Shown piece by piece: positions 1-64,000 of a stretch of DNA of 64,000 nucleotides; within the stretch, counting starts at the first letter, position 1; each line of letters opens with the position of its first letter. This stretch comes from Psychromonas sp. psych-6C06 (GTDB taxonomy: Bacteria; Pseudomonadota; Gammaproteobacteria; Enterobacterales; Psychromonadaceae): the NCBI RefSeq assembly GCF_002835465.1, contig NZ_PIZM01000002.1, forward strand, positions 672,398 through 736,397, written 5' to 3'. The position numbers and the translations under genes are program-made. The notes under the pieces were generated by a model. The model saw nothing but the letters and a program-made list of their open reading frames with translations, was not told the origin of the DNA and ran no database searches.

Positions 1-853
<853 letters not shown>

Positions 854-854
<1 letters not shown>

Positions 855-3718
855 TGGAAAAGACATATAACCCAAGTGCCATCGAGCAAAAAAACTACCA
901 AACGTGGGAAGAGAAAGGTTACTTCAAGCCTCACGGTGATACGGATAAAGAAAGCTACTGCATCATGATCCCACCGCCAAACGTCACGGGTAGCTTGCAC
1001 ATGGGTCATGCTTTCCAAGATACCATCATGGATACGTTAATTCGTTACCAACGTATGCAGGGCAAAAATACGCTATGGCAAATGGGTACTGACCACGCAG
1101 GTATCGCAACACAGATGGTGGTTGAACGTAAACTGTTTGCTGAAACGGGGCAAACACGTAAAGAATTAGGCCGTGAAACTTTCATTGACAAAATTTGGGA
1201 TTGGAAAGCAGAATCAGGCGGTAACATCTCTAAACAGATGCGTCGTTTAGGTACATCTGTTGACTGGGAGCGTGAGCGCTTCACCATGGATGATGGGCTA
1301 TCGGAAGCGGTTAAGAAAGTATTCGTTGATTTATACAACGATGATCTTATCTATCGTGGTAAACGTCTGGTTAACTGGGATCCAAAACTACACACTGCGA
1401 TTTCAGATTTAGAAGTTGAAAACAAAGATGTTAAAGGTTTCATGTGGCATTTCCGCTACCCACTCGCTGATGGTGCGTTAACCGCAGATGGCAAAGATCA
1501 CTTAGTGGTTGCAACAACTCGTCCTGAAACAATGTTAGGTGATACCGCGGTTGCAGTTAATCCAGAAGATCCACGTTACAAAGACCTGATCGGCAAAAAG
1601 ATCCTGTTACCTTTTGTTGGCCGTGAAATTCCAATTGTGGGTGATGAACATGCCGATATGGAAAAAGGCACTGGTTGTGTAAAAATCACACCTGCCCATG
1701 ACTTTAACGATTACGAAGTCGGTAAACGTAATAACCTACCAATGATCAATGTATTAACTTTTGATGCGTGTATCCGCACAGAGTCTGAAGTGTTTAATAG
1801 CAACGGTGAAAAGAGTGACGATTACGCAACTGATTTACCCGAGATGTTCCAAGGTTTAACACGTGAAGATGCGCGTAAACTGGTGGTTGCTGAGCTTGAA
1901 AAATTAGACTTATTAGATGAAATTAAACCCCACGACTTAACCGTACCTTACGGCGACCGTGGTGGCGTTGTTATCGAACCAATGCTAACTGACCAATGGT
2001 ATGTACGTGTTGCACCATTAGCTAAAACAGCAACAGAAGCGGTGGCGAATGGCGATATTAAATTTGTGCCACAGCAGTACGAAAACATGTACAACTCGTG
2101 GATGAACGATGTACAGGACTGGTGTATTTCACGTCAACTTTGGTGGGGTCACCGTATTCCAGCTTGGTACGATGAATCGGGCAAAGTTTACGTTGGTCAC
2201 GATGAAGCATTAGTACGTAAAGAAAATAACCTTGATGACTCGGTGGTATTAACGCAGGACGATGACGTATTAGATACTTGGTTTTCGTCAGGTTTATGGA
2301 CATTCTCTACATTAGGTTGGCCACAACAGACATTAGATCTTAAAACTTTCCACTCTACAGATGTGTTGGTAACCGGTTTTGATATTATCTTCTTCTGGGT
2401 TGCACGTATGATCATGATGACCATGCACTTCATGAAAGATGAAAATGGCAAACCACAGGTTCCCTTTAAAACCGTGTATGTGACCGGCCTAATCCGCGAT
2501 GAAAATGGCGATAAGATGTCCAAGTCTAAGGGTAACGTATTAGATCCGTTAGATATGATCGACGGTATCGACTTAGAAAGCCTTGTGACAAAACGTTGTG
2601 GCAATATGATGCAACCACAACTTGCTAAGAAGATTGAAAAACAAACGCGTAAAGCCTTTGAAGGTGGCATTGAAGCACATGGTACTGATGCGCTACGTTT
2701 CACACTGGCTGCGATGGCCTCAACAGGTCGTGATATCAACTGGGATATGAACCGTTTAGAGGGTTACCGTAACTTCTGTAACAAGATTTGGAACGCTAGC
2801 CGTTACGTATTAATGAGCTGTGAAGAAAACCCATCTGGTTTTGGCGCAGATGCTGGTAACGACATGCAACTTAGCCTTGCAGATCGTTGGATCCAAGGTC
2901 AATTACAAAATACCATTGCTGAGTATACGCATGCGCTAGATACTTTCCGTTTCGATTTAGCGGCTAACATTTTGTACGAGTTCACATGGAGTCAATTCTG
3001 TGGTTGGTACTTAGAGTTAACTAAGCCGGTATTATTTAAAGGCAGTGAAGCAGAACAACGTGGCACTCGTAATACACTGGTAACAGTACTTGAAACACTG
3101 TTACGTTTAGCGCATCCAATTATGCCATTCATGACCGAAGAGATCTGGCAACGTGTTAAAGTGGTAACCGGACTCGGTGGTGAAAGCATCATGCTTGAGT
3201 CATTCCCAATAGTGAATGAAGCGCTTAACGATCAACAAGCCGTACAAGATCTTGAGTGGGTTAAGCAGGTGATCGTTGCGATTCGTAACATCCGTGGTGA
3301 GATGGATATTAGCCCTAAAACTCCGCTTAACCTATTAGCTAAAAACGCATCTGCAGAGGATCAACGTCGTTTCTCTGAAAACGAAGGTTTCTTAGCCGCA
3401 CTGGCTAAATTAGACTCAGTTACAATTGTTGCAACGGGTGAAGAAACACCGGTTTCTGCCACCGCATTTGTGGGTGAACTTGAGCTGTTGATTCCGATGG
3501 CAGGCTTAATTGATGTTGAAGCTGAGTTAGCACGTTTAGCAAAACAACTAGAAAAAGCGGATAAAGAGCTAGGTAAAATATCTGGTAAATTAAGTAACGA
3601 ACGTTTTGTTAGTAATGCACCTGAAGCGGTCATCGCTAAAGAGCGTGCCAAGCAAGATGAGTTGCAAACAACCTGTGACAAACTAAATGAACAAATAGCG
3701 ACGATTAAAGCACTTTAA
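854..3718 (+). CDS. valS: Valyl-tRNA synthetase
   Basis: 954-residue class I aminoacyl-tRNA synthetase, matching E. coli ValRS (951 aa). The HIGH-type signature is [14 protein letters not shown] with HMGH at residues 49-52; the second signature KMSKS lies near residue 554 in [10 protein letters not shown]. Between them is the CP1 editing domain, containing the [18 protein letters not shown] segment. The C-terminal 70 residues are Lys/Glu/Leu-rich heptads, the coiled coil that binds the tRNA elbow. It charges tRNA-Val in the cytosol and hydrolyses mischarged Thr-tRNA. The gene is last in the pepA-holC-valS unit and is followed by a strong intrinsic terminator. Confidence 0.98.
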
Positions 3719-3735
3719 TCCCACTACTATTCATT

Positions 3736-3772
3736 AAAAAGGGATAATCGCTTTGCGGTTATCCCTTTTTTT
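3736..3772 (+). terminator. Intrinsic terminator after valS
   Basis: Perfect 12-bp inverted repeat (AAAAAGGGATAA at 3736-3747, TTATCCCTTTTT at 3759-3770) with an 11-nt loop, followed by more T. It lies 17 bases after the valS stop and, because of its A- and T-flanks, may also serve the opposite strand. Confidence 0.9.
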
Positions 3773-3783
3773 CAGGTTGAATA

Positions 3784-3943
3784 ATACCAAATCCACTAAA
3801 TAACTGATCAATCTTACTGGTTAAAAGAAGCTATTTCAGCGTTAAAAATTTCGCAAATAGAACAACTATTTACATCAATTTTCGCCTTGAACTAACTCCT
3901 TTTTCCTGCGTAATATTTGATCACTATATTAGCGGAATAGTAT
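3784..3943. repeat. Dispersed MITE-like repeat, copy 1
   Basis: About 160 bp between valS and dacB, which converge. It starts ATACCAAATCC and ends GGAATAGTAT. Its two ends are imperfect inverted repeats: both, read inwards, carry ATAC...CC.CTAA.TA..TGATCAA. The core includes a TTTCGC..TTGA segment shared by all copies. Most of the sequence recurs in reverse complement at 13764-13925, and diverged copies occur at 7735-7894, 23829-23988 and 24133-24185. It has no coding capacity. It ends 4 bases from the dacB stop codon. Copies were found by eye. Confidence 0.85.
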
Positions 3944-3947
3944 AAGG

Positions 3948-5408
3948 TTAAAAAGTATTAGGCGAGCTTAAAATAGTTTCAAAAAACGCACGTTCAAATT
4001 GATATTTTGAAGCATTTTCATCGCGAGGCAAGGCTGACTTGAGATGCTCTAAAGGCTTATTGTAACCATTAAGAATGAGTACAAATAAGCGATCTCCAAA
4101 TGGTGTTTTTACCACGCCTAATAAATTAGCAACCCCCTTCACGGATCCTGTTTTAGCAAACACTTTGCCTTTAAACTGTTTACCTCGTAAAGCACGGTGA
4201 TATTGTAATGTGCCATCAACACCTGCAATAGAAAAACTCGATAATAAATTTAGCTGAGCATCATTTTTATAGACAAACTGCAACACGGCCATAAACAGCT
4301 CAGCACTCATCAGATTATGCCGAGACAGCCCAGATCCATCTGCTAAGTAAGCATTTTCCAAATCAACTCCTTGCTCAAGCAGAATCGCTTTTAGCGCTTT
4401 ACCACCGTTCCTAAAGTTACCCGGACGCTGAAAGTAACTTGCACCTAAAGTTTTAAACAAACTGTCTGCAATCAGGTTATCAGACTCTTTCATCATTATG
4501 CTCAATAGCTCATCCAAATTGGGCGATTCATAACGCGCTAATACTTTTTTATCCTTGCCTTGATAAGCGTGGCTTTCCAAACGCACATCCCCGGTTAATT
4601 TAATATCGAGATCATCCAACTCTTCAAGAATGATTTGTGAGGAATACGCGAAAGGATCATTAACCGCAAAGGCGAGGCCAAAGGCCCGTTTACGTGGCAC
4701 CATACATCCCAAAAGGTGGTATCTATTTTGACTATTTCGAGTGACTTCGAGATCACAAAACTGTGTTTCACGTTGCTCTTTTGTCACAACGTTCACATCA
4801 GCGGTGATAGAAACAGGCTCATATTTAGGAATATACAGTGTCGCTTTTTTTGCTTTATTACTACTTAAGCTAAGGTTACCCAACACACAATTTTTATTTA
4901 CAACAATAGCGTGTGAAGGTGCGGTATAACATACACCTAAATCGTTCCAAGGTTGGCCATTACTCCATTGGTAACCATTGAAGTGGGCATCATTAAGAAT
5001 AAAATCGCCCTGGATCTGCTTCACCCCTTTTTTCTTGAGAGCGCGCAACATTTGTCGAATATCATCACGTGTTAATGTTGGGTCACCAACAAAACTCAAA
5101 CGTAGATCTCCTTTATAACGCTTATGTTGTATTTTTTTATCATCCCCCGTTAGTTCAGTCTGGTAGCGAAATTCACTACCAAGATGTAATTTAGCCGCCG
5201 TCGCGGTTAACAGTTTTTGCATACTCGCAGGCGTTCGTAAAGTTTCTTGCTCATAAGTCGCTAAACGCGTTTGCTTATTTGCATCAACCACCAAATATGA
5301 AAGCTGTGTTCCTTTGGGTAACAGTGAATGTAAAGCCCCCCACTCATTGGCCATCACAGCATAAGAAGAACATAAGGTTACAAAAAGAATGAGATAACGG
5401 CACAACAT
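3948..5408 (-). CDS. dacB: D-alanyl-D-alanine carboxypeptidase/endopeptidase, PBP4 type
   Basis: 486-residue periplasmic penicillin-binding protein that trims and cleaves peptidoglycan cross-links (E. coli DacB 477 aa). All three active-site motifs are visible: SMQK in PASMQKLLTA near residue 62, SDN in MMKESDNLIADS, and KTG in VFAKTGSVKG. Between the first two is the long insertion typical of PBP4 (class C). The N-terminus is a signal peptide with likely cleavage at AVMA-NEW. I place the start at the ATG at 5408 because GGAAG sits about 10 bases upstream; an in-frame TTG at 5429 would add seven residues. It is monocistronic and convergent with valS. Confidence 0.95.
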   Translation of the reverse strand: MLCRYLILFVTLCSSYAVMANEWGALHSLLPKGTQLSYLVVDANKQTRLATYEQETLRTPASMQKLLTATAAKLHLGSEFRYQTELTGDDKKIQHKRYKGDLRLSFVGDPTLTRDDIRQMLRALKKKGVKQIQGDFILNDAHFNGYQWSNGQPWNDLGVCYTAPSHAIVVNKNCVLGNLSLSSNKAKKATLYIPKYEPVSITADVNVVTKEQRETQFCDLEVTRNSQNRYHLLGCMVPRKRAFGLAFAVNDPFAYSSQIILEELDDLDIKLTGDVRLESHAYQGKDKKVLARYESPNLDELLSIMMKESDNLIADSLFKTLGASYFQRPGNFRNGGKALKAILLEQGVDLENAYLADGSGLSRHNLMSAELFMAVLQFVYKNDAQLNLLSSFSIAGVDGTLQYHRALRGKQFKGKVFAKTGSVKGVANLLGVVKTPFGDRLFVLILNGYNKPLEHLKSALPRDENASKYQFERAFFETILSSPNTF

Positions 5409-5591
5409 TAGCGAGCTTCCAAAAGTCAAAGAAGATTTATGATAACTTAATTTATGCTTATCAAGATAGTTTGTTAGTCGCTAATTTGAAAGAGAATAAT
5501 ATACTTACCTGACGCCTAAGTAAGGCAATTATAAAAGATCAATCTACCTCAAAATACAATCGTATAGCCATACGATTTAGTGCTCTGGCCT

Positions 5592-5621
5592 TTGCATCTT
5601 TTAGCTTCATCGGTATATAAT
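5592..5621 (+). promoter_or_regulatory. Candidate pyrBI promoter
   Basis: TTGCAT (5592-5597), an 18-bp spacer and TATAAT (5616-5621), about 36 bases before the pyrB start. Just upstream, AATCGTAT-AGCC-ATACGATT (about 5558-5577) forms an 8-bp-arm inverted repeat without a T-run, so it is more likely an operator or hairpin than a terminator. I do not see an E. coli-like pyrL leader with a uridine-rich attenuator. Confidence 0.45.
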
Positions 5622-5657
5622 TCACCACCTTCACAGGCTAACTATGAGTCTAAAAAA

Positions 5658-6593
5658 ATGAATAACCCGCTATATCAACAGAATATTATCTCTATCGCCG
5701 ATTTAACCCGTAGCGACCTAGAGCTTATCTTAGAAACCGCACACTCTTTAAAACAAAATCCACAACCCGAATTACTAAAAAACAAGGTCGTTGCCAGTTG
5801 TTTTTTTGAAGCATCAACACGTACCCGTCTCTCCTTTGAGACTGCAGTACAGCGTTTAGGTGGTAGTGTGATTGGGTTTGATAGTGGCGGCAATACCTCA
5901 TTAGCTCAAAAAGGGGAAACGCTTGCTGACTCGGTGAAGGTTATTAGTTCTTATGCTGATGCTTTTTTTATGCGTCACCCACAGGAAGGCGCAGCCCGAC
6001 TAGCCTCTGAGTTTACCGAAATCCCTGTCATTAATGGTGGTGATGGTGCAAATCAACACCCGACGCAAACACTATTAGATCTGTTTACTATTTATGAAAC
6101 ACAGGGCACTTTAGATAACCTTAATATCGCCTTTGTTGGCGACCTTAAATATGGGCGCACTGTGCATTCATTAGCGCAGGCGCTTTCGTTATTTAACTGT
6201 AAACTGTTTTTTATCGCACCAGATGCATTGGCGATGCCCGATTATATTCTTGAAGAGTTAAACGATAAAAGCATCGGTTACTCAGTACACGGAAGTATTG
6301 AAGAGGTACTCGACTGTTTAGATATTTTATACATGACACGAGTTCAAAAAGAGCGCTTCGATGAAAATGAATATCAACATTTAAAATCCGCATTTCTCTT
6401 AGACGCCTCCATGTTAGACAGTGTGCGCGACAACTTGAAAGTGTTACATCCACTACCACGAGTTGATGAAATTGCTAAAGATGTCGATGACACACCTTAT
6501 GCTTATTATTTCGAGCAAGCACAAAATGGTGTTTATGCTCGCCAAGCACTATTAGCACTGTTATTAACTAACCATTTTCAAGCGAAGGTATAG
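5658..6593 (+). CDS. pyrB: Aspartate carbamoyltransferase catalytic chain
   Basis: 311 residues from the ATG at 5658, the same length as E. coli PyrB; an upstream in-frame GTG at 5580 would add 26 residues with no family resemblance. It condenses carbamoyl phosphate with aspartate, the committed step of pyrimidine synthesis. Carbamoyl-phosphate binding motifs are present: [13 protein letters not shown] (S-T-R-T-R), [12 protein letters not shown] and [12 protein letters not shown]; the aspartate site includes MTRVQKERF and [10 protein letters not shown]. pyrI follows after three bases, so the enzyme should be the allosteric PyrB-PyrI dodecamer. Confidence 0.97.
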
Positions 6594-6596
6594 ATA

Positions 6597-7055
6597 ATGA
6601 GCAACGAAAAGTTACAGGTTGAAGCGATCCAAGAAGGCTCAGTGATAGATCATATTCCTGCGCACCAAGGGATAAAAATATTAAAGTTCTTTAAACTGGC
6701 ACAGGCCAACGAAAAGATCACCGTCGGTTTAAATTTACACAAAAAAAATGGCCAACGAAAAGATCTGATTAAAGTGGAAAACACTTTCATCACTGATGAG
6801 CAAGCGAATCAACTTGCACTGTTTGCCCCCGATGCCACGATTAACCAGATTAAAGCGTTTAAAGTGGTTAATAAGTTTAAAGTGCAGCTACCCGAAGCAT
6901 TTGTTGGTGTTTTAGCCTGCCCAAACAGTAATTGCATCAGCCATAACGAGCCAGTAAAAACACAATTTTATGTCAATAAACGCAGCGAACTAAAATTGAA
7001 GTGCCATTATTGTGAGAAAGCTTTCGATCGTTCGTTTTTTAATGAGTTATATTAG
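6597..7055 (+). CDS. pyrI: Aspartate carbamoyltransferase regulatory chain
   Basis: 152-residue allosteric subunit (E. coli 153 aa) that binds CTP/ATP and holds the catalytic trimers together. The C-terminal zinc domain has its four cysteines in CPNSNC and KCHYCEKAF, with the spacing of the family. The N-terminal nucleotide-binding half is recognisable in [16 protein letters not shown]. It starts three bases after the pyrB stop, so the two subunits are made from one message. No clear terminator follows before the rraA promoter region. Confidence 0.96.
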
Positions 7056-7073
7056 CTTTTCATTGAAATTGAA

Positions 7074-7101
7074 TTGTAAATGAATGTGTTACGTTTATAC
7101 T
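7074..7101 (+). promoter_or_regulatory. Candidate rraA promoter
   Basis: TTGTAA (7074-7079), 16-bp spacer, TATACT (7096-7101), about 35 bases before the rraA ATG. The ribosome binding site AGGTGG lies about 8 bases before the ATG. Seen by eye only. Confidence 0.35.
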
Positions 7102-7135
7102 CAAGTCATTACTCAAAAATACAGGTGGGCTACTC

Positions 7136-7654
7136 ATGAATTATAATACCTCTTTACTTTGCGACATTTACGCTGAAACAATCGATGTAGTTGAGCCTCT
7201 ATTAACTAACTTTGGTGGGCGTAGCTCTTTCGCTGGCGAAGTTGTCACAATAAAATGCTTCGAATCTGTTGGTCTAATTTACAAAACTCTTGAAGAAAAT
7301 GGTGCAGGCAAGGTTTTGCTGATTGATGGTGGTGGCTCTTTGCGTCGCGCATTAATCAATGCCAACATTGCAGAGTTTGCAGTAGAAAATAGCTGGGAAG
7401 GGATTGTTGTCAACGGTTGCGTACGTGAAGTAGATGCCCTTGAAGAGTTGGATATTGGTATTCAAGCAATCACAGCTATTCCTGTTGGCGCTGAAGATAA
7501 CGAGATTGGTGAAGTAAATGTTCCCGTTAATTTTGCCGGCGTTAGCTTTTTACCAGAAGATATTCTATATGCTGATAGCACAGGTATTATTATCTCACCT
7601 GAGCCACTCGAGTTAGATGACTTAGAAGACGATCTTGAAGATGATTTAGATTAA
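7136..7654 (+). CDS. rraA: Ribonuclease E activity regulator RraA
   Basis: 172-residue homologue of RraA (formerly MenG; E. coli 161 aa), a ring-shaped trimer that binds RNase E and inhibits mRNA decay. The start [14 protein letters not shown], the [13 protein letters not shown] segment and [13 protein letters not shown] are characteristic. The C-terminus is a very acidic tail (two EDDLEDDL-like units), longer than in E. coli, which could strengthen contact with the basic RNase E scaffold; that is inference. It appears monocistronic, with its own promoter candidate and a strong terminator. Confidence 0.95.
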
Positions 7655-7690
7655 TACTTTAATAAAGTTTTAAAATAATCTCGTACATTA

Positions 7691-7727
7691 AAAAGGGCCA
7701 ATAAATGGATTGTTTATTGGCCCTTTT
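7691..7727 (+). terminator. Intrinsic terminator after rraA
   Basis: Perfect 15-bp inverted repeat (7691-7705 and 7713-7727) with a 7-nt loop; the stem contains GGGCC and its 3' arm ends in TTTT. It lies about 36 bases after the rraA stop. Confidence 0.9.
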
Positions 7728-7734
7728 GCTATTA

Positions 7735-7894
7735 ATACCAAACGAAGTAAGTAAATAGCGGAACTATTTTACTGGTAAAAAATGATCTCTTAGTTGAAAG
7801 TTTCGTAAATAGAACAAACAATTACGTCAAGTTTCGCCTTGAGCTAAGTGACCTTTCCTGGAAAAATTTAGCTCACCTACCTAATTCAATGGAT
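7735..7894. repeat. Dispersed MITE-like repeat, copy 2 (diverged)
   Basis: About 160 bp between rraA and zapB, which converge. It starts ATACCAAA, has TTTTACTGGTAAAA, then TTTCGTAAATAGAACAA and TTTCGCCTTGAGCTAA, in the same order and orientation as copy 1 but with many substitutions. The right end is poorly conserved, so the boundary near 7894 is approximate. Confidence 0.7.
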
Positions 7895-7913
7895 ATAACG
7901 AGATACGGTTCTT

Positions 7914-8144
7914 TTAAAGTGTCTCTTCCGCTTCTTCTATTTTTCCTACCAATGCGCTTAAACGAGACTGCCATTGCTGATGCTCTTCAGTTAGCTTGCT
8001 ATTTGCTGATTGTAACGCTTCTGCTTTCTCTGCTAACGCTACCTTATCTGTTTTTAGCTCTTCAACTTCCATCTGTAACAACGAGATTGTGTCTACCGCA
8101 TTTTGAATTTTACTTTCTAATTTTTCTAATAAGTCTAATGTCAT
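7914..8144 (-). CDS. zapB: Cell division protein ZapB
   Basis: 76-residue all-helical coiled-coil protein (E. coli ZapB 81 aa). It opens MTLDLLEKLESKIQNAVDTI, followed by SLLQMEVEELK and continuous heptads, and ends HQQWQSRLSALVGKIEE as in the family. It joins the FtsZ ring through ZapA and helps condense and position it at midcell. The neighbourhood of rraA upstream and zapB on the opposite strand is common in gammaproteobacteria. The plus-strand reading of this stretch is only a shadow. Confidence 0.93.
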   Translation of the reverse strand: MTLDLLEKLESKIQNAVDTISLLQMEVEELKTDKVALAEKAEALQSANSKLTEEHQQWQSRLSALVGKIEEAEETL

Positions 8145-8288
8145 GAATTTCCCCTGAAGAATTTGCTATCAATCCAGTGAGAATAAGCATTCCGAAGCGC
8201 TTATTCAACCATTGTTTTTTGATTTAGGAAAATAAAAGGCAATATGCTACGCTGAATGTTTATAATTTTTTGAAATGGAACGATTACA

Positions 8289-8495
8289 GTGATTAAACTC
8301 GGCAAATACCAACACTACAAAGGTAGTTTTTATCAGGTTGAAGGCATGGCGACTCATAGCGAGACTGAAGAGAAACTCGTCGTTTATCGTCCCTTATACG
8401 GTGAGCAAGCATTATGGGTAAGGCCACTTGATATGTTTATTGAAACAATTGACGTAGACGGAGTCCTTAAACCCCGTTTCGTATGGGTAGAGTAA
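8289..8495 (+). CDS. DUF1653 family protein
   Basis: 68-residue small protein of the DUF1653 family, recognised by KYQHYKG, HSETEEKLVVYRPLYGE and WVRPLDMF. Function is unknown. The start is GTG at 8289, with GGAA about 11 bases upstream; TATAAT occurs at 8261-8266 but without a good -35. It diverges from zapB and converges with cysE, ending four bases before the cysE stop codon, so it is probably transcribed alone. Confidence 0.85.
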   Translation: MIKLGKYQHYKGSFYQVEGMATHSETEEKLVVYRPLYGEQALWVRPLDMFIETIDVDGVLKPRFVWVE

Positions 8496-8499
8496 CCCC

Positions 8500-9279
8500 T
8501 TAAATACATTGCTCCATTGATAGAGAAGGCATATCGCAAGAAGGCCTTCCTACTACTTTAGCAGGAACACCTGCAACGGTTGTGTGTGCTGGTACTGACT
8601 CTAGTACTACACTACCGGCACCAATTTTGGCACCACAGCCTATTTCGATGTTCCCTAGCACTTTAGCACCGGCGCCTATCATAACCCCTTGCCTAATTTT
8701 AGGGTGGCGATCACCACAGTCCTTACCCGTTCCACCCAGCGTCACTCCTTGCAGTAACGAAACGTTGTCTTCAATAACAGCGGTCTCTCCTACGACAACT
8801 CCAGTGGCATGATCAAACATTATGCCTTTTCCGATTTTAGCTGCCGGATGCACATCAACACCAAACAATTCTGAGCTACGATTTTGTAAATACAACGCTA
8901 ACGGCACACGTTTTTGATTCCATAACCAATGCGCAACGCGATATATTTGAATGGCATGAAAGCCTTTTAAATATAATAAAGGGATAGAGAAATCCTCAAC
9001 AGCGGGGTCTCTATCTTGCACAGCAATAATATCAACCATGGCGGCATTAAGGATTTCTGGCGACTTAATAAATGCTTCTTCAATCACTTCACGAACTAGA
9101 ATAGCAGGCATCGTATGATTATCTAAACGATTGGCAAGTTGATAACTAAGTGCTGATTTAAAATCTTGATGATTTAAAATAGTGGAGTGAAAAAAGCTTG
9201 CTAATATAGGTTCATTGGCCGAACTGGACCATGCTTCTTCACGAATTTTTTTCCATAGTTGTTGTTGCTCAATTTGCAT
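8500..9279 (-). CDS. cysE: Serine O-acetyltransferase
   Basis: 259-residue CysE (E. coli 273 aa), which acetylates serine to O-acetylserine, the first step of cysteine synthesis. An N-terminal helical domain (to about residue 140) is followed by left-handed beta-helix hexapeptide repeats. Catalytic residues align with E. coli after a shift of one: Asp142, His157 (FDHATG) and His192 (GDRHPK). The protein ends in isoleucine (MEQCI), the residue that CysE inserts into the active site of O-acetylserine sulfhydrylase in the cysteine synthase complex. It starts two bases after the fieF stop, so fieF-cysE is an operon. Confidence 0.95.
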   Translation of the reverse strand: MQIEQQQLWKKIREEAWSSSANEPILASFFHSTILNHQDFKSALSYQLANRLDNHTMPAILVREVIEEAFIKSPEILNAAMVDIIAVQDRDPAVEDFSIPLLYLKGFHAIQIYRVAHWLWNQKRVPLALYLQNRSSELFGVDVHPAAKIGKGIMFDHATGVVVGETAVIEDNVSLLQGVTLGGTGKDCGDRHPKIRQGVMIGAGAKVLGNIEIGCGAKIGAGSVVLESVPAHTTVAGVPAKVVGRPSCDMPSLSMEQCI

Positions 9280-9281
9280 GA

Positions 9282-10229
9282 CTAGTCATCCTTTGCACTA
9301 TTCTCTGGCTTATTGTCAAAAGTAAATCGTTGTTGGTCAACATTGACCACTGAAAGTGGATCCAAGTGAATTAAAATATCCGCATGCGGAAAATGTTTCT
9401 CTAATTCAGCTTCTAAAGTGTCAGCTTTTTCATGTGCTTCAAATAAGCTTTGGTCGTCATCCAGCTCTAAATGTAACTGGATAAATTTAGTATTACCAGA
9501 CTGACGCGTACGCAGATCATGAACACCTCGTACATCTTTGATTTTGTAGGCCGCTTTTATAATCAACTCTTGATCTGATTTTGGTAGCTGCTTATCCATT
9601 AACGCATCAATCGATTGCGCCCCAATTTCCCAAGCACCATGTAAGATATAAAAACTCACCATTATTGCAAATAAGCCATCGGCCCAATGCCAACCTAATC
9701 CAGCAAGAATAAGCGCCAGTAATACAGCACCATTCATGAAAATATCGGTACGATAATGTAATGAATCGGCTTTAATTGCCATACTACCGGTTCGTTTTAC
9801 GATATAAGTTTGAAAACTAACAAGTGCAATCGTAACTAATACTGAGAATAGCATCACACCAATACCGATATTTGATGCACTGATTTGGTTACCATTGAGC
9901 AATGAAGAAACACCGTTTAACATCAGTAAGATAGACGACCCAGAAATAAAGGCTGCTTGTGCTAACCCGGCTAAACTCTCCGCTTTACCATGCCCAAAAC
10001 GGTGTTCTTCGTCAGCGGGCTGGAGTGCAATTTTAATGGCAAAGAGATTGATAATAGAGGTTGTAACATCCATTAAGGAGTCTGTAAGGGCGGCCAAGAT
10101 ACTTGATGAACCGGTAGCGAACCAAGCCAACAACTTTACGATAATTAATAACGAAGCAGCAACAATAGCGGCACGCCCAGCAAGATTTACTAAGCGAGCG
10201 TACTCTTCTTTACTTATAGGTTTTTGCAA
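9282..10229 (-). CDS. fieF: Cation diffusion facilitator FieF (Fe/Zn efflux)
   Basis: 315-residue inner-membrane metal/proton antiporter (E. coli FieF 300 aa). About six transmembrane helices are visible in the first 210 residues. The metal-site residues are present: Asp50 and Asp54 (TDSLMD) and His158 and Asp162 (DSLHYRTD), five positions later than in E. coli. A cytosolic ferredoxin-like C-terminal domain follows, ending in a polar tail. The start is TTG at 10229, supported by AAGG seven bases upstream; no better ATG exists nearby. It is co-directional with cysE. Confidence 0.93.
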   Translation of the reverse strand: MQKPISKEEYARLVNLAGRAAIVAASLLIIVKLLAWFATGSSSILAALTDSLMDVTTSIINLFAIKIALQPADEEHRFGHGKAESLAGLAQAAFISGSSILLMLNGVSSLLNGNQISASNIGIGVMLFSVLVTIALVSFQTYIVKRTGSMAIKADSLHYRTDIFMNGAVLLALILAGLGWHWADGLFAIMVSFYILHGAWEIGAQSIDALMDKQLPKSDQELIIKAAYKIKDVRGVHDLRTRQSGNTKFIQLHLELDDDQSLFEAHEKADTLEAELEKHFPHADILIHLDPLSVVNVDQQRFTFDNKPENSAKDD

Positions 10230-10294
10230 GAAAACACCTTCAAAATATTATGTTACGAAGGTGTTATTATACACAACCGTTAGTCATTATCCTG

Positions 10295-10789
10295 TTATTC
10301 GCTATCTTTATTATTTTTATCCAACTTGCTCTGTTTAGGGGCTTTTTTCTGTTGTACGTTTTTTCTACTTTTACTCTGGTGGTGTTGCTCAAACAACTTA
10401 TCCATTTCATCCTGTTGAGAAGGCGTTAATGCCTGATAGATTTGATGCTCCATCTGCAACATTGTTAATTTTCTTTCACGTTGTTGAGACTGCTTCCTAT
10501 CGATCAACGCTTGCGCTTGGTTTGTATCAAACTTTTCTGTTTTAAGTATTGCCATTTTACCATGGTGGTATGCCCCCCTATCGCCTTTATTTTTCTTTTC
10601 AGAACGATATGACTTCATAATCACTTTTATTTCGGATTTCTGCTCCGTACTTAAATCGATCTGTTTTAAAACCTGTTTAAAATAATTTTTATGGTGATTA
10701 TTGCCTCTATCTTCTTTTGCATAAGCGATTGAAAACGATAACGGTAATGCCACGGCTACAATAATAATCTGTCTGAATAAACACTTCAT
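10295..10789 (-). CDS. cpxP: CpxP/Spy-like periplasmic envelope-stress protein
   Basis: 164 residues from the ATG at 10789, which has AGGAG six bases upstream; an earlier ATG at 10810 is upstream of that ribosome binding site and unlikely. A signal peptide is visible (cleavage after AYA). The mature protein is highly charged and helical with the two LTxxQ-type motifs of the family, LSTEQ and LTPSQ, and a basic Lys-rich tail. CpxP binds the CpxA sensor and damps the response, and acts as a periplasmic chaperone. It is divergent from cpxR with a perfect CpxR box between them. Confidence 0.88.
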   Translation of the reverse strand: MKCLFRQIIIVAVALPLSFSIAYAKEDRGNNHHKNYFKQVLKQIDLSTEQKSEIKVIMKSYRSEKKNKGDRGAYHHGKMAILKTEKFDTNQAQALIDRKQSQQRERKLTMLQMEHQIYQALTPSQQDEMDKLFEQHHQSKSRKNVQQKKAPKQSKLDKNNKDSE

Positions 10790-10861
10790 TTTTGACTCCT
10801 GGTTATTCACGTTTTATCAAGGTTAAAGACCCTGAATTATCTTGATTATAGATAGCGTTAT

Positions 10862-10876
10862 GTAAATAAGTGTAAA
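10862..10876. promoter_or_regulatory. CpxR-binding box between cpxP and cpxR
   Basis: GTAAA (10862-10866), five bases, GTAAA (10872-10876): an exact match to the CpxR consensus GTAAA-N5-GTAAA. It lies 73 bases before the cpxP ATG and 168 bases before the cpxR ATG, so phospho-CpxR could drive both. Confidence 0.8.
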
Positions 10877-11044
10877 TCTGGTTACAATAACCATAAAAAA
10901 AGTGTTTAATATACACATCAACTAAAGATACATAACACCTCTTTAACTACGAATGGATTTGGATTAGAGATGAATTTAATTTTATTTTAACCTCTCCTAA
11001 GTACCTTATTACTTATGCAGAGGCATGACAAATAAGGCCAAACC

Positions 11045-11752
11045 ATGAAAAATCTTCTATTAATTGATGACGATAAAGAGCTAGTGTCACTACTTGCTGA
11101 ATTTTTATCACTTGAAAACTATACTATTGATACGGCATTCGATGGAGAAAGTGGCTTACAAAAAGCTTTAACCGGTAATTATGACCTGTTACTACTAGAT
11201 GTAATGATGCCACGCTTAAATGGCTTTGAGGTGCTTAAGTTATTACGCCAAAAAAACGATATGCCCGTACTTATGTTAACCGCGAAAGGTGATGAAATTG
11301 ACAAAGTGCTTGGTCTAGAGATGGGCGCTGATGATTACCTCGCTAAACCTTTTAGTGAACGCGAACTACTCGCACGTATCCGTGCTATTTTACGTCGCAC
11401 TCAACATAAAAACGCAGATACCCCTTCTAAATTATCACATTTAGATATCGAACTTTTTCCCGCACAGCAACAAGCGATATGCCAAGACTTTACGATTGAG
11501 TTAACAGGCACCGAATTATTGCTATTAGAAAAATTTCTTGCACACCCAGGAGAGCTATTTTCAAAAGCAGAGCTTAGCGAAGAAGTATTAGGTAAAAAAC
11601 TGCAACCCTTCGACCGAAGCATTGATATGCACCTGAGTAATATCCGCCGTAAATTACCAACACGTATTGATGGTCAAACACGCGTTAAAAACTTCAGAGG
11701 TCGTGGTTATATGTGGGTAGATGGTGAAAGAACGCAATCAGAAGCGAGCTAA
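11045..11752 (+). CDS. cpxR: Response regulator CpxR
   Basis: 235-residue OmpR-family regulator (E. coli CpxR 232 aa). The receiver has the acidic pair DD in LLIDDDKEL, the phospho-acceptor Asp52 in LLLLDVMMP, and the conserved Lys in YLAKPF. The C-terminal winged helix (about 135-230) includes DRSIDMHLSNIRRKL and the wing RGRGYMW. It activates envelope-stress genes after phosphorylation by CpxA. cpxA follows after 101 bases that hold a large inverted repeat. Confidence 0.95.
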   Translation: MKNLLLIDDDKELVSLLAEFLSLENYTIDTAFDGESGLQKALTGNYDLLLLDVMMPRLNGFEVLKLLRQKNDMPVLMLTAKGDEIDKVLGLEMGADDYLAKPFSERELLARIRAILRRTQHKNADTPSKLSHLDIELFPAQQQAICQDFTIELTGTELLLLEKFLAHPGELFSKAELSEEVLGKKLQPFDRSIDMHLSNIRRKLPTRIDGQTRVKNFRGRGYMWVDGERTQSEAS

Positions 11753-11773
11753 ACTTTCTCTATGGCACTATGA

Positions 11774-11833
11774 TCGATACTTATAAAACTTCAAGGCCAC
11801 AGGGACTTGAGGTAGTATCCATATAAGTATCGA
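11774..11833 (+). other. Long stem-loop between cpxR and cpxA
   Basis: TCGATACTTATA (11774-11785) and TATAAGTATCGA (11822-11833) form a perfect 12-bp outer stem. Inside it ACTTCAAG (11788-11795) can pair with CTTGAGGT (11806-11813) with one G-U pair. No T-run follows, so it is not a standard terminator. The outer stem ends 20 bases before the cpxA GTG. Confidence 0.75.
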
Positions 11834-11853
11834 CATTCTATAGGGAGAATTAT

Positions 11854-13203
11854 GTGCAGTGGAAATCAGCAAACTCTATCTTTGTAAAAATATTCACTGC
11901 ATTTTGGTTGTTAATCGCCTTACTTATCTCTGCGCTTATCCTTCTACCTAAGCTTGATGGAAGACAACTACAACCGATAAAAAGCAGTGATGCTAGAGTT
12001 ATCGAACAGCAAAAAGCCCTTTTAATTGAGCTAATCGACAAAAACCCGCTACTTTCACCTCGCTCCATTTTGCACTTACTGCCTAAAAATAGCGAAAAAA
12101 GAATCTATTTAACTGAGCCCTCAGGCCGTTTAATCAATGCCAGCGCACCGCGTAAAATGCTTCAATTTATGCTCGACAGTGATTCGCCAAATAAAACGTC
12201 AAAAAAGATAAACACTTACCGCACCTATTTTGGCCCAAGCTTAATACAGCATAATCAACATGAATTTTTTATTTATGTTTCGATCCCTAATCAAAAAAAA
12301 TCGCTTGAATTAATTGAGTGGTTGCTTGATAACCCTTTATTACTTTTATTGACGGCACTTCTTGTAAGCACACCTATTTGCGCTTTTTTTGCCTGGCACC
12401 TAACCATTCCATTACGTCAGCTAAGGGACTTATCAACCAAAGTTGCACAGGGTGACTTAGAGACTCCTTTTCCTATCATAAAAAATAGTGATGAAATTGC
12501 GATGTTAGGTAAGTCTATACAACTGATGGTGCGTTCATTGAAAAACATGCTCAATAATCAACAACGTTTGTTAAGCGATATTTCTCATGAATTGAGATCT
12601 CCTTTAACACGACTGAGTTTAGCCGCCTCGATCACCAAAAAGCATAGCGGTGAGACTAAAGAGTTACAGCGTATTAATTTAGAAGTTGAGCGTATGGAAA
12701 AAATGATTGCTGAAATGCTTAACCTTTCACAAATACAATTGCATCAAGCTAAAAAGGAGCAATTGGCATTACATGAGTTTTTGGAAGATCTGTTTTTAGA
12801 TGCGCAATTTGAAGCCAGCCAATATAACAAATCATTCACTTACCCCACGCTAAGTCAGGTTAACATTAATATTTATCCGGAACTGGCTTATCGTGCGATT
12901 GAGAACATCATCCGTAATGCAATTAAATATGCACATAAATACATTTCGGTTACTATCAATATCGAAGCAGATAACATCATCCTCACAATCAGTAACGATG
13001 GCCCACTCATTCCAAGTAATGAGCTATACAACATATTTAGCCCTTTTTATCGCTTAAATTTATCACGAGATCGTGAAACAGGAGGAGCGGGCCTTGGATT
13101 AAGTATTGCTGAAAATGCGATGTTAAAGCATGGTGGTAAAGTTTGGGCAGATAACCTTGGCAATCAGGTATCGATGCATTTACAATTCCCTCGATTTAAT
13201 TAA
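11854..13203 (+). CDS. cpxA: Sensor histidine kinase CpxA
   Basis: 449-residue inner-membrane kinase (E. coli CpxA 457 aa). TM1 lies about residues 12-32, a periplasmic sensor to about 160, TM2 about 161-181, then HAMP. The phospho-acceptor is His245 in SDISHELRSPLTRL; the N box is IENIIRNAIKYA and the G2 box GAGLGLSI. It phosphorylates CpxR in response to misfolded envelope proteins. The start is GTG at 11854 with GGGAG about seven bases upstream. An ATG two bases earlier is in another frame and opens only an 11-codon reading frame. Confidence 0.94.
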   Translation: MQWKSANSIFVKIFTAFWLLIALLISALILLPKLDGRQLQPIKSSDARVIEQQKALLIELIDKNPLLSPRSILHLLPKNSEKRIYLTEPSGRLINASAPRKMLQFMLDSDSPNKTSKKINTYRTYFGPSLIQHNQHEFFIYVSIPNQKKSLELIEWLLDNPLLLLLTALLVSTPICAFFAWHLTIPLRQLRDLSTKVAQGDLETPFPIIKNSDEIAMLGKSIQLMVRSLKNMLNNQQRLLSDISHELRSPLTRLSLAASITKKHSGETKELQRINLEVERMEKMIAEMLNLSQIQLHQAKKEQLALHEFLEDLFLDAQFEASQYNKSFTYPTLSQVNINIYPELAYRAIENIIRNAIKYAHKYISVTINIEADNIILTISNDGPLIPSNELYNIFSPFYRLNLSRDRETGGAGLGLSIAENAMLKHGGKVWADNLGNQVSMHLQFPRFN

Positions 13204-13221
13204 TTTATAAGCAGAGAAACC

Positions 13222-13686
13222 ATGATTGAAATAGCATTGTATGAACCTGAAATCCCTCAAAACACAGGCGCTATCATTCGTCTATGCGCTAATACGGGCT
13301 GTGCATTGCACTTAATAGAACCATTAGGGTTTGATTTTAATGAAAAAAGAGTAAGACGTGCAGGTTTGGATTACCACGAGATTGCAAATATCCAACACCA
13401 CAAAAACTATCAAGCTTTCCTAGAAGCCGTCAAAGGAAAACGTATTTTTGCCTGTACAACTAAAACAACTACTTTCCATAGCAATGCGAACTTTGAAGGC
13501 GACGATGTTTTATTGTTTGGCCCAGAAACTCGAGGCTTACCTGCTGAAATACTTGACGCTCTTCCTGTACAACAAAAATTACGTATACCAATGCAGCCAG
13601 AAAGTCGCTCTATGAATCTTTCTAATGCTGTTTCTGTCTTTGTTTATGAAGCATGGCGTCAACTTGATTACTCGGGTGCTATCTAA
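13222..13686 (+). CDS. trmL: tRNA (cytidine(34)-2'-O)-methyltransferase
   Basis: 154-residue SPOUT methyltransferase of the TrmL/YibK type (E. coli 157 aa), which methylates the wobble 2'-OH of tRNA-Leu. Family motifs are [20 protein letters not shown] near the N-terminus, FGPETRGLP in the middle, and the knot segment [22 protein letters not shown] at the C-terminus. It begins 18 bases after cpxA on the same strand and may be read from the cpx operon. Confidence 0.95.
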
Positions 13687-13697
13687 TTGTGAAAAAT

Positions 13698-13763
13698 AAG
13701 CGATGGAGCTATTTTACAGATTAAATTACTTAGCTCCTCGTAACAATTTCCGCAAATAAAATA
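13698..13763. repeat. Truncated copy of the dispersed repeat
   Basis: About 66 bp resembling the inner left half of copy 2: GGAGCTATTTTACAGATTAAA then ATTTCCGCAAATAAAATAA. GGAGCTA (13705-13711) and TAGCTCC (13731-13737) form a 7-bp inverted repeat. It abuts the full-length copy at 13764, in opposite orientation. Confidence 0.5.
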
Positions 13764-13925
13764 ATACCAATTCCGCTAATATAGTGATCAAATATTAAGC
13801 AGGAAAAAGGAGTTAGTTCAAGGCGAAAATTGATGCAAATGGTTGTTTCCTTTTACGAAACTCTTAACGCTGAAATAGCTTCTTTTAACCAGTAAGATTG
13901 ATCAGTTATTTAGTGGATTTGGTAT
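13764..13925. repeat. Dispersed MITE-like repeat, copy 3 (inverted)
   Basis: About 162 bp, starting ATACCAATTCCGCTAATA and ending GTGGATTTGGTAT. Over most of its length it is close to the reverse complement of 3784-3943. It lies between trmL and a diguanylate cyclase gene, which converge. Confidence 0.85.
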
Positions 13926-13946
13926 AATCAACACAAAATTAAAGCA

Positions 13947-15371
13947 TTATTCTTCGGCAATTACTTTGTTTCTTCCTGATGATTTAGCACGATACATTGC
14001 GCTGTCAGCACGCACCAAACAATCTTCAGCAGTTTCTGCATGTTTGTACTCTGCGACCCCAAAACTTGCTGTTTTCTTCCCTACACTTAAAAAAATGGTG
14101 TTGTCAACTTCGTATCTTAATTTCTGCGCTAACACCACAGCCTCCTGCAGACTGGTGTTCGGGCAGACAATCAAAAACTCTTCACCTCCCCAACGACCTA
14201 AGAGATCACTTTCCCTAATATTTTCTTGTAGTAATAGCGCAAATTGTTGTAACAATTTATCGCCAACAAGGTGGCCATGTTTGTCATTGACCTGTTTAAA
14301 AAGATCAATGTCGATCATGATCAAACTAAAAGTGCTCTTATAGCGCTGACTTTGCATCACTTTTTGTAAAATTATTTTATCTAATGAGAGACGGTTATGG
14401 GTATCGGTTAATTTATCTGTCTGAGAAAGCGCAGTTAACGCCATTGCTTGTTTCTTAAGAATACGATTACGATAAATAAAAAAGATGACCATAAAAATAA
14501 CAATAAGACCAAATAAGCGCACATTTTCAGGTGAATAACGATCAATATATTTATGTTTTATCCATTTTGATAATATTTCATGTCGCTCTTGTTGAGTTTC
14601 ATGGAGCTTAACCTTATTAATGATCTCCCACAAAATTGGCTTATCTCGATTAACAAACAGCGTTAGCTCCATATCTAAATCGGTCACACCAACGACCCTT
14701 AGCTCATATAAACCTAACTCTGCCATTTGATAACTCGCAACGGCCATGCTCATCAAAACGATGTCGAACTGCTCTTCGACGACCCCTATTAAGCCATCAT
14801 CGATTTGATTTACTTCTATAAACTTTATATTGGGATAGGCTTGCTTAAGGCGGTCGCTGTAACCTGAATCACTTAATATGGCAACATTCATACCTTCTGT
14901 CGTTTCAAGATCTGGGATATAATGCATACTCTTGCTGGCAATCATTACAATTGGGTTTTTAATAGTACTGAAAGTAGGACGGTAGTTTTTTTCTAGCATA
15001 GGGTTAGATGCACTCGCTGATATAATATCAACCTGTTTATCTTTTGAATATTGTATTGTGTGATGCCAAGAAAGAGTTTCCGTTACATTAAAAGTTAAGC
15101 CAGACTTTTCTGAAATTAAGTTTAATACCTCGGCCACAATACCCACATACTGTTTTTCTTTATTAAAGCCTTCAAAGGGAAACCAATCACTGTCTCCAAT
15201 CACACTGACCACTTTATTTTCTTTTATCCACACCTGCTCTTGTGCAGTGAGCACTAGTTTATTTTTTTCACTATTGGCAATATTATTCTCTTGATACACT
15301 ACCTGTTGTGCCTGCACGGATGAAATCAACAATAGTAGTATTGTTACTTTCACCTTTAAAAAATAATGCAT
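13947..15371 (-). CDS. Diguanylate cyclase with periplasmic solute-binding sensor domain
   Basis: 474 residues. A signal/anchor segment is followed by a family 3 solute-binding (SBP_bac_3-like) domain, about residues 50-275, beginning GDSDWFPFEGF. One transmembrane helix lies near 285-303 (LFGLIVIFMVIFFIYR), then a GGDEF domain to the C-terminus. The catalytic loop is GGEEF in RWGGEEFLIV, and the metal-binding DIDLFKQVND is intact, so cyclic-di-GMP synthesis is expected. The binding domain suggests that an amino-acid-like periplasmic ligand sets activity. Its ATG overlaps the recJ stop by one base, so it may be translated from the dsbC-recJ message. Confidence 0.88.
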   Translation of the reverse strand: MHYFLKVKVTILLLLISSVQAQQVVYQENNIANSEKNKLVLTAQEQVWIKENKVVSVIGDSDWFPFEGFNKEKQYVGIVAEVLNLISEKSGLTFNVTETLSWHHTIQYSKDKQVDIISASASNPMLEKNYRPTFSTIKNPIVMIASKSMHYIPDLETTEGMNVAILSDSGYSDRLKQAYPNIKFIEVNQIDDGLIGVVEEQFDIVLMSMAVASYQMAELGLYELRVVGVTDLDMELTLFVNRDKPILWEIINKVKLHETQQERHEILSKWIKHKYIDRYSPENVRLFGLIVIFMVIFFIYRNRILKKQAMALTALSQTDKLTDTHNRLSLDKIILQKVMQSQRYKSTFSLIMIDIDLFKQVNDKHGHLVGDKLLQQFALLLQENIRESDLLGRWGGEEFLIVCPNTSLQEAVVLAQKLRYEVDNTIFLSVGKKTASFGVAEYKHAETAEDCLVRADSAMYRAKSSGRNKVIAEE

Positions 15372-17101
15372 TATGACTCCTTGTCTTGCACCTTTAATAA
15401 CTCAACTAACAATTGGACAGTTCTATTTCCACGAAACTCATTAACATCTAAACGATAGACACAGAACACTTTTTTTACCATTGGGTTTGGCCACGCTTTC
15501 AGATCAACATTAAAAGCAATCGCATCTACTGACTTACCCTCTGATGACAATACCATTTTCAGGTGTTTTTCTCCCACGAGGCGTTGCTGAAGCACAGTAA
15601 ACTCGCCATCAAATAATGGTGCAGGAAAAGCTTGCCCCCAAGGGCCAGCCTCTCTTAACTCCTGTGCCTGCTCAATATTAATTTGTTGGGCACTCAGTTG
15701 GCCATCAGACAGTAACACATTCGTTAAAATAGCTTCATCAATTTGCTCTGCAAGTATCGTAATCAAGTTTTCACGAAACAAATTAAAGTCAGACGCTTTA
15801 ATAGATAGGCCAGCAGCCATTGCATGGCCACCGAACTTTAAGATCACATTAGGGATCCTTTTATCAACGAGGTCAAGTATATCGCGAATATGGATACCGG
15901 GAATTGAACGTGCGGAAGCTTTAATCTCCCCCTCATTACCTTTAGCAAAAACAAAGGTTGGACGGTAATAACGCTCTTTTATGCGCGATGCTACTAGCCC
16001 AATCACACCTTGATGCCATTGTGGGTCAAATAAACAGATAGCGTGGGGAATGTTGCTTTCATCTAGCTCAAGCCCTGCTAATGTCGCTAACGCTTCCTGT
16101 TGCATACCTTGCTCTATCTCTCGACGAGATTGATTCAGTGCATCGAGTTCATTGGCCATTATATTGGCCTGCATGGGGTCATCACACAATAAAAGTTCAA
16201 CACCATAACTCATCTCATCTAATCGTCCGGCAGCATTAAGGCGAGGCCCTAACGAAAATCCTAAATCACTGGCAACGAGTTGTGCTTGGTTGCGCTTAGC
16301 GACACTGATTAAAGCACTAATACCCGGGCGACATATGCCTGCACGGATACGCGCCAAGCCTTGTTGTACGAGGGTTCTATTATTGGCATCTAATTGCACC
16401 ACATCAGCAACAGTACCAAGCGCGACAATATCTAACAAACAGGCAAGGTTAGGCGCACCTTGCTGTGTAAAATAACCTTTTTCAGAAAGATAAGCACGTA
16501 GCGCCAACATCAGATAAAAAGCAACGCCAACTCCGGCTAAGTGTTTACTCGGGAAATCACAGCCTACTTGGTTAGGATTAACAATTGCATCTGCATCAGG
16601 AAGAGTTTCGCCAGGAAGGTGATGATCAGTGACTAATACTTGCATACCGAGTTGTTTAGCATGTGCGACACCACTGTTGCTAGAAATCCCGTTATCAACG
16701 GTCATTATAATTTCAGCACCTTTAGCACGAGCTAAATCAACTGTTTCGGGGGTTAACCCATAACCATAATCAAAGCGATTAGGAACGATATAATCAACAG
16801 CAATGAATCCAAGTGCTTTAAATGCGAGCATGCTGAGCGCAGTACTTGTTGCGCCATCGGCATCAAAGTCACCGACCACAACTATTTTTTTATGCGAGAG
16901 AAGTGCATCATAGAGTAGTGCACAAGCAGCATCTATCCCTTTTAATTGTTTAGCAGATAAAAGCGTCTTGGTGCTGTTATCTAATTCATGATCGCTGCAA
17001 ATGCCACGATTAGCATACAACTGTTTCAGAAGAGGAGAACAAGGGAAATTTAAAAAGCTCGCATCAACATGCGTTCTCTTTTTTACTGCAATAGAAGACA
17101 T
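15371..17101 (-). CDS. recJ: Single-stranded-DNA-specific exonuclease RecJ
   Basis: 576-residue 5'-3' single-strand exonuclease of the DHH family (E. coli RecJ 577 aa) used in recombination and mismatch repair. Metal-binding motifs are DFDADG at residues 78-83, VDNGIS near 136-140 and DHH at 159-161 in VTDHHLPG. The DHHA1 region shows KFGGHAMAAGLSI. The gene follows dsbC by 61 bases, an order also seen in E. coli. Confidence 0.96.
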   Translation of the reverse strand: MSSIAVKKRTHVDASFLNFPCSPLLKQLYANRGICSDHELDNSTKTLLSAKQLKGIDAACALLYDALLSHKKIVVVGDFDADGATSTALSMLAFKALGFIAVDYIVPNRFDYGYGLTPETVDLARAKGAEIIMTVDNGISSNSGVAHAKQLGMQVLVTDHHLPGETLPDADAIVNPNQVGCDFPSKHLAGVGVAFYLMLALRAYLSEKGYFTQQGAPNLACLLDIVALGTVADVVQLDANNRTLVQQGLARIRAGICRPGISALISVAKRNQAQLVASDLGFSLGPRLNAAGRLDEMSYGVELLLCDDPMQANIMANELDALNQSRREIEQGMQQEALATLAGLELDESNIPHAICLFDPQWHQGVIGLVASRIKERYYRPTFVFAKGNEGEIKASARSIPGIHIRDILDLVDKRIPNVILKFGGHAMAAGLSIKASDFNLFRENLITILAEQIDEAILTNVLLSDGQLSAQQINIEQAQELREAGPWGQAFPAPLFDGEFTVLQQRLVGEKHLKMVLSSEGKSVDAIAFNVDLKAWPNPMVKKVFCVYRLDVNEFRGNRTVQLLVELLKVQDKES

Positions 17102-17162
17102 AAAAAAACTGTACTCATAATTAGGAATGAGTACAGTTTATAGGAAAAAGGCAGATATTTCT

Positions 17163-17897
17163 TTAGCCTTTATTTTGCTCAAGAACTTTAATAAGACGTT
17201 GTGCAGGTAAGTAACCAGGTTGTAATGAACCGTCTTCAAGTACAAGTGCAGGTGTACCTGTTACACCAAAGAACTGACCAAGGTCATATTGTTCTTTCAC
17301 TGTGTTAACACAGTTTTTTGAAGGTACTGATTTACGGGCTTTAGCATCATCCATCGCTAGTTTAGGATCATCAGCACACCAGATAGAAACCATAGTGCTG
17401 TACGTTGCAGAACTTAACCCACCACGCGGAAACGCTAAATAACGAATAGTAATACCCGCATTATTGTAATCTTCCATCTCTGCATGCAGTTTTTGGCAGT
17501 ATCCACAGCTTGTATCAGTAAACACCGTAATGACGTGTTTCTCATCTTTAGCTTTGTAGACCAACATGTCTTTTTCAAATGCTTTCAGTTTACCCTGGCG
17601 TACTGCTGTTAAACTTTTCTCAGTGATATTTTCCATCTGATTATCTAGGTCATAGATACTACCGTGTACTAAAAACTTAGCATCATCGCTTACATAATAA
17701 ACACCACGATCGGTTAATACTTCATATAAACCTGGAACAGCAGAAGGACTAATAGAATTGATAAATAGCTCTAATTTAGTCAGCTTACTGGTGATTTCGG
17801 CTACTGCCACTTTATCCACAGCAGCCATCGAGAAAGAACTGAAAGCGACTAGGGCTAATGCACCAATAAAACGTTTTTTTAAAAAAGAAAATTGCAT
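17163..17897 (-). CDS. dsbC: Thiol:disulfide interchange protein DsbC
   Basis: 244-residue periplasmic disulfide isomerase (E. coli precursor 236 aa). Signal peptide MQFSFLKKRFIGALALVAFS..., then an N-terminal dimerisation domain and a thioredoxin domain with the CGYC active site at residues 131-134 and cis-Pro loop TGTPALV. Two further cysteines (SIWCADD, SKNCVNT) match the structural disulfide. I start at the ATG at 17897 because AGG lies seven bases upstream; an in-frame TTG at 17903 would be too close to it. It works with DsbD and precedes recJ on the same strand. Confidence 0.94.
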   Translation of the reverse strand: MQFSFLKKRFIGALALVAFSSFSMAAVDKVAVAEITSKLTKLELFINSISPSAVPGLYEVLTDRGVYYVSDDAKFLVHGSIYDLDNQMENITEKSLTAVRQGKLKAFEKDMLVYKAKDEKHVITVFTDTSCGYCQKLHAEMEDYNNAGITIRYLAFPRGGLSSATYSTMVSIWCADDPKLAMDDAKARKSVPSKNCVNTVKEQYDLGQFFGVTGTPALVLEDGSLQPGYLPAQRLIKVLEQNKG

Positions 17898-18104
17898 AAT
17901 CAAACCTATTTCAAGTAGTAAAGTGACTTGATTATGCCTTAATTTGTCATAGATACAAAATTTAGCAGAAATGTAATTTTATTTTTGTGGCAGACAAGCC
18001 CCTTCTGACTAGACAAATAAATAAAATTGAACTACTCGAAAAAGTTTAGCGACACATTAACATTAATTTATTTATGGTTATTAGTAATAAATGCAAACTC
18101 ATCG

Positions 18105-19166
18105 TTACGTTGCTTTTACTTCTGCTTTTGCATTACCAATGCCAAAATGCTCGAGCACATTAAGCATGATCACAATATACGCAATAGCCATCGAAATGAG
18201 TATAATTCGGTTAAAAAGGATATCGTTAAAACTTGCCCCCGCAGCCATACTACTATTAAACACCACCAACATTGCGATAAGTGCAGAGCTGTAATACTTA
18301 GCAGTACTTTTTGTCGAGAAAATATTACGCGCAAAAAATAAGGTAGTGGCGAGTAACAATAAAAGAAAAAAATGATACTGTGGAACAGCAACCATCAACC
18401 AATAAAAGACAGCAGCATAAGCTCCACCAAGCAAAGTTGATATCATTGAATTTTTACCAGCCCCTAGGCCTGCACTTAGTTCAGGCTTGAGAATGAACAT
18501 TGCAGAAAAAACCATTACCAATAAATAATCAATCAATCCAAAGGTAATGAAAATCGTTGCAACGGGCAAAGTGACTAAAGCACTTTTTAATGCGGCTTGG
18601 GCGGCGTTTGGGACATATTTTTTTTGAAATCCAGGAGGGGTTGGAAAAGCGGTAAATTTAGGATCTGGAAACACAAAATGTACCAACCAAATAATTGCAA
18701 TAGTAAGCCAACTTGAATAAATAAACCCAGCTGCAAAACCAAATGCAAGCCCTGTGTTAGCTTGTGCGATCATAGGGAGAATTAAGACAGCAATTAAGCT
18801 CATTAACGTTAACCAAAAAGAGCCACCTCGGTTAAGGTAATAATAGATATGAAATAACACCAGCCCTAGGGCTAAAATATAAGCACTCGGATATTGTAAA
18901 AAGAAAATAGAAAAAAGAAGACCTAACGCAAATGCTTTTAGCGTATTGAGCATATTTTGTAAGCTTGCCTTTACACTCGGCTTAGGCAAAGGCAACGCTA
19001 ACAGTACACAGGAAAAAATAGGCAATAAAAATGAAAGAGGCCAATCAACCCCATAAGCAAGGGCACAGGAAAATGTCACCCCAAATGCAAAGCGCATTTG
19101 ACGCATACGCGTTACATCTTCTTTGAGACTATTCCAAAAACCTCCCCTAGCTAACTTAGTAGACAT
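18105..19166 (-). CDS. DUF2955 family inner-membrane protein
   Basis: 353 residues with two clusters of hydrophobic helices (about 10 in total) joined by a short soluble linker around residues 170-190, the FUSC/aromatic-acid-exporter-like layout. I recognise it as the DUF2955 type, which is often encoded beside a membrane fusion protein. Its ATG overlaps the end of the preceding HlyD-like gene by 11 bases, so the two proteins are translationally coupled and probably act together in export. Substrate is unknown. No outer-membrane channel gene is adjacent. Confidence 0.78.
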   Translation of the reverse strand: MSTKLARGGFWNSLKEDVTRMRQMRFAFGVTFSCALAYGVDWPLSFLLPIFSCVLLALPLPKPSVKASLQNMLNTLKAFALGLLFSIFFLQYPSAYILALGLVLFHIYYYLNRGGSFWLTLMSLIAVLILPMIAQANTGLAFGFAAGFIYSSWLTIAIIWLVHFVFPDPKFTAFPTPPGFQKKYVPNAAQAALKSALVTLPVATIFITFGLIDYLLVMVFSAMFILKPELSAGLGAGKNSMISTLLGGAYAAVFYWLMVAVPQYHFFLLLLLATTLFFARNIFSTKSTAKYYSSALIAMLVVFNSSMAAGASFNDILFNRIILISMAIAYIVIMLNVLEHFGIGNAKAEVKAT

Positions 19167-20283
19167 AAGATAACCAGCTAAGTACCCTGATCCAGATTTT
19201 CCCCATTGTGTTTACAAACCAGCCATCTCCAGTATAAATTTGTACATCCGCCTGCGCACCGGCTCTTAAACTGCCTTTTGGTAAGCTATTAATATCATCA
19301 AAAGAAACCATTACAGGAAAACGTTGCGCATCGCGCAACCAACCCGTTGAGCCATCAACTGTACTTAATCCGCCAATCGCATCTGGGGTAGATGCATTAA
19401 CAGCAAAACCAATACTACTTATTTTACCATTAAAAATAGTACCAGGTTGCACATCAAGTGAAATCTCAACAGGATTACCTATTTGTAAATTAGCTAAGTT
19501 ATTTTCACGGAGGTTAACCTGTATCCAAATATTGCCAAATTCAACGAAGGTCATAATTGGTTGTCCGGCGTTAGCGTAAAAGCCTTCATCAACCTGCAAG
19601 TTAGTTATACCGCCAAATGAAGGAGCGAAAACAGTAGTACGACTTAAATCTAACTGTGCCTGTTTGAGTTTTGCCATCGCACTACGAATACGCGGATTAC
19701 TGTCCCCTTCTGCACCTAATGCTTGTTTGGCTTTATCTAAATTTGCTACAGCACTTCGAACCTGTGCTTTGCCTTGTTTAATCGCAGCTCGGGCTTTATC
19801 CCCTTCAGATTTTGAAAAGACTTGCTTTCTTTCCAATTCAAACACACGTGCACTTTGTGCCTGAATATGTTCAAGGTTTGTTTCAGCAACAACGAGTTGA
19901 GCCTGCGCTGTCACCACAGTTGCCACACCAGCCCCGATCTCTTGTCCAGCGAGCTCCAGTGATGACTCAGCAGTTTCGACGGCTAATTCATAATCACTTG
20001 AATCAATGCGAAACAAAACATCCCCACCATTAACGATCTGATCTTTTTCAACATTGACATTAACAATGCGGCCGGATACTTGCGGAACAACGGGGATCAC
20101 ATAACTCTGAATACGAGCCTGATCTGACCAAGGAGCATGTCTATCAGCGATGACATACCACACAAAAACAAAAGCCACTACAAGCAATACAATAACGGTA
20201 ATGCGACGTACCGGATCTTGGGGTGATACAATAACGTCTTCTACAGGCGCTTTATCTGCTACTTTTTTGGCATCTTCAGACAT
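19156..20283 (-). CDS. HlyD/EmrA-type membrane fusion protein
   Basis: 375 residues from the ATG at 20283; an in-frame TTG at 20298 would add five. A single N-terminal transmembrane helix (VRRITVIVLLVVAFVFVWYVI) is followed by a barrel-sandwich lipoyl half-motif (VIPVVPQVSGRIVNVNVEKDQ), a coiled-coil hairpin rich in Ala/Gln/Lys, the second half (TTVFAPSFGGITNLQVDEG) and a beta-barrel region. It should link an inner-membrane pump to an outer-membrane channel or the periplasm. It overlaps genes on both sides (8 bases with the AI-2E gene, 11 with DUF2955). Confidence 0.88.
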   Translation of the reverse strand: MSEDAKKVADKAPVEDVIVSPQDPVRRITVIVLLVVAFVFVWYVIADRHAPWSDQARIQSYVIPVVPQVSGRIVNVNVEKDQIVNGGDVLFRIDSSDYELAVETAESSLELAGQEIGAGVATVVTAQAQLVVAETNLEHIQAQSARVFELERKQVFSKSEGDKARAAIKQGKAQVRSAVANLDKAKQALGAEGDSNPRIRSAMAKLKQAQLDLSRTTVFAPSFGGITNLQVDEGFYANAGQPIMTFVEFGNIWIQVNLRENNLANLQIGNPVEISLDVQPGTIFNGKISSIGFAVNASTPDAIGGLSTVDGSTGWLRDAQRFPVMVSFDDINSLPKGSLRAGAQADVQIYTGDGWFVNTMGKIWIRVLSWLSYVY

Positions 20284-21373
20284 CTTTTTTCTCTTCAATA
20301 GCTAATGTTTCTTCATTTATGTTTAACCATTTCATAAATAACTCATACCCTAAAGCAAGAATGATCGCACCGACAAATAACCCGATAATACCAGACATCA
20401 TCATGCCACCAATTGCGCCAAGAAGAATCACGATCATTGGTGTTTCCATACCACGACCTAAAAATAACGGCTTCAAAAAACCATCACTTGCACTAACAAT
20501 CAGAGAGTAAATCATAAAGATAACTGCTGGTGTTGTTTCTGCGACAGAAAATACATAAGAGATCACAAACCCAAGTACCAAAATAGGTGGTAACTGAGCG
20601 ATTGCAAACACAAGAATCACTATGGACCATAATCCCCAAGCAGGTACATCCATCACATACATCCCGAGAGCGGCTAAGGTTGCTTGAATTAACGCGACAC
20701 CTAATACTCCCTGAGCGACACTGCGAATCGTATCACGTGCTAATTCGATATATTCTTTGCCTGTGACAGGATTGGTTAAGCGAGCAAATATTTTGACTAA
20801 CACCCCTTGAATACTTTCGGCACTGGCAACAAAAACAGCAGAAATAATAATAGATAGCACAAATTGCAATACCGTCCCACCGATACCGGCGAGAGCAGAC
20901 ACGGCACCGCCAAGGAAGCTTTTTAGCAACTCTAAGTGTTTATTTAATGTGTCCTCTAAATTCTTAGAAGCGCCACTCCAGAATGCATAAGCTTTTTCAC
21001 CAATCACAGGCCATTCGGCAACATTTTTGTTCGGCTCAGGAATATTGAGCGCCCCGCTTTGATATTGCTCATTAAGGGTGACCGATGTATTAATTAATGA
21101 ATTTGAAATCATAACAGTAGGCGTAATTAATGCGGAGATAGCGACGATTGCATAAAGCGTAGCTGCGATTTTAGTCCTGCCTCCGAGCATATTCTTAAAA
21201 CGCGTAAACAACGGATAGATAGCGACAGCAATAATGGCGCCCCATAAAGAAGCCAAAGCAAAAGGGGCTAATATTTTGGCACAAAAGTAGATAACGACGG
21301 CAACTAAGCTGACTCGAATAGCAGCTTCGATTGTATTCTTGGTAAAATGGTTACTTTCCATTGTAATGTCCAT
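20276..21373 (-). CDS. AI-2E family (UPF0118/PerM-like) transporter
   Basis: 365 residues with about eight transmembrane helices in the AI-2E permease pattern: two N-terminal helices (VVIYFCAKILAPFALASLWG), a long amphipathic soluble stretch, then a C-terminal group including ALGMYVMDVPAWGLWSI and LGAIGGMMMSGIIGLFVG, which is the family signature region. Members export or exchange varied small solutes, so the AI-2 name is not evidence of substrate. It is first in a three-gene operon with HlyD and DUF2955. Start ATG 21373 is used; ATG 21361 is possible, and neither has a strong ribosome binding site. Confidence 0.82.
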   Translation of the reverse strand: MDITMESNHFTKNTIEAAIRVSLVAVVIYFCAKILAPFALASLWGAIIAVAIYPLFTRFKNMLGGRTKIAATLYAIVAISALITPTVMISNSLINTSVTLNEQYQSGALNIPEPNKNVAEWPVIGEKAYAFWSGASKNLEDTLNKHLELLKSFLGGAVSALAGIGGTVLQFVLSIIISAVFVASAESIQGVLVKIFARLTNPVTGKEYIELARDTIRSVAQGVLGVALIQATLAALGMYVMDVPAWGLWSIVILVFAIAQLPPILVLGFVISYVFSVAETTPAVIFMIYSLIVSASDGFLKPLFLGRGMETPMIVILLGAIGGMMMSGIIGLFVGAIILALGYELFMKWLNINEETLAIEEKKDV

Positions 21374-21476
21374 ATAGTGTTTAATAGATGTTATTCTAAC
21401 GATTGATTTACTGAATTGTCATGGACATTCTCATGTTCAATTAAAAAAGTGGGCTTGATAATGCTTTTTAAATGAT

Positions 21477-21501
21477 TTTATAAAGTTATCAGCTTTATAA
21501 A
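21477..21501. promoter_or_regulatory. Inverted repeat in the divergent region before the channel gene
   Basis: TTTATAAAG (21477-21485), seven bases, CTTTATAAA (21493-21501): perfect 9-bp arms between the divergently transcribed AI-2E and channel genes. It could be an operator. No regulator is recognised for it. Confidence 0.45.
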
Positions 21502-21582
21502 TGAGAATTAATCACTTAAAAAGGTTACTGAAATAGATTAAAACAGTAAAATAATACCTCATAGCGCTAATCAGGATAAAAA

Positions 21583-22275
21583 ATGCACCTTCTACAACAT
21601 CGTAAACATGTTACTGAAAAAGACAATTTTTCTTATCTTCTTTTCAGCTTATTTTTTCTCTTACTTTCCAGTGCAATGGTTGACCAATTTTTTTCATCCT
21701 CTCTCATTGGGCAATCTTTAGTGATGGCTTTTACTGTCATCAGTATGTCGATTGGGGTATGGAGCTTACGCTCTAGTCGCTATGCATTTAATACTGCATT
21801 AGGGTTAGTTGCCGCAACCGCTTTAATTAGCGTCGTAGTCATTGGGCTAGACCGAGCTGACTTAGCCTTTATTCACCTACTGATCATGCTTTACTTTTTT
21901 ATAATGACACTGCGACTGGCAGCCCAACAAGCGTTGTTTTCAGGCCAAGTAACCATCAACAGCATCGTGGGCTCTATCTGTATATTCTTATTATTAGGTT
22001 TAATTTGGGTAATGCTATACCTGTTGCTGATTGAGTTTACGACTCCCTCATTTGTTGGACTTGAGACTGGACCTTGGCAACAAAACTTTCCCGACCTTAT
22101 CTACTTTAGTTTTGTAACATTAACCACTCTCGGTTTTGGTGATCTACTTCCTGTTGGCCCGCTTGCTCGATTTTTAGTTTATGTCGAAGCTATTGTCGGC
22201 GTCTTTTATATGGCAATTGTCGTTTCAAGTTTAGTGAGCGCAGGGATGAATAATAAGCAGGAAAAACACCATTAA
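21583..22275 (+). CDS. Potassium-channel-like two-pore-helix membrane protein
   Basis: 230 residues with about seven hydrophobic segments. The C-terminal pair flanks a pore loop, DLIYFSFVTLTTLGFGDLLP, typical of the Ion_trans_2 family; the filter reads TTLGFGD where classic potassium channels have TVGYGD. The gene has a good ribosome binding site (AGGA about six bases upstream) and is followed after two bases by a eukaryotic-type AdoMet decarboxylase gene, so the two are co-expressed. There is no cytosolic RCK domain. Potassium selectivity is inference from the filter. Confidence 0.82.
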   Translation: MHLLQHRKHVTEKDNFSYLLFSLFFLLLSSAMVDQFFSSSLIGQSLVMAFTVISMSIGVWSLRSSRYAFNTALGLVAATALISVVVIGLDRADLAFIHLLIMLYFFIMTLRLAAQQALFSGQVTINSIVGSICIFLLLGLIWVMLYLLLIEFTTPSFVGLETGPWQQNFPDLIYFSFVTLTTLGFGDLLPVGPLARFLVYVEAIVGVFYMAIVVSSLVSAGMNNKQEKHH

Positions 22276-22277
22276 TC

Positions 22278-23120
22278 ATGTTTTATGAAGGCAGTGAAAA
22301 ACGTTTAGAGATCACCACAACATTAAACCTCCTTAATTTTGAACCTAGCTTTTGGCATTCATTAGTTGAGCAAGCGGGAGCCTATATTATTTCCGAAATT
22401 AAAAATGAGCAGTTAACTGCCTTTTTACTTTCAGAGTCGAGTTTATTCGTGTGGAAGCATAAACTGTTGTTGATCACCTGTGGCGAAACACATTTACTAC
22501 AAGCAGCTCTTTTTTTTCAAAAAAAGGTCGCACGTAAAGATATTACTTCGTTACTTTTCCAACGACATCAAGGCACCTACCCGGAACGCCAGAAAAGCAG
22601 TTTTCAACAAGATAGTTTAAAGTTACAACAACACCTTAATGGTGACAGTCGCCATTGGCGAGAAAACTATTGTGGCGATATTTTCCTATTTGGTAACAAT
22701 CAGCATCATATAGCAACTAAAAATATACTCATGTTGCATCAGCTTACAGGGGATTTTTTTGAGCAATTACGGAGTGGGAAAATTACAAAAGAAAAAATTA
22801 TTGAACAGCTAAAGCTTAATGAATATTTTAGTGAGTTTAATGTTGATCATTACTGCTTTGAACCCAAAGGCTATTCACTAAATGCGATATCAGGAGAAGA
22901 TTATTTTACGTTGCATATCACACCAGAAAAGCTCAGCAGTTATATCAGCTTTGAATCGAGTTTAAGCACTGCAAAAACAAGTGCTTTTCATCGATTACTG
23001 CTATCACTATGTCAACCTAAACGCAGTTATTTAATGACCTTCACTCCTACAAAGGAGTCGCTTTCTATCCAAACGCATGCGCTCAATAGTAAAGCAACCC
23101 AAACAATAACAAGCTCTTAA
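22278..23120 (+). CDS. S-adenosylmethionine decarboxylase, eukaryotic type
   Basis: 280 residues (human enzyme 334 aa). It aligns along its length with eukaryotic AdoMet decarboxylase, not with bacterial SpeD. Substrate-site glutamates Glu4 and Glu7 lie in FYEGSEKRLEI; the self-cleavage site is Glu53-Ser54 in LLSESSLFV, which would give the pyruvoyl group; Cys68 in LITCGE matches human Cys82; Ser200 (KGYSLNAI) and His213 (TLHITPE) match the processing residues Ser229 and His243. It makes decarboxylated AdoMet for spermidine synthesis. No spermidine synthase is adjacent. It is coupled to the channel gene upstream. Confidence 0.88.
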   Translation: MFYEGSEKRLEITTTLNLLNFEPSFWHSLVEQAGAYIISEIKNEQLTAFLLSESSLFVWKHKLLLITCGETHLLQAALFFQKKVARKDITSLLFQRHQGTYPERQKSSFQQDSLKLQQHLNGDSRHWRENYCGDIFLFGNNQHHIATKNILMLHQLTGDFFEQLRSGKITKEKIIEQLKLNEYFSEFNVDHYCFEPKGYSLNAISGEDYFTLHITPEKLSSYISFESSLSTAKTSAFHRLLLSLCQPKRSYLMTFTPTKESLSIQTHALNSKATQTITSS

Positions 23121-23123
23121 TGG

Positions 23124-23804
23124 CTAAGGCTTTAATATAAATACGGTACTAACGCGATCATTCAAAGTAATGTTTTTAGGCTTCACCGAAATGGCATCAC
23201 TTTCTATTGCAAGAGAGCGCATATAAACAGGTTGAACATCGTTACTCTGATAGTTAATAGAATAGACTTTACCCAAGTCAGCCTCATAAAGTTGCGCCAT
23301 ATCTTCGGCTTTTTGCTTGCTGTCCAATACCGCCATTTGGCGCACTTTTTGTTGCCATTGCGACGGATTTTGTAGGCCATACTGCAACGGTGAAATAGAC
23401 TCTACCTGTGCAGTCAGTAACACATCTAAAAATTGGTTAACTTTACTAATATCAGTTAAACGATAACTTAACTCATGCGTGACTCGGACACCTAGCAAGT
23501 TTCGTTTCTTATTAGTGTAATCATATTCAGGGCGACTTGCTTGACTAACACTTTTAATCAAATCACTACTAAATCCCGCATTTTTTAAACGACTTATTAC
23601 TGTCGCTACTTGTGCATCGACCTGTTTCTTGGCTACTTCTCCTTGATGGTTCAAGGCATTTGGTTGAAAGTTAATAATCACTTGATCAGCATCGACAGCT
23701 AATGAAGCCGAACCAGTGACTGAAATATAGGGTTCATCTGGAAATGAGTCCGCCAAGCTGGCAAATGAAAGACACGATAACAACAGTAATAATGAATAAC
23801 GCAT
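23124..23804 (-). CDS. SIMPL domain (DUF541) periplasmic protein
   Basis: 226 residues with a signal peptide (MRYSLLLLLSCLSFASLADS). The mature part starts PYISVTGSASLAVDADQVIINF and contains VRVTHELSYRL and YGLQNPSQWQQKVRQMAVLDSKQKAEDMA, the SIMPL (DUF541) layout of E. coli YggE and similar proteins. Function is not established; some members are linked to oxidative-stress tolerance. It converges with the decarboxylase gene, three bases apart. Confidence 0.85.
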   Translation of the reverse strand: MRYSLLLLLSCLSFASLADSFPDEPYISVTGSASLAVDADQVIINFQPNALNHQGEVAKKQVDAQVATVISRLKNAGFSSDLIKSVSQASRPEYDYTNKKRNLLGVRVTHELSYRLTDISKVNQFLDVLLTAQVESISPLQYGLQNPSQWQQKVRQMAVLDSKQKAEDMAQLYEADLGKVYSINYQSNDVQPVYMRSLAIESDAISVKPKNITLNDRVSTVFILKP

Positions 23805-23828
23805 AGATGCTCCTTTAAAAATTATAAT

Positions 23829-23988
23829 CAGATTAATCCAGCTAATACGAGGTTCAAATATTACCGAGAAAAAGGAGTGAGTTCGAGGCGAAAAATGGTG
23901 TAAATAATTATTTTTTTACGACACTTTCAACGCGGAAAACGCTTCTTTGGACAAATAATATTGATCAGTGATTTAATGGATTAGGTAT
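23829..23988. repeat. Dispersed MITE-like repeat, copy 4 (inverted, diverged)
   Basis: About 160 bp in the same orientation as copy 3: CAAATATTACCGAGAAAAAGG, GAGTTCGAGGCGAAAA, then TTGATCAGTGATTTAATGGA and terminal GGTAT. It occupies the first part of the 438-bp gap between the SIMPL gene and fba. From 23989 to 24132 I see nothing I can name. Confidence 0.75.
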
Positions 23989-24132
23989 CAATTTATATGA
24001 ATAGGTATTGCTAATGCTAGGACAACATTTATTAGCTTGAGTTCATAAGCTCAGTTCTGGATAAGCAGAGAGACAATATCGCTAATTTCGCTTTTTCAAT
24101 CCCAATAGGCGACTATTGCTTAATCAAAGGTT

Positions 24133-24185
24133 ATACCATTCCGCTGAACTATCTTGCTGGTTAAAACCATTTAACTCAAGGCAAA
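24133..24185. repeat. Dispersed repeat, internally deleted copy 5
   Basis: ATACCATTCCGCTGAACTAT, then CTTGCTGGTTAAAA and TTTAACTCAAGGCAAAA: both the left end and the core of the repeat with the middle missing, leaving about 53 bp. It runs into the fba terminator. Confidence 0.55.
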
Positions 24186-24211
24186 AAAAAGCCAGCAATT
24201 AAGCTGGCTTT
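24183..24211 (-). terminator. Intrinsic terminator after fba
   Basis: AAAGCCAGC (24188-24196), 6-nt loop, GCTGGCTTT (24203-24211). Read on the minus strand the stem is followed by a T-run (A-run at 24183-24190). It lies 30 bases after the fba stop. Confidence 0.9.
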
Positions 24212-24242
24212 ATAAATACTATAAACTTAACCCAAGGTTAAA

Positions 24243-25319
24243 TTATAGTACGTCGATTGCGTTAAGGTCAGCAAATGCTTTTTCTAAACGTGCAACCATT
24301 GATTCTTGACCTGCGCGTAACCAAACACGTGGATCGTAGTATTTCTTGTTTGGTGCATCTTCACCCGTTGGGTTACCGATTTGACCTTGTAAGAAATCAC
24401 GGTTAGCAGCTTCATAGCCACGGATACCGTCCCAACAAGCCCACTGTGTATCTGTATCGATGTTCATTTTGATAACACCGTAACCGATAGACTCTTGGAT
24501 TTCTGCTTCAGTTGAACCAGAACCACCGTGGAATACAAAGCTTAGTTCGTCAGCTGCAACATTGTGCTTTTCAGCAACGTATGCTTGAGAATCACGTAGA
24601 ATAGTTGGCGTTAGTTTAACGTTACCTGGCTTGTATACACCGTGTACGTTACCAAAAGAAGCAGCAATAGTGAAACGTGGGCTGATTTTAGAAAGCTCAA
24701 CGTATGCGTAATCAACTTCAGATGGTTGAGTGTAAAGTAAAGACTCATCCATATCAGAGTTATCAACACCGTCTTCTTCACCACCAGTACAACCTAGTTC
24801 GATTTCAAGCGTCATGCCCATTTTAGACATACGCGCTAGGTATTTAGCACAAGTTTCGATGTTTTCTTCTAGTGGCTCTTCAGAAAGATCAATCATGTGA
24901 GAAGAGAATAATGGTGCGCCAGTTTCTGCAAAGTGTGCTTCAGAAGCGTCTAGTAGTCCGTCGATCCATGGAAGTAGTTTCTTAGCAGCGTGGTCAGTAT
25001 GAAGAATAACTGGAACACCGTAAGCGGCTGCCATTGCATGAACGTGTTTTGCACCTGAAACTGCACCAAGAATAGCTGCTTCTTGACCTTCAAGTTTAAG
25101 ACCTTTACCTGCGTTGAATGCTGCACCGCCGTTAGAAAACTGAATAACAACAGGCGCTTTAACTTTAGCTGCTGCTTCAAGTACTGCGTTGATTGAATCA
25201 GAACCAACAACGTTTACCGCTGGTAGTGCAAATTTGTGCTCTTTTGCAATTGCAAATACTTTTTGAACATCATCACCAGTGATAACACCAGGTTTTACAA
25301 CGTCTAAAATCTTAGTCAT
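24243..25319 (-). CDS. fba: Fructose-bisphosphate aldolase, class II
   Basis: 358-residue zinc-dependent aldolase (E. coli FbaA 359 aa) of glycolysis and gluconeogenesis. The HTDHAAKKLLPWID segment carries the catalytic Asp and a zinc His; other ligands lie in NVHGVYKPGNV and VFHGGSGS, and the substrate phosphate loop is also in the latter. It is preceded by pgk on the same strand, as in most gammaproteobacteria, but a clear terminator lies between them, so fba may also have its own promoter. Codon use looks like that of highly expressed genes. Confidence 0.97.
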   Translation of the reverse strand: MTKILDVVKPGVITGDDVQKVFAIAKEHKFALPAVNVVGSDSINAVLEAAAKVKAPVVIQFSNGGAAFNAGKGLKLEGQEAAILGAVSGAKHVHAMAAAYGVPVILHTDHAAKKLLPWIDGLLDASEAHFAETGAPLFSSHMIDLSEEPLEENIETCAKYLARMSKMGMTLEIELGCTGGEEDGVDNSDMDESLLYTQPSEVDYAYVELSKISPRFTIAASFGNVHGVYKPGNVKLTPTILRDSQAYVAEKHNVAADELSFVFHGGSGSTEAEIQESIGYGVIKMNIDTDTQWACWDGIRGYEAANRDFLQGQIGNPTGEDAPNKKYYDPRVWLRAGQESMVARLEKAFADLNAIDVL

Positions 25320-25414
25320 GAGATATATCCTATCTATTTTAGTTAAATTAAATCTGTTTAATTTCGCGCCGTATTCTACACAACAATGTGCGAAAGATCA
25401 CGCGAAAAATAGTT

Positions 25415-25442
25415 AAAAAAAAGCGAGATATTATCTCGCTTT
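25415..25442 (-). terminator. Intrinsic terminator or attenuator between pgk and fba
   Basis: AAAGCGAGAT (25420-25429), 3-nt loop, ATCTCGCTTT (25433-25442); on the minus strand it is followed by a T-run. It lies 10 bases after the pgk stop and 96 bases before the fba start. Confidence 0.85.
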
Positions 25443-25452
25443 AATGGTTTTA

Positions 25453-26625
25453 CTAATCGTTTGCACGGGCTTCTAACATTGCCACTGCAGGTAATTTTTT
25501 ACCTTCAACAAATTCTAAGAAAGCACCACCACCTGTTGAGATATAAGAAACATCTGCTTCAATATCAAATTTAGCGATTGCAGCTAATGTATCGCCACCA
25601 CCTGCAACAGAGAAGCCTTCAGAGTCTGCAATTGCTTTAGAGATACCAGCAGTACCTGCTTCGAAGTTTTTGAATTCAAATACGCCAACAGGGCCATTCC
25701 AAAGGATTGTTTTTGCATCTTTTAAGATTGCGGCTAACTGAGCTGTTGAATCAGGACCTAAATCGAAGATCATGTCGTCATCTTGAACATCAGCAACATT
25801 TTTGATTTCAGCTTCTGCGTTTTCATCAAATGCTTTTGCACATGCAACATCAGTTGCTACTGGAATTGCACACTCTTCCATTAGTTTCTTAGCCGTATCA
25901 ACTAAGTCAGCTTCGTATAGAGATTTACCAACGTTATGGCCTTGTGCAGCGATGAACGTATTAGCAATACCACCACCAACAACAAGTTGATCAGCAACTT
26001 TAGAAAGAGACTCTAAAACCGTTAGCTTAGTCGATACTTTAGAACCACCAACAATTGCAACTAATGGGCGAGCAGGGTTATCCATCGCTTTGCCTAATGC
26101 TTCAAGTTCAGCAGCAAGTAGCGGGCCAGCACATGCAACAGGCGCATAAACACCCGCGCCGTTTGTAGAAGATTGTGCACGGTGAGCCGTACCAAATGCA
26201 TCCATTACGTAAACGTCACATAAAGCAGCTAGTTGCTTAGATAGTGTCTCGTCATTTTTCTTTTCGCCTTTATTAAAACGAACGTTCTCAAGCACAACAA
26301 CTTCACCTTCAGCTACTTCAAGGCCGTTTAAGTAATCAGTTGCTAAACGTACAGGCACGTCTAATGCTTCATTTAAGTAATCAACAACAGGTTGTAGAGA
26401 GAATGCTGCATTTTCTTCAGCAGAAGCACCTTCAGTTGGACGACCTAGGTGAGAAGTGATCATTAACTTAGCACCTTTTTCTAATGCTAATTTAATCGTT
26501 GGAATAGAAGCACGGATACGCGCATCAGAAGTTACTTTACCATCTTTAATTGGCACGTTTAAATCTTGACGGATAAATACGCGTTTGCCGGCTAAGTCTA
26601 AATCAACCATTTTCTTTACTGACAT
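25453..26625 (-). CDS. pgk: Phosphoglycerate kinase
   Basis: 390-residue glycolytic kinase (E. coli 387 aa). The N-terminal substrate domain shows [26 protein letters not shown] and [16 protein letters not shown]; the nucleotide domain shows [18 protein letters not shown] and [10 protein letters not shown]. It transfers phosphate from 1,3-bisphosphoglycerate to ADP. In many relatives epd precedes pgk, but here the upstream neighbour is a divergent GGDEF-EAL gene. Confidence 0.97.
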
Positions 26626-26742
26626 GATGTGTCCTTATTTAAATTTAAAACTAAAATTCTGATTTACGCCCGCTTCAATGCTGGGCTTTATATGAACGCT
26701 GTAATTGCAACATTTCCGCGTTGCATTTTTGTTTCAGCGTGC

Positions 26743-26776
26743 ATTATAGACGAAAGTTTTTGTTACATCGATCACA
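26743..26776 (-). promoter_or_regulatory. Candidate pgk promoter with CRP-like site
   Basis: On the minus strand TATAAT (26748-26743) lies about 118 bases before the pgk ATG. TGTTACATCGATCACA at 26761-26776 (plus strand) differs at one conserved base from the CRP core TGTGA-N6-TCACA and covers the -35 position. No good -35 hexamer is visible. Confidence 0.45.
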
Positions 26777-26869
26777 ATGGGTGCTAATTTACCTTTTTAA
26801 TAGGGGGGAGGGGTTTGATTTATATCATTTTCTGTAACTTTTTTTCAAAATGAGTAAATTTACGACATA

Positions 26870-26894
26870 TTTTGTTGATCTAAAATCAACAAAA
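26870..26894. promoter_or_regulatory. Palindrome in the pgk / GGDEF-EAL divergent region
   Basis: TTTTGTTGAT (26870-26879), CTAAA, ATCAACAAAA (26885-26894): perfect 10-bp arms. It lies in the 466-bp gap 26626-27091, which otherwise holds AT-rich DNA, a GGGGGGAGGGG run near 26804-26814, and isolated TTGACG (26936) and TTGACA (27031) hexamers without convincing -10 partners. Confidence 0.5.
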
Positions 26895-27091
26895 ATAAAC
26901 CCTTTTTATATTTAATAGTACTTTTTTTAAACAGTTTGACGATAAAGTAATAAACCTGACTATTTTTAAATCAAAAAGAGAGAAATATAGCCTAAATGTG
27001 AATGTTAACGCATTATTATACTGACCTTTTTTGACAACTATTCTACGCTTATTAGACATTTAGGTTACGGTTTGAAATATCTACAGATTAT

Positions 27092-29338
27092 ATGACGCTA
27101 TCGCATAAAAAAACTTCTCTATTTTTCTATATTATCGCTTTAGGTGGTTTTCTTATTCTGCTTATATCTGGCTACCTAAAGTTCACTGAATTAGAGTACA
27201 AATTACAAGCTGAGCAACGTTACGTTACCAAACTATTTGAATCTCATGTCTCATCAGCACTGTTTCAATTTGAATCAATGCTCGACCTTATTAGTTATGA
27301 ATCAACGCTACAGCATAATTTGAATGTCGAAGTGATTGATAACATTCTATCAAGAACGCCGTTATTAATTGGCTTTGCACTTTTTAATCCTGATGGTGAA
27401 GTACGGTCAATTAGTAGTAGCTTGCAAAACGTTCGCTTACCTAACCTGCTCACAGATGAAAAAACAAAAAAATGGTTTAAACATGCACTAACACAAGATC
27501 AGATGACTATTGGCAACCCTTATATTTTGCAACCGCTTAATAAATGGGTGGTCCCAATTAGAAAACGTGTCGTGGATAAACAAGGGAATGTCGTTGCGGT
27601 TATTACATCAGGCTTAGACCTACAAACGTTATCACAACAATGGAATGATGGAAGCGATGGGCGACGAGTGTTTCAGGCGACGCTTGATAATGACTATTAT
27701 CGAATATTACGCACCAATGTGGCACTAAATAAATATGAATCAACCTATTCAAGCCCAATTTCTTCTGACGTGATCCGTTTAATTGAAGAGCAACTTGCAG
27801 AGCAGAAAATATCTTTGCAGTCACTTCGAGATTCAGGTCAATCGGTACAACTAAAGCCCTCCTCTCAACAAAGTGAATATTTTACGATACTTTATAATCC
27901 TAAACATCAAATCTGGATAAACGCATCAGAATCAAGCTTTTCTTTGCAAAAGAAATTGATACCTCCCTTGCTCGCTTATAGCACTTTTTATCTACTTTTT
28001 TTAGTGGCTTCTTTCTTTATTTTCCGTTGGGTTGCACGTCTGGAAAAAAGTAAACTTGCAGAGCTGACTTATCGTGCTGAACGCGATCTGTTAACCGGCC
28101 TATATAACCGCACCATTTTAAAAAGCAAAAAGCTAAAGTTTCATCGGAGTAATATCCCTTTTTCTTTGCTCTATATTGATCTCGATAACTTCAAGACTAT
28201 CAATGATAGCTACGGTTATAGCTACGGTGATGGTATTTTAATTGAAGTAAGCAAACGCCTAACAAGCTCACTAGAGCGAGTAGAAGGGACGGCAATCCGC
28301 TTAAGCGCTGATGAGTTTATTGTACTTATTGCGAGCATAGATAAAGATATCGTTGAAGAGTTTTGTCGTGAGTTATTAAGCTGCATAAATACCCCTTATA
28401 TCGTTAACAATAATGACTTCAAAATAAGTGCATCAATCGGCATTGCGCAAAGCCCGAACAATGCAACCGAGATTGAGACATTAATCAGTTATGCCAATAA
28501 CAGCATGCTAATCGCTAAAAAGTCGAAAAATAATTTCATCTTTTTCTCTGAGCAGATTCACCGACAACTGATTAAAAATATTGAGATCGAGCAAGCATTA
28601 AAATCTGCCGTAGATAAGAATGAAATAAGCCTCGTTTATCAGCCACAAATGAACAATAAAGGTGAATTATGTGGCGTTGAAGCCTTAGTACGTTGGAACA
28701 ATGAGGGGTTAGGCTTCATTCCTCCCGATCAGTTCATTCCGATCGCAGAGGAGACAGGCATAATGCCAGCTTTAGGCGCTTATATCATGAATCAAGCGAT
28801 GTTAGAAATCTCAGCCTTACAATACAAAAAAAGAAAATCATTTCAGCTATCAATCAACGTATCTGCTCGACAGTTTGTACAGCTTAACTTTTTTGAAAGT
28901 TTAATTAATTGCTTGGCACTCCATAAATCGCCGTACATGAAAATCACCATTGAGATTACGGAAAGCTTGTTCATCGAAAATATTGAACGTTTATTGCCTA
29001 TTTTCAAAAAAATGAAAGAGGAAAATATCTCTCTTTCTTTAGATGACTTTGGCACAGGCTACTCTTCATTAAGTATGCTACGGAATGTCCCTATCGATGA
29101 ACTTAAAATAGACAAAAGTTTTGTCGATGACATTGCTCATGATAAAAATGATAGGGCGATGGTGGCAAGTATCATTACCATGGGAAAAAATTTAGGCATG
29201 TCAGTCTTAGCTGAAGGTGTTGAAAATAAGCAACAATTGGCTATTTTACAAACTGCAGGGTGTGACATCTACCAAGGATATTATTTCTCTAAACCGTTAA
29301 ACTTAATCGACTTGGAAAGTTTGATTGATACTCTTTAA
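27092..29338 (+). CDS. Membrane GGDEF-EAL protein with degenerate GGDEF (first of tandem pair)
   Basis: 748 residues: TM1 about 11-31, a periplasmic sensor domain of about 255 residues (Cache-like from its length and position), TM2 about 290-312, GGDEF domain about 325-480, EAL domain about 500-745. The GGDEF signature is SADEF at 405-409, so cyclase activity is unlikely, although the DIDNFK-type segment ([12 protein letters not shown]) remains. The EAL site is intact: Glu530 in EALVRW, DDFGTGYSSL, KIDKSF and AEGVE, so cyclic-di-GMP phosphodiesterase activity is expected. The ribosome binding site is weak. A paralogue follows after 28 bases. Confidence 0.87.
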   Translation: MTLSHKKTSLFFYIIALGGFLILLISGYLKFTELEYKLQAEQRYVTKLFESHVSSALFQFESMLDLISYESTLQHNLNVEVIDNILSRTPLLIGFALFNPDGEVRSISSSLQNVRLPNLLTDEKTKKWFKHALTQDQMTIGNPYILQPLNKWVVPIRKRVVDKQGNVVAVITSGLDLQTLSQQWNDGSDGRRVFQATLDNDYYRILRTNVALNKYESTYSSPISSDVIRLIEEQLAEQKISLQSLRDSGQSVQLKPSSQQSEYFTILYNPKHQIWINASESSFSLQKKLIPPLLAYSTFYLLFLVASFFIFRWVARLEKSKLAELTYRAERDLLTGLYNRTILKSKKLKFHRSNIPFSLLYIDLDNFKTINDSYGYSYGDGILIEVSKRLTSSLERVEGTAIRLSADEFIVLIASIDKDIVEEFCRELLSCINTPYIVNNNDFKISASIGIAQSPNNATEIETLISYANNSMLIAKKSKNNFIFFSEQIHRQLIKNIEIEQALKSAVDKNEISLVYQPQMNNKGELCGVEALVRWNNEGLGFIPPDQFIPIAEETGIMPALGAYIMNQAMLEISALQYKKRKSFQLSINVSARQFVQLNFFESLINCLALHKSPYMKITIEITESLFIENIERLLPIFKKMKEENISLSLDDFGTGYSSLSMLRNVPIDELKIDKSFVDDIAHDKNDRAMVASIITMGKNLGMSVLAEGVENKQQLAILQTAGCDIYQGYYFSKPLNLIDLESLIDTL

Positions 29339-29366
29339 ATGGATTTAAGGTTATTACCCTGTACTC

Positions 29367-31586
29367 ATGCGCACCCTAAATAAAAATATTTGGGCTCTTT
29401 TTTATCTCATACTTATTATAGCCACCGTGCTATTGTGTACGGCTGTTTATAATAAACATAATGAGATATTAAATGAGACTAAAGGCGATCAGCTTTACCT
29501 CAGCAATGTGTTCTATAACCACCTAGATTCTCTGTTTACACAACAGGAAGTAATTCAAAACTTAATCGCGAGTAAATACGTCAAATTGAGTAATTTTGAT
29601 AGTCATATTCTTGATGTTGCTCTGGAACAGAATATCTACTCTGCAGGAATATGGATTTTCTCTAAACAGGGAGATCTACTTGTCACCAGTTCTAATTTAT
29701 CCGAACACCCCATAACCAACCTGCTTAGCCACAGCAACACTACCTCTTGGTTCACAGAAACACTCAACAGCTCTCAAATGGTCCTCGGTCGCCCCTATTT
29801 TTTAGCGAGTTTACAACGTTGGATCTTACCGTTACGTAAAAAAATAGTCGACAATAAAGGCAACACCATTGCGGTTATCTCTACGGGCCTAGATTTGGCC
29901 GTCTTACAAAGTGAATGGCGAGAAAAAAATCCACACAATATTGAGGCAACATTAAGTAACGGCAATTATCGAATATTACGTAACAATTTATCAGTTAATC
30001 AATTTGAACAGTTTTATAATAACAGTGCCCCGCAAAATAACCTGATAAAAAAACATTACCTCAGTCAACCAAGCCAAACACTTTTTCAACAAAATGCGAG
30101 TAAGAAGACACCACAAAAACAGTTATATACCTTAGCCTATAACAAAAATTATCGTTTTTGGGTTTATGCTTCAATCCCTTATCAACAGGTTACTGCTCGC
30201 CTTTACTCACACTCTTTTTTCTATACTATTTTTTATCTCTTGCTAATCAGCAGTGGTTTTATGCTGTTTAGATGGATAGTAAAGGTAGAAAATTCAAAAA
30301 TTGATGAGCTTACCTATAAAACAGAGCATGATGCATTAACCGGACTTCCAAACCGCACCATTTTAAAGCGTCACTTTAAAACTTTACAAACACCTAATGA
30401 AACTCCTTTTGCATTGCTGTACATCGATCTGGATAACTTTAAGCATATCAATGACACTTTTGGTCATAGTTATGGCGACACTATTTTAATTGAGGCAAGT
30501 AAGCGAATAACAAAAAGCCTTGCGCTTCATAGTGGCATGGTTGCACGCTACAGTAGTGATGAGTTCGTGGTTTTTTTAGAAACAGCTAATCGAGAGGTGA
30601 TAAGTAACTATGCCAAGCATTTATTAAAAAGTATCTCCCTGCCTTACTTAATCGGTCAAAATGCTTTTCGCATTAGCTCTTCGATTGGTATTGCACGCTT
30701 TCCGGAGGATGCTTCACATATTGAAACGCTATTAAGCTATGCCGATAACAGTATGACCGTTGCCAAAAAGAAGCGGAATCAGTATCTATTTTTCTCTAAA
30801 CAAGTGCATCATCAGCTAATGCGTAATATTGAAATAGAACAAGCACTCCATCATGCTATTGAGAACGATGAAATAAGCTTGGTATATCAGCCACAAATCG
30901 ATCGCAATGATAAGCTTTTTGGCGTAGAAGCATTGGTTCGTTGGCACAGTGCTAAACTCGGTGTTATTCCGCCAGACCAATTTATCCCCATTGCTGAAGA
31001 TACAGGTTTAATGCCTAAACTCGGTTTATATATCATGCATAAAGCGATGCTTGAGATAAACAATTTGCAGCGACAAAACAACCTTAACTTTAAATTAGCT
31101 ATCAATGTTTCGGTGCGTCAGTTTATTCAGATAGATTTTATCGAAAAACTGATGGATGCCTGTAAAAGCTTTACCAGTGGACAATTAGATATCACTATTG
31201 AGATAACAGAAAGCTTGTTTATTGAAAGTATTGACAGTTTATTGCCACTATTTTACAAGATGAAAGGGAATCATATTAGCCTCTCTTTAGATGATTTTGG
31301 GACAGGCTACTCTTCTTTAAGTCTGTTGCGCAAAATCCCCATTGATGAACTAAAAATAGATAAAAGCTTTGTCGATAATATTGCCTTTGACAAACATGAT
31401 CGTGCGATGGTCAATAGCATTATTAGCATGGGTAAAAACTTAGGTATGCAAGTACTGGCAGAGGGTGTTGAGAGCAAGCAACAGGCGGATATTTTATCGC
31501 AAGCAGGTTGCGATATTTATCAAGGATATTACTTCTCTCAGCCCCTCACGCTCACCGATCTGATCAGCTTTGCTAAACAGCACTGA
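29367..31586 (+). CDS. Membrane GGDEF-EAL protein with degenerate GGDEF (second of tandem pair)
   Basis: 739 residues with the same layout as its upstream neighbour: TM1 about 8-28, periplasmic sensor, TM2 near 282-302, GGDEF, EAL. Similarity is strong in the cytosolic half ([34 protein letters not shown]) and weaker in the sensor, as expected of a tandem duplication that diverged in input. The GGDEF signature is SSDEF at 396-400; the EAL motif (Glu521) and the other phosphodiesterase motifs are intact. Its last codons overlap metR, on the other strand, by 14 bases. Confidence 0.87.
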   Translation: MRTLNKNIWALFYLILIIATVLLCTAVYNKHNEILNETKGDQLYLSNVFYNHLDSLFTQQEVIQNLIASKYVKLSNFDSHILDVALEQNIYSAGIWIFSKQGDLLVTSSNLSEHPITNLLSHSNTTSWFTETLNSSQMVLGRPYFLASLQRWILPLRKKIVDNKGNTIAVISTGLDLAVLQSEWREKNPHNIEATLSNGNYRILRNNLSVNQFEQFYNNSAPQNNLIKKHYLSQPSQTLFQQNASKKTPQKQLYTLAYNKNYRFWVYASIPYQQVTARLYSHSFFYTIFYLLLISSGFMLFRWIVKVENSKIDELTYKTEHDALTGLPNRTILKRHFKTLQTPNETPFALLYIDLDNFKHINDTFGHSYGDTILIEASKRITKSLALHSGMVARYSSDEFVVFLETANREVISNYAKHLLKSISLPYLIGQNAFRISSSIGIARFPEDASHIETLLSYADNSMTVAKKKRNQYLFFSKQVHHQLMRNIEIEQALHHAIENDEISLVYQPQIDRNDKLFGVEALVRWHSAKLGVIPPDQFIPIAEDTGLMPKLGLYIMHKAMLEINNLQRQNNLNFKLAINVSVRQFIQIDFIEKLMDACKSFTSGQLDITIEITESLFIESIDSLLPLFYKMKGNHISLSLDDFGTGYSSLSLLRKIPIDELKIDKSFVDNIAFDKHDRAMVNSIISMGKNLGMQVLAEGVESKQQADILSQAGCDIYQGYYFSQPLTLTDLISFAKQH

Positions 31587-32466
31587 CCGCCTTTCCAAGG
31601 TCAATAAAGTCTTTAATATAAAGCACCTCTTGATCCTGCTTTTTAACCGTCACATACAATGTTTTAAACAACCCAGCCTTGCCCAATCGTAATTTACTAA
31701 CCTGATACTGGGTTGCATAGCTGTCCGCAAGCCACTCAGGAAGGACAGACACTCCACGTTGATGGGCAACCATCTGCAACATAATTGCCACAGACTCTAT
31801 CTGTTTATGCATTTTCGGCTCTATTTTTTCGGGTAGTAAAAACTGCTCAAAAATATCCAGGCGCTGCTTTTCAATTGGAAAAGTAAAAAGCGTTTGATCT
31901 GCTAACTGTTTAGCAGACACATTTTTTTGTGAAGCGAGTGGATGGTCATTCGCCACCAGCAACACTTGCTCATATTCAAATAACGCCACATTTAATAACG
32001 AGTCATGCTCAGTAATATCAGGAGTGATGAGCAGATCAACATGGTGGTGCAAAACCCCCTCTAAACCAGAGAATTGAAATTGACGAATAATATCAACATC
32101 AATATTTGGCTGTGATGTTAAAAATTTAGCGACCACTGAGGTTAACCACTCATGACAAGGAAAACATTCCACACCAATACGCAATAACCCCTGTTGTCCC
32201 TCCCCCATCGCTTTCAAAGATTGCTCTGTTTGTAACAGAGTCGGCATCACCTGCAGTGCGGTTTTTAATAATAACTCTCCCGCGGGCGTTAAGCGCAAGC
32301 GACGCCCACAGCGTTGCCAAAGCTTAACATTGAGTTTTTTTTCAAGATGACGAATCTGATGTGACAAGGCAGACTGCGTTAAAAAAAGCGCGTCAGCAGC
32401 TTGAGTTAATGTCCCCTTTTCATTCAGGGCAATCATTATTTTAAGGTGTAATGGCTCTATCACCAT
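31573..32466 (-). CDS. metR: LysR-family transcriptional activator MetR
   Basis: 297-residue LysR-type regulator. The N-terminal winged helix has LTQAADALFLTQSALSHQIRHLEKKL; the effector domain includes ECFPCHEWL and PIEKQRLDIF, as in MetR. In E. coli MetR uses homocysteine as co-regulator to activate metE. It is divergent from metE here, the classical arrangement. AGGA lies six bases before its ATG. The 3' end overlaps the end of the upstream GGDEF-EAL gene. Confidence 0.92.
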   Translation of the reverse strand: MVIEPLHLKIMIALNEKGTLTQAADALFLTQSALSHQIRHLEKKLNVKLWQRCGRRLRLTPAGELLLKTALQVMPTLLQTEQSLKAMGEGQQGLLRIGVECFPCHEWLTSVVAKFLTSQPNIDVDIIRQFQFSGLEGVLHHHVDLLITPDITEHDSLLNVALFEYEQVLLVANDHPLASQKNVSAKQLADQTLFTFPIEKQRLDIFEQFLLPEKIEPKMHKQIESVAIMLQMVAHQRGVSVLPEWLADSYATQYQVSKLRLGKAGLFKTLYVTVKKQDQEVLYIKDFIDLGKAVSAV

Positions 32467-32529
32467 GAGAATCCTTCATGAATTTACGGAGAAACATCAT
32501 TATTCCTCATAATGAATTGTAAATATAAT
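32466..32529. promoter_or_regulatory. metR-metE control region
   Basis: TGAG-N5-TTCA at 32466-32478 differs at one base from the MetR consensus TGAA-N5-TTCA. TCATTAT (32497-32503), five bases, ATAATGA (32509-32515) is a perfect 7-bp palindrome covering the -35 position of a metE -10 candidate, TATAAT at 32524-32529. The missing -35 hexamer fits an activator-dependent promoter. Confidence 0.5.
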
Positions 32530-32565
32530 CATCGCTCACTTCAACTAACAGATGAGATATTAGCA

Positions 32566-34863
32566 ATGGCAAAATTACATCACCTTGGATTCCCCCGCAT
32601 TGGCAATAAACGTCAACTGAAGTTTGCATTAGAGAAATTTTGGGCAGGCGACATTACCGAACAAGCACTACAACAAACAGCAACGCAGTTGCGCGCAGAT
32701 AACTGGCACTCTCAGCAAAAACTGGGGTTTGACTTTCATACAGTGGGTGATTTTTCTTTTTATGATCAAGTTTTAGATACCAGCTTACTATTGGGCAATT
32801 TGCCACAGCGAGCACTGCAGACTGACAACCAACTAGATAACTATTTTCGTGTCGCACGTGGCCGTTCTCAAAAACAGCCTTGCTGCTCTGCAACACACAC
32901 AAACAATGGTGAAACCGAAGCCGGCGAAATGACTAAGTGGTTTAATACCAACTATCACTACATCGTGCCAGAGTTTGATAGGCAAACCCGCTTTACCCTT
33001 AACCCTGATAACCTATTAACACAAATTAAAGAGTTACAACGCATCAACAGCCAAGTAAAACCCGTGATCATAGGTCCAGTTACCTACCTTTGGTTAGGCA
33101 AAGAAAAAGACAACAGCGATAAACTGTCATTACTGCCAGAGCTATTAAAAACATACCAACAACTACTGCAATTATTAGCAGAAAATAACATCGAATGGGT
33201 GCAAATAGACGAACCTATTTTGGCGCTTGAGATCGATATAAATTGGCAAAATGCGCTTCAAACTACATACCAAACATTAAGTGATTCACCTATTAAATTG
33301 CTCCTAATAACTTACTTTGGCGAGTTAAAAGATAACCTTGATCTCGCCTGTAATTTACCGGTTGCAGGGTTACATATTGATGCGGTTAATGGTCTTCATG
33401 AAGTAGCGCAAGTTGCTCAACAACTTAGTACAGATAAAGTATTATCATTGGGTGTTATTAATGGTTGCAATATTTGGAAAACAGATTTAAATAAAACACT
33501 ATCATGGTTACAGCCACTGCATACAAAACGCCAAGATAACCTATGGTTAGCACCAAGCTCATCATTACTGCATGTACCTGTTGACTTAAATAGTGAGCAT
33601 AAATTAGACCATGAAGTAAAAAATTGGCTTGCTTTTGCCACACAAAAACTAGAAGAGTTAAGCCTTTTAGGCAGAGCGCTAAACGACAGTGTCGAGTCTG
33701 TATTCGAACAATTTACAGAAAACAAACTAGCTATAGAATCACGTAGTCGCAGTAATCGAATTCACAACCCTTCAGTACAACAAGCGGTCACAAATATCAG
33801 TGCCGATTTAGGTAACCGTAAACAAGGGTTTGATGCACGTAAAGTGGTACAAAATAACTACCTCAAGCTACCAAGTTATCCAACCACGACCATCGGCTCA
33901 TTTCCACAGACCAATGAGATCCGCGCTACGCGCAAAGCAAAACGTCTTGGTCAAATTGGTGAGCAGGAATACCAACAAGAGATGCGTAAATCGATTCAAT
34001 TTTGTATCGAGCAACAACAGAAAATTGGCCTTGATGTATTAGTGCATGGTGAAGCTGAACGTAATGACATGGTTGAATACTTTGGCGAGTTATTAGAAGG
34101 TTTTGTATTTACTCAATTTGCTTGGGTACAATCATACGGCTCTCGCTGTGTAAAACCTCCGGTATTATTTGGTGATGTTTCTCGCTCAAAAGCGATGACC
34201 GTGGAATGGGCACAATACGCTCAATCATTAACAGATAAAAAGGTAAAAGGGATGCTGACTGGTCCAGTAACCATTTTAAACTGGTCTTTTGTGCGTGATG
34301 ATCAACCACTTAAAACAACTTGCCAGCAAATAGCGCTAGCTATCCGTGAAGAAGTATTAGACCTTGAAAAAGCTGGTATCGATATTATTCAAATTGATGA
34401 AGCAGCCCTACGTGAAAAGCTACCATTACACCGCTCTAAATGGTCTGAATATTTAGCATGGGCAATTGAAGCATTTCGCATTACCGCTAACGGGGTGGAG
34501 GATCAAACACAGATCCATACACACATGTGTTACTCAGAGTTTAACGATATTATTGAATCGATTGCCTCAATGGATGCCGATGTTATCACCATTGAAACCT
34601 CACGTTCAGATATGCAACTATTAGATGTATTTGAAGCATTTAATTACCCAAATGCAATTGGGCCAGGTGTTTATGATATTCATTCACCAAATACACCAAA
34701 TATCGATCAGATGGTTGCGCTGATGCACAAAGCATCAACACGTATTCCAAGTGAGCATCTATGGGTTAATCCTGATTGTGGATTGAAAACAAGAAAATGG
34801 AATGAAGTTGAGCCTGCACTTATCAATATGGTAAAAGCGGCACAACAACTACGTAGCCAATAA
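32566..34863 (+). CDS. metE: Cobalamin-independent methionine synthase MetE
   Basis: 765 residues (E. coli 753 aa) from the ATG at 32566, chosen because [19 protein letters not shown] matches the family N-terminus; an upstream ATG at 32512 would add 18 unrelated residues. It transfers a methyl group from 5-methyltetrahydropteroyl-triglutamate to homocysteine. Zinc ligands are visible in the C-terminal barrel: [10 protein letters not shown] (His, Cys), the Glu in TIETSRSD and Cys in NPDCGLKTR. The N-terminal and C-terminal barrels are both complete. It is activated by MetR, encoded divergently. Confidence 0.97.
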
Positions 34864-34878
34864 TCGTAGTTACGATTA
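34861..34878. terminator. Weak bidirectional hairpin between metE and EAL gene
   Basis: TAATCGTA-GT-TACGATTA, overlapping the metE stop codon, followed by a short AT tract. It lies four bases from the end of the converging gene. A six-pair stem with a four-base loop is the likely RNA form. Confidence 0.4.
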
Positions 34879-34881
34879 TTA

Positions 34882-36750
34882 TCATGCACTCAATGAGTAA
34901 CCGATAGCCATCGATTGCTTATATTGGCCATCAGCTTTGGGTGCATAATAGCTAACTGGCTTTTGAGAAATTAGAGCAACCCCAACAGACTGCTGATCAG
35001 CAATGTATAAGGAGTTGCCTTTTCGCTTTTTGGCCATCGACTTCGCATGGCTAGCAAGAATAGAGACATCATGATAAGACTTGCAAGCAGGGGGAGGTAA
35101 TGGCACACAGCCAATAGATAAACTTAGCATGGGATAAAACTGTTTTTTCCCGAAACGATCTGCGGCAGAGATTCCTCCCATCATTTGATCTTCTGGTAAA
35201 TATCGATGCCTAACCCATTCACTAAACTCACTTAATATCTTCCGGCATTGTTTTTCCCAATCTCGGTTTTCAGTTATAACAATGAAATCATCACCGCCAA
35301 TATGACCAATGAAATCCTGATTATCATTTATCACATCGCGCAAAATATCAGCTAATCCAGTAATAATTTGATCGCCTTTTTCATAACCATAATAATCGTT
35401 ATAAGGCTTGAAGTTATCTAAATCTATATAAGCCACAACAAAAGGAGATTGTTGATTGATAAACTGCTCTAGTTTTTTATTGATAGGGACATTACCCGGC
35501 AAAAGCGTCAATGGATTCGCATGACGCGCATTACTTATTTGCATATTCGAGATCACTTTTATCAGCGCCATAATTGATCCAATGCCAGCATAGTAACCTT
35601 CTTCGGTAATGATAAACTCTAATGCCTTTTGCGCCTCTGACTGAGCATTAATCGCATCTGTCACCAGCTCAATAGGCAGCTCGCTTTCTAACATAAGTAC
35701 GTTTTTATCCACGAGAGAGTGAATACTTTTTTTACCAGAAAGTTCACGCCCAAATTTAGAAAAAAGTAATTGTGTTAGACAGTTTCGCCTGATTAATCCC
35801 ACTGGCTTTTGCTTTCCTGACGCGCTTAACTCAATAACAGGAATGCTTTCCCAATCTGGATTTTCATTAAATAAGGTTGCACAGTACTCAACCGTGGTTA
35901 ACTCGCTAATCGCAGGTATATGGTGTAATAACTCAGCGATGATAGGCGATTGAGTATCTAAAGTTTGTGTGATCGGCTTTTTAAGAGGCAATGAAAATAA
36001 TGCTTGCGATACTTTTCTTAAAGGTAATGGCGAAGGCTTAGCGATGTAAAAGCCTTGGCAAAAAGGTAACGCTATTTTTTCAATAAAGCGAAATTCTTCT
36101 GCTGTCTCGACCCCTTCTGCAACGACTTTGCAACCTAACTCTGCAGCGATATTTTTGATCGAAATAACAAACTGTTGCTTTACCTTATCGCTACCAATTC
36201 CATCCATAAAATGACGGTCAATTTTTACATAATCGGGGCGAAGTTCATTCCACATTCGAAGTCCTGAATATCCAGATCCAAGATCATCCATCGCAATTTC
36301 AAACCCCATCTCTTTATAATGCTGTAGCGCTTCACGAACCATCTGATAATTTTCAAGGGGACTATGTTCCGTTAATTCAATTACGACACGATCGGCAGAT
36401 AACCCTGCTTTTTCAAGCATTTTAAGGGTTTGTCCGGCACGAAAATCGGGCTGAAAAAGCGTATCTGGACTGGCATTTAAAAACAGCTTTCCTGCTAACT
36501 TTAATCGTTGAAACTGCTGAATAGAAAGCGCACGACAGAGTAGCTCTAGTTCCACTAAACGCCCTTGTTTAGAGGCTTCATTAAAAAGATGAATTGGGGA
36601 ATGAAAGTAACTGTTAATCGGGCCTCTAATTAATGCTTCATAGGCAAAAATTTCGCCACTTGCATTAGCTACAATAGGCTGAAAGTAAACAGTTAAATTT
36701 TTTTCTTGGATAATTGAATCAAGGGTAATTGAGGCGATAGTAGCGGTCAT
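34882..36750 (-). CDS. EAL-CBS-GGDEF cyclic-di-GMP protein
   Basis: 622-residue soluble protein with the less common order EAL (about 12-255), a middle region resembling a CBS pair (about 270-400), then GGDEF (about 425-590). The EAL motif is at 38-40 (YEALIRGP) with [10 protein letters not shown] and KIDRHF present; the cyclase signature is GGDDF at 485-489. Both activities are possible. There is no signal peptide or transmembrane helix, so it is cytosolic, and a CBS pair would suit an adenine-nucleotide ligand (inference). The coding region follows mltD after 75 bases that contain a strong hairpin. Confidence 0.85.
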
Positions 36751-36755
36751 TTTTA

Positions 36756-36793
36756 TTTCTTATTGTTAATTATTATTCCCCAACAATAAGAAA
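36756..36793 (-). other. 12-bp stem-loop at the start of the EAL-CBS-GGDEF gene
   Basis: TTTCTTATTGTT (36756-36767) and AACAATAAGAAA (36782-36793) pair perfectly around a 14-nt loop. In the minus-strand transcript the 3' arm ends five bases before the ATG and contains the only Shine-Dalgarno-like AAGAAA; the loop holds GGGGAA. A strong stem here could hide the ribosome binding site. Confidence 0.7.
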
Positions 36794-36825
36794 ATTAGAT
36801 GACCGTTTTATGACAGGAACAACGA

Positions 36826-38412
36826 TTAACCGCGACTCTTTTTTACATCCACATGGACCAATAACTTTTGCCCCGGTTTAATATATTTGTGTTTTTGTAA
36901 GCGGTTCCAACGTACTAAATCAGCCGTTTTAACATTGAACTTTTGCGCAATCAGGCCTAAGGAATCTCCTGAGCGTACTTTGTAAGTAACACTTCGTGTT
37001 TGAGTAAGGCGCGACTGGCTTTTAGGCGCTTTCCAAATCGTCAGTTGTTGACCCAAGCGGAGTGTTTTCTTAGTACTCATCTGGTTCCACTTTGCGATAT
37101 CTTTAGCGGTAACTTTATATAACCGACTGATATCCCAAAGCGTGTCTCCTTCAACGATGGTATGCGTTACTTTACGTTTACCTTTACTATTTTCGGATTC
37201 AAAGCGCTTAGCCTGAGCATATAAGCTATCTTGTTGTGATGCGCTTGCAACAGGAATGAGCAATGGTTGACCAATCTTAATAAAAGAACCGTTAATATCA
37301 TTAATTTGCCTTAAAACCGCTGTAGTGGTTCCATTTTTCTGTGCAATAACACTAAGGCTATCTCCGGCACGCACTTTATAACGCGCCCAACGCACGCGTT
37401 CATTATTTTCAGTGGCTGCTAATTTGTCATTAAACTGCTCAGCAATTAACGTCGGAATTAATAATTTATGTGGGCCATCTGGCGAAGTCGCCCAATGGTT
37501 AAAAGCAGGGTTAAGTAATTGAATCTCAGCAACGGTTAGTTCCGCTAACTCAGCAGCATAGGCTAAGTCTAACTGTGATTTAGTATCAACATAAGTTAAT
37601 ACTTGTTGATTTTCGATATGCGGTAATTCAACACCATACTTTTTATGGTTACGAAGTATATCCACCAGCGCCAATAATTTAGGCACGTATTCTTGTGTTT
37701 CACGAGGCAGCGGCAAGCTCCAGTAATCAACAGGCTTATTTGCTTTTTTATTGCGTTGTACAGCACGTTTTACACGCCCTTCTCCTGAGTTATAGGCTGC
37801 AAACGCGTATAACCAGTCATCCCCTAAATAGCGGTGTAATATCTCCATATATTTAAGAGCCGCTTGTGTAGAGGCATAAACATCTCGACGCCCGTCGTAC
37901 CACCAATCTTGTTGCAAGCCGAAGCGCTCCCCAGTCACCGGCATAAACTGCCATAAACCTGATGCGCTAGCAGGAGAGTAAGCAAAGGGATCAAAGGTGC
38001 TTTCCACAACAGGCAGCAATGCAAGCTCTAAAGGTAAGTTTTTTTCTTCTATCTGTTCAACGATGAGAAACAGAAACGGTTCGGCACGTTTCGAGACCTT
38101 TTTAAGATAAGTAGGGTGACGAAGATAATAATCTCGCTGTTTTGCAATGCGACTATTTTCAGGAACTTCAAACTCAAACCCCTCTGCTAATTTTAACCAA
38201 ATATTCTCATATTGCTTTTCAGTTTCGACTTCAGGCTTATCAACAACTGGTGGCTTCGCTTTAACTAGATTAGCAAGCCCTTCTTCATCTTCATCAACAT
38301 CTACCTCTGTAATTGGTATAGGGGTACTTTCTTCTTCCACAGGTTCAATAGGTGGTGTTGTTTGACAAGCACTGAGCAAAAATAGCAATAAAAATGAGAA
38401 TAATAGCTTCAT
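36826..38412 (-). CDS. mltD: Membrane-bound lytic murein transglycosylase D
   Basis: 528 residues from the ATG at 38412 (an in-frame GTG at 38421 is less likely). A lipoprotein signal ends in LSAC with Cys16 as the lipidation site. The SLT domain (about 120-260) carries the catalytic Glu in LPVVESTFDPFAYSPASASG and the GLWQFMP motif. Three LysM repeats follow, each opening with a GD(S/T)L segment (near residues 345, 415 and 485). It cleaves peptidoglycan glycan strands from the outer membrane side. It is separated from gloB by about 60 bases on the same strand. Confidence 0.94.
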   Translation of the reverse strand: MKLLFSFLLLFLLSACQTTPPIEPVEEESTPIPITEVDVDEDEEGLANLVKAKPPVVDKPEVETEKQYENIWLKLAEGFEFEVPENSRIAKQRDYYLRHPTYLKKVSKRAEPFLFLIVEQIEEKNLPLELALLPVVESTFDPFAYSPASASGLWQFMPVTGERFGLQQDWWYDGRRDVYASTQAALKYMEILHRYLGDDWLYAFAAYNSGEGRVKRAVQRNKKANKPVDYWSLPLPRETQEYVPKLLALVDILRNHKKYGVELPHIENQQVLTYVDTKSQLDLAYAAELAELTVAEIQLLNPAFNHWATSPDGPHKLLIPTLIAEQFNDKLAATENNERVRWARYKVRAGDSLSVIAQKNGTTTAVLRQINDINGSFIKIGQPLLIPVASASQQDSLYAQAKRFESENSKGKRKVTHTIVEGDTLWDISRLYKVTAKDIAKWNQMSTKKTLRLGQQLTIWKAPKSQSRLTQTRSVTYKVRSGDSLGLIAQKFNVKTADLVRWNRLQKHKYIKPGQKLLVHVDVKKSRG

Positions 38413-38471
38413 AAAATACACTCTAAAAAATAGGGTGCAAATTCTAACAAAAATTAATAATAATTTCTGTT

Positions 38472-39242
38472 TTAAAAGTTATCTTTGTGGGTTCGCAGCG
38501 CAGTAAATGTATCTAACCCAGATTGTAATGGTTTAGCTAATTGATTTTGAAGATGATTAATTAATTCATCTTGATCACAACGAAAGAAAGGGTTGATCTG
38601 TTTTTCAACACCGATACTAGTCGGAATGGAAGCTAAACCTTGTTGACGTTTTTTCGCAACCGCTTTCATATAGGTAATTAACGCATTGTTTTTAGGCTCG
38701 ATTGCGAGAGCAAAGGTTAAATTACTGATAGTGTATTCGTGTGCACAGTAAACCTTTGTATCATTATCAAGCTCACGTAAACGACAAAGCGCGTCAAACA
38801 TTTGTGTATGTGTTCCTTCAAAAACCCGGCCACAGCCACCTGAAAACAAAGTATCGCCACAAAACAACAATTCATTATTATAAAAGGCAATATGATCAAG
38901 TGTATGTCCAGGCACTTCCATCACCTGAAGTACAAAACGATCTTCAAAACAGTGGATACTTTGCCCTTCAACGACTTGAGTCGATTCAGGAAAAAGCTTG
39001 TTTTTACTAAAAACATTAATATCTTCGCCTAGGGCTGACAGCAATTGAGCAACCCCATCAATATGATCATAATGCTTATGTGTAATTAAAATAGCATCTA
39101 AAATTAGGTTTTGAGATTCTATCATCTCTAATACAGGAGTCGCATCACCGGGATCGACCACAATACAATGCTGGCTTTGACTATCTTTAATAAGCCAAAT
39201 ATAGTTATCACTAAATGATGGGATCGTTAATACATTAACCAT
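38472..39242 (-). CDS. gloB: Hydroxyacylglutathione hydrolase (glyoxalase II)
   Basis: 256-residue metallo-beta-lactamase-fold hydrolase (E. coli GloB 251 aa) that splits S-lactoylglutathione in methylglyoxal detoxification. Metal ligands are in THKHYDHIDG (His55, His57, Asp59, His60), with further ligands in VPGHTLDH, FCGDTLFSGGCG and CAHEYT. It is divergent from a methyltransferase gene, the same gloB/yafS/rnhA/dnaQ order as in E. coli. Confidence 0.96.
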   Translation of the reverse strand: MVNVLTIPSFSDNYIWLIKDSQSQHCIVVDPGDATPVLEMIESQNLILDAILITHKHYDHIDGVAQLLSALGEDINVFSKNKLFPESTQVVEGQSIHCFEDRFVLQVMEVPGHTLDHIAFYNNELLFCGDTLFSGGCGRVFEGTHTQMFDALCRLRELDNDTKVYCAHEYTISNLTFALAIEPKNNALITYMKAVAKKRQQGLASIPTSIGVEKQINPFFRCDQDELINHLQNQLAKPLQSGLDTFTALRTHKDNF

Positions 39243-39302
39243 AATAATTCTCTGAGTAAGTGAACATACTTATGATACTTAAAATGCAACATAGGTATAA
39301 AT

Positions 39303-40025
39303 ATGAAGATAGCTAAAACGTCACGAATTTTAACGCCTATCGAATCATGGGCGCAACTGCCACATGGGCAATGCTTGTTAAAAGAGACACAATGTCGGCT
39401 TGATCATACCATCACTCGATGTTTTGGTTACCATCTATTGAAGCTAGGCCAATTAAGTAGTCAATTAAGCACAGCTAAATCGCCCATCATTCATCAGATT
39501 AATTGCGCGCCAAGTGGCGAGGATATCGGCCTGATTGCAGACTTACATCTATTACCAGTGCAAGACTCCTCAATTGACCTTTGTATTCTAGCCCATGAGC
39601 TCGATTTTTCGAGCGACCCACACCAGCTTTTACGGGAAATAGACCGTGTGCTAACGCTGGACGGAACACTGATAATCAGTGGTTACAACCCTATTAGTCT
39701 ATTTGGTTTACGATCATTAATGAACCCTAAAAATCCACAGACAGCACGTTTATTTTTACCTAACCGCGTATTAGACTGGTTACACTTACTGGGCTTTGAG
39801 ATACAGCAGAAACAACACTTTGATTTTCTGTCCTGCAAACTTCACAGCAAGTTTTCAAATTGCGTTGAAAGCATTGGCGAACGCTACCTACCTTATTTCT
39901 GTAGTACCTATTTCATTGTTGCTAAAAAACAAAGCATTCCAATGACCCCCATTAAATCGCCCTTTAAATTCAGCAAACCTATTGTCAATCAACAACCGAT
40001 TGCTACGCGACATCATAAGCAATAA
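39303..40025 (+). CDS. YafS-like SAM-dependent methyltransferase
   Basis: 240 residues, related to E. coli YafS. A class I methyltransferase core is visible: the methyltransferase-11 type segment LLPVQDSSIDLCILAHELDF, LLREIDRVLTLDGTLIISGYNP and LFGLRSL. The glycine-rich SAM loop is poorly conserved. Substrate is unknown. The position between gloB and rnhA is strongly conserved across gammaproteobacteria. The C-terminal 30 residues are basic and Pro-rich. Confidence 0.85.
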   Translation: MKIAKTSRILTPIESWAQLPHGQCLLKETQCRLDHTITRCFGYHLLKLGQLSSQLSTAKSPIIHQINCAPSGEDIGLIADLHLLPVQDSSIDLCILAHELDFSSDPHQLLREIDRVLTLDGTLIISGYNPISLFGLRSLMNPKNPQTARLFLPNRVLDWLHLLGFEIQQKQHFDFLSCKLHSKFSNCVESIGERYLPYFCSTYFIVAKKQSIPMTPIKSPFKFSKPIVNQQPIATRHHKQ

Positions 40026-40027
40026 AG

Positions 40028-40489
40028 TTAACCATCGTAACCGACATCTTCCTGTGTCGGTTTTGACTCTGCTGCTTCACGCGCCAAATCATCACAACGT
40101 TCATTTTCAGGGTGCCCTGAGTGTCCTTTTACCCAGTGCCAAGTAACAACATGCTTTTCTTGAGCCGCATCTAACGCTTTCCAAAGGTCAACGTTTTTAA
40201 CTGGTGCTTTCGCTGCTGTTTTCCAACCGCGCTTTTTCCAATTATGAATCCATTGTGTGATTCCTTGACGTACATATTGGCTATCGGTGGTCAAATCAAC
40301 TGCACAGGGCTCAGTTAATTGTTCTAACCCTTTAATACAGGCAAGCATCTCCATACGATTATTTGTCGTGCGTTTATATCCCTCAGCTAACTCTTTACGA
40401 TGTTTATTAAAAATCAGTACAGCACCGTAACCACCGGGTCCAGGGTTACCTAAGCATGATCCATCGGTATAAATTTCTATTTTTTTCAT
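40028..40489 (-). CDS. rnhA: Ribonuclease HI
   Basis: 153-residue RNase H (E. coli 155 aa) that degrades RNA in RNA-DNA hybrids. Catalytic acids are visible: Asp9 in [15 protein letters not shown], Glu47 in NNRMEMLA, Asp69 in LTTDSQYV, and the fourth Asp in CDDLARE; the basic handle region is [20 protein letters not shown]. It is divergent from dnaQ with 64 bases between the start codons, as in E. coli. Confidence 0.97.
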
Positions 40490-40553
40490 TGTTGCCTCAT
40501 AACCTTGTTCACATTTTGCTAAACTGAATTTTTATAGACTATAAATAGAGACA

Positions 40554-41270
40554 ATGATGAACACAAGCAAAGAGATAAGACAGGTCGTTTTAGATACAGA
40601 AACAACGGGGATGAATAAAGATGGCACCGTTTATCTGGGCCACCGTATTATTGAAATTGGCTGTGTCGAAGTCATCAACCGTCGCTTAACAGGTCGCCAT
40701 TACCATGTTTATATCAATCCTGGGCAATTAGTTGACCCAGAAGCAATGGCTGTTCATGGTATTACCGATGAATTTTTGCAAGATAAACCTACCTTTGAAC
40801 AAGTAGCTGATGAGTTTATTGAGTTTATCCGGGGCGCAGATTTAGTTATCCATAACGCCCCCTTTGATGTCGGCTTTATGGATCAAGAGTTCCGTTTTTT
40901 AAATAAAAAGACTCAGCCCACTGAAGAAATCTCTACAGTGACCGATACATTAGAGATGGCAAAAAAGATGTTTCCCGGTAAAAGAAACAATCTTGATGCA
41001 TTATCGGATCGTTTTGGCATCAATACACAACATCGAGTTTTACATGGCGCATTACTTGATGCTGAAATTTTAGCCGATGTTTACCTGTTAATGAGTGGCG
41101 GGCAAGCTAAACTTAATTTGACAAATAATGAAACGGGAGAAGTCCCAACCGGAAAACAGGCACGAACGTCATCAACACCATTAACGATTATCCGCGCGTC
41201 AGAGGCGGAACAAATTGCACATACAGAGCGCTTAAAACTAATCAAGGATAACCTGTGGCAATCTTCATAA
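40554..41270 (+). CDS. dnaQ: DNA polymerase III epsilon subunit (proofreading)
   Basis: 238-residue 3'-5' exonuclease (E. coli 243 aa). DEDDh residues: Asp14 and Glu16 in LDTETTGM, an Asp in HNAPFDVGFMDQEF, and His/Asp in HGALLDAE. The C-terminal segment that binds the polymerase alpha subunit is short and polar. A possible promoter is TTGCTA (40516) with TATAAA (40540), spacer 18. Its end overlaps the next gene by 16 bases. Confidence 0.95.
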   Translation: MMNTSKEIRQVVLDTETTGMNKDGTVYLGHRIIEIGCVEVINRRLTGRHYHVYINPGQLVDPEAMAVHGITDEFLQDKPTFEQVADEFIEFIRGADLVIHNAPFDVGFMDQEFRFLNKKTQPTEEISTVTDTLEMAKKMFPGKRNNLDALSDRFGINTQHRVLHGALLDAEILADVYLLMSGGQAKLNLTNNETGEVPTGKQARTSSTPLTIIRASEAEQIAHTERLKLIKDNLWQSS

Positions 41271-42520
41271 AACATTTAACCATTTTACTTTGCTTACTTT
41301 TTTCATTTTCGAGTATTGCGCATACTATTTATGCCCCAAACGATATCCCTTTACTCGATAACCGTTTTCGAATTGACCCTGAAGCAGAGCAAGTTACTTT
41401 TATTTTTAATCATCGCAAGGGTTATCAACGTGTTGTATTAGTGCAACCAGATGGCAGTAAGTTATATCAACAACGCCACCCTGAAAGTGTGGCATGGGTT
41501 AGTAGCCCTACGCAAGACATAGTAACGGTGCAAAAGCCGATGGCAGGCCCCTGGCAAGCAATCGCAGAGCTAGACGGTGATAATCGCATTAAAATAATTA
41601 GTAAAGTAACACTGAATATTAACCGTTTACCATTAAAGCTTTATGCAAAAGAATATATTACCACCCACGCCACGTTATATAGCGATGGCGAGATCATGAC
41701 CAACCCCTCCTATATAGAGGACACCAAATTATCAGTTTCATTATTAGGTGGTGCTAATAAAAAAATGGCACTGTATCAAGATGATGGCAAACATTATGAT
41801 GAACTTTCCTTTGATGGAAAGCTAACCGCGCGCCTTTATGTTGACCTGCTGCCTGGTCGATACTTATTGCAAATAAGTACAAAAAATGACGTTTTCATCC
41901 GCAATGTAAATAAAGATGCTGTTGTTTTTATCTCTCCTATTGATGCAGAGGTTAAAGCCATCGAGACAGGCAGTGATGAAGCTCGGATCACGATTAATAT
42001 TGACAGTGAAGAATTAGATCCCAGTTCGGTTAGCATTGACGGTGTCTTTAAGGATTCCGAGGATAAAGTCGTTTCACAGGTTATAATGCACAACCTTGAT
42101 AATGAAGATACCACTCAGCCAATGTCTGCTGTTTATAAACTTTCACATAATATATACACCTTTTCCGGAAAAGCTTATGCAACAACACGCGACGGCAGAG
42201 AGATAGAGTTACAGCTAGCTGATCGAATATTCGAGCTAATTCCTCCATTTGTTGTTCCAGAGCTCGAAATTAGCGAAGCCATAAGTACTGCGCTGAATAC
42301 AGACGAGAGCATAACTGATGAAACAGAAGATGGGTCCGTAATGGACAGCCTATGGCTATGGCTAACGATTGGCATAACACTATTATTAATTATTGTAATC
42401 GCCGTTATTTTTGCGATAAAACGTAAAAAGAAAAACCAACAAAATGAAGATGCGTTAGCTGAAGAACTAAAATTAGATGAATTACAACCAATGCCCATTG
42501 ATATTAAGGATGGTAAATAA
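41255..42520 (+). CDS. TIGR03503-like membrane-anchored periplasmic protein
   Basis: 421 residues. N-terminal signal peptide (FIKHLTILLCLLFSFSSIAHT), a long periplasmic part probably made of beta domains, and one C-terminal transmembrane helix (WLWLTIGITLLLIIVIAVIF) followed by a basic then acidic cytosolic tail. It resembles the uncharacterised TIGR03503 family found next to dnaQ in Vibrio and Shewanella; this is from memory of the family. The start is GTG at 41255, inside dnaQ, with AGGA about nine bases upstream; translation is probably coupled to dnaQ. Function unknown. Confidence 0.72.
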   Translation: MAIFIKHLTILLCLLFSFSSIAHTIYAPNDIPLLDNRFRIDPEAEQVTFIFNHRKGYQRVVLVQPDGSKLYQQRHPESVAWVSSPTQDIVTVQKPMAGPWQAIAELDGDNRIKIISKVTLNINRLPLKLYAKEYITTHATLYSDGEIMTNPSYIEDTKLSVSLLGGANKKMALYQDDGKHYDELSFDGKLTARLYVDLLPGRYLLQISTKNDVFIRNVNKDAVVFISPIDAEVKAIETGSDEARITINIDSEELDPSSVSIDGVFKDSEDKVVSQVIMHNLDNEDTTQPMSAVYKLSHNIYTFSGKAYATTRDGREIELQLADRIFELIPPFVVPELEISEAISTALNTDESITDETEDGSVMDSLWLWLTIGITLLLIIVIAVIFAIKRKKKNQQNEDALAEELKLDELQPMPIDIKDGK

Positions 42521-42592
42521 GCAGGAGTTGAGCGCAAAATAAGCACTTACTAAAGTTAAGCAATAATAATGCTGTTTTTTTGTTTTTCAGTG

Positions 42593-42621
42593 TTGACTAC
42601 GCAAGGGCAACTACGTATTAT
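42593..42621 (+). promoter_or_regulatory. Promoter of the tRNA-Asp array
   Basis: TTGACT (42593-42598), 17-bp spacer, TATTAT (42616-42621), followed by the GC-rich CAGCGCCTC. This is a near-consensus sigma-70 promoter with the GC-rich discriminator typical of stable-RNA genes. It lies 81 bases before the first tRNA. Confidence 0.7.
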
Positions 42622-42702
42622 CAGCGCCTCAACAGAGACACGCTAAAACGTGTTGTTGATTTAACTGAACACAGTTAATTTAAGCCTAGGCTTAAGATAA
42701 TT

Positions 42703-42779
42703 GGAGTGGTAGTTCAGTTGGTTAGAATACCGGCCTGTCACGCCGGGGGTCGCGGGTTCGAGTCCCGTCCACTCCGCCA
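42703..42779 (+). tRNA. tRNA-Asp (GTC), copy 1
   Basis: 77 nt including an encoded CCA. Acceptor GGAGTGG pairs with CCACTCC; anticodon arm CCGGC-CTGTCAC-GCCGG gives anticodon GTC; T-loop TTCGAGT. All four copies are identical. Confidence 0.98.
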
Positions 42780-42841
42780 CTATCTTTGATAGTTGTCGAG
42801 TAGATTCTGTTAAATCAAGTGTTGAATGTTTATATACAGCT

Positions 42842-42918
42842 GGAGTGGTAGTTCAGTTGGTTAGAATACCGGCCTGTCACGCCGGGGGTCGCGGGTTCGA
42901 GTCCCGTCCACTCCGCCA
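42842..42918 (+). tRNA. tRNA-Asp (GTC), copy 2
   Basis: Identical to copy 1, 77 nt with encoded CCA. The 62-nt spacer before it starts with CTATC-TTT-GATAG, a small hairpin just after copy 1 that may guide 3' processing. Confidence 0.98.
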
Positions 42919-42991
42919 ACATATAAACGAATGGTTCTTCAAACCAACATTATTAATGTAAATTGAAAGTTCTGAATACAGTACTCGTAAT

Positions 42992-43068
42992 GGAGTGGTA
43001 GTTCAGTTGGTTAGAATACCGGCCTGTCACGCCGGGGGTCGCGGGTTCGAGTCCCGTCCACTCCGCCA
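42992..43068 (+). tRNA. tRNA-Asp (GTC), copy 3
   Basis: Identical to copy 1, 77 nt with encoded CCA. The spacer before it is 73 nt and not similar to the other spacers. Confidence 0.98.
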
Positions 43069-43104
43069 ACGTACTGTACAAAGACAAACTGTTACACACT
43101 CCGT

Positions 43105-43181
43105 GGAGTGGTAGTTCAGTTGGTTAGAATACCGGCCTGTCACGCCGGGGGTCGCGGGTTCGAGTCCCGTCCACTCCGCCA
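43105..43181 (+). tRNA. tRNA-Asp (GTC), copy 4
   Basis: Identical to copy 1, 77 nt with encoded CCA. The 36-nt spacer ends CACTCC (43097-43102), the complement of the acceptor's first six bases two bases later. Confidence 0.98.
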
Positions 43182-43205
43182 ACAGTGTGAAATAGTAAAG
43201 AAAAT

Positions 43206-43226
43206 AACCACTTAATTGTGGTTTTT
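43206..43226 (+). terminator. Terminator of the tRNA-Asp array
   Basis: AACCAC (43206-43211), loop TTAATT, GTGGTT (43218-43223), then T-run. Copies recur at 43393-43413 and, with one G-U pair, at 43579-43599 in the later repeat units. Confidence 0.7.
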
Positions 43227-43283
43227 CTATTTTTAAAGCCTAGTAAAACCCTCCTTTATTCAAAATAACTCAATAACACTTTT

Positions 43284-43368
43284 AGCAGTTCAGTTGGTTG
43301 ACTCTTGTTTAAAATAAAGCGCCCAGTCACACCAAGTATCACAGATTCAAGTCTAGCCCACTCCGCCA
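43284..43368 (+). pseudogene. Decayed tRNA-Asp, copy A
   Basis: The D-arm GTTCAGTTGGTT is intact. The last 50 bases align with tRNA-Asp without gaps and match at about 35 positions, including GTCAC of the anticodon loop and CCACTCCGCCA at the 3' end. The 5' acceptor strand is lost and extra bases sit after the D-arm, so no functional tRNA can fold. Most mismatches are G to A or C to T. Confidence 0.75.
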
Positions 43369-43470
43369 ACAGTGTGAAATAGTAAAGAAAACAACCACTT
43401 AATTGTGGTTTTTCTGTTTTTAAAGCCTAGTAAAATCCTCCTTTATTCAAAATAACTCAATAACACTTAT

Positions 43471-43554
43471 AGCAGTTCAGTTGGTTAACTCTTGTTTAAA
43501 ATAAAGCGCCCAGTCACACCAAGTATCACAGATTCGAGCCTCACAACTCCGCTA
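43471..43554 (+). pseudogene. Decayed tRNA-Asp, copy B
   Basis: Shares nearly all of copy A's changes (same insertion, same anticodon-arm substitutions), so the duplication happened after the first decay. It has extra changes near the 3' end, which reads ACTCCGCTA instead of ACTCCGCCA. Confidence 0.72.
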
Positions 43555-43664
43555 ACAGTGTGAAATAGTAAAGAAAACAACCGCTTAATTGTGGTTTTTC
43601 TGTTTTTAAAGCCCAAGAAGCCTCCACCTTAAAAAGCTATTAATCTTTCATTATCTTTAATCTT

Positions 43665-43784
43665 CTCTGTGTAGTGCGAAGCACCTCTATGAATTCTGTG
43701 GTGAACGAACTTTTGAATTTTTCCCTCTGTAGTTACGAAGCACTTCTGTGAATTCTGTCGTAAAATAATTTTTGAATCTTTCTC
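43665..43784. repeat. Imperfect 60-bp direct repeat
   Basis: Two adjacent units beginning at 43665 and 43725, sharing CTCTGT, CGAAGCAC, TGAATTCTGT and TTTTTGAAT at matching positions, with the start of a possible third unit after 43781. No coding potential. Confidence 0.6.
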
Positions 43785-43877
43785 GGAGTAGTATTGAGGT
43801 CAAGCAAGGAAGGCATTACAGCGATTGACGATTGAAAAACTGACAGTTACAAACTGCCAGTAACTTATATTAACAAT

Positions 43878-45032
43878 CTAAGAAAAGTCTAAATCATCAA
43901 AGCTTACTTTAGGCTCTAAGGTTAAACCTCCGCCCTCTTTTTTGGCACTTTGTTCTGCTTGCTCTGCAATCCCCCCCTTATCCAATTTAAATTTCAATGC
44001 AAGATTGGTTGGTGAGTCAGAGTTTTTAGTTGCTTCTTCTTCCGAAATTCTCCCCTCTTTTACTAAATCAAAAAGAGCACAATCAAAGGTTTGCATACCG
44101 AGTGACTTCGACTTTTCCATGACATCCTTAAGCAAACCAAACTCGCCTTTTTTAATCATATCGCGAATGGTGAGGGTTCCCATCATTACCTCAATTGCAG
44201 CGCAACGTTTACCATCGATAGTAGGAATTAAACGTTGTGAAATAAACGATTTAAGGTTATTTCCTAGGTCATTAAGTAATTGCGGACGACGCTCTTCAGG
44301 GAAAAAGTTAATAATACGATCTAAAGCCTGATTAGCATTGTTTGCATGCAGTGTTGAAATAGCTAAATGCCCTGTTTCTGCAAATGCTAAAGCGTGCTCC
44401 ATCGTTTCACGATCGCGTATTTCACCGATTAGGATAACATCTGGCGCTTGTCTAAGTGTATTTTTCAATGCCGCATGGAAACTTCGAGTATCAACCCCGA
44501 CCTCACGTTGATTAATAATACTCTTCTTGTGTTTATGTACAAATTCAACCGGATCTTCAATGGTGATAATGTGCCCAGATGAGTTTTCATTACGATGGTC
44601 AATTAAAGCCGCAAGTGAGGTTGATTTACCAGAGCCCGTCGCTCCAATGAACAAGACTAAACCGCGTTTTGTCATGATCACTTCTTTCAAAATCTCAGGC
44701 AAACGTAAATCTGCAAACTTAGGAATTTCTACTTTGATATTACGTGCAACTATCGAAACTTCGTTGCGTTGCTTAAAAATATTTACCCTAAAACGCCCCA
44801 CGTTTGAAATAGAGATAGCAAGGTTCATCTCTAACTCTTGTTCAAATGCTACTTTTTGTTCGCTATCCATAATGGCATCAGCAATAGCGGCGACTTCGCC
44901 AGGCTTAAATAATTCACTGTTTAATGTTTTTAAGCTACCTTGAAATTTGGCTGAAGGTGGAGCTCCCGTTGCTAAATAAAGATCTGAGCCATCTTTGCTA
45001 GACAATATGTTTAGCATTTGTTCGAATTCCAT
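43878..45032 (-). CDS. pilU: Type IV pilus retraction ATPase PilU
   Basis: 384-residue secretion ATPase of the PilT/PilU family. Walker A is GATGSGKST at 130-138; Asp box ITIEDPVEF; Walker B VILIGEIRD; His box STLHANN. It resembles PilU more than PilT: MEFEQMLNILSSKDGSDLYL start, the longer C-terminus after MQTFDCALFDLVKEG, and SPTNLALKFKL. PilU assists PilT in pilus retraction. Here pilT is not adjacent, whereas the two are usually neighbours. It converges with the tRNA region. Confidence 0.88.
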   Translation of the reverse strand: MEFEQMLNILSSKDGSDLYLATGAPPSAKFQGSLKTLNSELFKPGEVAAIADAIMDSEQKVAFEQELEMNLAISISNVGRFRVNIFKQRNEVSIVARNIKVEIPKFADLRLPEILKEVIMTKRGLVLFIGATGSGKSTSLAALIDHRNENSSGHIITIEDPVEFVHKHKKSIINQREVGVDTRSFHAALKNTLRQAPDVILIGEIRDRETMEHALAFAETGHLAISTLHANNANQALDRIINFFPEERRPQLLNDLGNNLKSFISQRLIPTIDGKRCAAIEVMMGTLTIRDMIKKGEFGLLKDVMEKSKSLGMQTFDCALFDLVKEGRISEEEATKNSDSPTNLALKFKLDKGGIAEQAEQSAKKEGGGLTLEPKVSFDDLDFS

Positions 45033-45155
45033 TAATACCTCCTCAAGTTTAAATTAACCTCAGTATGACACTAACATAGGAAGCTAACCCAGTGATTTTA
45101 ATTACTTTAGTGAAGTGATGTAGAAATTTAATATCATCACCTTGAATTATTTTAT

Positions 45156-46040
45156 TCACTCGTGATCACTCGCTACTTTACGTATTAACTGATCATAATA
45201 GTCTTTACCTTCTTGCATCTGTTTTCGTGTCGGTTCACTCAATAGCGGGTTTTCAAGCTCAATAATAATTCTATTGTCCATATTTAAATACTGTAAGGTT
45301 TCGCCAAATTTAGCGCTAAACATCGCCTCGTACTCACCATTTTTCTGCAAAATATCTAACCCTTTGGCAAGCCGTTCAGCAAGTTTAGGCTTAGCTAAAT
45401 TAACAAAATAATATAAGGGTAATGGGTAATAAATAATAAGATGATTTTCAATTACTAATCCTTTATAGCCGTGTGTATAAAATTCTTGTACGACTTCATT
45501 TGCACCACGTGAAAAACAATCAAACCTTTTTGATGCTAAGAGATCAAATAGCAGGCTATATTTATTTGCTTTCCATAATGTAAGGCCATTAGCTTCCATA
45601 ATTTTTGTGTCTGGCCAATTTTGGTGTTGTCCTATTATGACATTATGAGTAATGAGGGATTCTAAACTATTTAACTTCTCAAACTGAGCCTGCTTTTCTG
45701 GCTGAATAAGACAGATTCGATAGCTCAGCAGTGATCCAGTGACTGGAATACGGATAGGGATGGCAATTTTTTCACGCTTTTCATTAGGGGCGAAAACAGC
45801 AATATCAACACGATTAATTTGCATCTGTTTTATTACTCTTCCCTGCTCCATCGCTTCTGATGGAAGAATATGATACTTCCCATATTCATCTTCAGTAACC
45901 TCTAATGCTCGCTTTAATAGCTCTGGCACCATTGAATTAGGGTGGGTTAACAATTGATCCCAAACAACGATTGATTGAGATAGGGCAAAGCGTGAAAAGA
46001 GGATCAGAAGTAACATAAAAATATTTCTTATTGTACACAT
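45156..46040 (-). CDS. Periplasmic solute-binding-like protein (SBP family 3-like)
   Basis: 294 residues with a signal peptide (CTIRNIFMLLLILFSRFALS). The fold looks like a family 3 solute-binding protein: an early VPELLKRALEVTEDEYGKY segment, VDIAVFAPNEKRE, FDLLASKRFDCFSRGANEV and a C-terminal helical end. I place the start at the ATG at 46040, which has GGAG six bases upstream; an in-frame TTG at 46052 contains that ribosome binding site. No permease or kinase gene is adjacent, so it is an orphan. Ligand unknown. Confidence 0.75.
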   Translation of the reverse strand: MCTIRNIFMLLLILFSRFALSQSIVVWDQLLTHPNSMVPELLKRALEVTEDEYGKYHILPSEAMEQGRVIKQMQINRVDIAVFAPNEKREKIAIPIRIPVTGSLLSYRICLIQPEKQAQFEKLNSLESLITHNVIIGQHQNWPDTKIMEANGLTLWKANKYSLLFDLLASKRFDCFSRGANEVVQEFYTHGYKGLVIENHLIIYYPLPLYYFVNLAKPKLAERLAKGLDILQKNGEYEAMFSAKFGETLQYLNMDNRIIIELENPLLSEPTRKQMQEGKDYYDQLIRKVASDHE

Positions 46041-46145
46041 TTTACACTCCAATTATTCCACATTTATACATTATGGACCCGCACTGAGTTTTCTACATAA
46101 TGAGCAGTTTATTTAACAAAAAATAAATAACTCAAAGTTAACCCC

Positions 46146-46207
46146 ATCACAAAAACAATATAGAGATGAATTTTCACAACATTCATCACAAAAAATCATC
46201 ACAAAAA
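46146..46207. repeat. ATCACAAAAA direct repeats
   Basis: ATCACAAAAA occurs at 46146, 46185 and 46198, with a further TCACA at 46174, all in one orientation within the 292-bp divergent gap before the symporter operon. They could be binding half-sites. The rest of the gap is AT-rich, with no convincing promoter by eye. Confidence 0.4.
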
Positions 46208-46332
46208 CATGACAGAAGCCTCGTTAACTGACTAACAATTAAACGAAATTAACATAGTATTAACATCGTCTTTTCAGATATGGACAAAATATAAGTAAAA
46301 ACTGATACATAACTGATTAAAAAGGAAACAAG

Positions 46333-46596
46333 ATGAGTTTTGAAAATGTAGATAAAGCAAAGGAATATTGGAACGAGAATTTAAAACTCGTTATATCCCT
46401 ATTAAGTATTTGGGCATTAGTTTCGTTCGGATGTGGCATCTTATTTGTTGATGCCTTAAACGAAATTCACTTTATGGGTTTTAAACTAGGTTTCTGGTTT
46501 GCTCAACAAGGTTCAATGTATGTATTTCTAGCGCTTATTTTTGTGTACGTAAAAAAATCAAACAAACTTGATGAAAAATACGGCGTTGAAGAATAA
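46333..46596 (+). CDS. DUF4212 small subunit of a sodium/solute symporter
   Basis: 87 residues with two transmembrane helices (LVISLLSIWALVSFGCGILF and a second around FWFAQQGSMYVFLALIFVYV), ending in a charged tail. This is the DUF4212 family, which is almost always encoded just before an SSF symporter. AGGAA lies about six bases before the ATG. The symporter gene follows after 15 bases. Confidence 0.9.
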   Translation: MSFENVDKAKEYWNENLKLVISLLSIWALVSFGCGILFVDALNEIHFMGFKLGFWFAQQGSMYVFLALIFVYVKKSNKLDEKYGVEE

Positions 46597-46611
46597 TAGG
46601 GAGTAATAAAA

Positions 46612-48330
46612 ATGGATGTTCAATTGTTAACTTATTTGGTTGTCGGAATGACCTTTGCTTTATATATAGGTATTGCAATCAAGACTCGTGCAGGATCAAC
46701 GAAGGAGTTTTACGTCGCCGGTGGTGGTGTTCCTCCTGTATTAAATGGGATGGCAACCGCCGCTGATTGGATGTCAGCAGCCTCCTTTATATCACTCGCT
46801 GGGATCGTTTCCTTTGTCGGTTATGATGGTAGTGTATATCTAATGGGCTGGACTGGTGGATATGTACTACTTGCCCTCTTAATGGTTCCATACCTACGTA
46901 AATTTGGTAAGTTTACCGTACCAGACTTCATAGGTGATCGTTACTATTCACAAGCTGCGCGAACCGTAGCCGTTATTTGTGCCATCTTTATCAGCTTTAC
47001 TTATATTGCAGGCCAAATGCGTGGCGTAGGAGTTGTATTCTCTCGCTTCCTAGAAGTAGAAATTAATACCGGCGTTTACATTGGTATGTGTGTGGTATTT
47101 TTCTATGCTGTTTTAGGAGGCATGAAAGGGATCACATATACTCAAGTCGCACAATACTGTGTCATGATTTTTGCATTCATGGTGCCAGCAATTTTCCTTT
47201 CTGTGATGATGACAGGGCATATATTCCCGCAAATGGGTTTTGGTGCTGAAGTGCTAGACGCGACAGGAAATAGCTCCGGTGTATATCTATTAGATAAACT
47301 CGATGGCCTTTCTACTGAACTCGGTTTTGCTCAATATACAGAAGGCTCTAAGAGCATGATTGATGTGTTCTTTATCTGTGGGGCGTTAATGTTTGGTACC
47401 GCAGGTCTACCCCACGTTATTGTTCGCTTTTTTACTGTACCACGCGTAAAAGATGCACGTAGCTCTGCAGGTTGGACATTACTATTTATTGCCATCATGT
47501 ACACCACAATTCCAGCACTTGCCGCTTTCTCTCGTGTAAATATGATTGAAACTGTTAATGGTACTGACGGTAAAGGTGTTCCCCACGAACAAGCTCCTAA
47601 CTGGGTACAAAACTGGGAAAAAACGGGCCTAGTTAAATGGGAAGATAAAAACAATGACGGTAAAATGATGTACGCTAAGGGTGCTGAAAATGAGATGAAA
47701 ATTGACCGAGATATCATTGTATTAGCAACACCTGAAATGGCAAATTTACCTGCATGGGTGATCGCGCTTATGGCGGCAGGTGGCTTAGCAGCCGCTTTAT
47801 CAACATCAGCAGGTTTATTATTAGTTATATCCACTTCAGTATCACACGACCTCTTGAAGAAGAATCTTATGCCCAATATCTCTGACAAAAAAGAGTTAAT
47901 GTATGCGCGTATTGCTTCTGGTGCAGGGGTATTGATGGCTGGTTACTTTGGTATTAACCCCCCAGGATTTGTCGCCGCCGTGGTCGCCATTGCCTTTGGT
48001 TTAGCTGCCTCTTCATTATTCCCAGCTATTACAATGGGTATTTTCTCTAGAAAAATGAATAAAGAAGGTGCAATAGCCGGCATGCTTGCAGGTTTGTTAT
48101 TTACAACAGTTTATATTGTTTATTTCAAATTTATAAACCCTGCTGGCAATATTCCTGAAAACTGGTTATTTGGTATTTCTCCAGAAGGTATTGGTTTAAT
48201 GGGAATGGTAGTTAACTTTATTGTTGCAATCATTGTTTGTAAGGTTACTGCGACCATACCACAATCGGTTGTTGATATGGTTGAGTCCATCCGCTTCCCT
48301 AAAGGAGCTGGTGGAGCACAAGATCATTAA
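46612..48330 (+). CDS. Sodium:solute symporter, VC_2705-type
   Basis: 572-residue SSF-family transporter with about 13 transmembrane helices, similar to acetate permease ActP. Typical segments are FYVAGGGVPPVLNGMATAADWMSAASFI, the TVPDFIGDRYYSQAARTVA loop, and GGLAAALSTSAGLLLVISTSVSHDLLKK. A longer soluble loop (about 310-375) contains the acidic DKNNDGKMMY stretch. The substrate is probably a small carboxylate, by family. It forms an operon with DUF4212 and is followed by a strong hairpin and two regulatory-looking genes. Confidence 0.9.
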   Translation: MDVQLLTYLVVGMTFALYIGIAIKTRAGSTKEFYVAGGGVPPVLNGMATAADWMSAASFISLAGIVSFVGYDGSVYLMGWTGGYVLLALLMVPYLRKFGKFTVPDFIGDRYYSQAARTVAVICAIFISFTYIAGQMRGVGVVFSRFLEVEINTGVYIGMCVVFFYAVLGGMKGITYTQVAQYCVMIFAFMVPAIFLSVMMTGHIFPQMGFGAEVLDATGNSSGVYLLDKLDGLSTELGFAQYTEGSKSMIDVFFICGALMFGTAGLPHVIVRFFTVPRVKDARSSAGWTLLFIAIMYTTIPALAAFSRVNMIETVNGTDGKGVPHEQAPNWVQNWEKTGLVKWEDKNNDGKMMYAKGAENEMKIDRDIIVLATPEMANLPAWVIALMAAGGLAAALSTSAGLLLVISTSVSHDLLKKNLMPNISDKKELMYARIASGAGVLMAGYFGINPPGFVAAVVAIAFGLAASSLFPAITMGIFSRKMNKEGAIAGMLAGLLFTTVYIVYFKFINPAGNIPENWLFGISPEGIGLMGMVVNFIVAIIVCKVTATIPQSVVDMVESIRFPKGAGGAQDH

Positions 48331-48347
48331 TAACTATTAACTGTCAT

Positions 48348-48381
48348 AGTGAGTTTCCTCTATTTTACGAGGAAACTCACT
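48348..48381 (+). terminator. 13-bp hairpin after the symporter gene
   Basis: AGTGAGTTTCCTC (48348-48360) and GAGGAAACTCACT (48369-48381) pair perfectly around an 8-nt loop. Only three T follow, so it may be a weak terminator, an attenuator or an mRNA-stabilising stem ahead of the next gene. Confidence 0.7.
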
Positions 48382-48410
48382 TTACGCTTAACCTTAGAGG
48401 CCACTCTTTA

Positions 48411-50255
48411 ATGGATAGCACTGAACTAAAACCCATCAGCAACTTCATCAAAACACTTCCTCCCTTTGACCAGCTCTCTGATCAGCTTATTGAGCAATGC
48501 TGTCAATCCCTTACTGTTATCTACTATGGTAAAAATGAATTACTGGTTCACGTAGATACCAATGAGCCACAGCTTTATATCGTGCGTAGTGGCGCATTTG
48601 AAGTAACAACAGAAAAGGGAGATCTTATCGACAGGATTAGTGATGGGCAATATTTTGGTTTTAGTGGCATGCTATCGGGTGAAAAAGTAGTCAACAAGGT
48701 ACATATTTTAGAAGATGGATTAATATACCAACTGCCCTTAAATAGCTTTAATAAACTACGTGCAGCGAGTCAAAGTTTCGACCGATTTTTCAATCAAGCC
48801 TTTGCAAAACGTTTACGTAGCCAAGGAGAATTAAAAAGTAATAAAATCAACACAAGCCGTATCAGCTCACTAATTTCAGAAAATATGATCAGCCTAAACA
48901 GCAATGCGACTATTCGCCAAGCGGCCGAGTTAATGTCAGAAAAACGCGTTTCATCCCTCATTATTATAGATAATCAACAACTTGTAGGTATATTAACCGA
49001 TCGTGATCTACGTAATCGTGTACTTGCTAAGGGACTAACAGGCGAGATACAGATTAAAGAGATCATGACCGCTTCACCAATTACCGCCAATAAAAACGCA
49101 CTTATTTTTGAAGCGATGTTACTAATGAGTGAAAAAAATATTCACCATCTTCCCATTGTTGAACATGATCAGCCCATCGCAATGTTGACTAGTACCGATA
49201 TTATGCGTAGTCAAAGCTCACAACCATTGTTATTAATTGGGCAAATAGATCGACAAAATAGTATTGAAAATTTAGTCGCTGTTAGTAAACAACTGCCTTT
49301 ATTATTGCAAAACCTAATAAGTAGTGATGCAAAAGCACAAGAGATTGGACGCATTCTAACTTTAGCCACCGATGCACTTACTAGACGCTTACTTTTACTC
49401 GCAGAGCAACAACTCGGTAAAGCACCAATGAAATTTTGTTGGTTAGCTTTTGGCTCTCAAGCAAGGCAAGATCAAGCAGCAGGTGCAGACCAAGACAACG
49501 CCTTATTGCTTGAAAAAGAAACCGATGTAGATAGTGAACAATATTTCCAGAAGCTGGCAAATATCGTCTGCCATGGGCTTGATCAATGTGGCTTTCCCTA
49601 TTGCCCTGGCGATATTATGGCTAAAAACCCTAAGTGGCAATGCTCGCTAACACAGTGGCAGAAACAGTTTAATGAATGGATCAATACCCCTCAACCACGT
49701 GCACTTCTCAATGCGACAATATTTTTTGATATGCGCTGTATTTATGGTGATGATTTTTTATTCAATACACTACAAAGTAGCGTGTTAGCTCAGACAAAGA
49801 ATAATGATATTTTTCTTGCTGCATTAACCCATAATGCAACGCAGCAACTCCCCCCTCTTGGCTTTTTTAAAAACTTTGTTATTGAACGTGATGGGAGCGA
49901 AGTTAAAGGCATAGATTTAAAACATAAAGGGTTGGCGCTAATTAACGATATTGCCAGAGTTCATGCTTTAGCCAACGGAATAAAAGCGGTGAATACAAGA
50001 GAGCGCTTAAATCAACTACTTCGTTTAAGGGGAATTAATCCGCAAGATATTTATAACTTATTAGATGCAGCAGAGTTTATTGCCCATAAGAGATTAGTAA
50101 ATCAAGGTCAGCAATATGAACAAGGTACTCCTCTTTCAAACTATCTTCTCCCAAACACCCTAACATCATTAGCTCGACATCATTTAAAAGATGCTTTTAA
50201 AGTTGTTCACGATAGTCAAACAGGCATCAAACTGAAATTTTTAAGGCAATATTAA
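48411..50255 (+). CDS. cNMP-binding / CBS / DUF294 nucleotidyltransferase-like protein
   Basis: 614-residue cytosolic protein: cyclic-nucleotide-binding fold (about 15-130), CBS pair (about 155-275, with VSSLIIIDNQQLVGILTDRDL and HHLPIVEHDQPIAMLTSTDI), a DUF294 nucleotidyltransferase-like domain (GSQARQDQAAGADQDNALL from about 346) and its C-terminal partner domain. The G-S and D-x-D motifs of nucleotidyltransferases are kept, so it could be a GlnD-like modifying enzyme; target unknown. This gene type often follows ActP-like symporters, suggesting it regulates them. Its stop shares a base with the next ATG. Confidence 0.85.
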   Translation: MDSTELKPISNFIKTLPPFDQLSDQLIEQCCQSLTVIYYGKNELLVHVDTNEPQLYIVRSGAFEVTTEKGDLIDRISDGQYFGFSGMLSGEKVVNKVHILEDGLIYQLPLNSFNKLRAASQSFDRFFNQAFAKRLRSQGELKSNKINTSRISSLISENMISLNSNATIRQAAELMSEKRVSSLIIIDNQQLVGILTDRDLRNRVLAKGLTGEIQIKEIMTASPITANKNALIFEAMLLMSEKNIHHLPIVEHDQPIAMLTSTDIMRSQSSQPLLLIGQIDRQNSIENLVAVSKQLPLLLQNLISSDAKAQEIGRILTLATDALTRRLLLLAEQQLGKAPMKFCWLAFGSQARQDQAAGADQDNALLLEKETDVDSEQYFQKLANIVCHGLDQCGFPYCPGDIMAKNPKWQCSLTQWQKQFNEWINTPQPRALLNATIFFDMRCIYGDDFLFNTLQSSVLAQTKNNDIFLAALTHNATQQLPPLGFFKNFVIERDGSEVKGIDLKHKGLALINDIARVHALANGIKAVNTRERLNQLLRLRGINPQDIYNLLDAAEFIAHKRLVNQGQQYEQGTPLSNYLLPNTLTSLARHHLKDAFKVVHDSQTGIKLKFLRQY

Positions 50256-50947
50256 TGTTGCGAAATTGGTTCATTAAAGCTTACCTACATTACAAAACTC
50301 GTGCTTGTGAAGATGCGCAAATTCGCACTTATCATAAAGCCCTCCTTCCCCTGCTTAATTTAAATCTAAAAACAGCACCACTGCTGGCATTAGATTTAGA
50401 GATGACAGGCATTAATCCTAAAGTAGATCAAATCATCAGTATTGGCCTTATCCCCATAATAAATGGTCAAATTACGCTTAATCAAGGCAAACATAAACTT
50501 ATAAAGATAGAAGGAAGCGTAGGTCAAAGTGCCACGATACATGGCTTAGTCGATGCCGATTTAAAACAAGCTATCACGATAGAAGAGGCAATGAAGTGGT
50601 TGCTTAAAGAGATTACAGGTTATGTGTTAGTTGCTCATCACGCACCGTTAGATATGCGCTTTATTGAACAAGCATTGCTTAAACAAAGTGAACCATCAAA
50701 CAAAAAAAAATGCCGACTATATGCAATCGACACATTACATATAGAACACCGCCGATTATTGCGTAAACAAACGACAATCAAAGAGGGCGAACTAAGACTA
50801 GCAAACTGCCGAAGTCGTTACAATTTACCCAATTATGATGCTCATAACGCACTCGTCGATGCCCTTTCCTGTGCGGAGCTGTTAATGGCACAAACGAATC
50901 GAATGGGAGGGGCCGAGACGATAAAAGTCTCTGAGTTGATACGTTAG
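50255..50947 (+). CDS. DEDDh 3'-5' exonuclease, DnaQ-like
   Basis: 230 residues. Exonuclease motifs: Asp47 and Glu49 in LALDLEMTG, an Asp in HHAPLDMRFIEQAL, and His/Asp in HNALVDALSCAELL. It belongs to the PolC/DnaQ-like family but is not the replicative proofreader (that is at 40554). It overlaps the cNMP-CBS gene by one base and is therefore part of the symporter-associated cluster, an arrangement seen in other gammaproteobacteria. Substrate unknown. Confidence 0.88.
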   Translation: MLRNWFIKAYLHYKTRACEDAQIRTYHKALLPLLNLNLKTAPLLALDLEMTGINPKVDQIISIGLIPIINGQITLNQGKHKLIKIEGSVGQSATIHGLVDADLKQAITIEEAMKWLLKEITGYVLVAHHAPLDMRFIEQALLKQSEPSNKKKCRLYAIDTLHIEHRRLLRKQTTIKEGELRLANCRSRYNLPNYDAHNALVDALSCAELLMAQTNRMGGAETIKVSELIR

Positions 50948-50986
50948 TGGCTTAGGTTCTCTTCTGCAAACCACACAACAAAAAAA

Positions 50987-52153
50987 TTAATCAGAACCAA
51001 ACAGATCGCGCGTATAAACTTTATCTGCGACATCGAGTAACTCAGGAGCCATTCGATTTGAAACAATCACATCAGCTTCCGCTTTGAAGGCCTCTAAATC
51101 CTTAATCACACGCGAATGGAAAAATTCATCTTCATTAAAGACCGGCTCAAAAATAATCACTTCAATACCTTTCGCCTTAATACGCTTCATAATACCTTGA
51201 ATACTCGAAGCCCTAAAGTTATCGGATCCAGATTTCATAATTAAACGGTAGATACCTACTTTTTTAGGATTACGCTTCAAGATTGAATCGGCAATAAAAT
51301 CTTTACGTGTACTGTTCGCATCAACAATCGCACCAATAATACTATTAGGTACATCTTGGTAATTAGCACGAAGTTGTTTGGTATCTTTAGGTAAACAATA
51401 TCCACCGTAACCAAATGAGGGGTTGTTATAATGATTGCCAATACGCGGATCTAATCCCACCCCTTCAATGATCTGTTTAGCATCTAAACCGTGGGATTCA
51501 GCATAAGAATCTAACTCATTAAAATAAGCAACGCGCATTGCGAGGTAGGTATTAGAAAAAAGCTTTACCGCTTCAGCTTCGGTAGAATTAGTGAATAAAA
51601 TATCGATACTTTCTTTCAAGGCACCTTCAGCTAATAAGTTAGCAAAGACAGTCGCACGTTCACTTTGTTCGCCAACAATTATACGAGAGGGATGTAAATT
51701 ATCGTATAAAGCACGCCCTTCACGCAAAAACTCAGGAGAGAAAATAATTTTTTCGCAAGCAAATTTTTCACAAGCCATTTTTGTATAACCAACCGGTACC
51801 GTAGACTTTATTACCATCACTGCATTAGGATTGAGCGCAATTACATCTTGAATTACAGCCTCAACAGAATCGGTATTAAAATAGTTAGTGTTTACATCAT
51901 AATCAGTAGGTGTAGCGATAATTACATAATCTGCACCTTCATAAGCTAAACTTTTATCCATTGTTGCAAAAAGATTTAATGTTTTATTCGCTAAAAAGTC
52001 TTCGATTTCACTATCAACAATAGGGGATTTTTTATTATTTATTAAATCGACCTTCTCTGGAATTAGATCAATGGCGACTACTTGATTGTTTTGTGCAAGT
52101 AATACCGCATTTGAAAGGCCTACATAGCCGGTTCCTGCAATCGCTATTTTCAT
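50987..52153 (-). CDS. ugd: UDP-glucose 6-dehydrogenase
   Basis: 388 residues, the same length as E. coli Ugd, which oxidises UDP-glucose to UDP-glucuronate. NAD-binding loop [15 protein letters not shown] at the N-terminus; catalytic Cys253 in [23 protein letters not shown] and STVPVGYT are also family motifs. It is the last gene of the polysaccharide locus and overlaps the upstream dehydratase by four bases. The product would feed a glucuronate-containing glycan. Confidence 0.94.
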
Positions 52154-54063
52154 AAAATTTTATCACTCTTATATTTAATATTATTCTTTGCTTTCCATAC
52201 CAGATCACCAATCTCATCTGTTGGATTAAAACCAGCTGGCACAGAGAGTAAGATCTCACGAATCTTTTCATGATCAAAACAGTCACAAGCTACATCTAAA
52301 CGATCTAAAATCAACTTATATTCAGAATAGGGTAAGAAACTCTCATTAGCGCACATAATACGCTCATGCTCGCTTCCCATGACATTGTCACCGATGAGCA
52401 ATTCTTCAAAGAGTTTTTCTCCAGGCCTTAAGCCAGTATATTTTATCTCGATATCACCATAGGGGTTTTCTGCTGATTTTACCTCTAGCCCCGAGAGTTT
52501 AATCAAATTAACCGCTAAATCTACAATACGTACCGGCTCGCCCATGTCCAACACAAATACATCACCACCTTTACCCATTGCACCAGCTTGGATAACGAGA
52601 CCAGCAGCTTCAGGAATGGTCATAAAGTAACGAATAATATCAGGGTGAGTGATCGTCACATGATCACCTTCTGAAATTTGACGCTTAAACAGGGGAATAA
52701 CAGATCCAGAAGAGCCTAATACATTACCAAAACGCACCATACAAAAACGTGTATTGTGATCTTCAGCGGCAAGCGACTGCAGTGATAGCTCAGCCATGCG
52801 CTTAGTCGTTCCCATTACATTTGTAGGGCGAACAGCTTTATCTGTTGAAATAAGCACAAATGATTCCACTTGTGCTTCGATGGCAGCCAATGCTGTAAAA
52901 TAAGTACCAAAAACATTATTACGCACCCCTTCAACAACGTTATATTCCACTAACGGAACATGTTTGTAGGCAGCTGCATGGTAAAGCGTCTGAACCTTAA
53001 AGCTTTTTAAGATAGCAGAAAGACGATTTTGTCTCTGCACAGAGCCTAATAATGGCACTATCTCTACATCGAGTTGTTGTAAGCTATCAATGCCACTAAG
53101 CTCTTTTTCTATTTGATAAAGTGCGTATTCTGATAATTCAAATAAAATAAGTGTTTTTGGCTGCTGCAAAAGAATCTGCCTACATAACTCTGAGCCAATA
53201 GATCCACCAGCACCAGTCACCATAACAACTTTATTTTTTATATTAGCGCCCAACAATTCAGGTTTAGCAGGTATAGCATCTCGCCCTAATAAATCTTCAA
53301 TAGGTACATCACGAAGTTGATCTATCGTTGCAGTACCGTTTAATAACTCCTCAAAACGGGGAATCGATAATACTTCAACGGGTAATTCAACTAAAGAGTC
53401 AATAATACTTTTGCGTGCTCCTCTTTGGACACTTGGCATAGCTAATAATATCTTTCCCACCCTTTTATGCTTAATTAATGATTCAAGGTCATTATTAGCA
53501 TAAACGGTTAAACCATTAACCACTGTTTTAAGCAGTTTCTTCTCGTCATCGACAAATGCAACAGGATGCAATTCATCACCTTGTCGCAACAAGTTAAGTA
53601 ATTGACGCCCTGAATCTCCAGCACCATAAATAACAACTCTTTCTTTCTTACGGCTTTTTTGTTTAGAAACTGAAACTCTAACTAATAAGCGCGCTCCTCC
53701 ACTTAATAGCAGCAAGAAAGTACAATAAATAATAGGAATAGAGCGTGGAATAAACAGATCAGTGAAATATCCCAGCATCACTAGAAAAACTGAAGAAGCT
53801 AAGCAACTTAATACAATGGTAAATAGAGCGTGAACACTTAGGTAGCGCAATACCGCACGATAAAGTCCTACGCGAGCAAAAAGAAACAGTGTGCTTAAAG
53901 CAAGGAGCAACAATGCATGGGTATATTCTGGCTCTTTTAAAAGGGTTAAATCGCCTAAACGTGTATAAAATGCCCCAATAAAAGCGAGCGAAATAAATAA
54001 AAAATCGGCAGTAATACTGATTAAACGTTTGTATAAGCGTGAAATAGAAAAAAAGTAATTCAT
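52150..54063 (-). CDS. UDP-HexNAc C4,6-dehydratase, WbpM/PglF type
   Basis: 637 residues. Four N-terminal transmembrane helices (to about residue 120), a first Rossmann-like domain ([14 protein letters not shown]), then the SDR catalytic domain with [15 protein letters not shown]. The active site has the family's Met in place of Tyr: [12 protein letters not shown] after [10 protein letters not shown]. These membrane enzymes turn UDP-GlcNAc into UDP-4-keto-6-deoxy-GlcNAc. With the WbpV-like reductase at 54715 this could give UDP-QuiNAc or a similar sugar. It is separated from the sugar transferase gene by a terminator-like hairpin. Confidence 0.9.
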
Positions 54064-54086
54064 TTAAAATTTAATCCAGAAAATTT

Positions 54087-54111
54087 AAAAAGCCTTGCTA
54101 ATTTGCAAGGC
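54087..54111 (-). terminator. Hairpin before the dehydratase gene
   Basis: GCCTTGC (54092-54098), 6-nt loop, GCAAGGC (54105-54111); on the minus strand a TTTTT run follows. It lies between the sugar transferase stop and the dehydratase ATG and could separate two transcripts within the locus. Confidence 0.7.
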
Positions 54112-54146
54112 CTTTAGAATATCATAAAAGTCATTCAGAAAGTTGT

Positions 54147-54707
54147 TTAACCAACACGATCACCAGATCCACTGCCCGTTGCAGTTTGTACAATATAAGT
54201 AAAATAGTTTTTTAAGGTCAACGTTTCGATCATTTTCTGGTCGGTTTCCGCTAACAACTTTGGCGTGGACATATCAATGGTATTCACTTGAGCAAGCCCA
54301 GTAATACCTGGCAACACATCATAAACACATCGACTGTCACGCTCGTTAATTAACTCTTCTTGGTTAAATAAATTTGGGCGAGGCCCTACAAAACTCATTT
54401 CACCTTTTAACACGTTGATTAACTGTGGTAATTCATCAATTTTAGTTTTACGTAAAATCCCACCTAGTTTAGTAATAGAAGCAGTACTTGCTAAATGACT
54501 CGCGACTGATTTTGTATCAACCGACATGGTGCGAAATTTAATAAGATTAAATGGCTTCTTATTTTTGCCAACTCTTTGTTGAATAAAAACGGGAGAGCCA
54601 GTATCAAAGTAACCAAAAATAGTCACGATTAATAAGATTGGAAAGGTAACGATAAGGCCGAAAAAGGCCATTAAAAAATCTAAAACTCTAATTATAAAGT
54701 GGTTCAT
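54147..54707 (-). CDS. PglC-like initiating phosphoglycosyltransferase
   Basis: 186-residue monotopic sugar-phosphate transferase. One N-terminal membrane hairpin (VLDFLMAFFGLIVTFPILLIV), then SPVFIQQRVGKNKKPFNLIKFRTM, the DELPQ and MSFVGPRP motifs, and PGITGLAQVN. It transfers sugar-1-phosphate to undecaprenyl phosphate, starting the repeat unit. It is the short PglC/WcaJ-core form without the extra N-terminal helices. The tail is unusually Gly/Ser-rich (TGSGSGD). Confidence 0.92.
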   Translation of the reverse strand: MNHFIIRVLDFLMAFFGLIVTFPILLIVTIFGYFDTGSPVFIQQRVGKNKKPFNLIKFRTMSVDTKSVASHLASTASITKLGGILRKTKIDELPQLINVLKGEMSFVGPRPNLFNQEELINERDSRCVYDVLPGITGLAQVNTIDMSTPKLLAETDQKMIETLTLKNYFTYIVQTATGSGSGDRVG

Positions 54708-54714
54708 AAATATC

Positions 54715-55635
54715 TTACTGCTTATTTGTTGTTAAACAACTAAATGTATCTGCCATAGTAAATGGTGGTTTCCAGCCTAAAAGCTCTCTAGCTTTACTGG
54801 AATCGACCTGCAGGTCTCCAGTTAATTGTTCAATCTGCTCTTTTTTGCCTGAAACTTTGCCCAATAAAGAAAAAACAAAACTCGGAACAGGAAGCTGAAT
54901 CAAAGGTTTTTCTAAACCTTTAGCAATACCATTAGTAAACTCTTTGATAGAAACATCCACACCATCTGAAATACAGAATATCTCATTTTTAGCTTTCGGG
55001 TGTTCAATACACACTGAAATAAAGTCTGCTAAATTATCGACCGAGATAAAACTACGCTTATTATCACACAAAGCAAAAGGTAACATTGGCACTTTGTTAA
55101 CTAAGTTAACTAATTTACGAAAATTCCCTGGCGCGTTTTTTCCATAGACAAGGACAGGCCGAATCACAACAACTTCCATGTTACTTTTAGATGCTATATC
55201 TAACAGTCTTTGCTCTGCAATATATTTTGATTTGGCATAACTAGACTGAGGAGCCGGTATAGAATCTTCAGAAAAAACTTCATTTCCTATAGTTTTATTA
55301 CCAATAACACCTATTGAACTAACAAATATGAAACGTTTTACTCCCCCTCTCTCTGCCTCACTTGCCAAATGAATAGTTCCATTCGTATTTACATCGGCAT
55401 ACTTACTATCTGTATAAGAGTTAGAGTGAGCTAAGCCAGCTAAATGAATGACAACATCCACATCGTTAAATGCCCCAGACCAGTCTGTATTATCATTAAC
55501 TGAATTAATATGGAAAGTATCTAATGAATTACGTCCATTCATTGCTCTTAGAACCTTCCTAAATTTTTTATCAGGATACCTGTTTAATAGAGCTGTTCCT
55601 ATAAAACCCGAGGCACCTGTAATTAATATTTTCAT
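54715..55635 (-). CDS. NAD-dependent epimerase/reductase, WbpV-like
   Basis: 306-residue extended SDR enzyme. GASGFIGTALL nucleotide loop, VIHLAGLAH, and the SYAKSKYIAE catalytic Tyr-Lys pair. The overall pattern and its position beside an initiating transferase resemble WbpV/WreQ-type 4-ketoreductases that make UDP-QuiNAc or UDP-FucNAc from the dehydratase product. A plain UDP-sugar 4-epimerase is possible. It overlaps the glycosyltransferase gene upstream by four bases. Confidence 0.78.
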   Translation of the reverse strand: MKILITGASGFIGTALLNRYPDKKFRKVLRAMNGRNSLDTFHINSVNDNTDWSGAFNDVDVVIHLAGLAHSNSYTDSKYADVNTNGTIHLASEAERGGVKRFIFVSSIGVIGNKTIGNEVFSEDSIPAPQSSYAKSKYIAEQRLLDIASKSNMEVVVIRPVLVYGKNAPGNFRKLVNLVNKVPMLPFALCDNKRSFISVDNLADFISVCIEHPKAKNEIFCISDGVDVSIKEFTNGIAKGLEKPLIQLPVPSFVFSLLGKVSGKKEQIEQLTGDLQVDSSKARELLGWKPPFTMADTFSCLTTNKQ

Positions 55636-56372
55636 TTATATTTATACCAAACTACATTAACAAAATATTTAATACTAAGGCACAGACTTTTAAACACGCC
55701 AATACCTTCTTCATTTCGGTAAATGTTCCAAAAGAAAGAGACTAACTTACTTTTATTAGAAGAGACAGAACCATCTAGCCTTCTATAAGAACAAAGCTTT
55801 TCATCCAGAGCATATATATACTGGCATTTTTTAATTAATTTTAGCCAAAGTGCAAAATCTTCATGACCACAAATAGGAAATTTTTGCTGACCTAATAACT
55901 CCTTTGTTACCATAGCAGTTAAGCATCCAACAGAGTTATTAGTTAGCAACTGACTGTAGTTTACAATTGCTGGAGGAGAGTATGAGGAAACTATAACCCC
56001 GTCATCATTAATAATATTATATGCAGTACACGAAAACATAATATCATTATCACTCATAAATTTGACTTGCTTGCTTAACTTATCCTTTTCCCACAGATCA
56101 TCGGCATCTAAGAATGCTATATACTCCCCATTGGCTAAACTTAGAGCTACATTCCTCGGAAGTGCGGGGCTACCGGAGTTTGTATCTAAAGTTATACAGC
56201 TAATCCTTGGGTCATTAAACGTTTGAATAGTTTCAACGGTGTTATCAGTTGAGTGATCATCTACAATTATTAACTCCCAACTTGGATAACTTTGAATTAG
56301 AACGGATCTAATTGAATCAGATATACTCAAACTAGCATTGTAAGAAGGCATGATAATAGAAATTAGCTTCAT
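55632..56372 (-). CDS. Family 2 glycosyltransferase
   Basis: 246 residues with a GT-A fold: SIIMPSYNASLSISDSIRSVL, IIVDDHSTDNT, GEYIAFLDADDLW (DADD metal motif) and the HEDFALWLKL segment for the acceptor. It should add one sugar of the repeat unit at the cytosolic face. Donor and acceptor cannot be read from sequence. About 190 bases with no recognisable gene precede it. Confidence 0.88.
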   Translation of the reverse strand: MKLISIIMPSYNASLSISDSIRSVLIQSYPSWELIIVDDHSTDNTVETIQTFNDPRISCITLDTNSGSPALPRNVALSLANGEYIAFLDADDLWEKDKLSKQVKFMSDNDIMFSCTAYNIINDDGVIVSSYSPPAIVNYSQLLTNNSVGCLTAMVTKELLGQQKFPICGHEDFALWLKLIKKCQYIYALDEKLCSYRRLDGSVSSNKSKLVSFFWNIYRNEEGIGVFKSLCLSIKYFVNVVWYKYK

Positions 56373-56563
56373 AAAATATCCAATAAATTGCGAAATAAAT
56401 GCTTCATACTACCAATATAACTTGGCTAGGCCATATAAACAGCACTAGTTTTACCGGCAAAATAGCTGTTCGACGAGCAATAACAGTAACCTAAAAAGTT
56501 ACCACCTAAACACTCATTAACGACACGTACATTGGCCAATTAGCGACTATAAAAAAATCAATA

Positions 56564-57349
56564 TTAACGAATCAACAACCTTAATGCATATTCAATTTGT
56601 TTAGAAAAAGGCAACTTATATATAATACCTTTCAGCACAGTCGTGAATATTAATAAGCGGTTATATTTATTAAAATACTCTAGCTGAATAGACTTTAGTT
56701 CTGTTATCCACACTGCTTGCCCATCTTTATTATTACTTATTCCCCCTTGCATAAAGTTTGATATATCTATATCAAAGCATTGAATACTTTCCTTTTTAAC
56801 ATATAAGTTACAGAAAAAATCGTAGTCTGCCAAAATCTTATATTTTTTAGAGTATAAGTTTCTTTTATGGTAACTTGTAGAAATAAAAGTAGATTGATGA
56901 GGGTAAGCTGGCCTATTTGCAATCTCTGACGTATGTGTAAGTTTTCTAACTCTTACCTTATTTGAGTTTATATCAGAAGATAGCAATGAGAATACGTTTG
57001 CCACAGCAGATAATTGAATTCTCGACAAGTCAGTCCCGGCGGAGTCTAAAAAAACATCACTTGAGTTCAAAAATAAAATATAATCTGAGCTTACGGAGGT
57101 CAAATTGATCCCTTTATTCATTGCATCGTATATTCCTTCATCAGATTCGCTAATACAGGTTATTGATGGCATTTCCAAGTTTTCAACAATACCTTCTAAA
57201 AACTGTTTTGTACCATCCGTTGAGCCACCATCGACAATAATATACTCAAGTTTACCAGTGTACTTTTTTGAAAAGTTAACAACGCTTTGGTATGTTTTTT
57301 TTATACCAATAAGATCATTGTAGGCAACGGTTATAATAGATAAGTACAT
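56564..57349 (-). CDS. Family 2 glycosyltransferase, WcaE-like
   Basis: 261 residues: LSIITVAYNDLIGIKKTYQSV, YIIVDGGSTDGT, SESDEGIYDAMNKGI and YILFLNSSDVF, then RPAYPHQSTF. This set of motifs is typical of the WcaE-like branch of GT2. It sits between wzy and the other GT2 gene. Sugar specificity unknown. The C-terminus is basic. Confidence 0.87.
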   Translation of the reverse strand: MYLSIITVAYNDLIGIKKTYQSVVNFSKKYTGKLEYIIVDGGSTDGTKQFLEGIVENLEMPSITCISESDEGIYDAMNKGINLTSVSSDYILFLNSSDVFLDSAGTDLSRIQLSAVANVFSLLSSDINSNKVRVRKLTHTSEIANRPAYPHQSTFISTSYHKRNLYSKKYKILADYDFFCNLYVKKESIQCFDIDISNFMQGGISNNKDGQAVWITELKSIQLEYFNKYNRLLIFTTVLKGIIYKLPFSKQIEYALRLLIR

Positions 57350-57411
57350 TTTAATATTCCATTAATAATGGCAACCAAACGGAAGCACCAGGGCAACCAT
57401 GATAGACAGTT

Positions 57412-58566
57412 TTAGTTCAATTTGAATATGATTTTAAAATTTTTTTTCTGTATATCTATTGAAATAAAATTTAAAAGAAAAAACAACATCAGCATATAAT
57501 ACTGAAAAGTAAATATGTAAGGCTGAAAAGCTGAAAAATAAAGAGCGAAGACATATAACTTAATAACCAACAATGTATTTTTTTTTAAAATAATCAGCAG
57601 TAATCCAATATGCAGAAAAACTGAAAAGAGAAATGTCACTGTTCCGAACGGTACGCCTAACGCAGGGAAAAAAAAGCTTAAGGACGTACCAAAAGCATTA
57701 AATGGGCCTGCTCCATTAAGGTATATTTCATTATTTCTTAAATACTCCGCAACCATTGTCTCGGGAGAACCATTCCCTAACACATTATATATCAAGCTCT
57801 CTACACCAGTAAACGGCCCCAAAGCGACGGGAAAATCTAAGTAGTGTGATATTAATGGAATTTGAATAACATGATAATTCAGTACCTGTTCCCACAAATA
57901 AACTATCGAATCAAGTAGCTCGACACCAAGCCTATTCGCGATAAGAAAGAATGAAAAAAACAGCAACAACATTATAACTAATATATTTTTATTTAATATT
58001 TTATTAGCTATAATATTATTTAGGATTAAGATAACAACAAATTGATAGATAGCAAACCGCCCACCAACAAGCACATTTGATATTAAAAATGCACATAACA
58101 ATATTTTTTGCTGTTTCTCCTCTTTAGTTGTAATAATCATTAATACTAGCGATAGAGGAACAATAACCTTAGAAAAAAACGCTCCCAAATATGAAAAGCC
58201 AAAATAAACTGTGTTTACACCCTCAGCACTAAAATATTGAGCCCTAACTTTACCTAATTGAAAATCATACTTATAAGCAAGGATAAACTTCCCAACTATT
58301 ACTACTAAGTAACATAAAATAACAAACCAATAAGTAGATTTCCCATACAAATTACCATAACCTGTATTTTCTACTTTACTGCTATGTGGGACAAAAACAA
58401 AAAAAAGAAAGAGTGATACAGCTATGGTAAAAAAGCTAATAACAAGCTCGCTATCTGCACCATGTAATACCCCGCCATAACTTATGAAAAACCATGGGAA
58501 AGATACTAATAATGACAGAAGAACACTACCGCTAAGCTTTATATTATTACATCGATATATCTTCAT
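57412..58566 (-). CDS. wzy: O-antigen/oligosaccharide repeat-unit polymerase (Wzy-like)
   Basis: 384 residues, almost entirely hydrophobic with about 11 transmembrane helices and one larger periplasmic loop (about residues 235-300, containing FTGVESLIYNVLGNGSP). Wzy proteins share little sequence, so the call rests on topology, on VGGRFAIYQF-type motifs and on position among wzx and transferase genes. It overlaps the GT4 gene by four bases. It would join lipid-linked repeat units in the periplasm. Confidence 0.75.
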   Translation of the reverse strand: MKIYRCNNIKLSGSVLLSLLVSFPWFFISYGGVLHGADSELVISFFTIAVSLFLFFVFVPHSSKVENTGYGNLYGKSTYWFVILCYLVVIVGKFILAYKYDFQLGKVRAQYFSAEGVNTVYFGFSYLGAFFSKVIVPLSLVLMIITTKEEKQQKILLCAFLISNVLVGGRFAIYQFVVILILNNIIANKILNKNILVIMLLLFFSFFLIANRLGVELLDSIVYLWEQVLNYHVIQIPLISHYLDFPVALGPFTGVESLIYNVLGNGSPETMVAEYLRNNEIYLNGAGPFNAFGTSLSFFFPALGVPFGTVTFLFSVFLHIGLLLIILKKNTLLVIKLYVFALYFSAFQPYIFTFQYYMLMLFFLLNFISIDIQKKNFKIIFKLN

Positions 58567-59792
58567 ATGCTTTCGTATAAGTTAATGTATTTTCTTGCCA
58601 CTACAGAACTATCAAATGATTTTAAAACCTTATTCCGAGCATTAATGCAAAGTTCATCATACTCATCATGTTCAAGCACCCACTCTATTCCTTTTGCTAA
58701 ATCTGCGCTATCAAAAGGCTGAGCCAAATAGCCATTATTCTTATGTTCAATTAAATCTGCATTGCCACCAATATCAAAGGCAACAACAGGGGTTGAACAA
58801 GCTAGACTTTCCATTATTGCATTTGATAAATTCTCTTGTAGTGAGGGCACGACCATGACATCAACAGCACTGTACAAAGTAACCAAACTTACATCATCAT
58901 GCAAATGCCCTAAGTAGTGTGTTTTAAATCCAAAATTTTGAGATTTTTTAGGTTCGCTACTGCCAAAAACAACAAGCTCGATATTTTGATTCGTTAACTT
59001 GTTTAAAGCCTCACTTAATTCTTTAAAACCTTTGTTTATATCGCCTGTAGCATTATTCGCGCCAAATAAAACTAAATATCCATTCGCTGGTAAAGACCAA
59101 AGCTCTCTTGCTTTATTTTTATCAAAAGGTTTAAAAGTCTCGGTGTTAATCGGGTTTGGTAAATTAATATGCTTGTAGTCTTTCAAAAGAGAGCTATTTT
59201 TCGAGCACTCGTTTAACCAACTGCTTAAACCTACAATAGTCATATTTGATATATTTGAAAAAGCTCTTTTTTTCCTATTCCAAACTTTTCGACTTAAATC
59301 ATTTTCTTTATTACTTTTGAGAATCGGGCAATTACCACAATTGGTCTTATATCTTTTACAATTCCACATTATATGACAGCCACCAGTAAATGCCCAGTTG
59401 TCATGTAAAGACCAAATAATTGGAGCTTTTATTTTGGCTAAATCTTCAACTCTAATCATCCCCCCGGCAATCCAATGGAGATGAACAACATCAGGGTTCA
59501 TATTATTTATTTCATCAACAATCCCACTAAAACCAAGCGCAGATGGGCTGAAGAGGGTCTTTACCCTATTTTTATAAAAAAGAACTGGTATTCCATCTAT
59601 TGTTGGACGGATTTTAGCAATACCTTTATTAATTTTTCCGGGCTTAGCAACTACAGTCCAATCATCACTACTTTTATCTTGTACCAGCATTTGACTATCT
59701 ACATTTTCAGATAATAGCGATTGATGTAAGCGATAGGCGGCTCGAGCAGCACCGCCTTGGATATCAGATGTATTCACAATTAAAACTTTCAT
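58563..59792 (-). CDS. Family 4 glycosyltransferase
   Basis: 409-residue GT-B enzyme. The N-terminal domain shows NTSDIQGGAARAAYRLHQSL and the Cys-containing stretch WSLHDNWAFTGGCH...C...CGNCP found in a subgroup of colanic-acid-type transferases. The C-terminal domain shows LVLFGANNA, VVPSLQENLSNAIMESLACS with the E-x7-E motif, and PVVAFDIGGNADLI. It adds one sugar to the repeat unit; specificity unknown. Confidence 0.88.
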   Translation of the reverse strand: MKVLIVNTSDIQGGAARAAYRLHQSLLSENVDSQMLVQDKSSDDWTVVAKPGKINKGIAKIRPTIDGIPVLFYKNRVKTLFSPSALGFSGIVDEINNMNPDVVHLHWIAGGMIRVEDLAKIKAPIIWSLHDNWAFTGGCHIMWNCKRYKTNCGNCPILKSNKENDLSRKVWNRKKRAFSNISNMTIVGLSSWLNECSKNSSLLKDYKHINLPNPINTETFKPFDKNKARELWSLPANGYLVLFGANNATGDINKGFKELSEALNKLTNQNIELVVFGSSEPKKSQNFGFKTHYLGHLHDDVSLVTLYSAVDVMVVPSLQENLSNAIMESLACSTPVVAFDIGGNADLIEHKNNGYLAQPFDSADLAKGIEWVLEHDEYDELCINARNKVLKSFDSSVVARKYINLYESI

Positions 59793-60706
59793 GCTATCAA
59801 ATTCCGACTTAAAACTACACGACTTAATTTGTTTATCACGCGGATAATAAATGGCTTTTTCAGCCCCCGATAAAAACTCTTGATTAGAGTAACTGCCAAT
59901 TCATTTTCTTCAATTTCAACTGGAAAATGAAAATCATTTGTTTTATTAAGAGGCAAACTATACGACTCGCTCTTACCGCAATGCACACCACTACCATCCA
60001 ACCCGATATTATCAACAAATGTCTGTGTAGGATTCAAGCAAAAGCCATTATTTTTAAAAATAGTTGCATACCAATAAATCGCCCATGTATCAATTTTCTT
60101 ATTTTTATTAGCCACGACTTGTGCCCAAAAATTTTCTGCACCATCAAGGTTAAATGACCTTCTGTCGGTTCGACTAAAATCACTGATAGCTTGCTCTGTA
60201 TTCTTTTCAAAGCTACTCCAGCGATCAGACCAAGTAGCCCATCCCCAGCAATTCATGGTTCTCCATAAAAAAACATCTGCTAAACCTTTTTTTTCTATTG
60301 GATAATTCCATCCGCTAATATGCCAAACATCTTTTTGGTCAGAATAGAAATCTAATGCTGAATTCATAAACTTCAAGAAATAAGGACTGGTAACTAGATC
60401 ATCTTCAAGAACAATTATTTTTCCATATACAGCTATTATTTCTGATACACCACCAATTATCGAGTTTGCTAAACCAATGTTTTTCTCTTTTTTTATAATT
60501 GTTACTTTTTTAAACCCTGAAACATTGGATATTAATTCATGAACCATATTAACTTGAGCATATGCGCTTTCATTTTTAGGGGCATCTGCATAGATAAATA
60601 ATTCACTATCAGGCGCGAGGCTATTTTTCTGTAAAGCTTGTAATGTTTTTTGTGTATGTTCAGGGCGGTTGTAAACAAATAAAACTATGGGTGCCAAGTT
60701 ATTCAA
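59789..60706 (-). CDS. GT2-like glycosyltransferase
   Basis: 305 residues: APIVLFVYNRPEHTQKTLQAL, NIGLANSIIGGVSEI and the acidic motif VLEDDLVTSPYFLKFMN, typical of a GNT-I-like branch found in polysaccharide loci. WRTMNCWGWATW is also characteristic. The start codon is TTG at 60706, overlapping the wzx stop by three bases, with GGAT about nine bases upstream. No nearby ATG would keep the conserved N-terminus. Confidence 0.8.
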   Translation of the reverse strand: MNNLAPIVLFVYNRPEHTQKTLQALQKNSLAPDSELFIYADAPKNESAYAQVNMVHELISNVSGFKKVTIIKKEKNIGLANSIIGGVSEIIAVYGKIIVLEDDLVTSPYFLKFMNSALDFYSDQKDVWHISGWNYPIEKKGLADVFLWRTMNCWGWATWSDRWSSFEKNTEQAISDFSRTDRRSFNLDGAENFWAQVVANKNKKIDTWAIYWYATIFKNNGFCLNPTQTFVDNIGLDGSGVHCGKSESYSLPLNKTNDFHFPVEIEENELAVTLIKSFYRGLKKPFIIRVINKLSRVVLSRNLIA

Positions 60707-61980
60707 AATTTGAATCCTATATTTCTAAAAGGGAGTAACAGTGCATTACTTTGCAGTATGAATGTCACGCGTGATTTTTTATTTACAATGTTAAATAAGT
60801 ATGAGGCAACAAGTTGCGCAACTAAAGTTGCCATCGCAGCGCCGTATATACCGTATTCTGGAATTAAAAGGATATTCAGTAACACATTCAGAGCGGCACC
60901 AGCTAAAGTTCGGTAGAATGAATATATTTGTAGCCCTTCAGCAATAAACCACTTGCTACTTGATACACCTAAAAAAACAAAAACTGCAGACCAAATATGG
61001 ATCATCAATACACCGCCCGCTTCAATAAATTCTATTCCATAAAGTAGACGAATAATCCAATCGCTTAAAAATGTCATTGGGATTGCTATAAAAACAGCTA
61101 TCCATGCCATTAAATCATAAAGTTTTTGCATGCGAGAATAATATAACTCCTTTGATACTTTTTTAGCATTAAGAATCGCTGGAAATAATGATGAGGATAT
61201 AATCATTGGAATAAAATACCAAACTTCACTTAATCTAACTGCAGCAGCATATTGACCAACATCTGCACTACCCAGCATATTCTTGATCATTATTTGATCT
61301 ACCTTCATATACATGGAAATAACTAATCCACTTAAAATCAGAGGCCAGCTATCTTTCAGTAAAGATTTCGCACAGTTTTTATCAATAGACCATGTGAAGA
61401 TAGATAATTTATTTTGTAAGTAAAAATAGAGAAAACCACTTGCCAGAACGAAGCTATCGAAAATAATTACGTAAGCGAATGCAATTAACGGAGCGTTATT
61501 TACAATTAATATAACTTTAAATAATGAGGACAATAAAAGAGAAAAAACATTGCTATATACAACGTATTTACTTTGCACTACACTTTGAAAATAAAAATCA
61601 ATAACGTTAAAACTTTGGAATACAGTGGCTGATGCTATTATAAAAATTAGTAAGTTAGTTTGGTACTCATCTGACTGAAAAAAAATAGAAAAAGCTAACA
61701 ACGAGAGAACTAAAATAGCACCTACCAACTTAAGTATAAATGCAGTTCCTAAAAGTTTGTCTCTCTGACTTTTATCTTTCACCAACTCCCTTATAACAAT
61801 ACCATCAAGCCCTAACGTCGCGAATGCAGTAAAAAGAGCAACAAAACTTTGCGCATAACTGAATAGCCCAAATTGCTCAGGGCCTAAATATCGAGCAACC
61901 CAAATACCAACGAAAAGCCCGAGGGTCATCCTTAATATTTTCTCACCAAGTAGCCATGAAGTATTTTTTAAATACTTCAT
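60703..61980 (-). CDS. wzx: Lipid-linked oligosaccharide flippase Wzx
   Basis: 425 residues from the ATG at 61980, chosen because AAGG lies four bases upstream and because Wzx proteins usually start close to KNTSWLLGEKILRM. A longer form from a TTG at 62070 would overlap fcl. About 12 transmembrane helices; FVGIWVARYLGPEQFGLFSYAQS and the MST/Wzx region KVDQIMIKNMLG are typical. It moves lipid-linked repeat units across the inner membrane. Confidence 0.88.
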   Translation of the reverse strand: MKYLKNTSWLLGEKILRMTLGLFVGIWVARYLGPEQFGLFSYAQSFVALFTAFATLGLDGIVIRELVKDKSQRDKLLGTAFILKLVGAILVLSLLAFSIFFQSDEYQTNLLIFIIASATVFQSFNVIDFYFQSVVQSKYVVYSNVFSLLLSSLFKVILIVNNAPLIAFAYVIIFDSFVLASGFLYFYLQNKLSIFTWSIDKNCAKSLLKDSWPLILSGLVISMYMKVDQIMIKNMLGSADVGQYAAAVRLSEVWYFIPMIISSSLFPAILNAKKVSKELYYSRMQKLYDLMAWIAVFIAIPMTFLSDWIIRLLYGIEFIEAGGVLMIHIWSAVFVFLGVSSSKWFIAEGLQIYSFYRTLAGAALNVLLNILLIPEYGIYGAAMATLVAQLVASYLFNIVNKKSRVTFILQSNALLLPFRNIGFKF

Positions 61981-62038
61981 TACGCCTTGGTTACTTTTTA
62001 GATTGATTAGTTTTTTTACAACATTCACTTGAACAGAA

Positions 62039-63010
62039 TCAACCTCGGAACTTATCTTGGTTATCAACAAACCATTGATAAGACATACCTAAACCATCTT
62101 CTAACGAAACAGAATATTTCCATCCAAGCGATTCCACTCTATTAACATTCATCAATTTACGAGGAGCACCATCAGGTTTAGATTCATCAAATTTAATTTC
62201 CCCTTCAAAGCCAACTACTTTCGCAACTGTTTCGACTAACTCTTTAATAGTGCAATCTACGCCTGTACCTACATTGATATGACTTAACATCGGTTGAGTA
62301 TTTGCCTCATAAGTCGATTGTTCTAAATTCATTACATGGATAGAAGCAGCAGCCATATCATCGACATATAAAAACTCACGCTTAGGTTTACCGCTCCCCC
62401 ATGCCATCACTTCTTTGTCGTTATTTAATTTAGCTTCGTGGAAACGACGCAACAATGCAGGTATAACATGGCTATTTTCAGGATGAAAATTATCATGAGC
62501 ACCATAAAGGTTGGTTGGCATAACACTTCGATAATCTCGACTGTACTGACGGTTATAACTTTCACACAATTTAATGCCCGCTATTTTAGCAATGGCATAA
62601 GGCTCATTAGTTTCTTCTAGAGTACCCGTTAATAGTGCCGATTCCATCATTGGTTGACTAGCTAATTTCGGATAGATACATGAAGAGCCCAAAAATAATA
62701 GTTGTTGAACATCTGCTAAGTGTGCACTGTGAATAATATTGCACTGAATCATCAGATTTTCATAAATAAAATCAGCAGGGTAAGTATTGTTTGCCACTAT
62801 CCCGCCAACCTTAGCAGCAGCTAAATAAACTTGCTCAATTCCTTCGCTCTCAAAAAAATCACACACAGCTTTTTGATTGGTTAAATCTAACTCGCAACGC
62901 TTACGTGTAATGATATTAGTATAACCATTGGCTTTAAGTTGGCGAACAATTGCAGCCCCCACCATGCCACGATGCCCTGCCACAAAAACCTTTGCATTTA
63001 ACGCAGACAT
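62039..63010 (-). CDS. fcl: GDP-L-fucose synthase
   Basis: 323 residues from the ATG at 63010 (E. coli Fcl 321 aa), with AGGA about eight bases upstream; the longer frame from 63073 overlaps gmd. It epimerises and reduces GDP-4-keto-6-deoxy-mannose to GDP-L-fucose. NADP loop [16 protein letters not shown]; catalytic [10 protein letters not shown] and [29 protein letters not shown]. The start lies four bases after the gmd stop. Confidence 0.95.
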
Positions 63011-63014
63011 TTTA

Positions 63015-64000
63015 TTATCCTTGATTTTCAATTGAGATTGCAACATCATGTCCGTGTGCTTTAAGTAATGCATGTTGCTTAGCTTTACTTAAATCATTTT
63101 TAACCATTTCTGAACACATCTCTTCAACGGTTATCTGTGGAACCCAGCCTAACTTTTCTTTTGCTTTTGTAGGGTCTCCAAGCAATGTCTCAACTTCAGC
63201 AGGTCGGAAATATCTAGGATCAACCTTAACAATCACATCTCCAACTTTAATTGCAGGAGCATTATCACCAATAACTGCAGTAACAGTAGCAATTTCGTTA
63301 ATGCCCTCGCCAGAGAATACTAACTCAATGCCAGCTTCTTTAGCAGAAAGTGTTACAAACTCACGAACACTAATTTGCTTGCCAGTTGCAATTACAAAGT
63401 CATCTGCTTTGTCTTGTTGTAACATCATCCACTGCATACGAACATAGTCTTTTGCATGACCCCAGTCGCGTAATGCATCCATATTACCCAGGTATAAACA
63501 CTTTTCTAACCCTTGAGAGATATTAGCAATAGCGCGTGTGATTTTACGGGTCACAAAGGTTTCACCACGGCGTGGTGATTCATGGTTAAATAAGATTCCG
63601 TTACAAGCGTACATGCCGTAAGATTCTCGGTAGTTAACTACAATCCAGTAGGCATACATTTTAGCGACAGCATAAGGTGAACGCGGGTGAAATGGTGTTG
63701 TTTCTTTTTGCGGGATCTCTTGCACTTCACCGTAAAGCTCAGAAGTAGAAGCTTGGTAGAATTTTGTTTTCTTTTCTAAACCTAAAAAGCGGATTGCCTC
63801 TAACAGACGTAACGTGCCCATTGCATCTACATCTGCTGTATATTCAGGGCATTCAAAAGAAACCGCTACGTGAGATTGCGCACCTAGGTTGTAAACTTCA
63901 TCTGGTTGCACATCTTTAATAATGCGCGTTAAATTAGATGAATCGGTTAAGTCACCGTAGTGTAAGAAAAAATTTTGATTTTTTTCGTGGTTATCTTGAT
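63015..64000 (-). CDS. gmd: GDP-mannose 4,6-dehydratase, 5' end outside window
   Basis: 327 codons visible; the frame is open to the last base, so the N-terminus, including the NAD loop, is missing. The start-like GTG at 63911 is internal: upstream residues [12 protein letters not shown] also match Gmd. Motifs: [42 protein letters not shown] (Tyr-Lys), [12 protein letters not shown] and [10 protein letters not shown]. It makes GDP-4-keto-6-deoxy-mannose for fcl, the first step to GDP-L-fucose. Confidence 0.96.

Follow-up and report, generated by a model that had tools for sequence, protein, structure and literature searches.

A class 2 S-adenosylmethionine decarboxylase of Psychromonas with a membrane-bound aminopropyltransferase as its most likely partner

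We describe a class 2 (eukaryotic-type) S-adenosylmethionine (AdoMet) decarboxylase encoded by Psychromonas sp. psych-6C06 within a window of 64,000 nucleotides, by which we mean the whole stretch of DNA analysed here (contig NZ_PIZM01000002.1, positions 672,398 to 736,397). Animals and plants rely on enzymes of this type to provide one of the building blocks of polyamines. This marine bacterium, however, seems to obtain its polyamines by a different route, so that a membrane-bound partner is the most likely user of the enzyme's product. In the account that we favor, and consider probable, it would cleave itself and supply decarboxylated AdoMet (dcAdoMet) to a membrane fusion protein outside the main synthesis of triamines, having lost part of its putrescine site while keeping catalysis. 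Family membership, conserved residues, predicted fold, gene inventory, co-occurrence and motif loss, all read from sequence, form the basis of this account.

The decarboxylase and its predicted fold

The features of the window that are discussed below are the following:

21583..22275, + strand: K+ channel-like gene (Ion_trans_2; PF07885, 1.7e-14), ending 2 nt before the decarboxylase start
22278..23120, + strand: class 2 AdoMet decarboxylase proenzyme, ATG start, 280 aa, PF01536 match
22437..22439, + strand: codon of Ser54, the predicted pyruvoyl-forming serine (human S68; LSESS aligned to human, invariant in 36/36 sequences)
22479..22481, + strand: codon of Cys68 (human C82, catalytic; by alignment, invariant in 36/36)
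22713..22727, + strand: Ala146-x-Lys148-x-Ile150, where human AdoMetDC has the putrescine-site motif D174-x-T176-x-E178, which is not conserved (by alignment)
22875..22877, + strand: codon of Ser200 (human S229, processing; by alignment, invariant in 36/36)
22914..22916, + strand: codon of His213 (human H243, processing; by alignment, invariant in 36/36)

The open reading frame matches the PF01536 profile with an E-value of 9.6e-42 and 143.7 bits (cut-off 22.2), over residues 2-269 and profile positions 3-311 of 343. Against the TIGR00535 equivalog model it scores 98.3 bits, below the cut-off of 233.15. Its best solved relative by sequence is human AdoMet decarboxylase (AdoMetDC; PDB 1jl0, 1msv), to which it is 25% identical in the alignment. 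Human E8, E11, K12, E15, S66-E67-S68-S69, C82, R114, F223, S229, H243, E247 and E256 are all retained, so that the cleavage motif and the catalytic and processing residues are shared. The two enzymes differ in the C-terminus, which is shorter in the window protein, in the replacement of D174, T176 and E178, and in the exchange of F7 for Tyr, K80 for Ile, S113 for Gln and C226 for Lys.

In the numbering of the window protein, the pyruvoyl serine (S54), the catalytic cysteine (C68), the processing serine and histidine (S200, H213) and the substrate glutamates (E4, E7, E217) are in place. Across 36 aligned class 2 sequences, the window's included, E4, E7, K8, L51-F57, C68, F194, S200 and H213 are invariant; at the position of human E247, 22 of the 36 have Gln. 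Eight catalytic and processing positions are intact in every one of the 51 class 2 proteins scored. The AlphaFold2 model of the decarboxylase (pLDDT 88.0, pTM 0.88) has human AdoMetDC as its top PDB fold matches, with a TM score of 0.80 to 1jl0.

The profile match, the residues and the predicted fold are not a chance resemblance, and at the level of sequence and model the assignment to class 2 is confirmed. An earlier note, made from the letters of the window, had proposed this family from the SESS motif, the catalytic Cys, the processing residues and the substrate Glu, and the profile search and the human alignment bear it out. Self-cleavage would be expected between Glu53 and Ser54, and the reaction expected of the enzyme is the same as that of SpeD (class 1, PF02675). 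The window has a GC content of 38%, and the gene one of 36%.

Genes around the decarboxylase

The channel-like gene and the decarboxylase gene may be co-transcribed. The same pair occurs in 5 of the 12 loci of the genus that have upstream sequence, with a spacing of -1 to 6 nt; the gene directly upstream in the others encodes a PLD-domain protein (five loci, one of them scanned) or something else (two). Three further loci of the genus end at the decarboxylase gene and so lack upstream sequence. The K+ channel was therefore rejected as a fixed partner. No spermidine synthase lies among the neighbors examined, in agreement with the earlier note; the sole match of that kind in the genome lies at a distance of roughly 0.5 Mb.

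On the other side, a SIMPL-domain (DUF541) gene at 23124-23804 stands tail to tail with the decarboxylase gene in 15 of 15 loci of the genus. Beyond it come fba and pgk (as read) in 14 of the 15, with one extra gene between in three; the stretch of the remaining locus (L038) ends first. Further along the window, 27092-29338 and 29367-31586 encode a tandem pair of long proteins, similar to each other, whose translations by eye resemble GGDEF-EAL signalling proteins.

Distribution and phylogeny

Class 2 AdoMetDC is a normal gene of its bacterial group. PF01536 is present in 60 of the 295 genomes sampled from the order, in 10 of 99 genera, and in 22 of 23 Psychromonas genomes. Within the family, which comprises one genus in this search, the gene occurs in 22 of 24 genomes, which led us to reject a lone recent transfer into this genome. 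The two genomes without it are 79% and 51% complete, and it is found in all 21 family genomes whose completeness reaches 90% and whose contamination does not exceed 5%.

The earlier note had presented a class 2 enzyme as a surprise in a group that normally carries SpeD. This did not stand: SpeD exceeds its cut-off in 66 of the 295 genomes, so that class 2 is about as common, the genus carries it consistently, and class 2 enzymes of bacteria had been published before. The literature states that some bacteria encode class 2 AdoMetDC, with Li et al. 2019 (Biochem J 476:2579) cited for it, and that the bacterial genes derive from eukaryotes (PMC10407285), and gives a count of 68 bacterial PF01536 sequences (PMC5201418). 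Class 2 and above-cut-off SpeD occur together in none of the 295 genomes, against 13.4 expected with shared descent uncorrected. Named relatives, among the best 80 of 372 loci, come from Shewanella, Endozoicomonas, Ferrimonas, Marinomonas, Grimontia and others.

In the tree, the sequences of the genus form a single clade (100/99) on a long stem, beside family f12 (97/99) and apart from the others. A quick tree of 120 rows did not recover the genus and f12 as one clade, and long branches make this grouping unsure. The placement of the human sequence is also unsure, with one eukaryotic sequence in the tree and long branches for human, L052, L054, L050, L030 and L028.

PF02675 weakly matches 11 of the 36 class 2 proteins (E up to 1, best 8.9e-5), and the sub-cut-off PF02675 matches in two class 2 genomes, G176 and G237, both fall within the class 2 gene. 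Such matches would fit an origin of class 2 from two SpeD halves. The weak match at G237:C1:2355733-2355918 lies in the C-terminal half of the class 2 protein.

Polyamine genes of the genome

The profile search of the genome found no PF02675 match, and hence no SpeD, and no stand-alone SpeE, the sole Spermine_synth match being a membrane-domain fusion; the presence of either enzyme elsewhere in the genome was thus rejected. Two sets of genes point to another way of making triamines:

Set 1: DABA aminotransferase (TIGR00709, 533 bits, cut-off 402)
Set 1: DABA decarboxylase-like protein (389.5 bits, below the cut-off of 900)
Set 1: carboxynorspermidine synthase (849 bits, cut-off 800)
Set 1: carboxynorspermidine decarboxylase, NspC (480.5 bits, cut-off 409)
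Set 2: speA, with a carboxynorspermidine-synthase-like protein (418 bits, below the cut-off of 800) and a decarboxylase (498 bits, the second NspC homologue above the cut-off of 409)

The genome therefore appears to have the carboxynorspermidine/carboxyspermidine route, with two pathway proteins scoring under the model cut-offs. The check for speD, speE and a carboxyspermidine pathway that the earlier note had proposed thus came out with the first absent, the second absent as a stand-alone gene and the third present. NspC is above the cut-off in 22 of the 23 genomes of the genus and in 4 of 4 of f12; in the 23rd Psychromonas genome (G266) it is split in two pieces. According to PMC11999265, Psychromonas marina has DABA aminotransferase, DABA decarboxylase and CASDH/CASDC homologues, and the spermidine output of the CASDH/CASDC pairs varied at most two-fold.

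The membrane-domain fusion and its co-occurrence with the decarboxylase

The only aminopropyltransferase found in the genome lies on the same contig as the decarboxylase:

G000:C2:176531-178240, minus strand: helical membrane domain fused to a spermidine-synthase-like domain, in a 577-codon frame, 569 aa by the called start

PF01564 matches residues 308-502 of the fusion, which retains the motifs QFSSLDEHIYH, GGGDG and DLPDP, as in spermidine synthases. Its C-terminal part was modelled like the spermidine synthases 1uir and 3o4f, and its N-terminal helical part less well (pLDDT mostly 40-88 per block). A DUF350 gene adjoins it, and the protein encoded by the next gene of the cluster has a lipobox as judged by eye. 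Class 2 enzymes from bacteria are reportedly active, and fusions of a membrane transporter with a spermidine synthase-like domain are said to be associated with DUF350, to fail to complement a speE mutant and to occur in species where spermidine is absent. With its class 2 enzyme, a fusion of this type beside DUF350 and no stand-alone SpeE, the genome is of the kind reportedly described by Li et al. 2019.

An operon of PspA, a 7TM-spermidine-synthase fusion, DUF350 and a lipoprotein is described in PMC11237479. The fusion, DUF350 and the lipoprotein are shared with this genome, whereas PspA was not among the five proteins scanned at its fusion cluster. PspA and DUF2170 do stand beside the fusion in another genome (G005).

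Since some 0.5 Mb separates the two genes, the pairing of the fusion with the decarboxylase rests on co-occurrence, with shared descent uncorrected. Of the 295 genomes sampled from the order, 78 carry a full-length fusion; G215, where the match is weak and partial, is not counted. An AdoMetDC accompanies it in 77 of them, class 2 in 54 and SpeD in 23, never both; only G275, whose completeness is 79%, lacks one. A strong Spermine_synth match is present in each of the 60 class 2 genomes. Stand-alone SpeE is missing from 44, every one of which carries the fusion, and NspC is above the cut-off in 25 of these. The other 16 have stand-alone SpeE, none has NspC above the cut-off, and 10 also carry the fusion, so that SpeE and the fusion can coexist as partners. 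Six of the 60 class 2 genomes lack the fusion, and each of them encodes a stand-alone SpeE.

A short SpeD, in frames of 106-108 aa (e.g. L060:7862-8185), is found at the end of the fusion gene in the 11 listed genomes of family f2, its match 954-979 bases from that of the fusion's membrane domain. This SpeD seems to stand in the role that class 2 appears to fill elsewhere. The gene order in G281 is speE, speA, class 2 and an arginase-family gene (taken for speB); its class 2 enzyme would serve plain spermidine synthesis, which suggests that two uses of class 2 exist. In the genome of Shewanella sp. KJ10-1, which contains L116, the aminopropyltransferase domain at G317:C1:3442121-3442703 is split in two pieces in short frames, so this fusion may be broken.

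Decay of the putrescine-site motif

Human T176 is part of the putrescine site. D174 and E15 belong to it according to PMC5201418, and PDB titles list human E178Q and E256Q structures solved with and without putrescine and a D174N structure without it. The D174/T176/E178 triplet of a human-type, putrescine-activated AdoMetDC is A, K and I in the window protein, with E15 and E256 present.

We scored the motif in sequences from 51 of the 60 class 2 genomes of the order (15 of 22 from Psychromonas). The D-x-T-x-E motif is kept by all 16 class 2 proteins from SpeE genomes, by 5 of 16 from genomes without SpeE or NspC, by none of 15 from Psychromonas and by none of 4 from f12. The alignment of the motif is anchored in Psychromonas by a downstream hydrophobic-Met-x-His/Asn stretch and is less sure in f12. 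E256 is intact in 50 of the 51 proteins, the single failure being L022. All 36 aligned sequences, SpeE genomes included, carry other residues in place of K80 and S113.

A second set consisted of named loci, the best 80 of 372, of which 79 were scored (L094 is without sequence); the two sets share species. Seven repeats (L058, L059, L061, L062, L063, L065, L072), counted among contigs of named genomes when the first set was scored, were dropped afterwards. Among the 79, the motif is intact in 25 of 27 loci with speE nearby and in 24 of 52 without. Ten of those 24 intact loci have neither speE nor speA nearby, and all 10 genomes encode SpeE elsewhere (220.6-234.3 bits), as do those of L133 (motif intact) and L126 (motif broken). 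A frame at L057 was rejected as SpeE, as the synthase motifs are absent, and no count uses it. After this genome-wide check, the motif is intact in 36 of 39 named loci with SpeE and in 13 of 40 without (best 80 of 372). The 40 comprise 24 checked genome-wide, which include all 13 intact ones, and 16 checked in the local stretch only.

The quick tree combines both sets as 120 distinct rows. Of its 20 motif-broken clades, 17 fall in SpeE-less lineages and 3 in SpeE lineages. Every member of 10 of the 11 SpeE-less clades has a broken motif, and in the largest, 14 of 28 keep it intact. Given the three broken SpeE clades and this half-intact one, loss of SpeE is insufficient alone for the motif to break. 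The correlation of motif decay with SpeE absence, as seen in these sequences, is possibly new: in the open-licence literature searched, we did not find the putrescine-site pattern of bacterial class 2 enzymes in print.

Since E15 and E256 are kept, loss of putrescine control is a step that we infer, and since K80 and S113 are replaced in SpeE genomes too, SpeE-type class 2 enzymes may themselves not respond like the human one. A broader proposal is that gammaproteobacterial class 2 AdoMetDCs were rewired in genomes losing SpeE: catalysis would be kept, control by putrescine at D174/T176/E178 lost, and dcAdoMet supplied constitutively to a membrane aminopropyltransferase that modifies an envelope molecule instead of a free polyamine. 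We put this forward tentatively and think it somewhat less probable than its negation, as the same two observations weaken it.

Proposed role and alternatives

In the favored account, the decarboxylase would cut itself before Ser54, form a pyruvoyl group there and then decarboxylate AdoMet. The product would be consumed by the fusion, the sole aminopropyltransferase found in this genome, which is apparently encoded together with a DUF350 membrane protein and a putative lipoprotein. As triamines appear to come by the carboxynorspermidine/carboxyspermidine route, the acceptor of the fusion is probably not putrescine for bulk triamine. Freed from that job, the enzyme would have given up D174/T176/E178, a part of the putrescine site found in its relatives, and kept its catalytic residues. 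Cleavage, activity, partner use, acceptor and lost putrescine response are thus what we infer. The guess in the earlier note of another aminopropyl pathway or a distant partner gene fits well with the fusion elsewhere on the contig, if the two do work together.

The fusion might instead make tetraamines, adding an aminopropyl group from dcAdoMet to the norspermidine or spermidine of the carboxy route to give norspermine, spermine or thermospermine. The genome has the genes for triamine synthesis and the fusion motifs resemble those of spermidine synthase; moreover, P. marina accumulates spermine/thermospermine, and its CASDH/CASDC pair gave only a trace in E. coli, according to PMC11999265. 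However, 13 genomes of family f6 (Shewanella-type) carry the fusion and class 2 with neither SpeE nor NspC above the cut-off, and hence have no obvious home-made triamine acceptor, and the neighbors of the fusion (DUF350, lipoprotein and, in G005, PspA) point to the envelope. We regard tetraamine synthesis as unlikely. Still less probable is ordinary spermidine synthesis, with the fusion as a membrane-bound spermidine synthase that the decarboxylase serves as usual: the retained motifs and speA would suit it, but it would be redundant with the carboxyspermidine-type genes, the putrescine motif of the decarboxylase is not conserved, and such fusions reportedly fail to complement a speE deletion (Li 2019), in species reportedly devoid of spermidine.

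A switch of substrate, which would make the protein a pyruvoyl arginine or ornithine decarboxylase like some SpeD relatives, has a precedent in class 1b homologues (PMC10407285). We find it very improbable here, as human E8, E11, E67, C82, F223 and E247 are kept, a strong Spermine_synth match accompanies class 2 in all 60 genomes, and speA is already present in this one.

Implications

The decay of part of the putrescine site offers a cheap biochemical way to ask what a bacterial class 2 AdoMetDC does where putrescine is not turned into spermidine by its means. A genus that appears to make its triamines by another route offers a clean background for finding the product of the membrane aminopropyltransferase. 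The pair of decarboxylase and fusion might also account for the tetraamine that Psychromonas marina is reported to accumulate.
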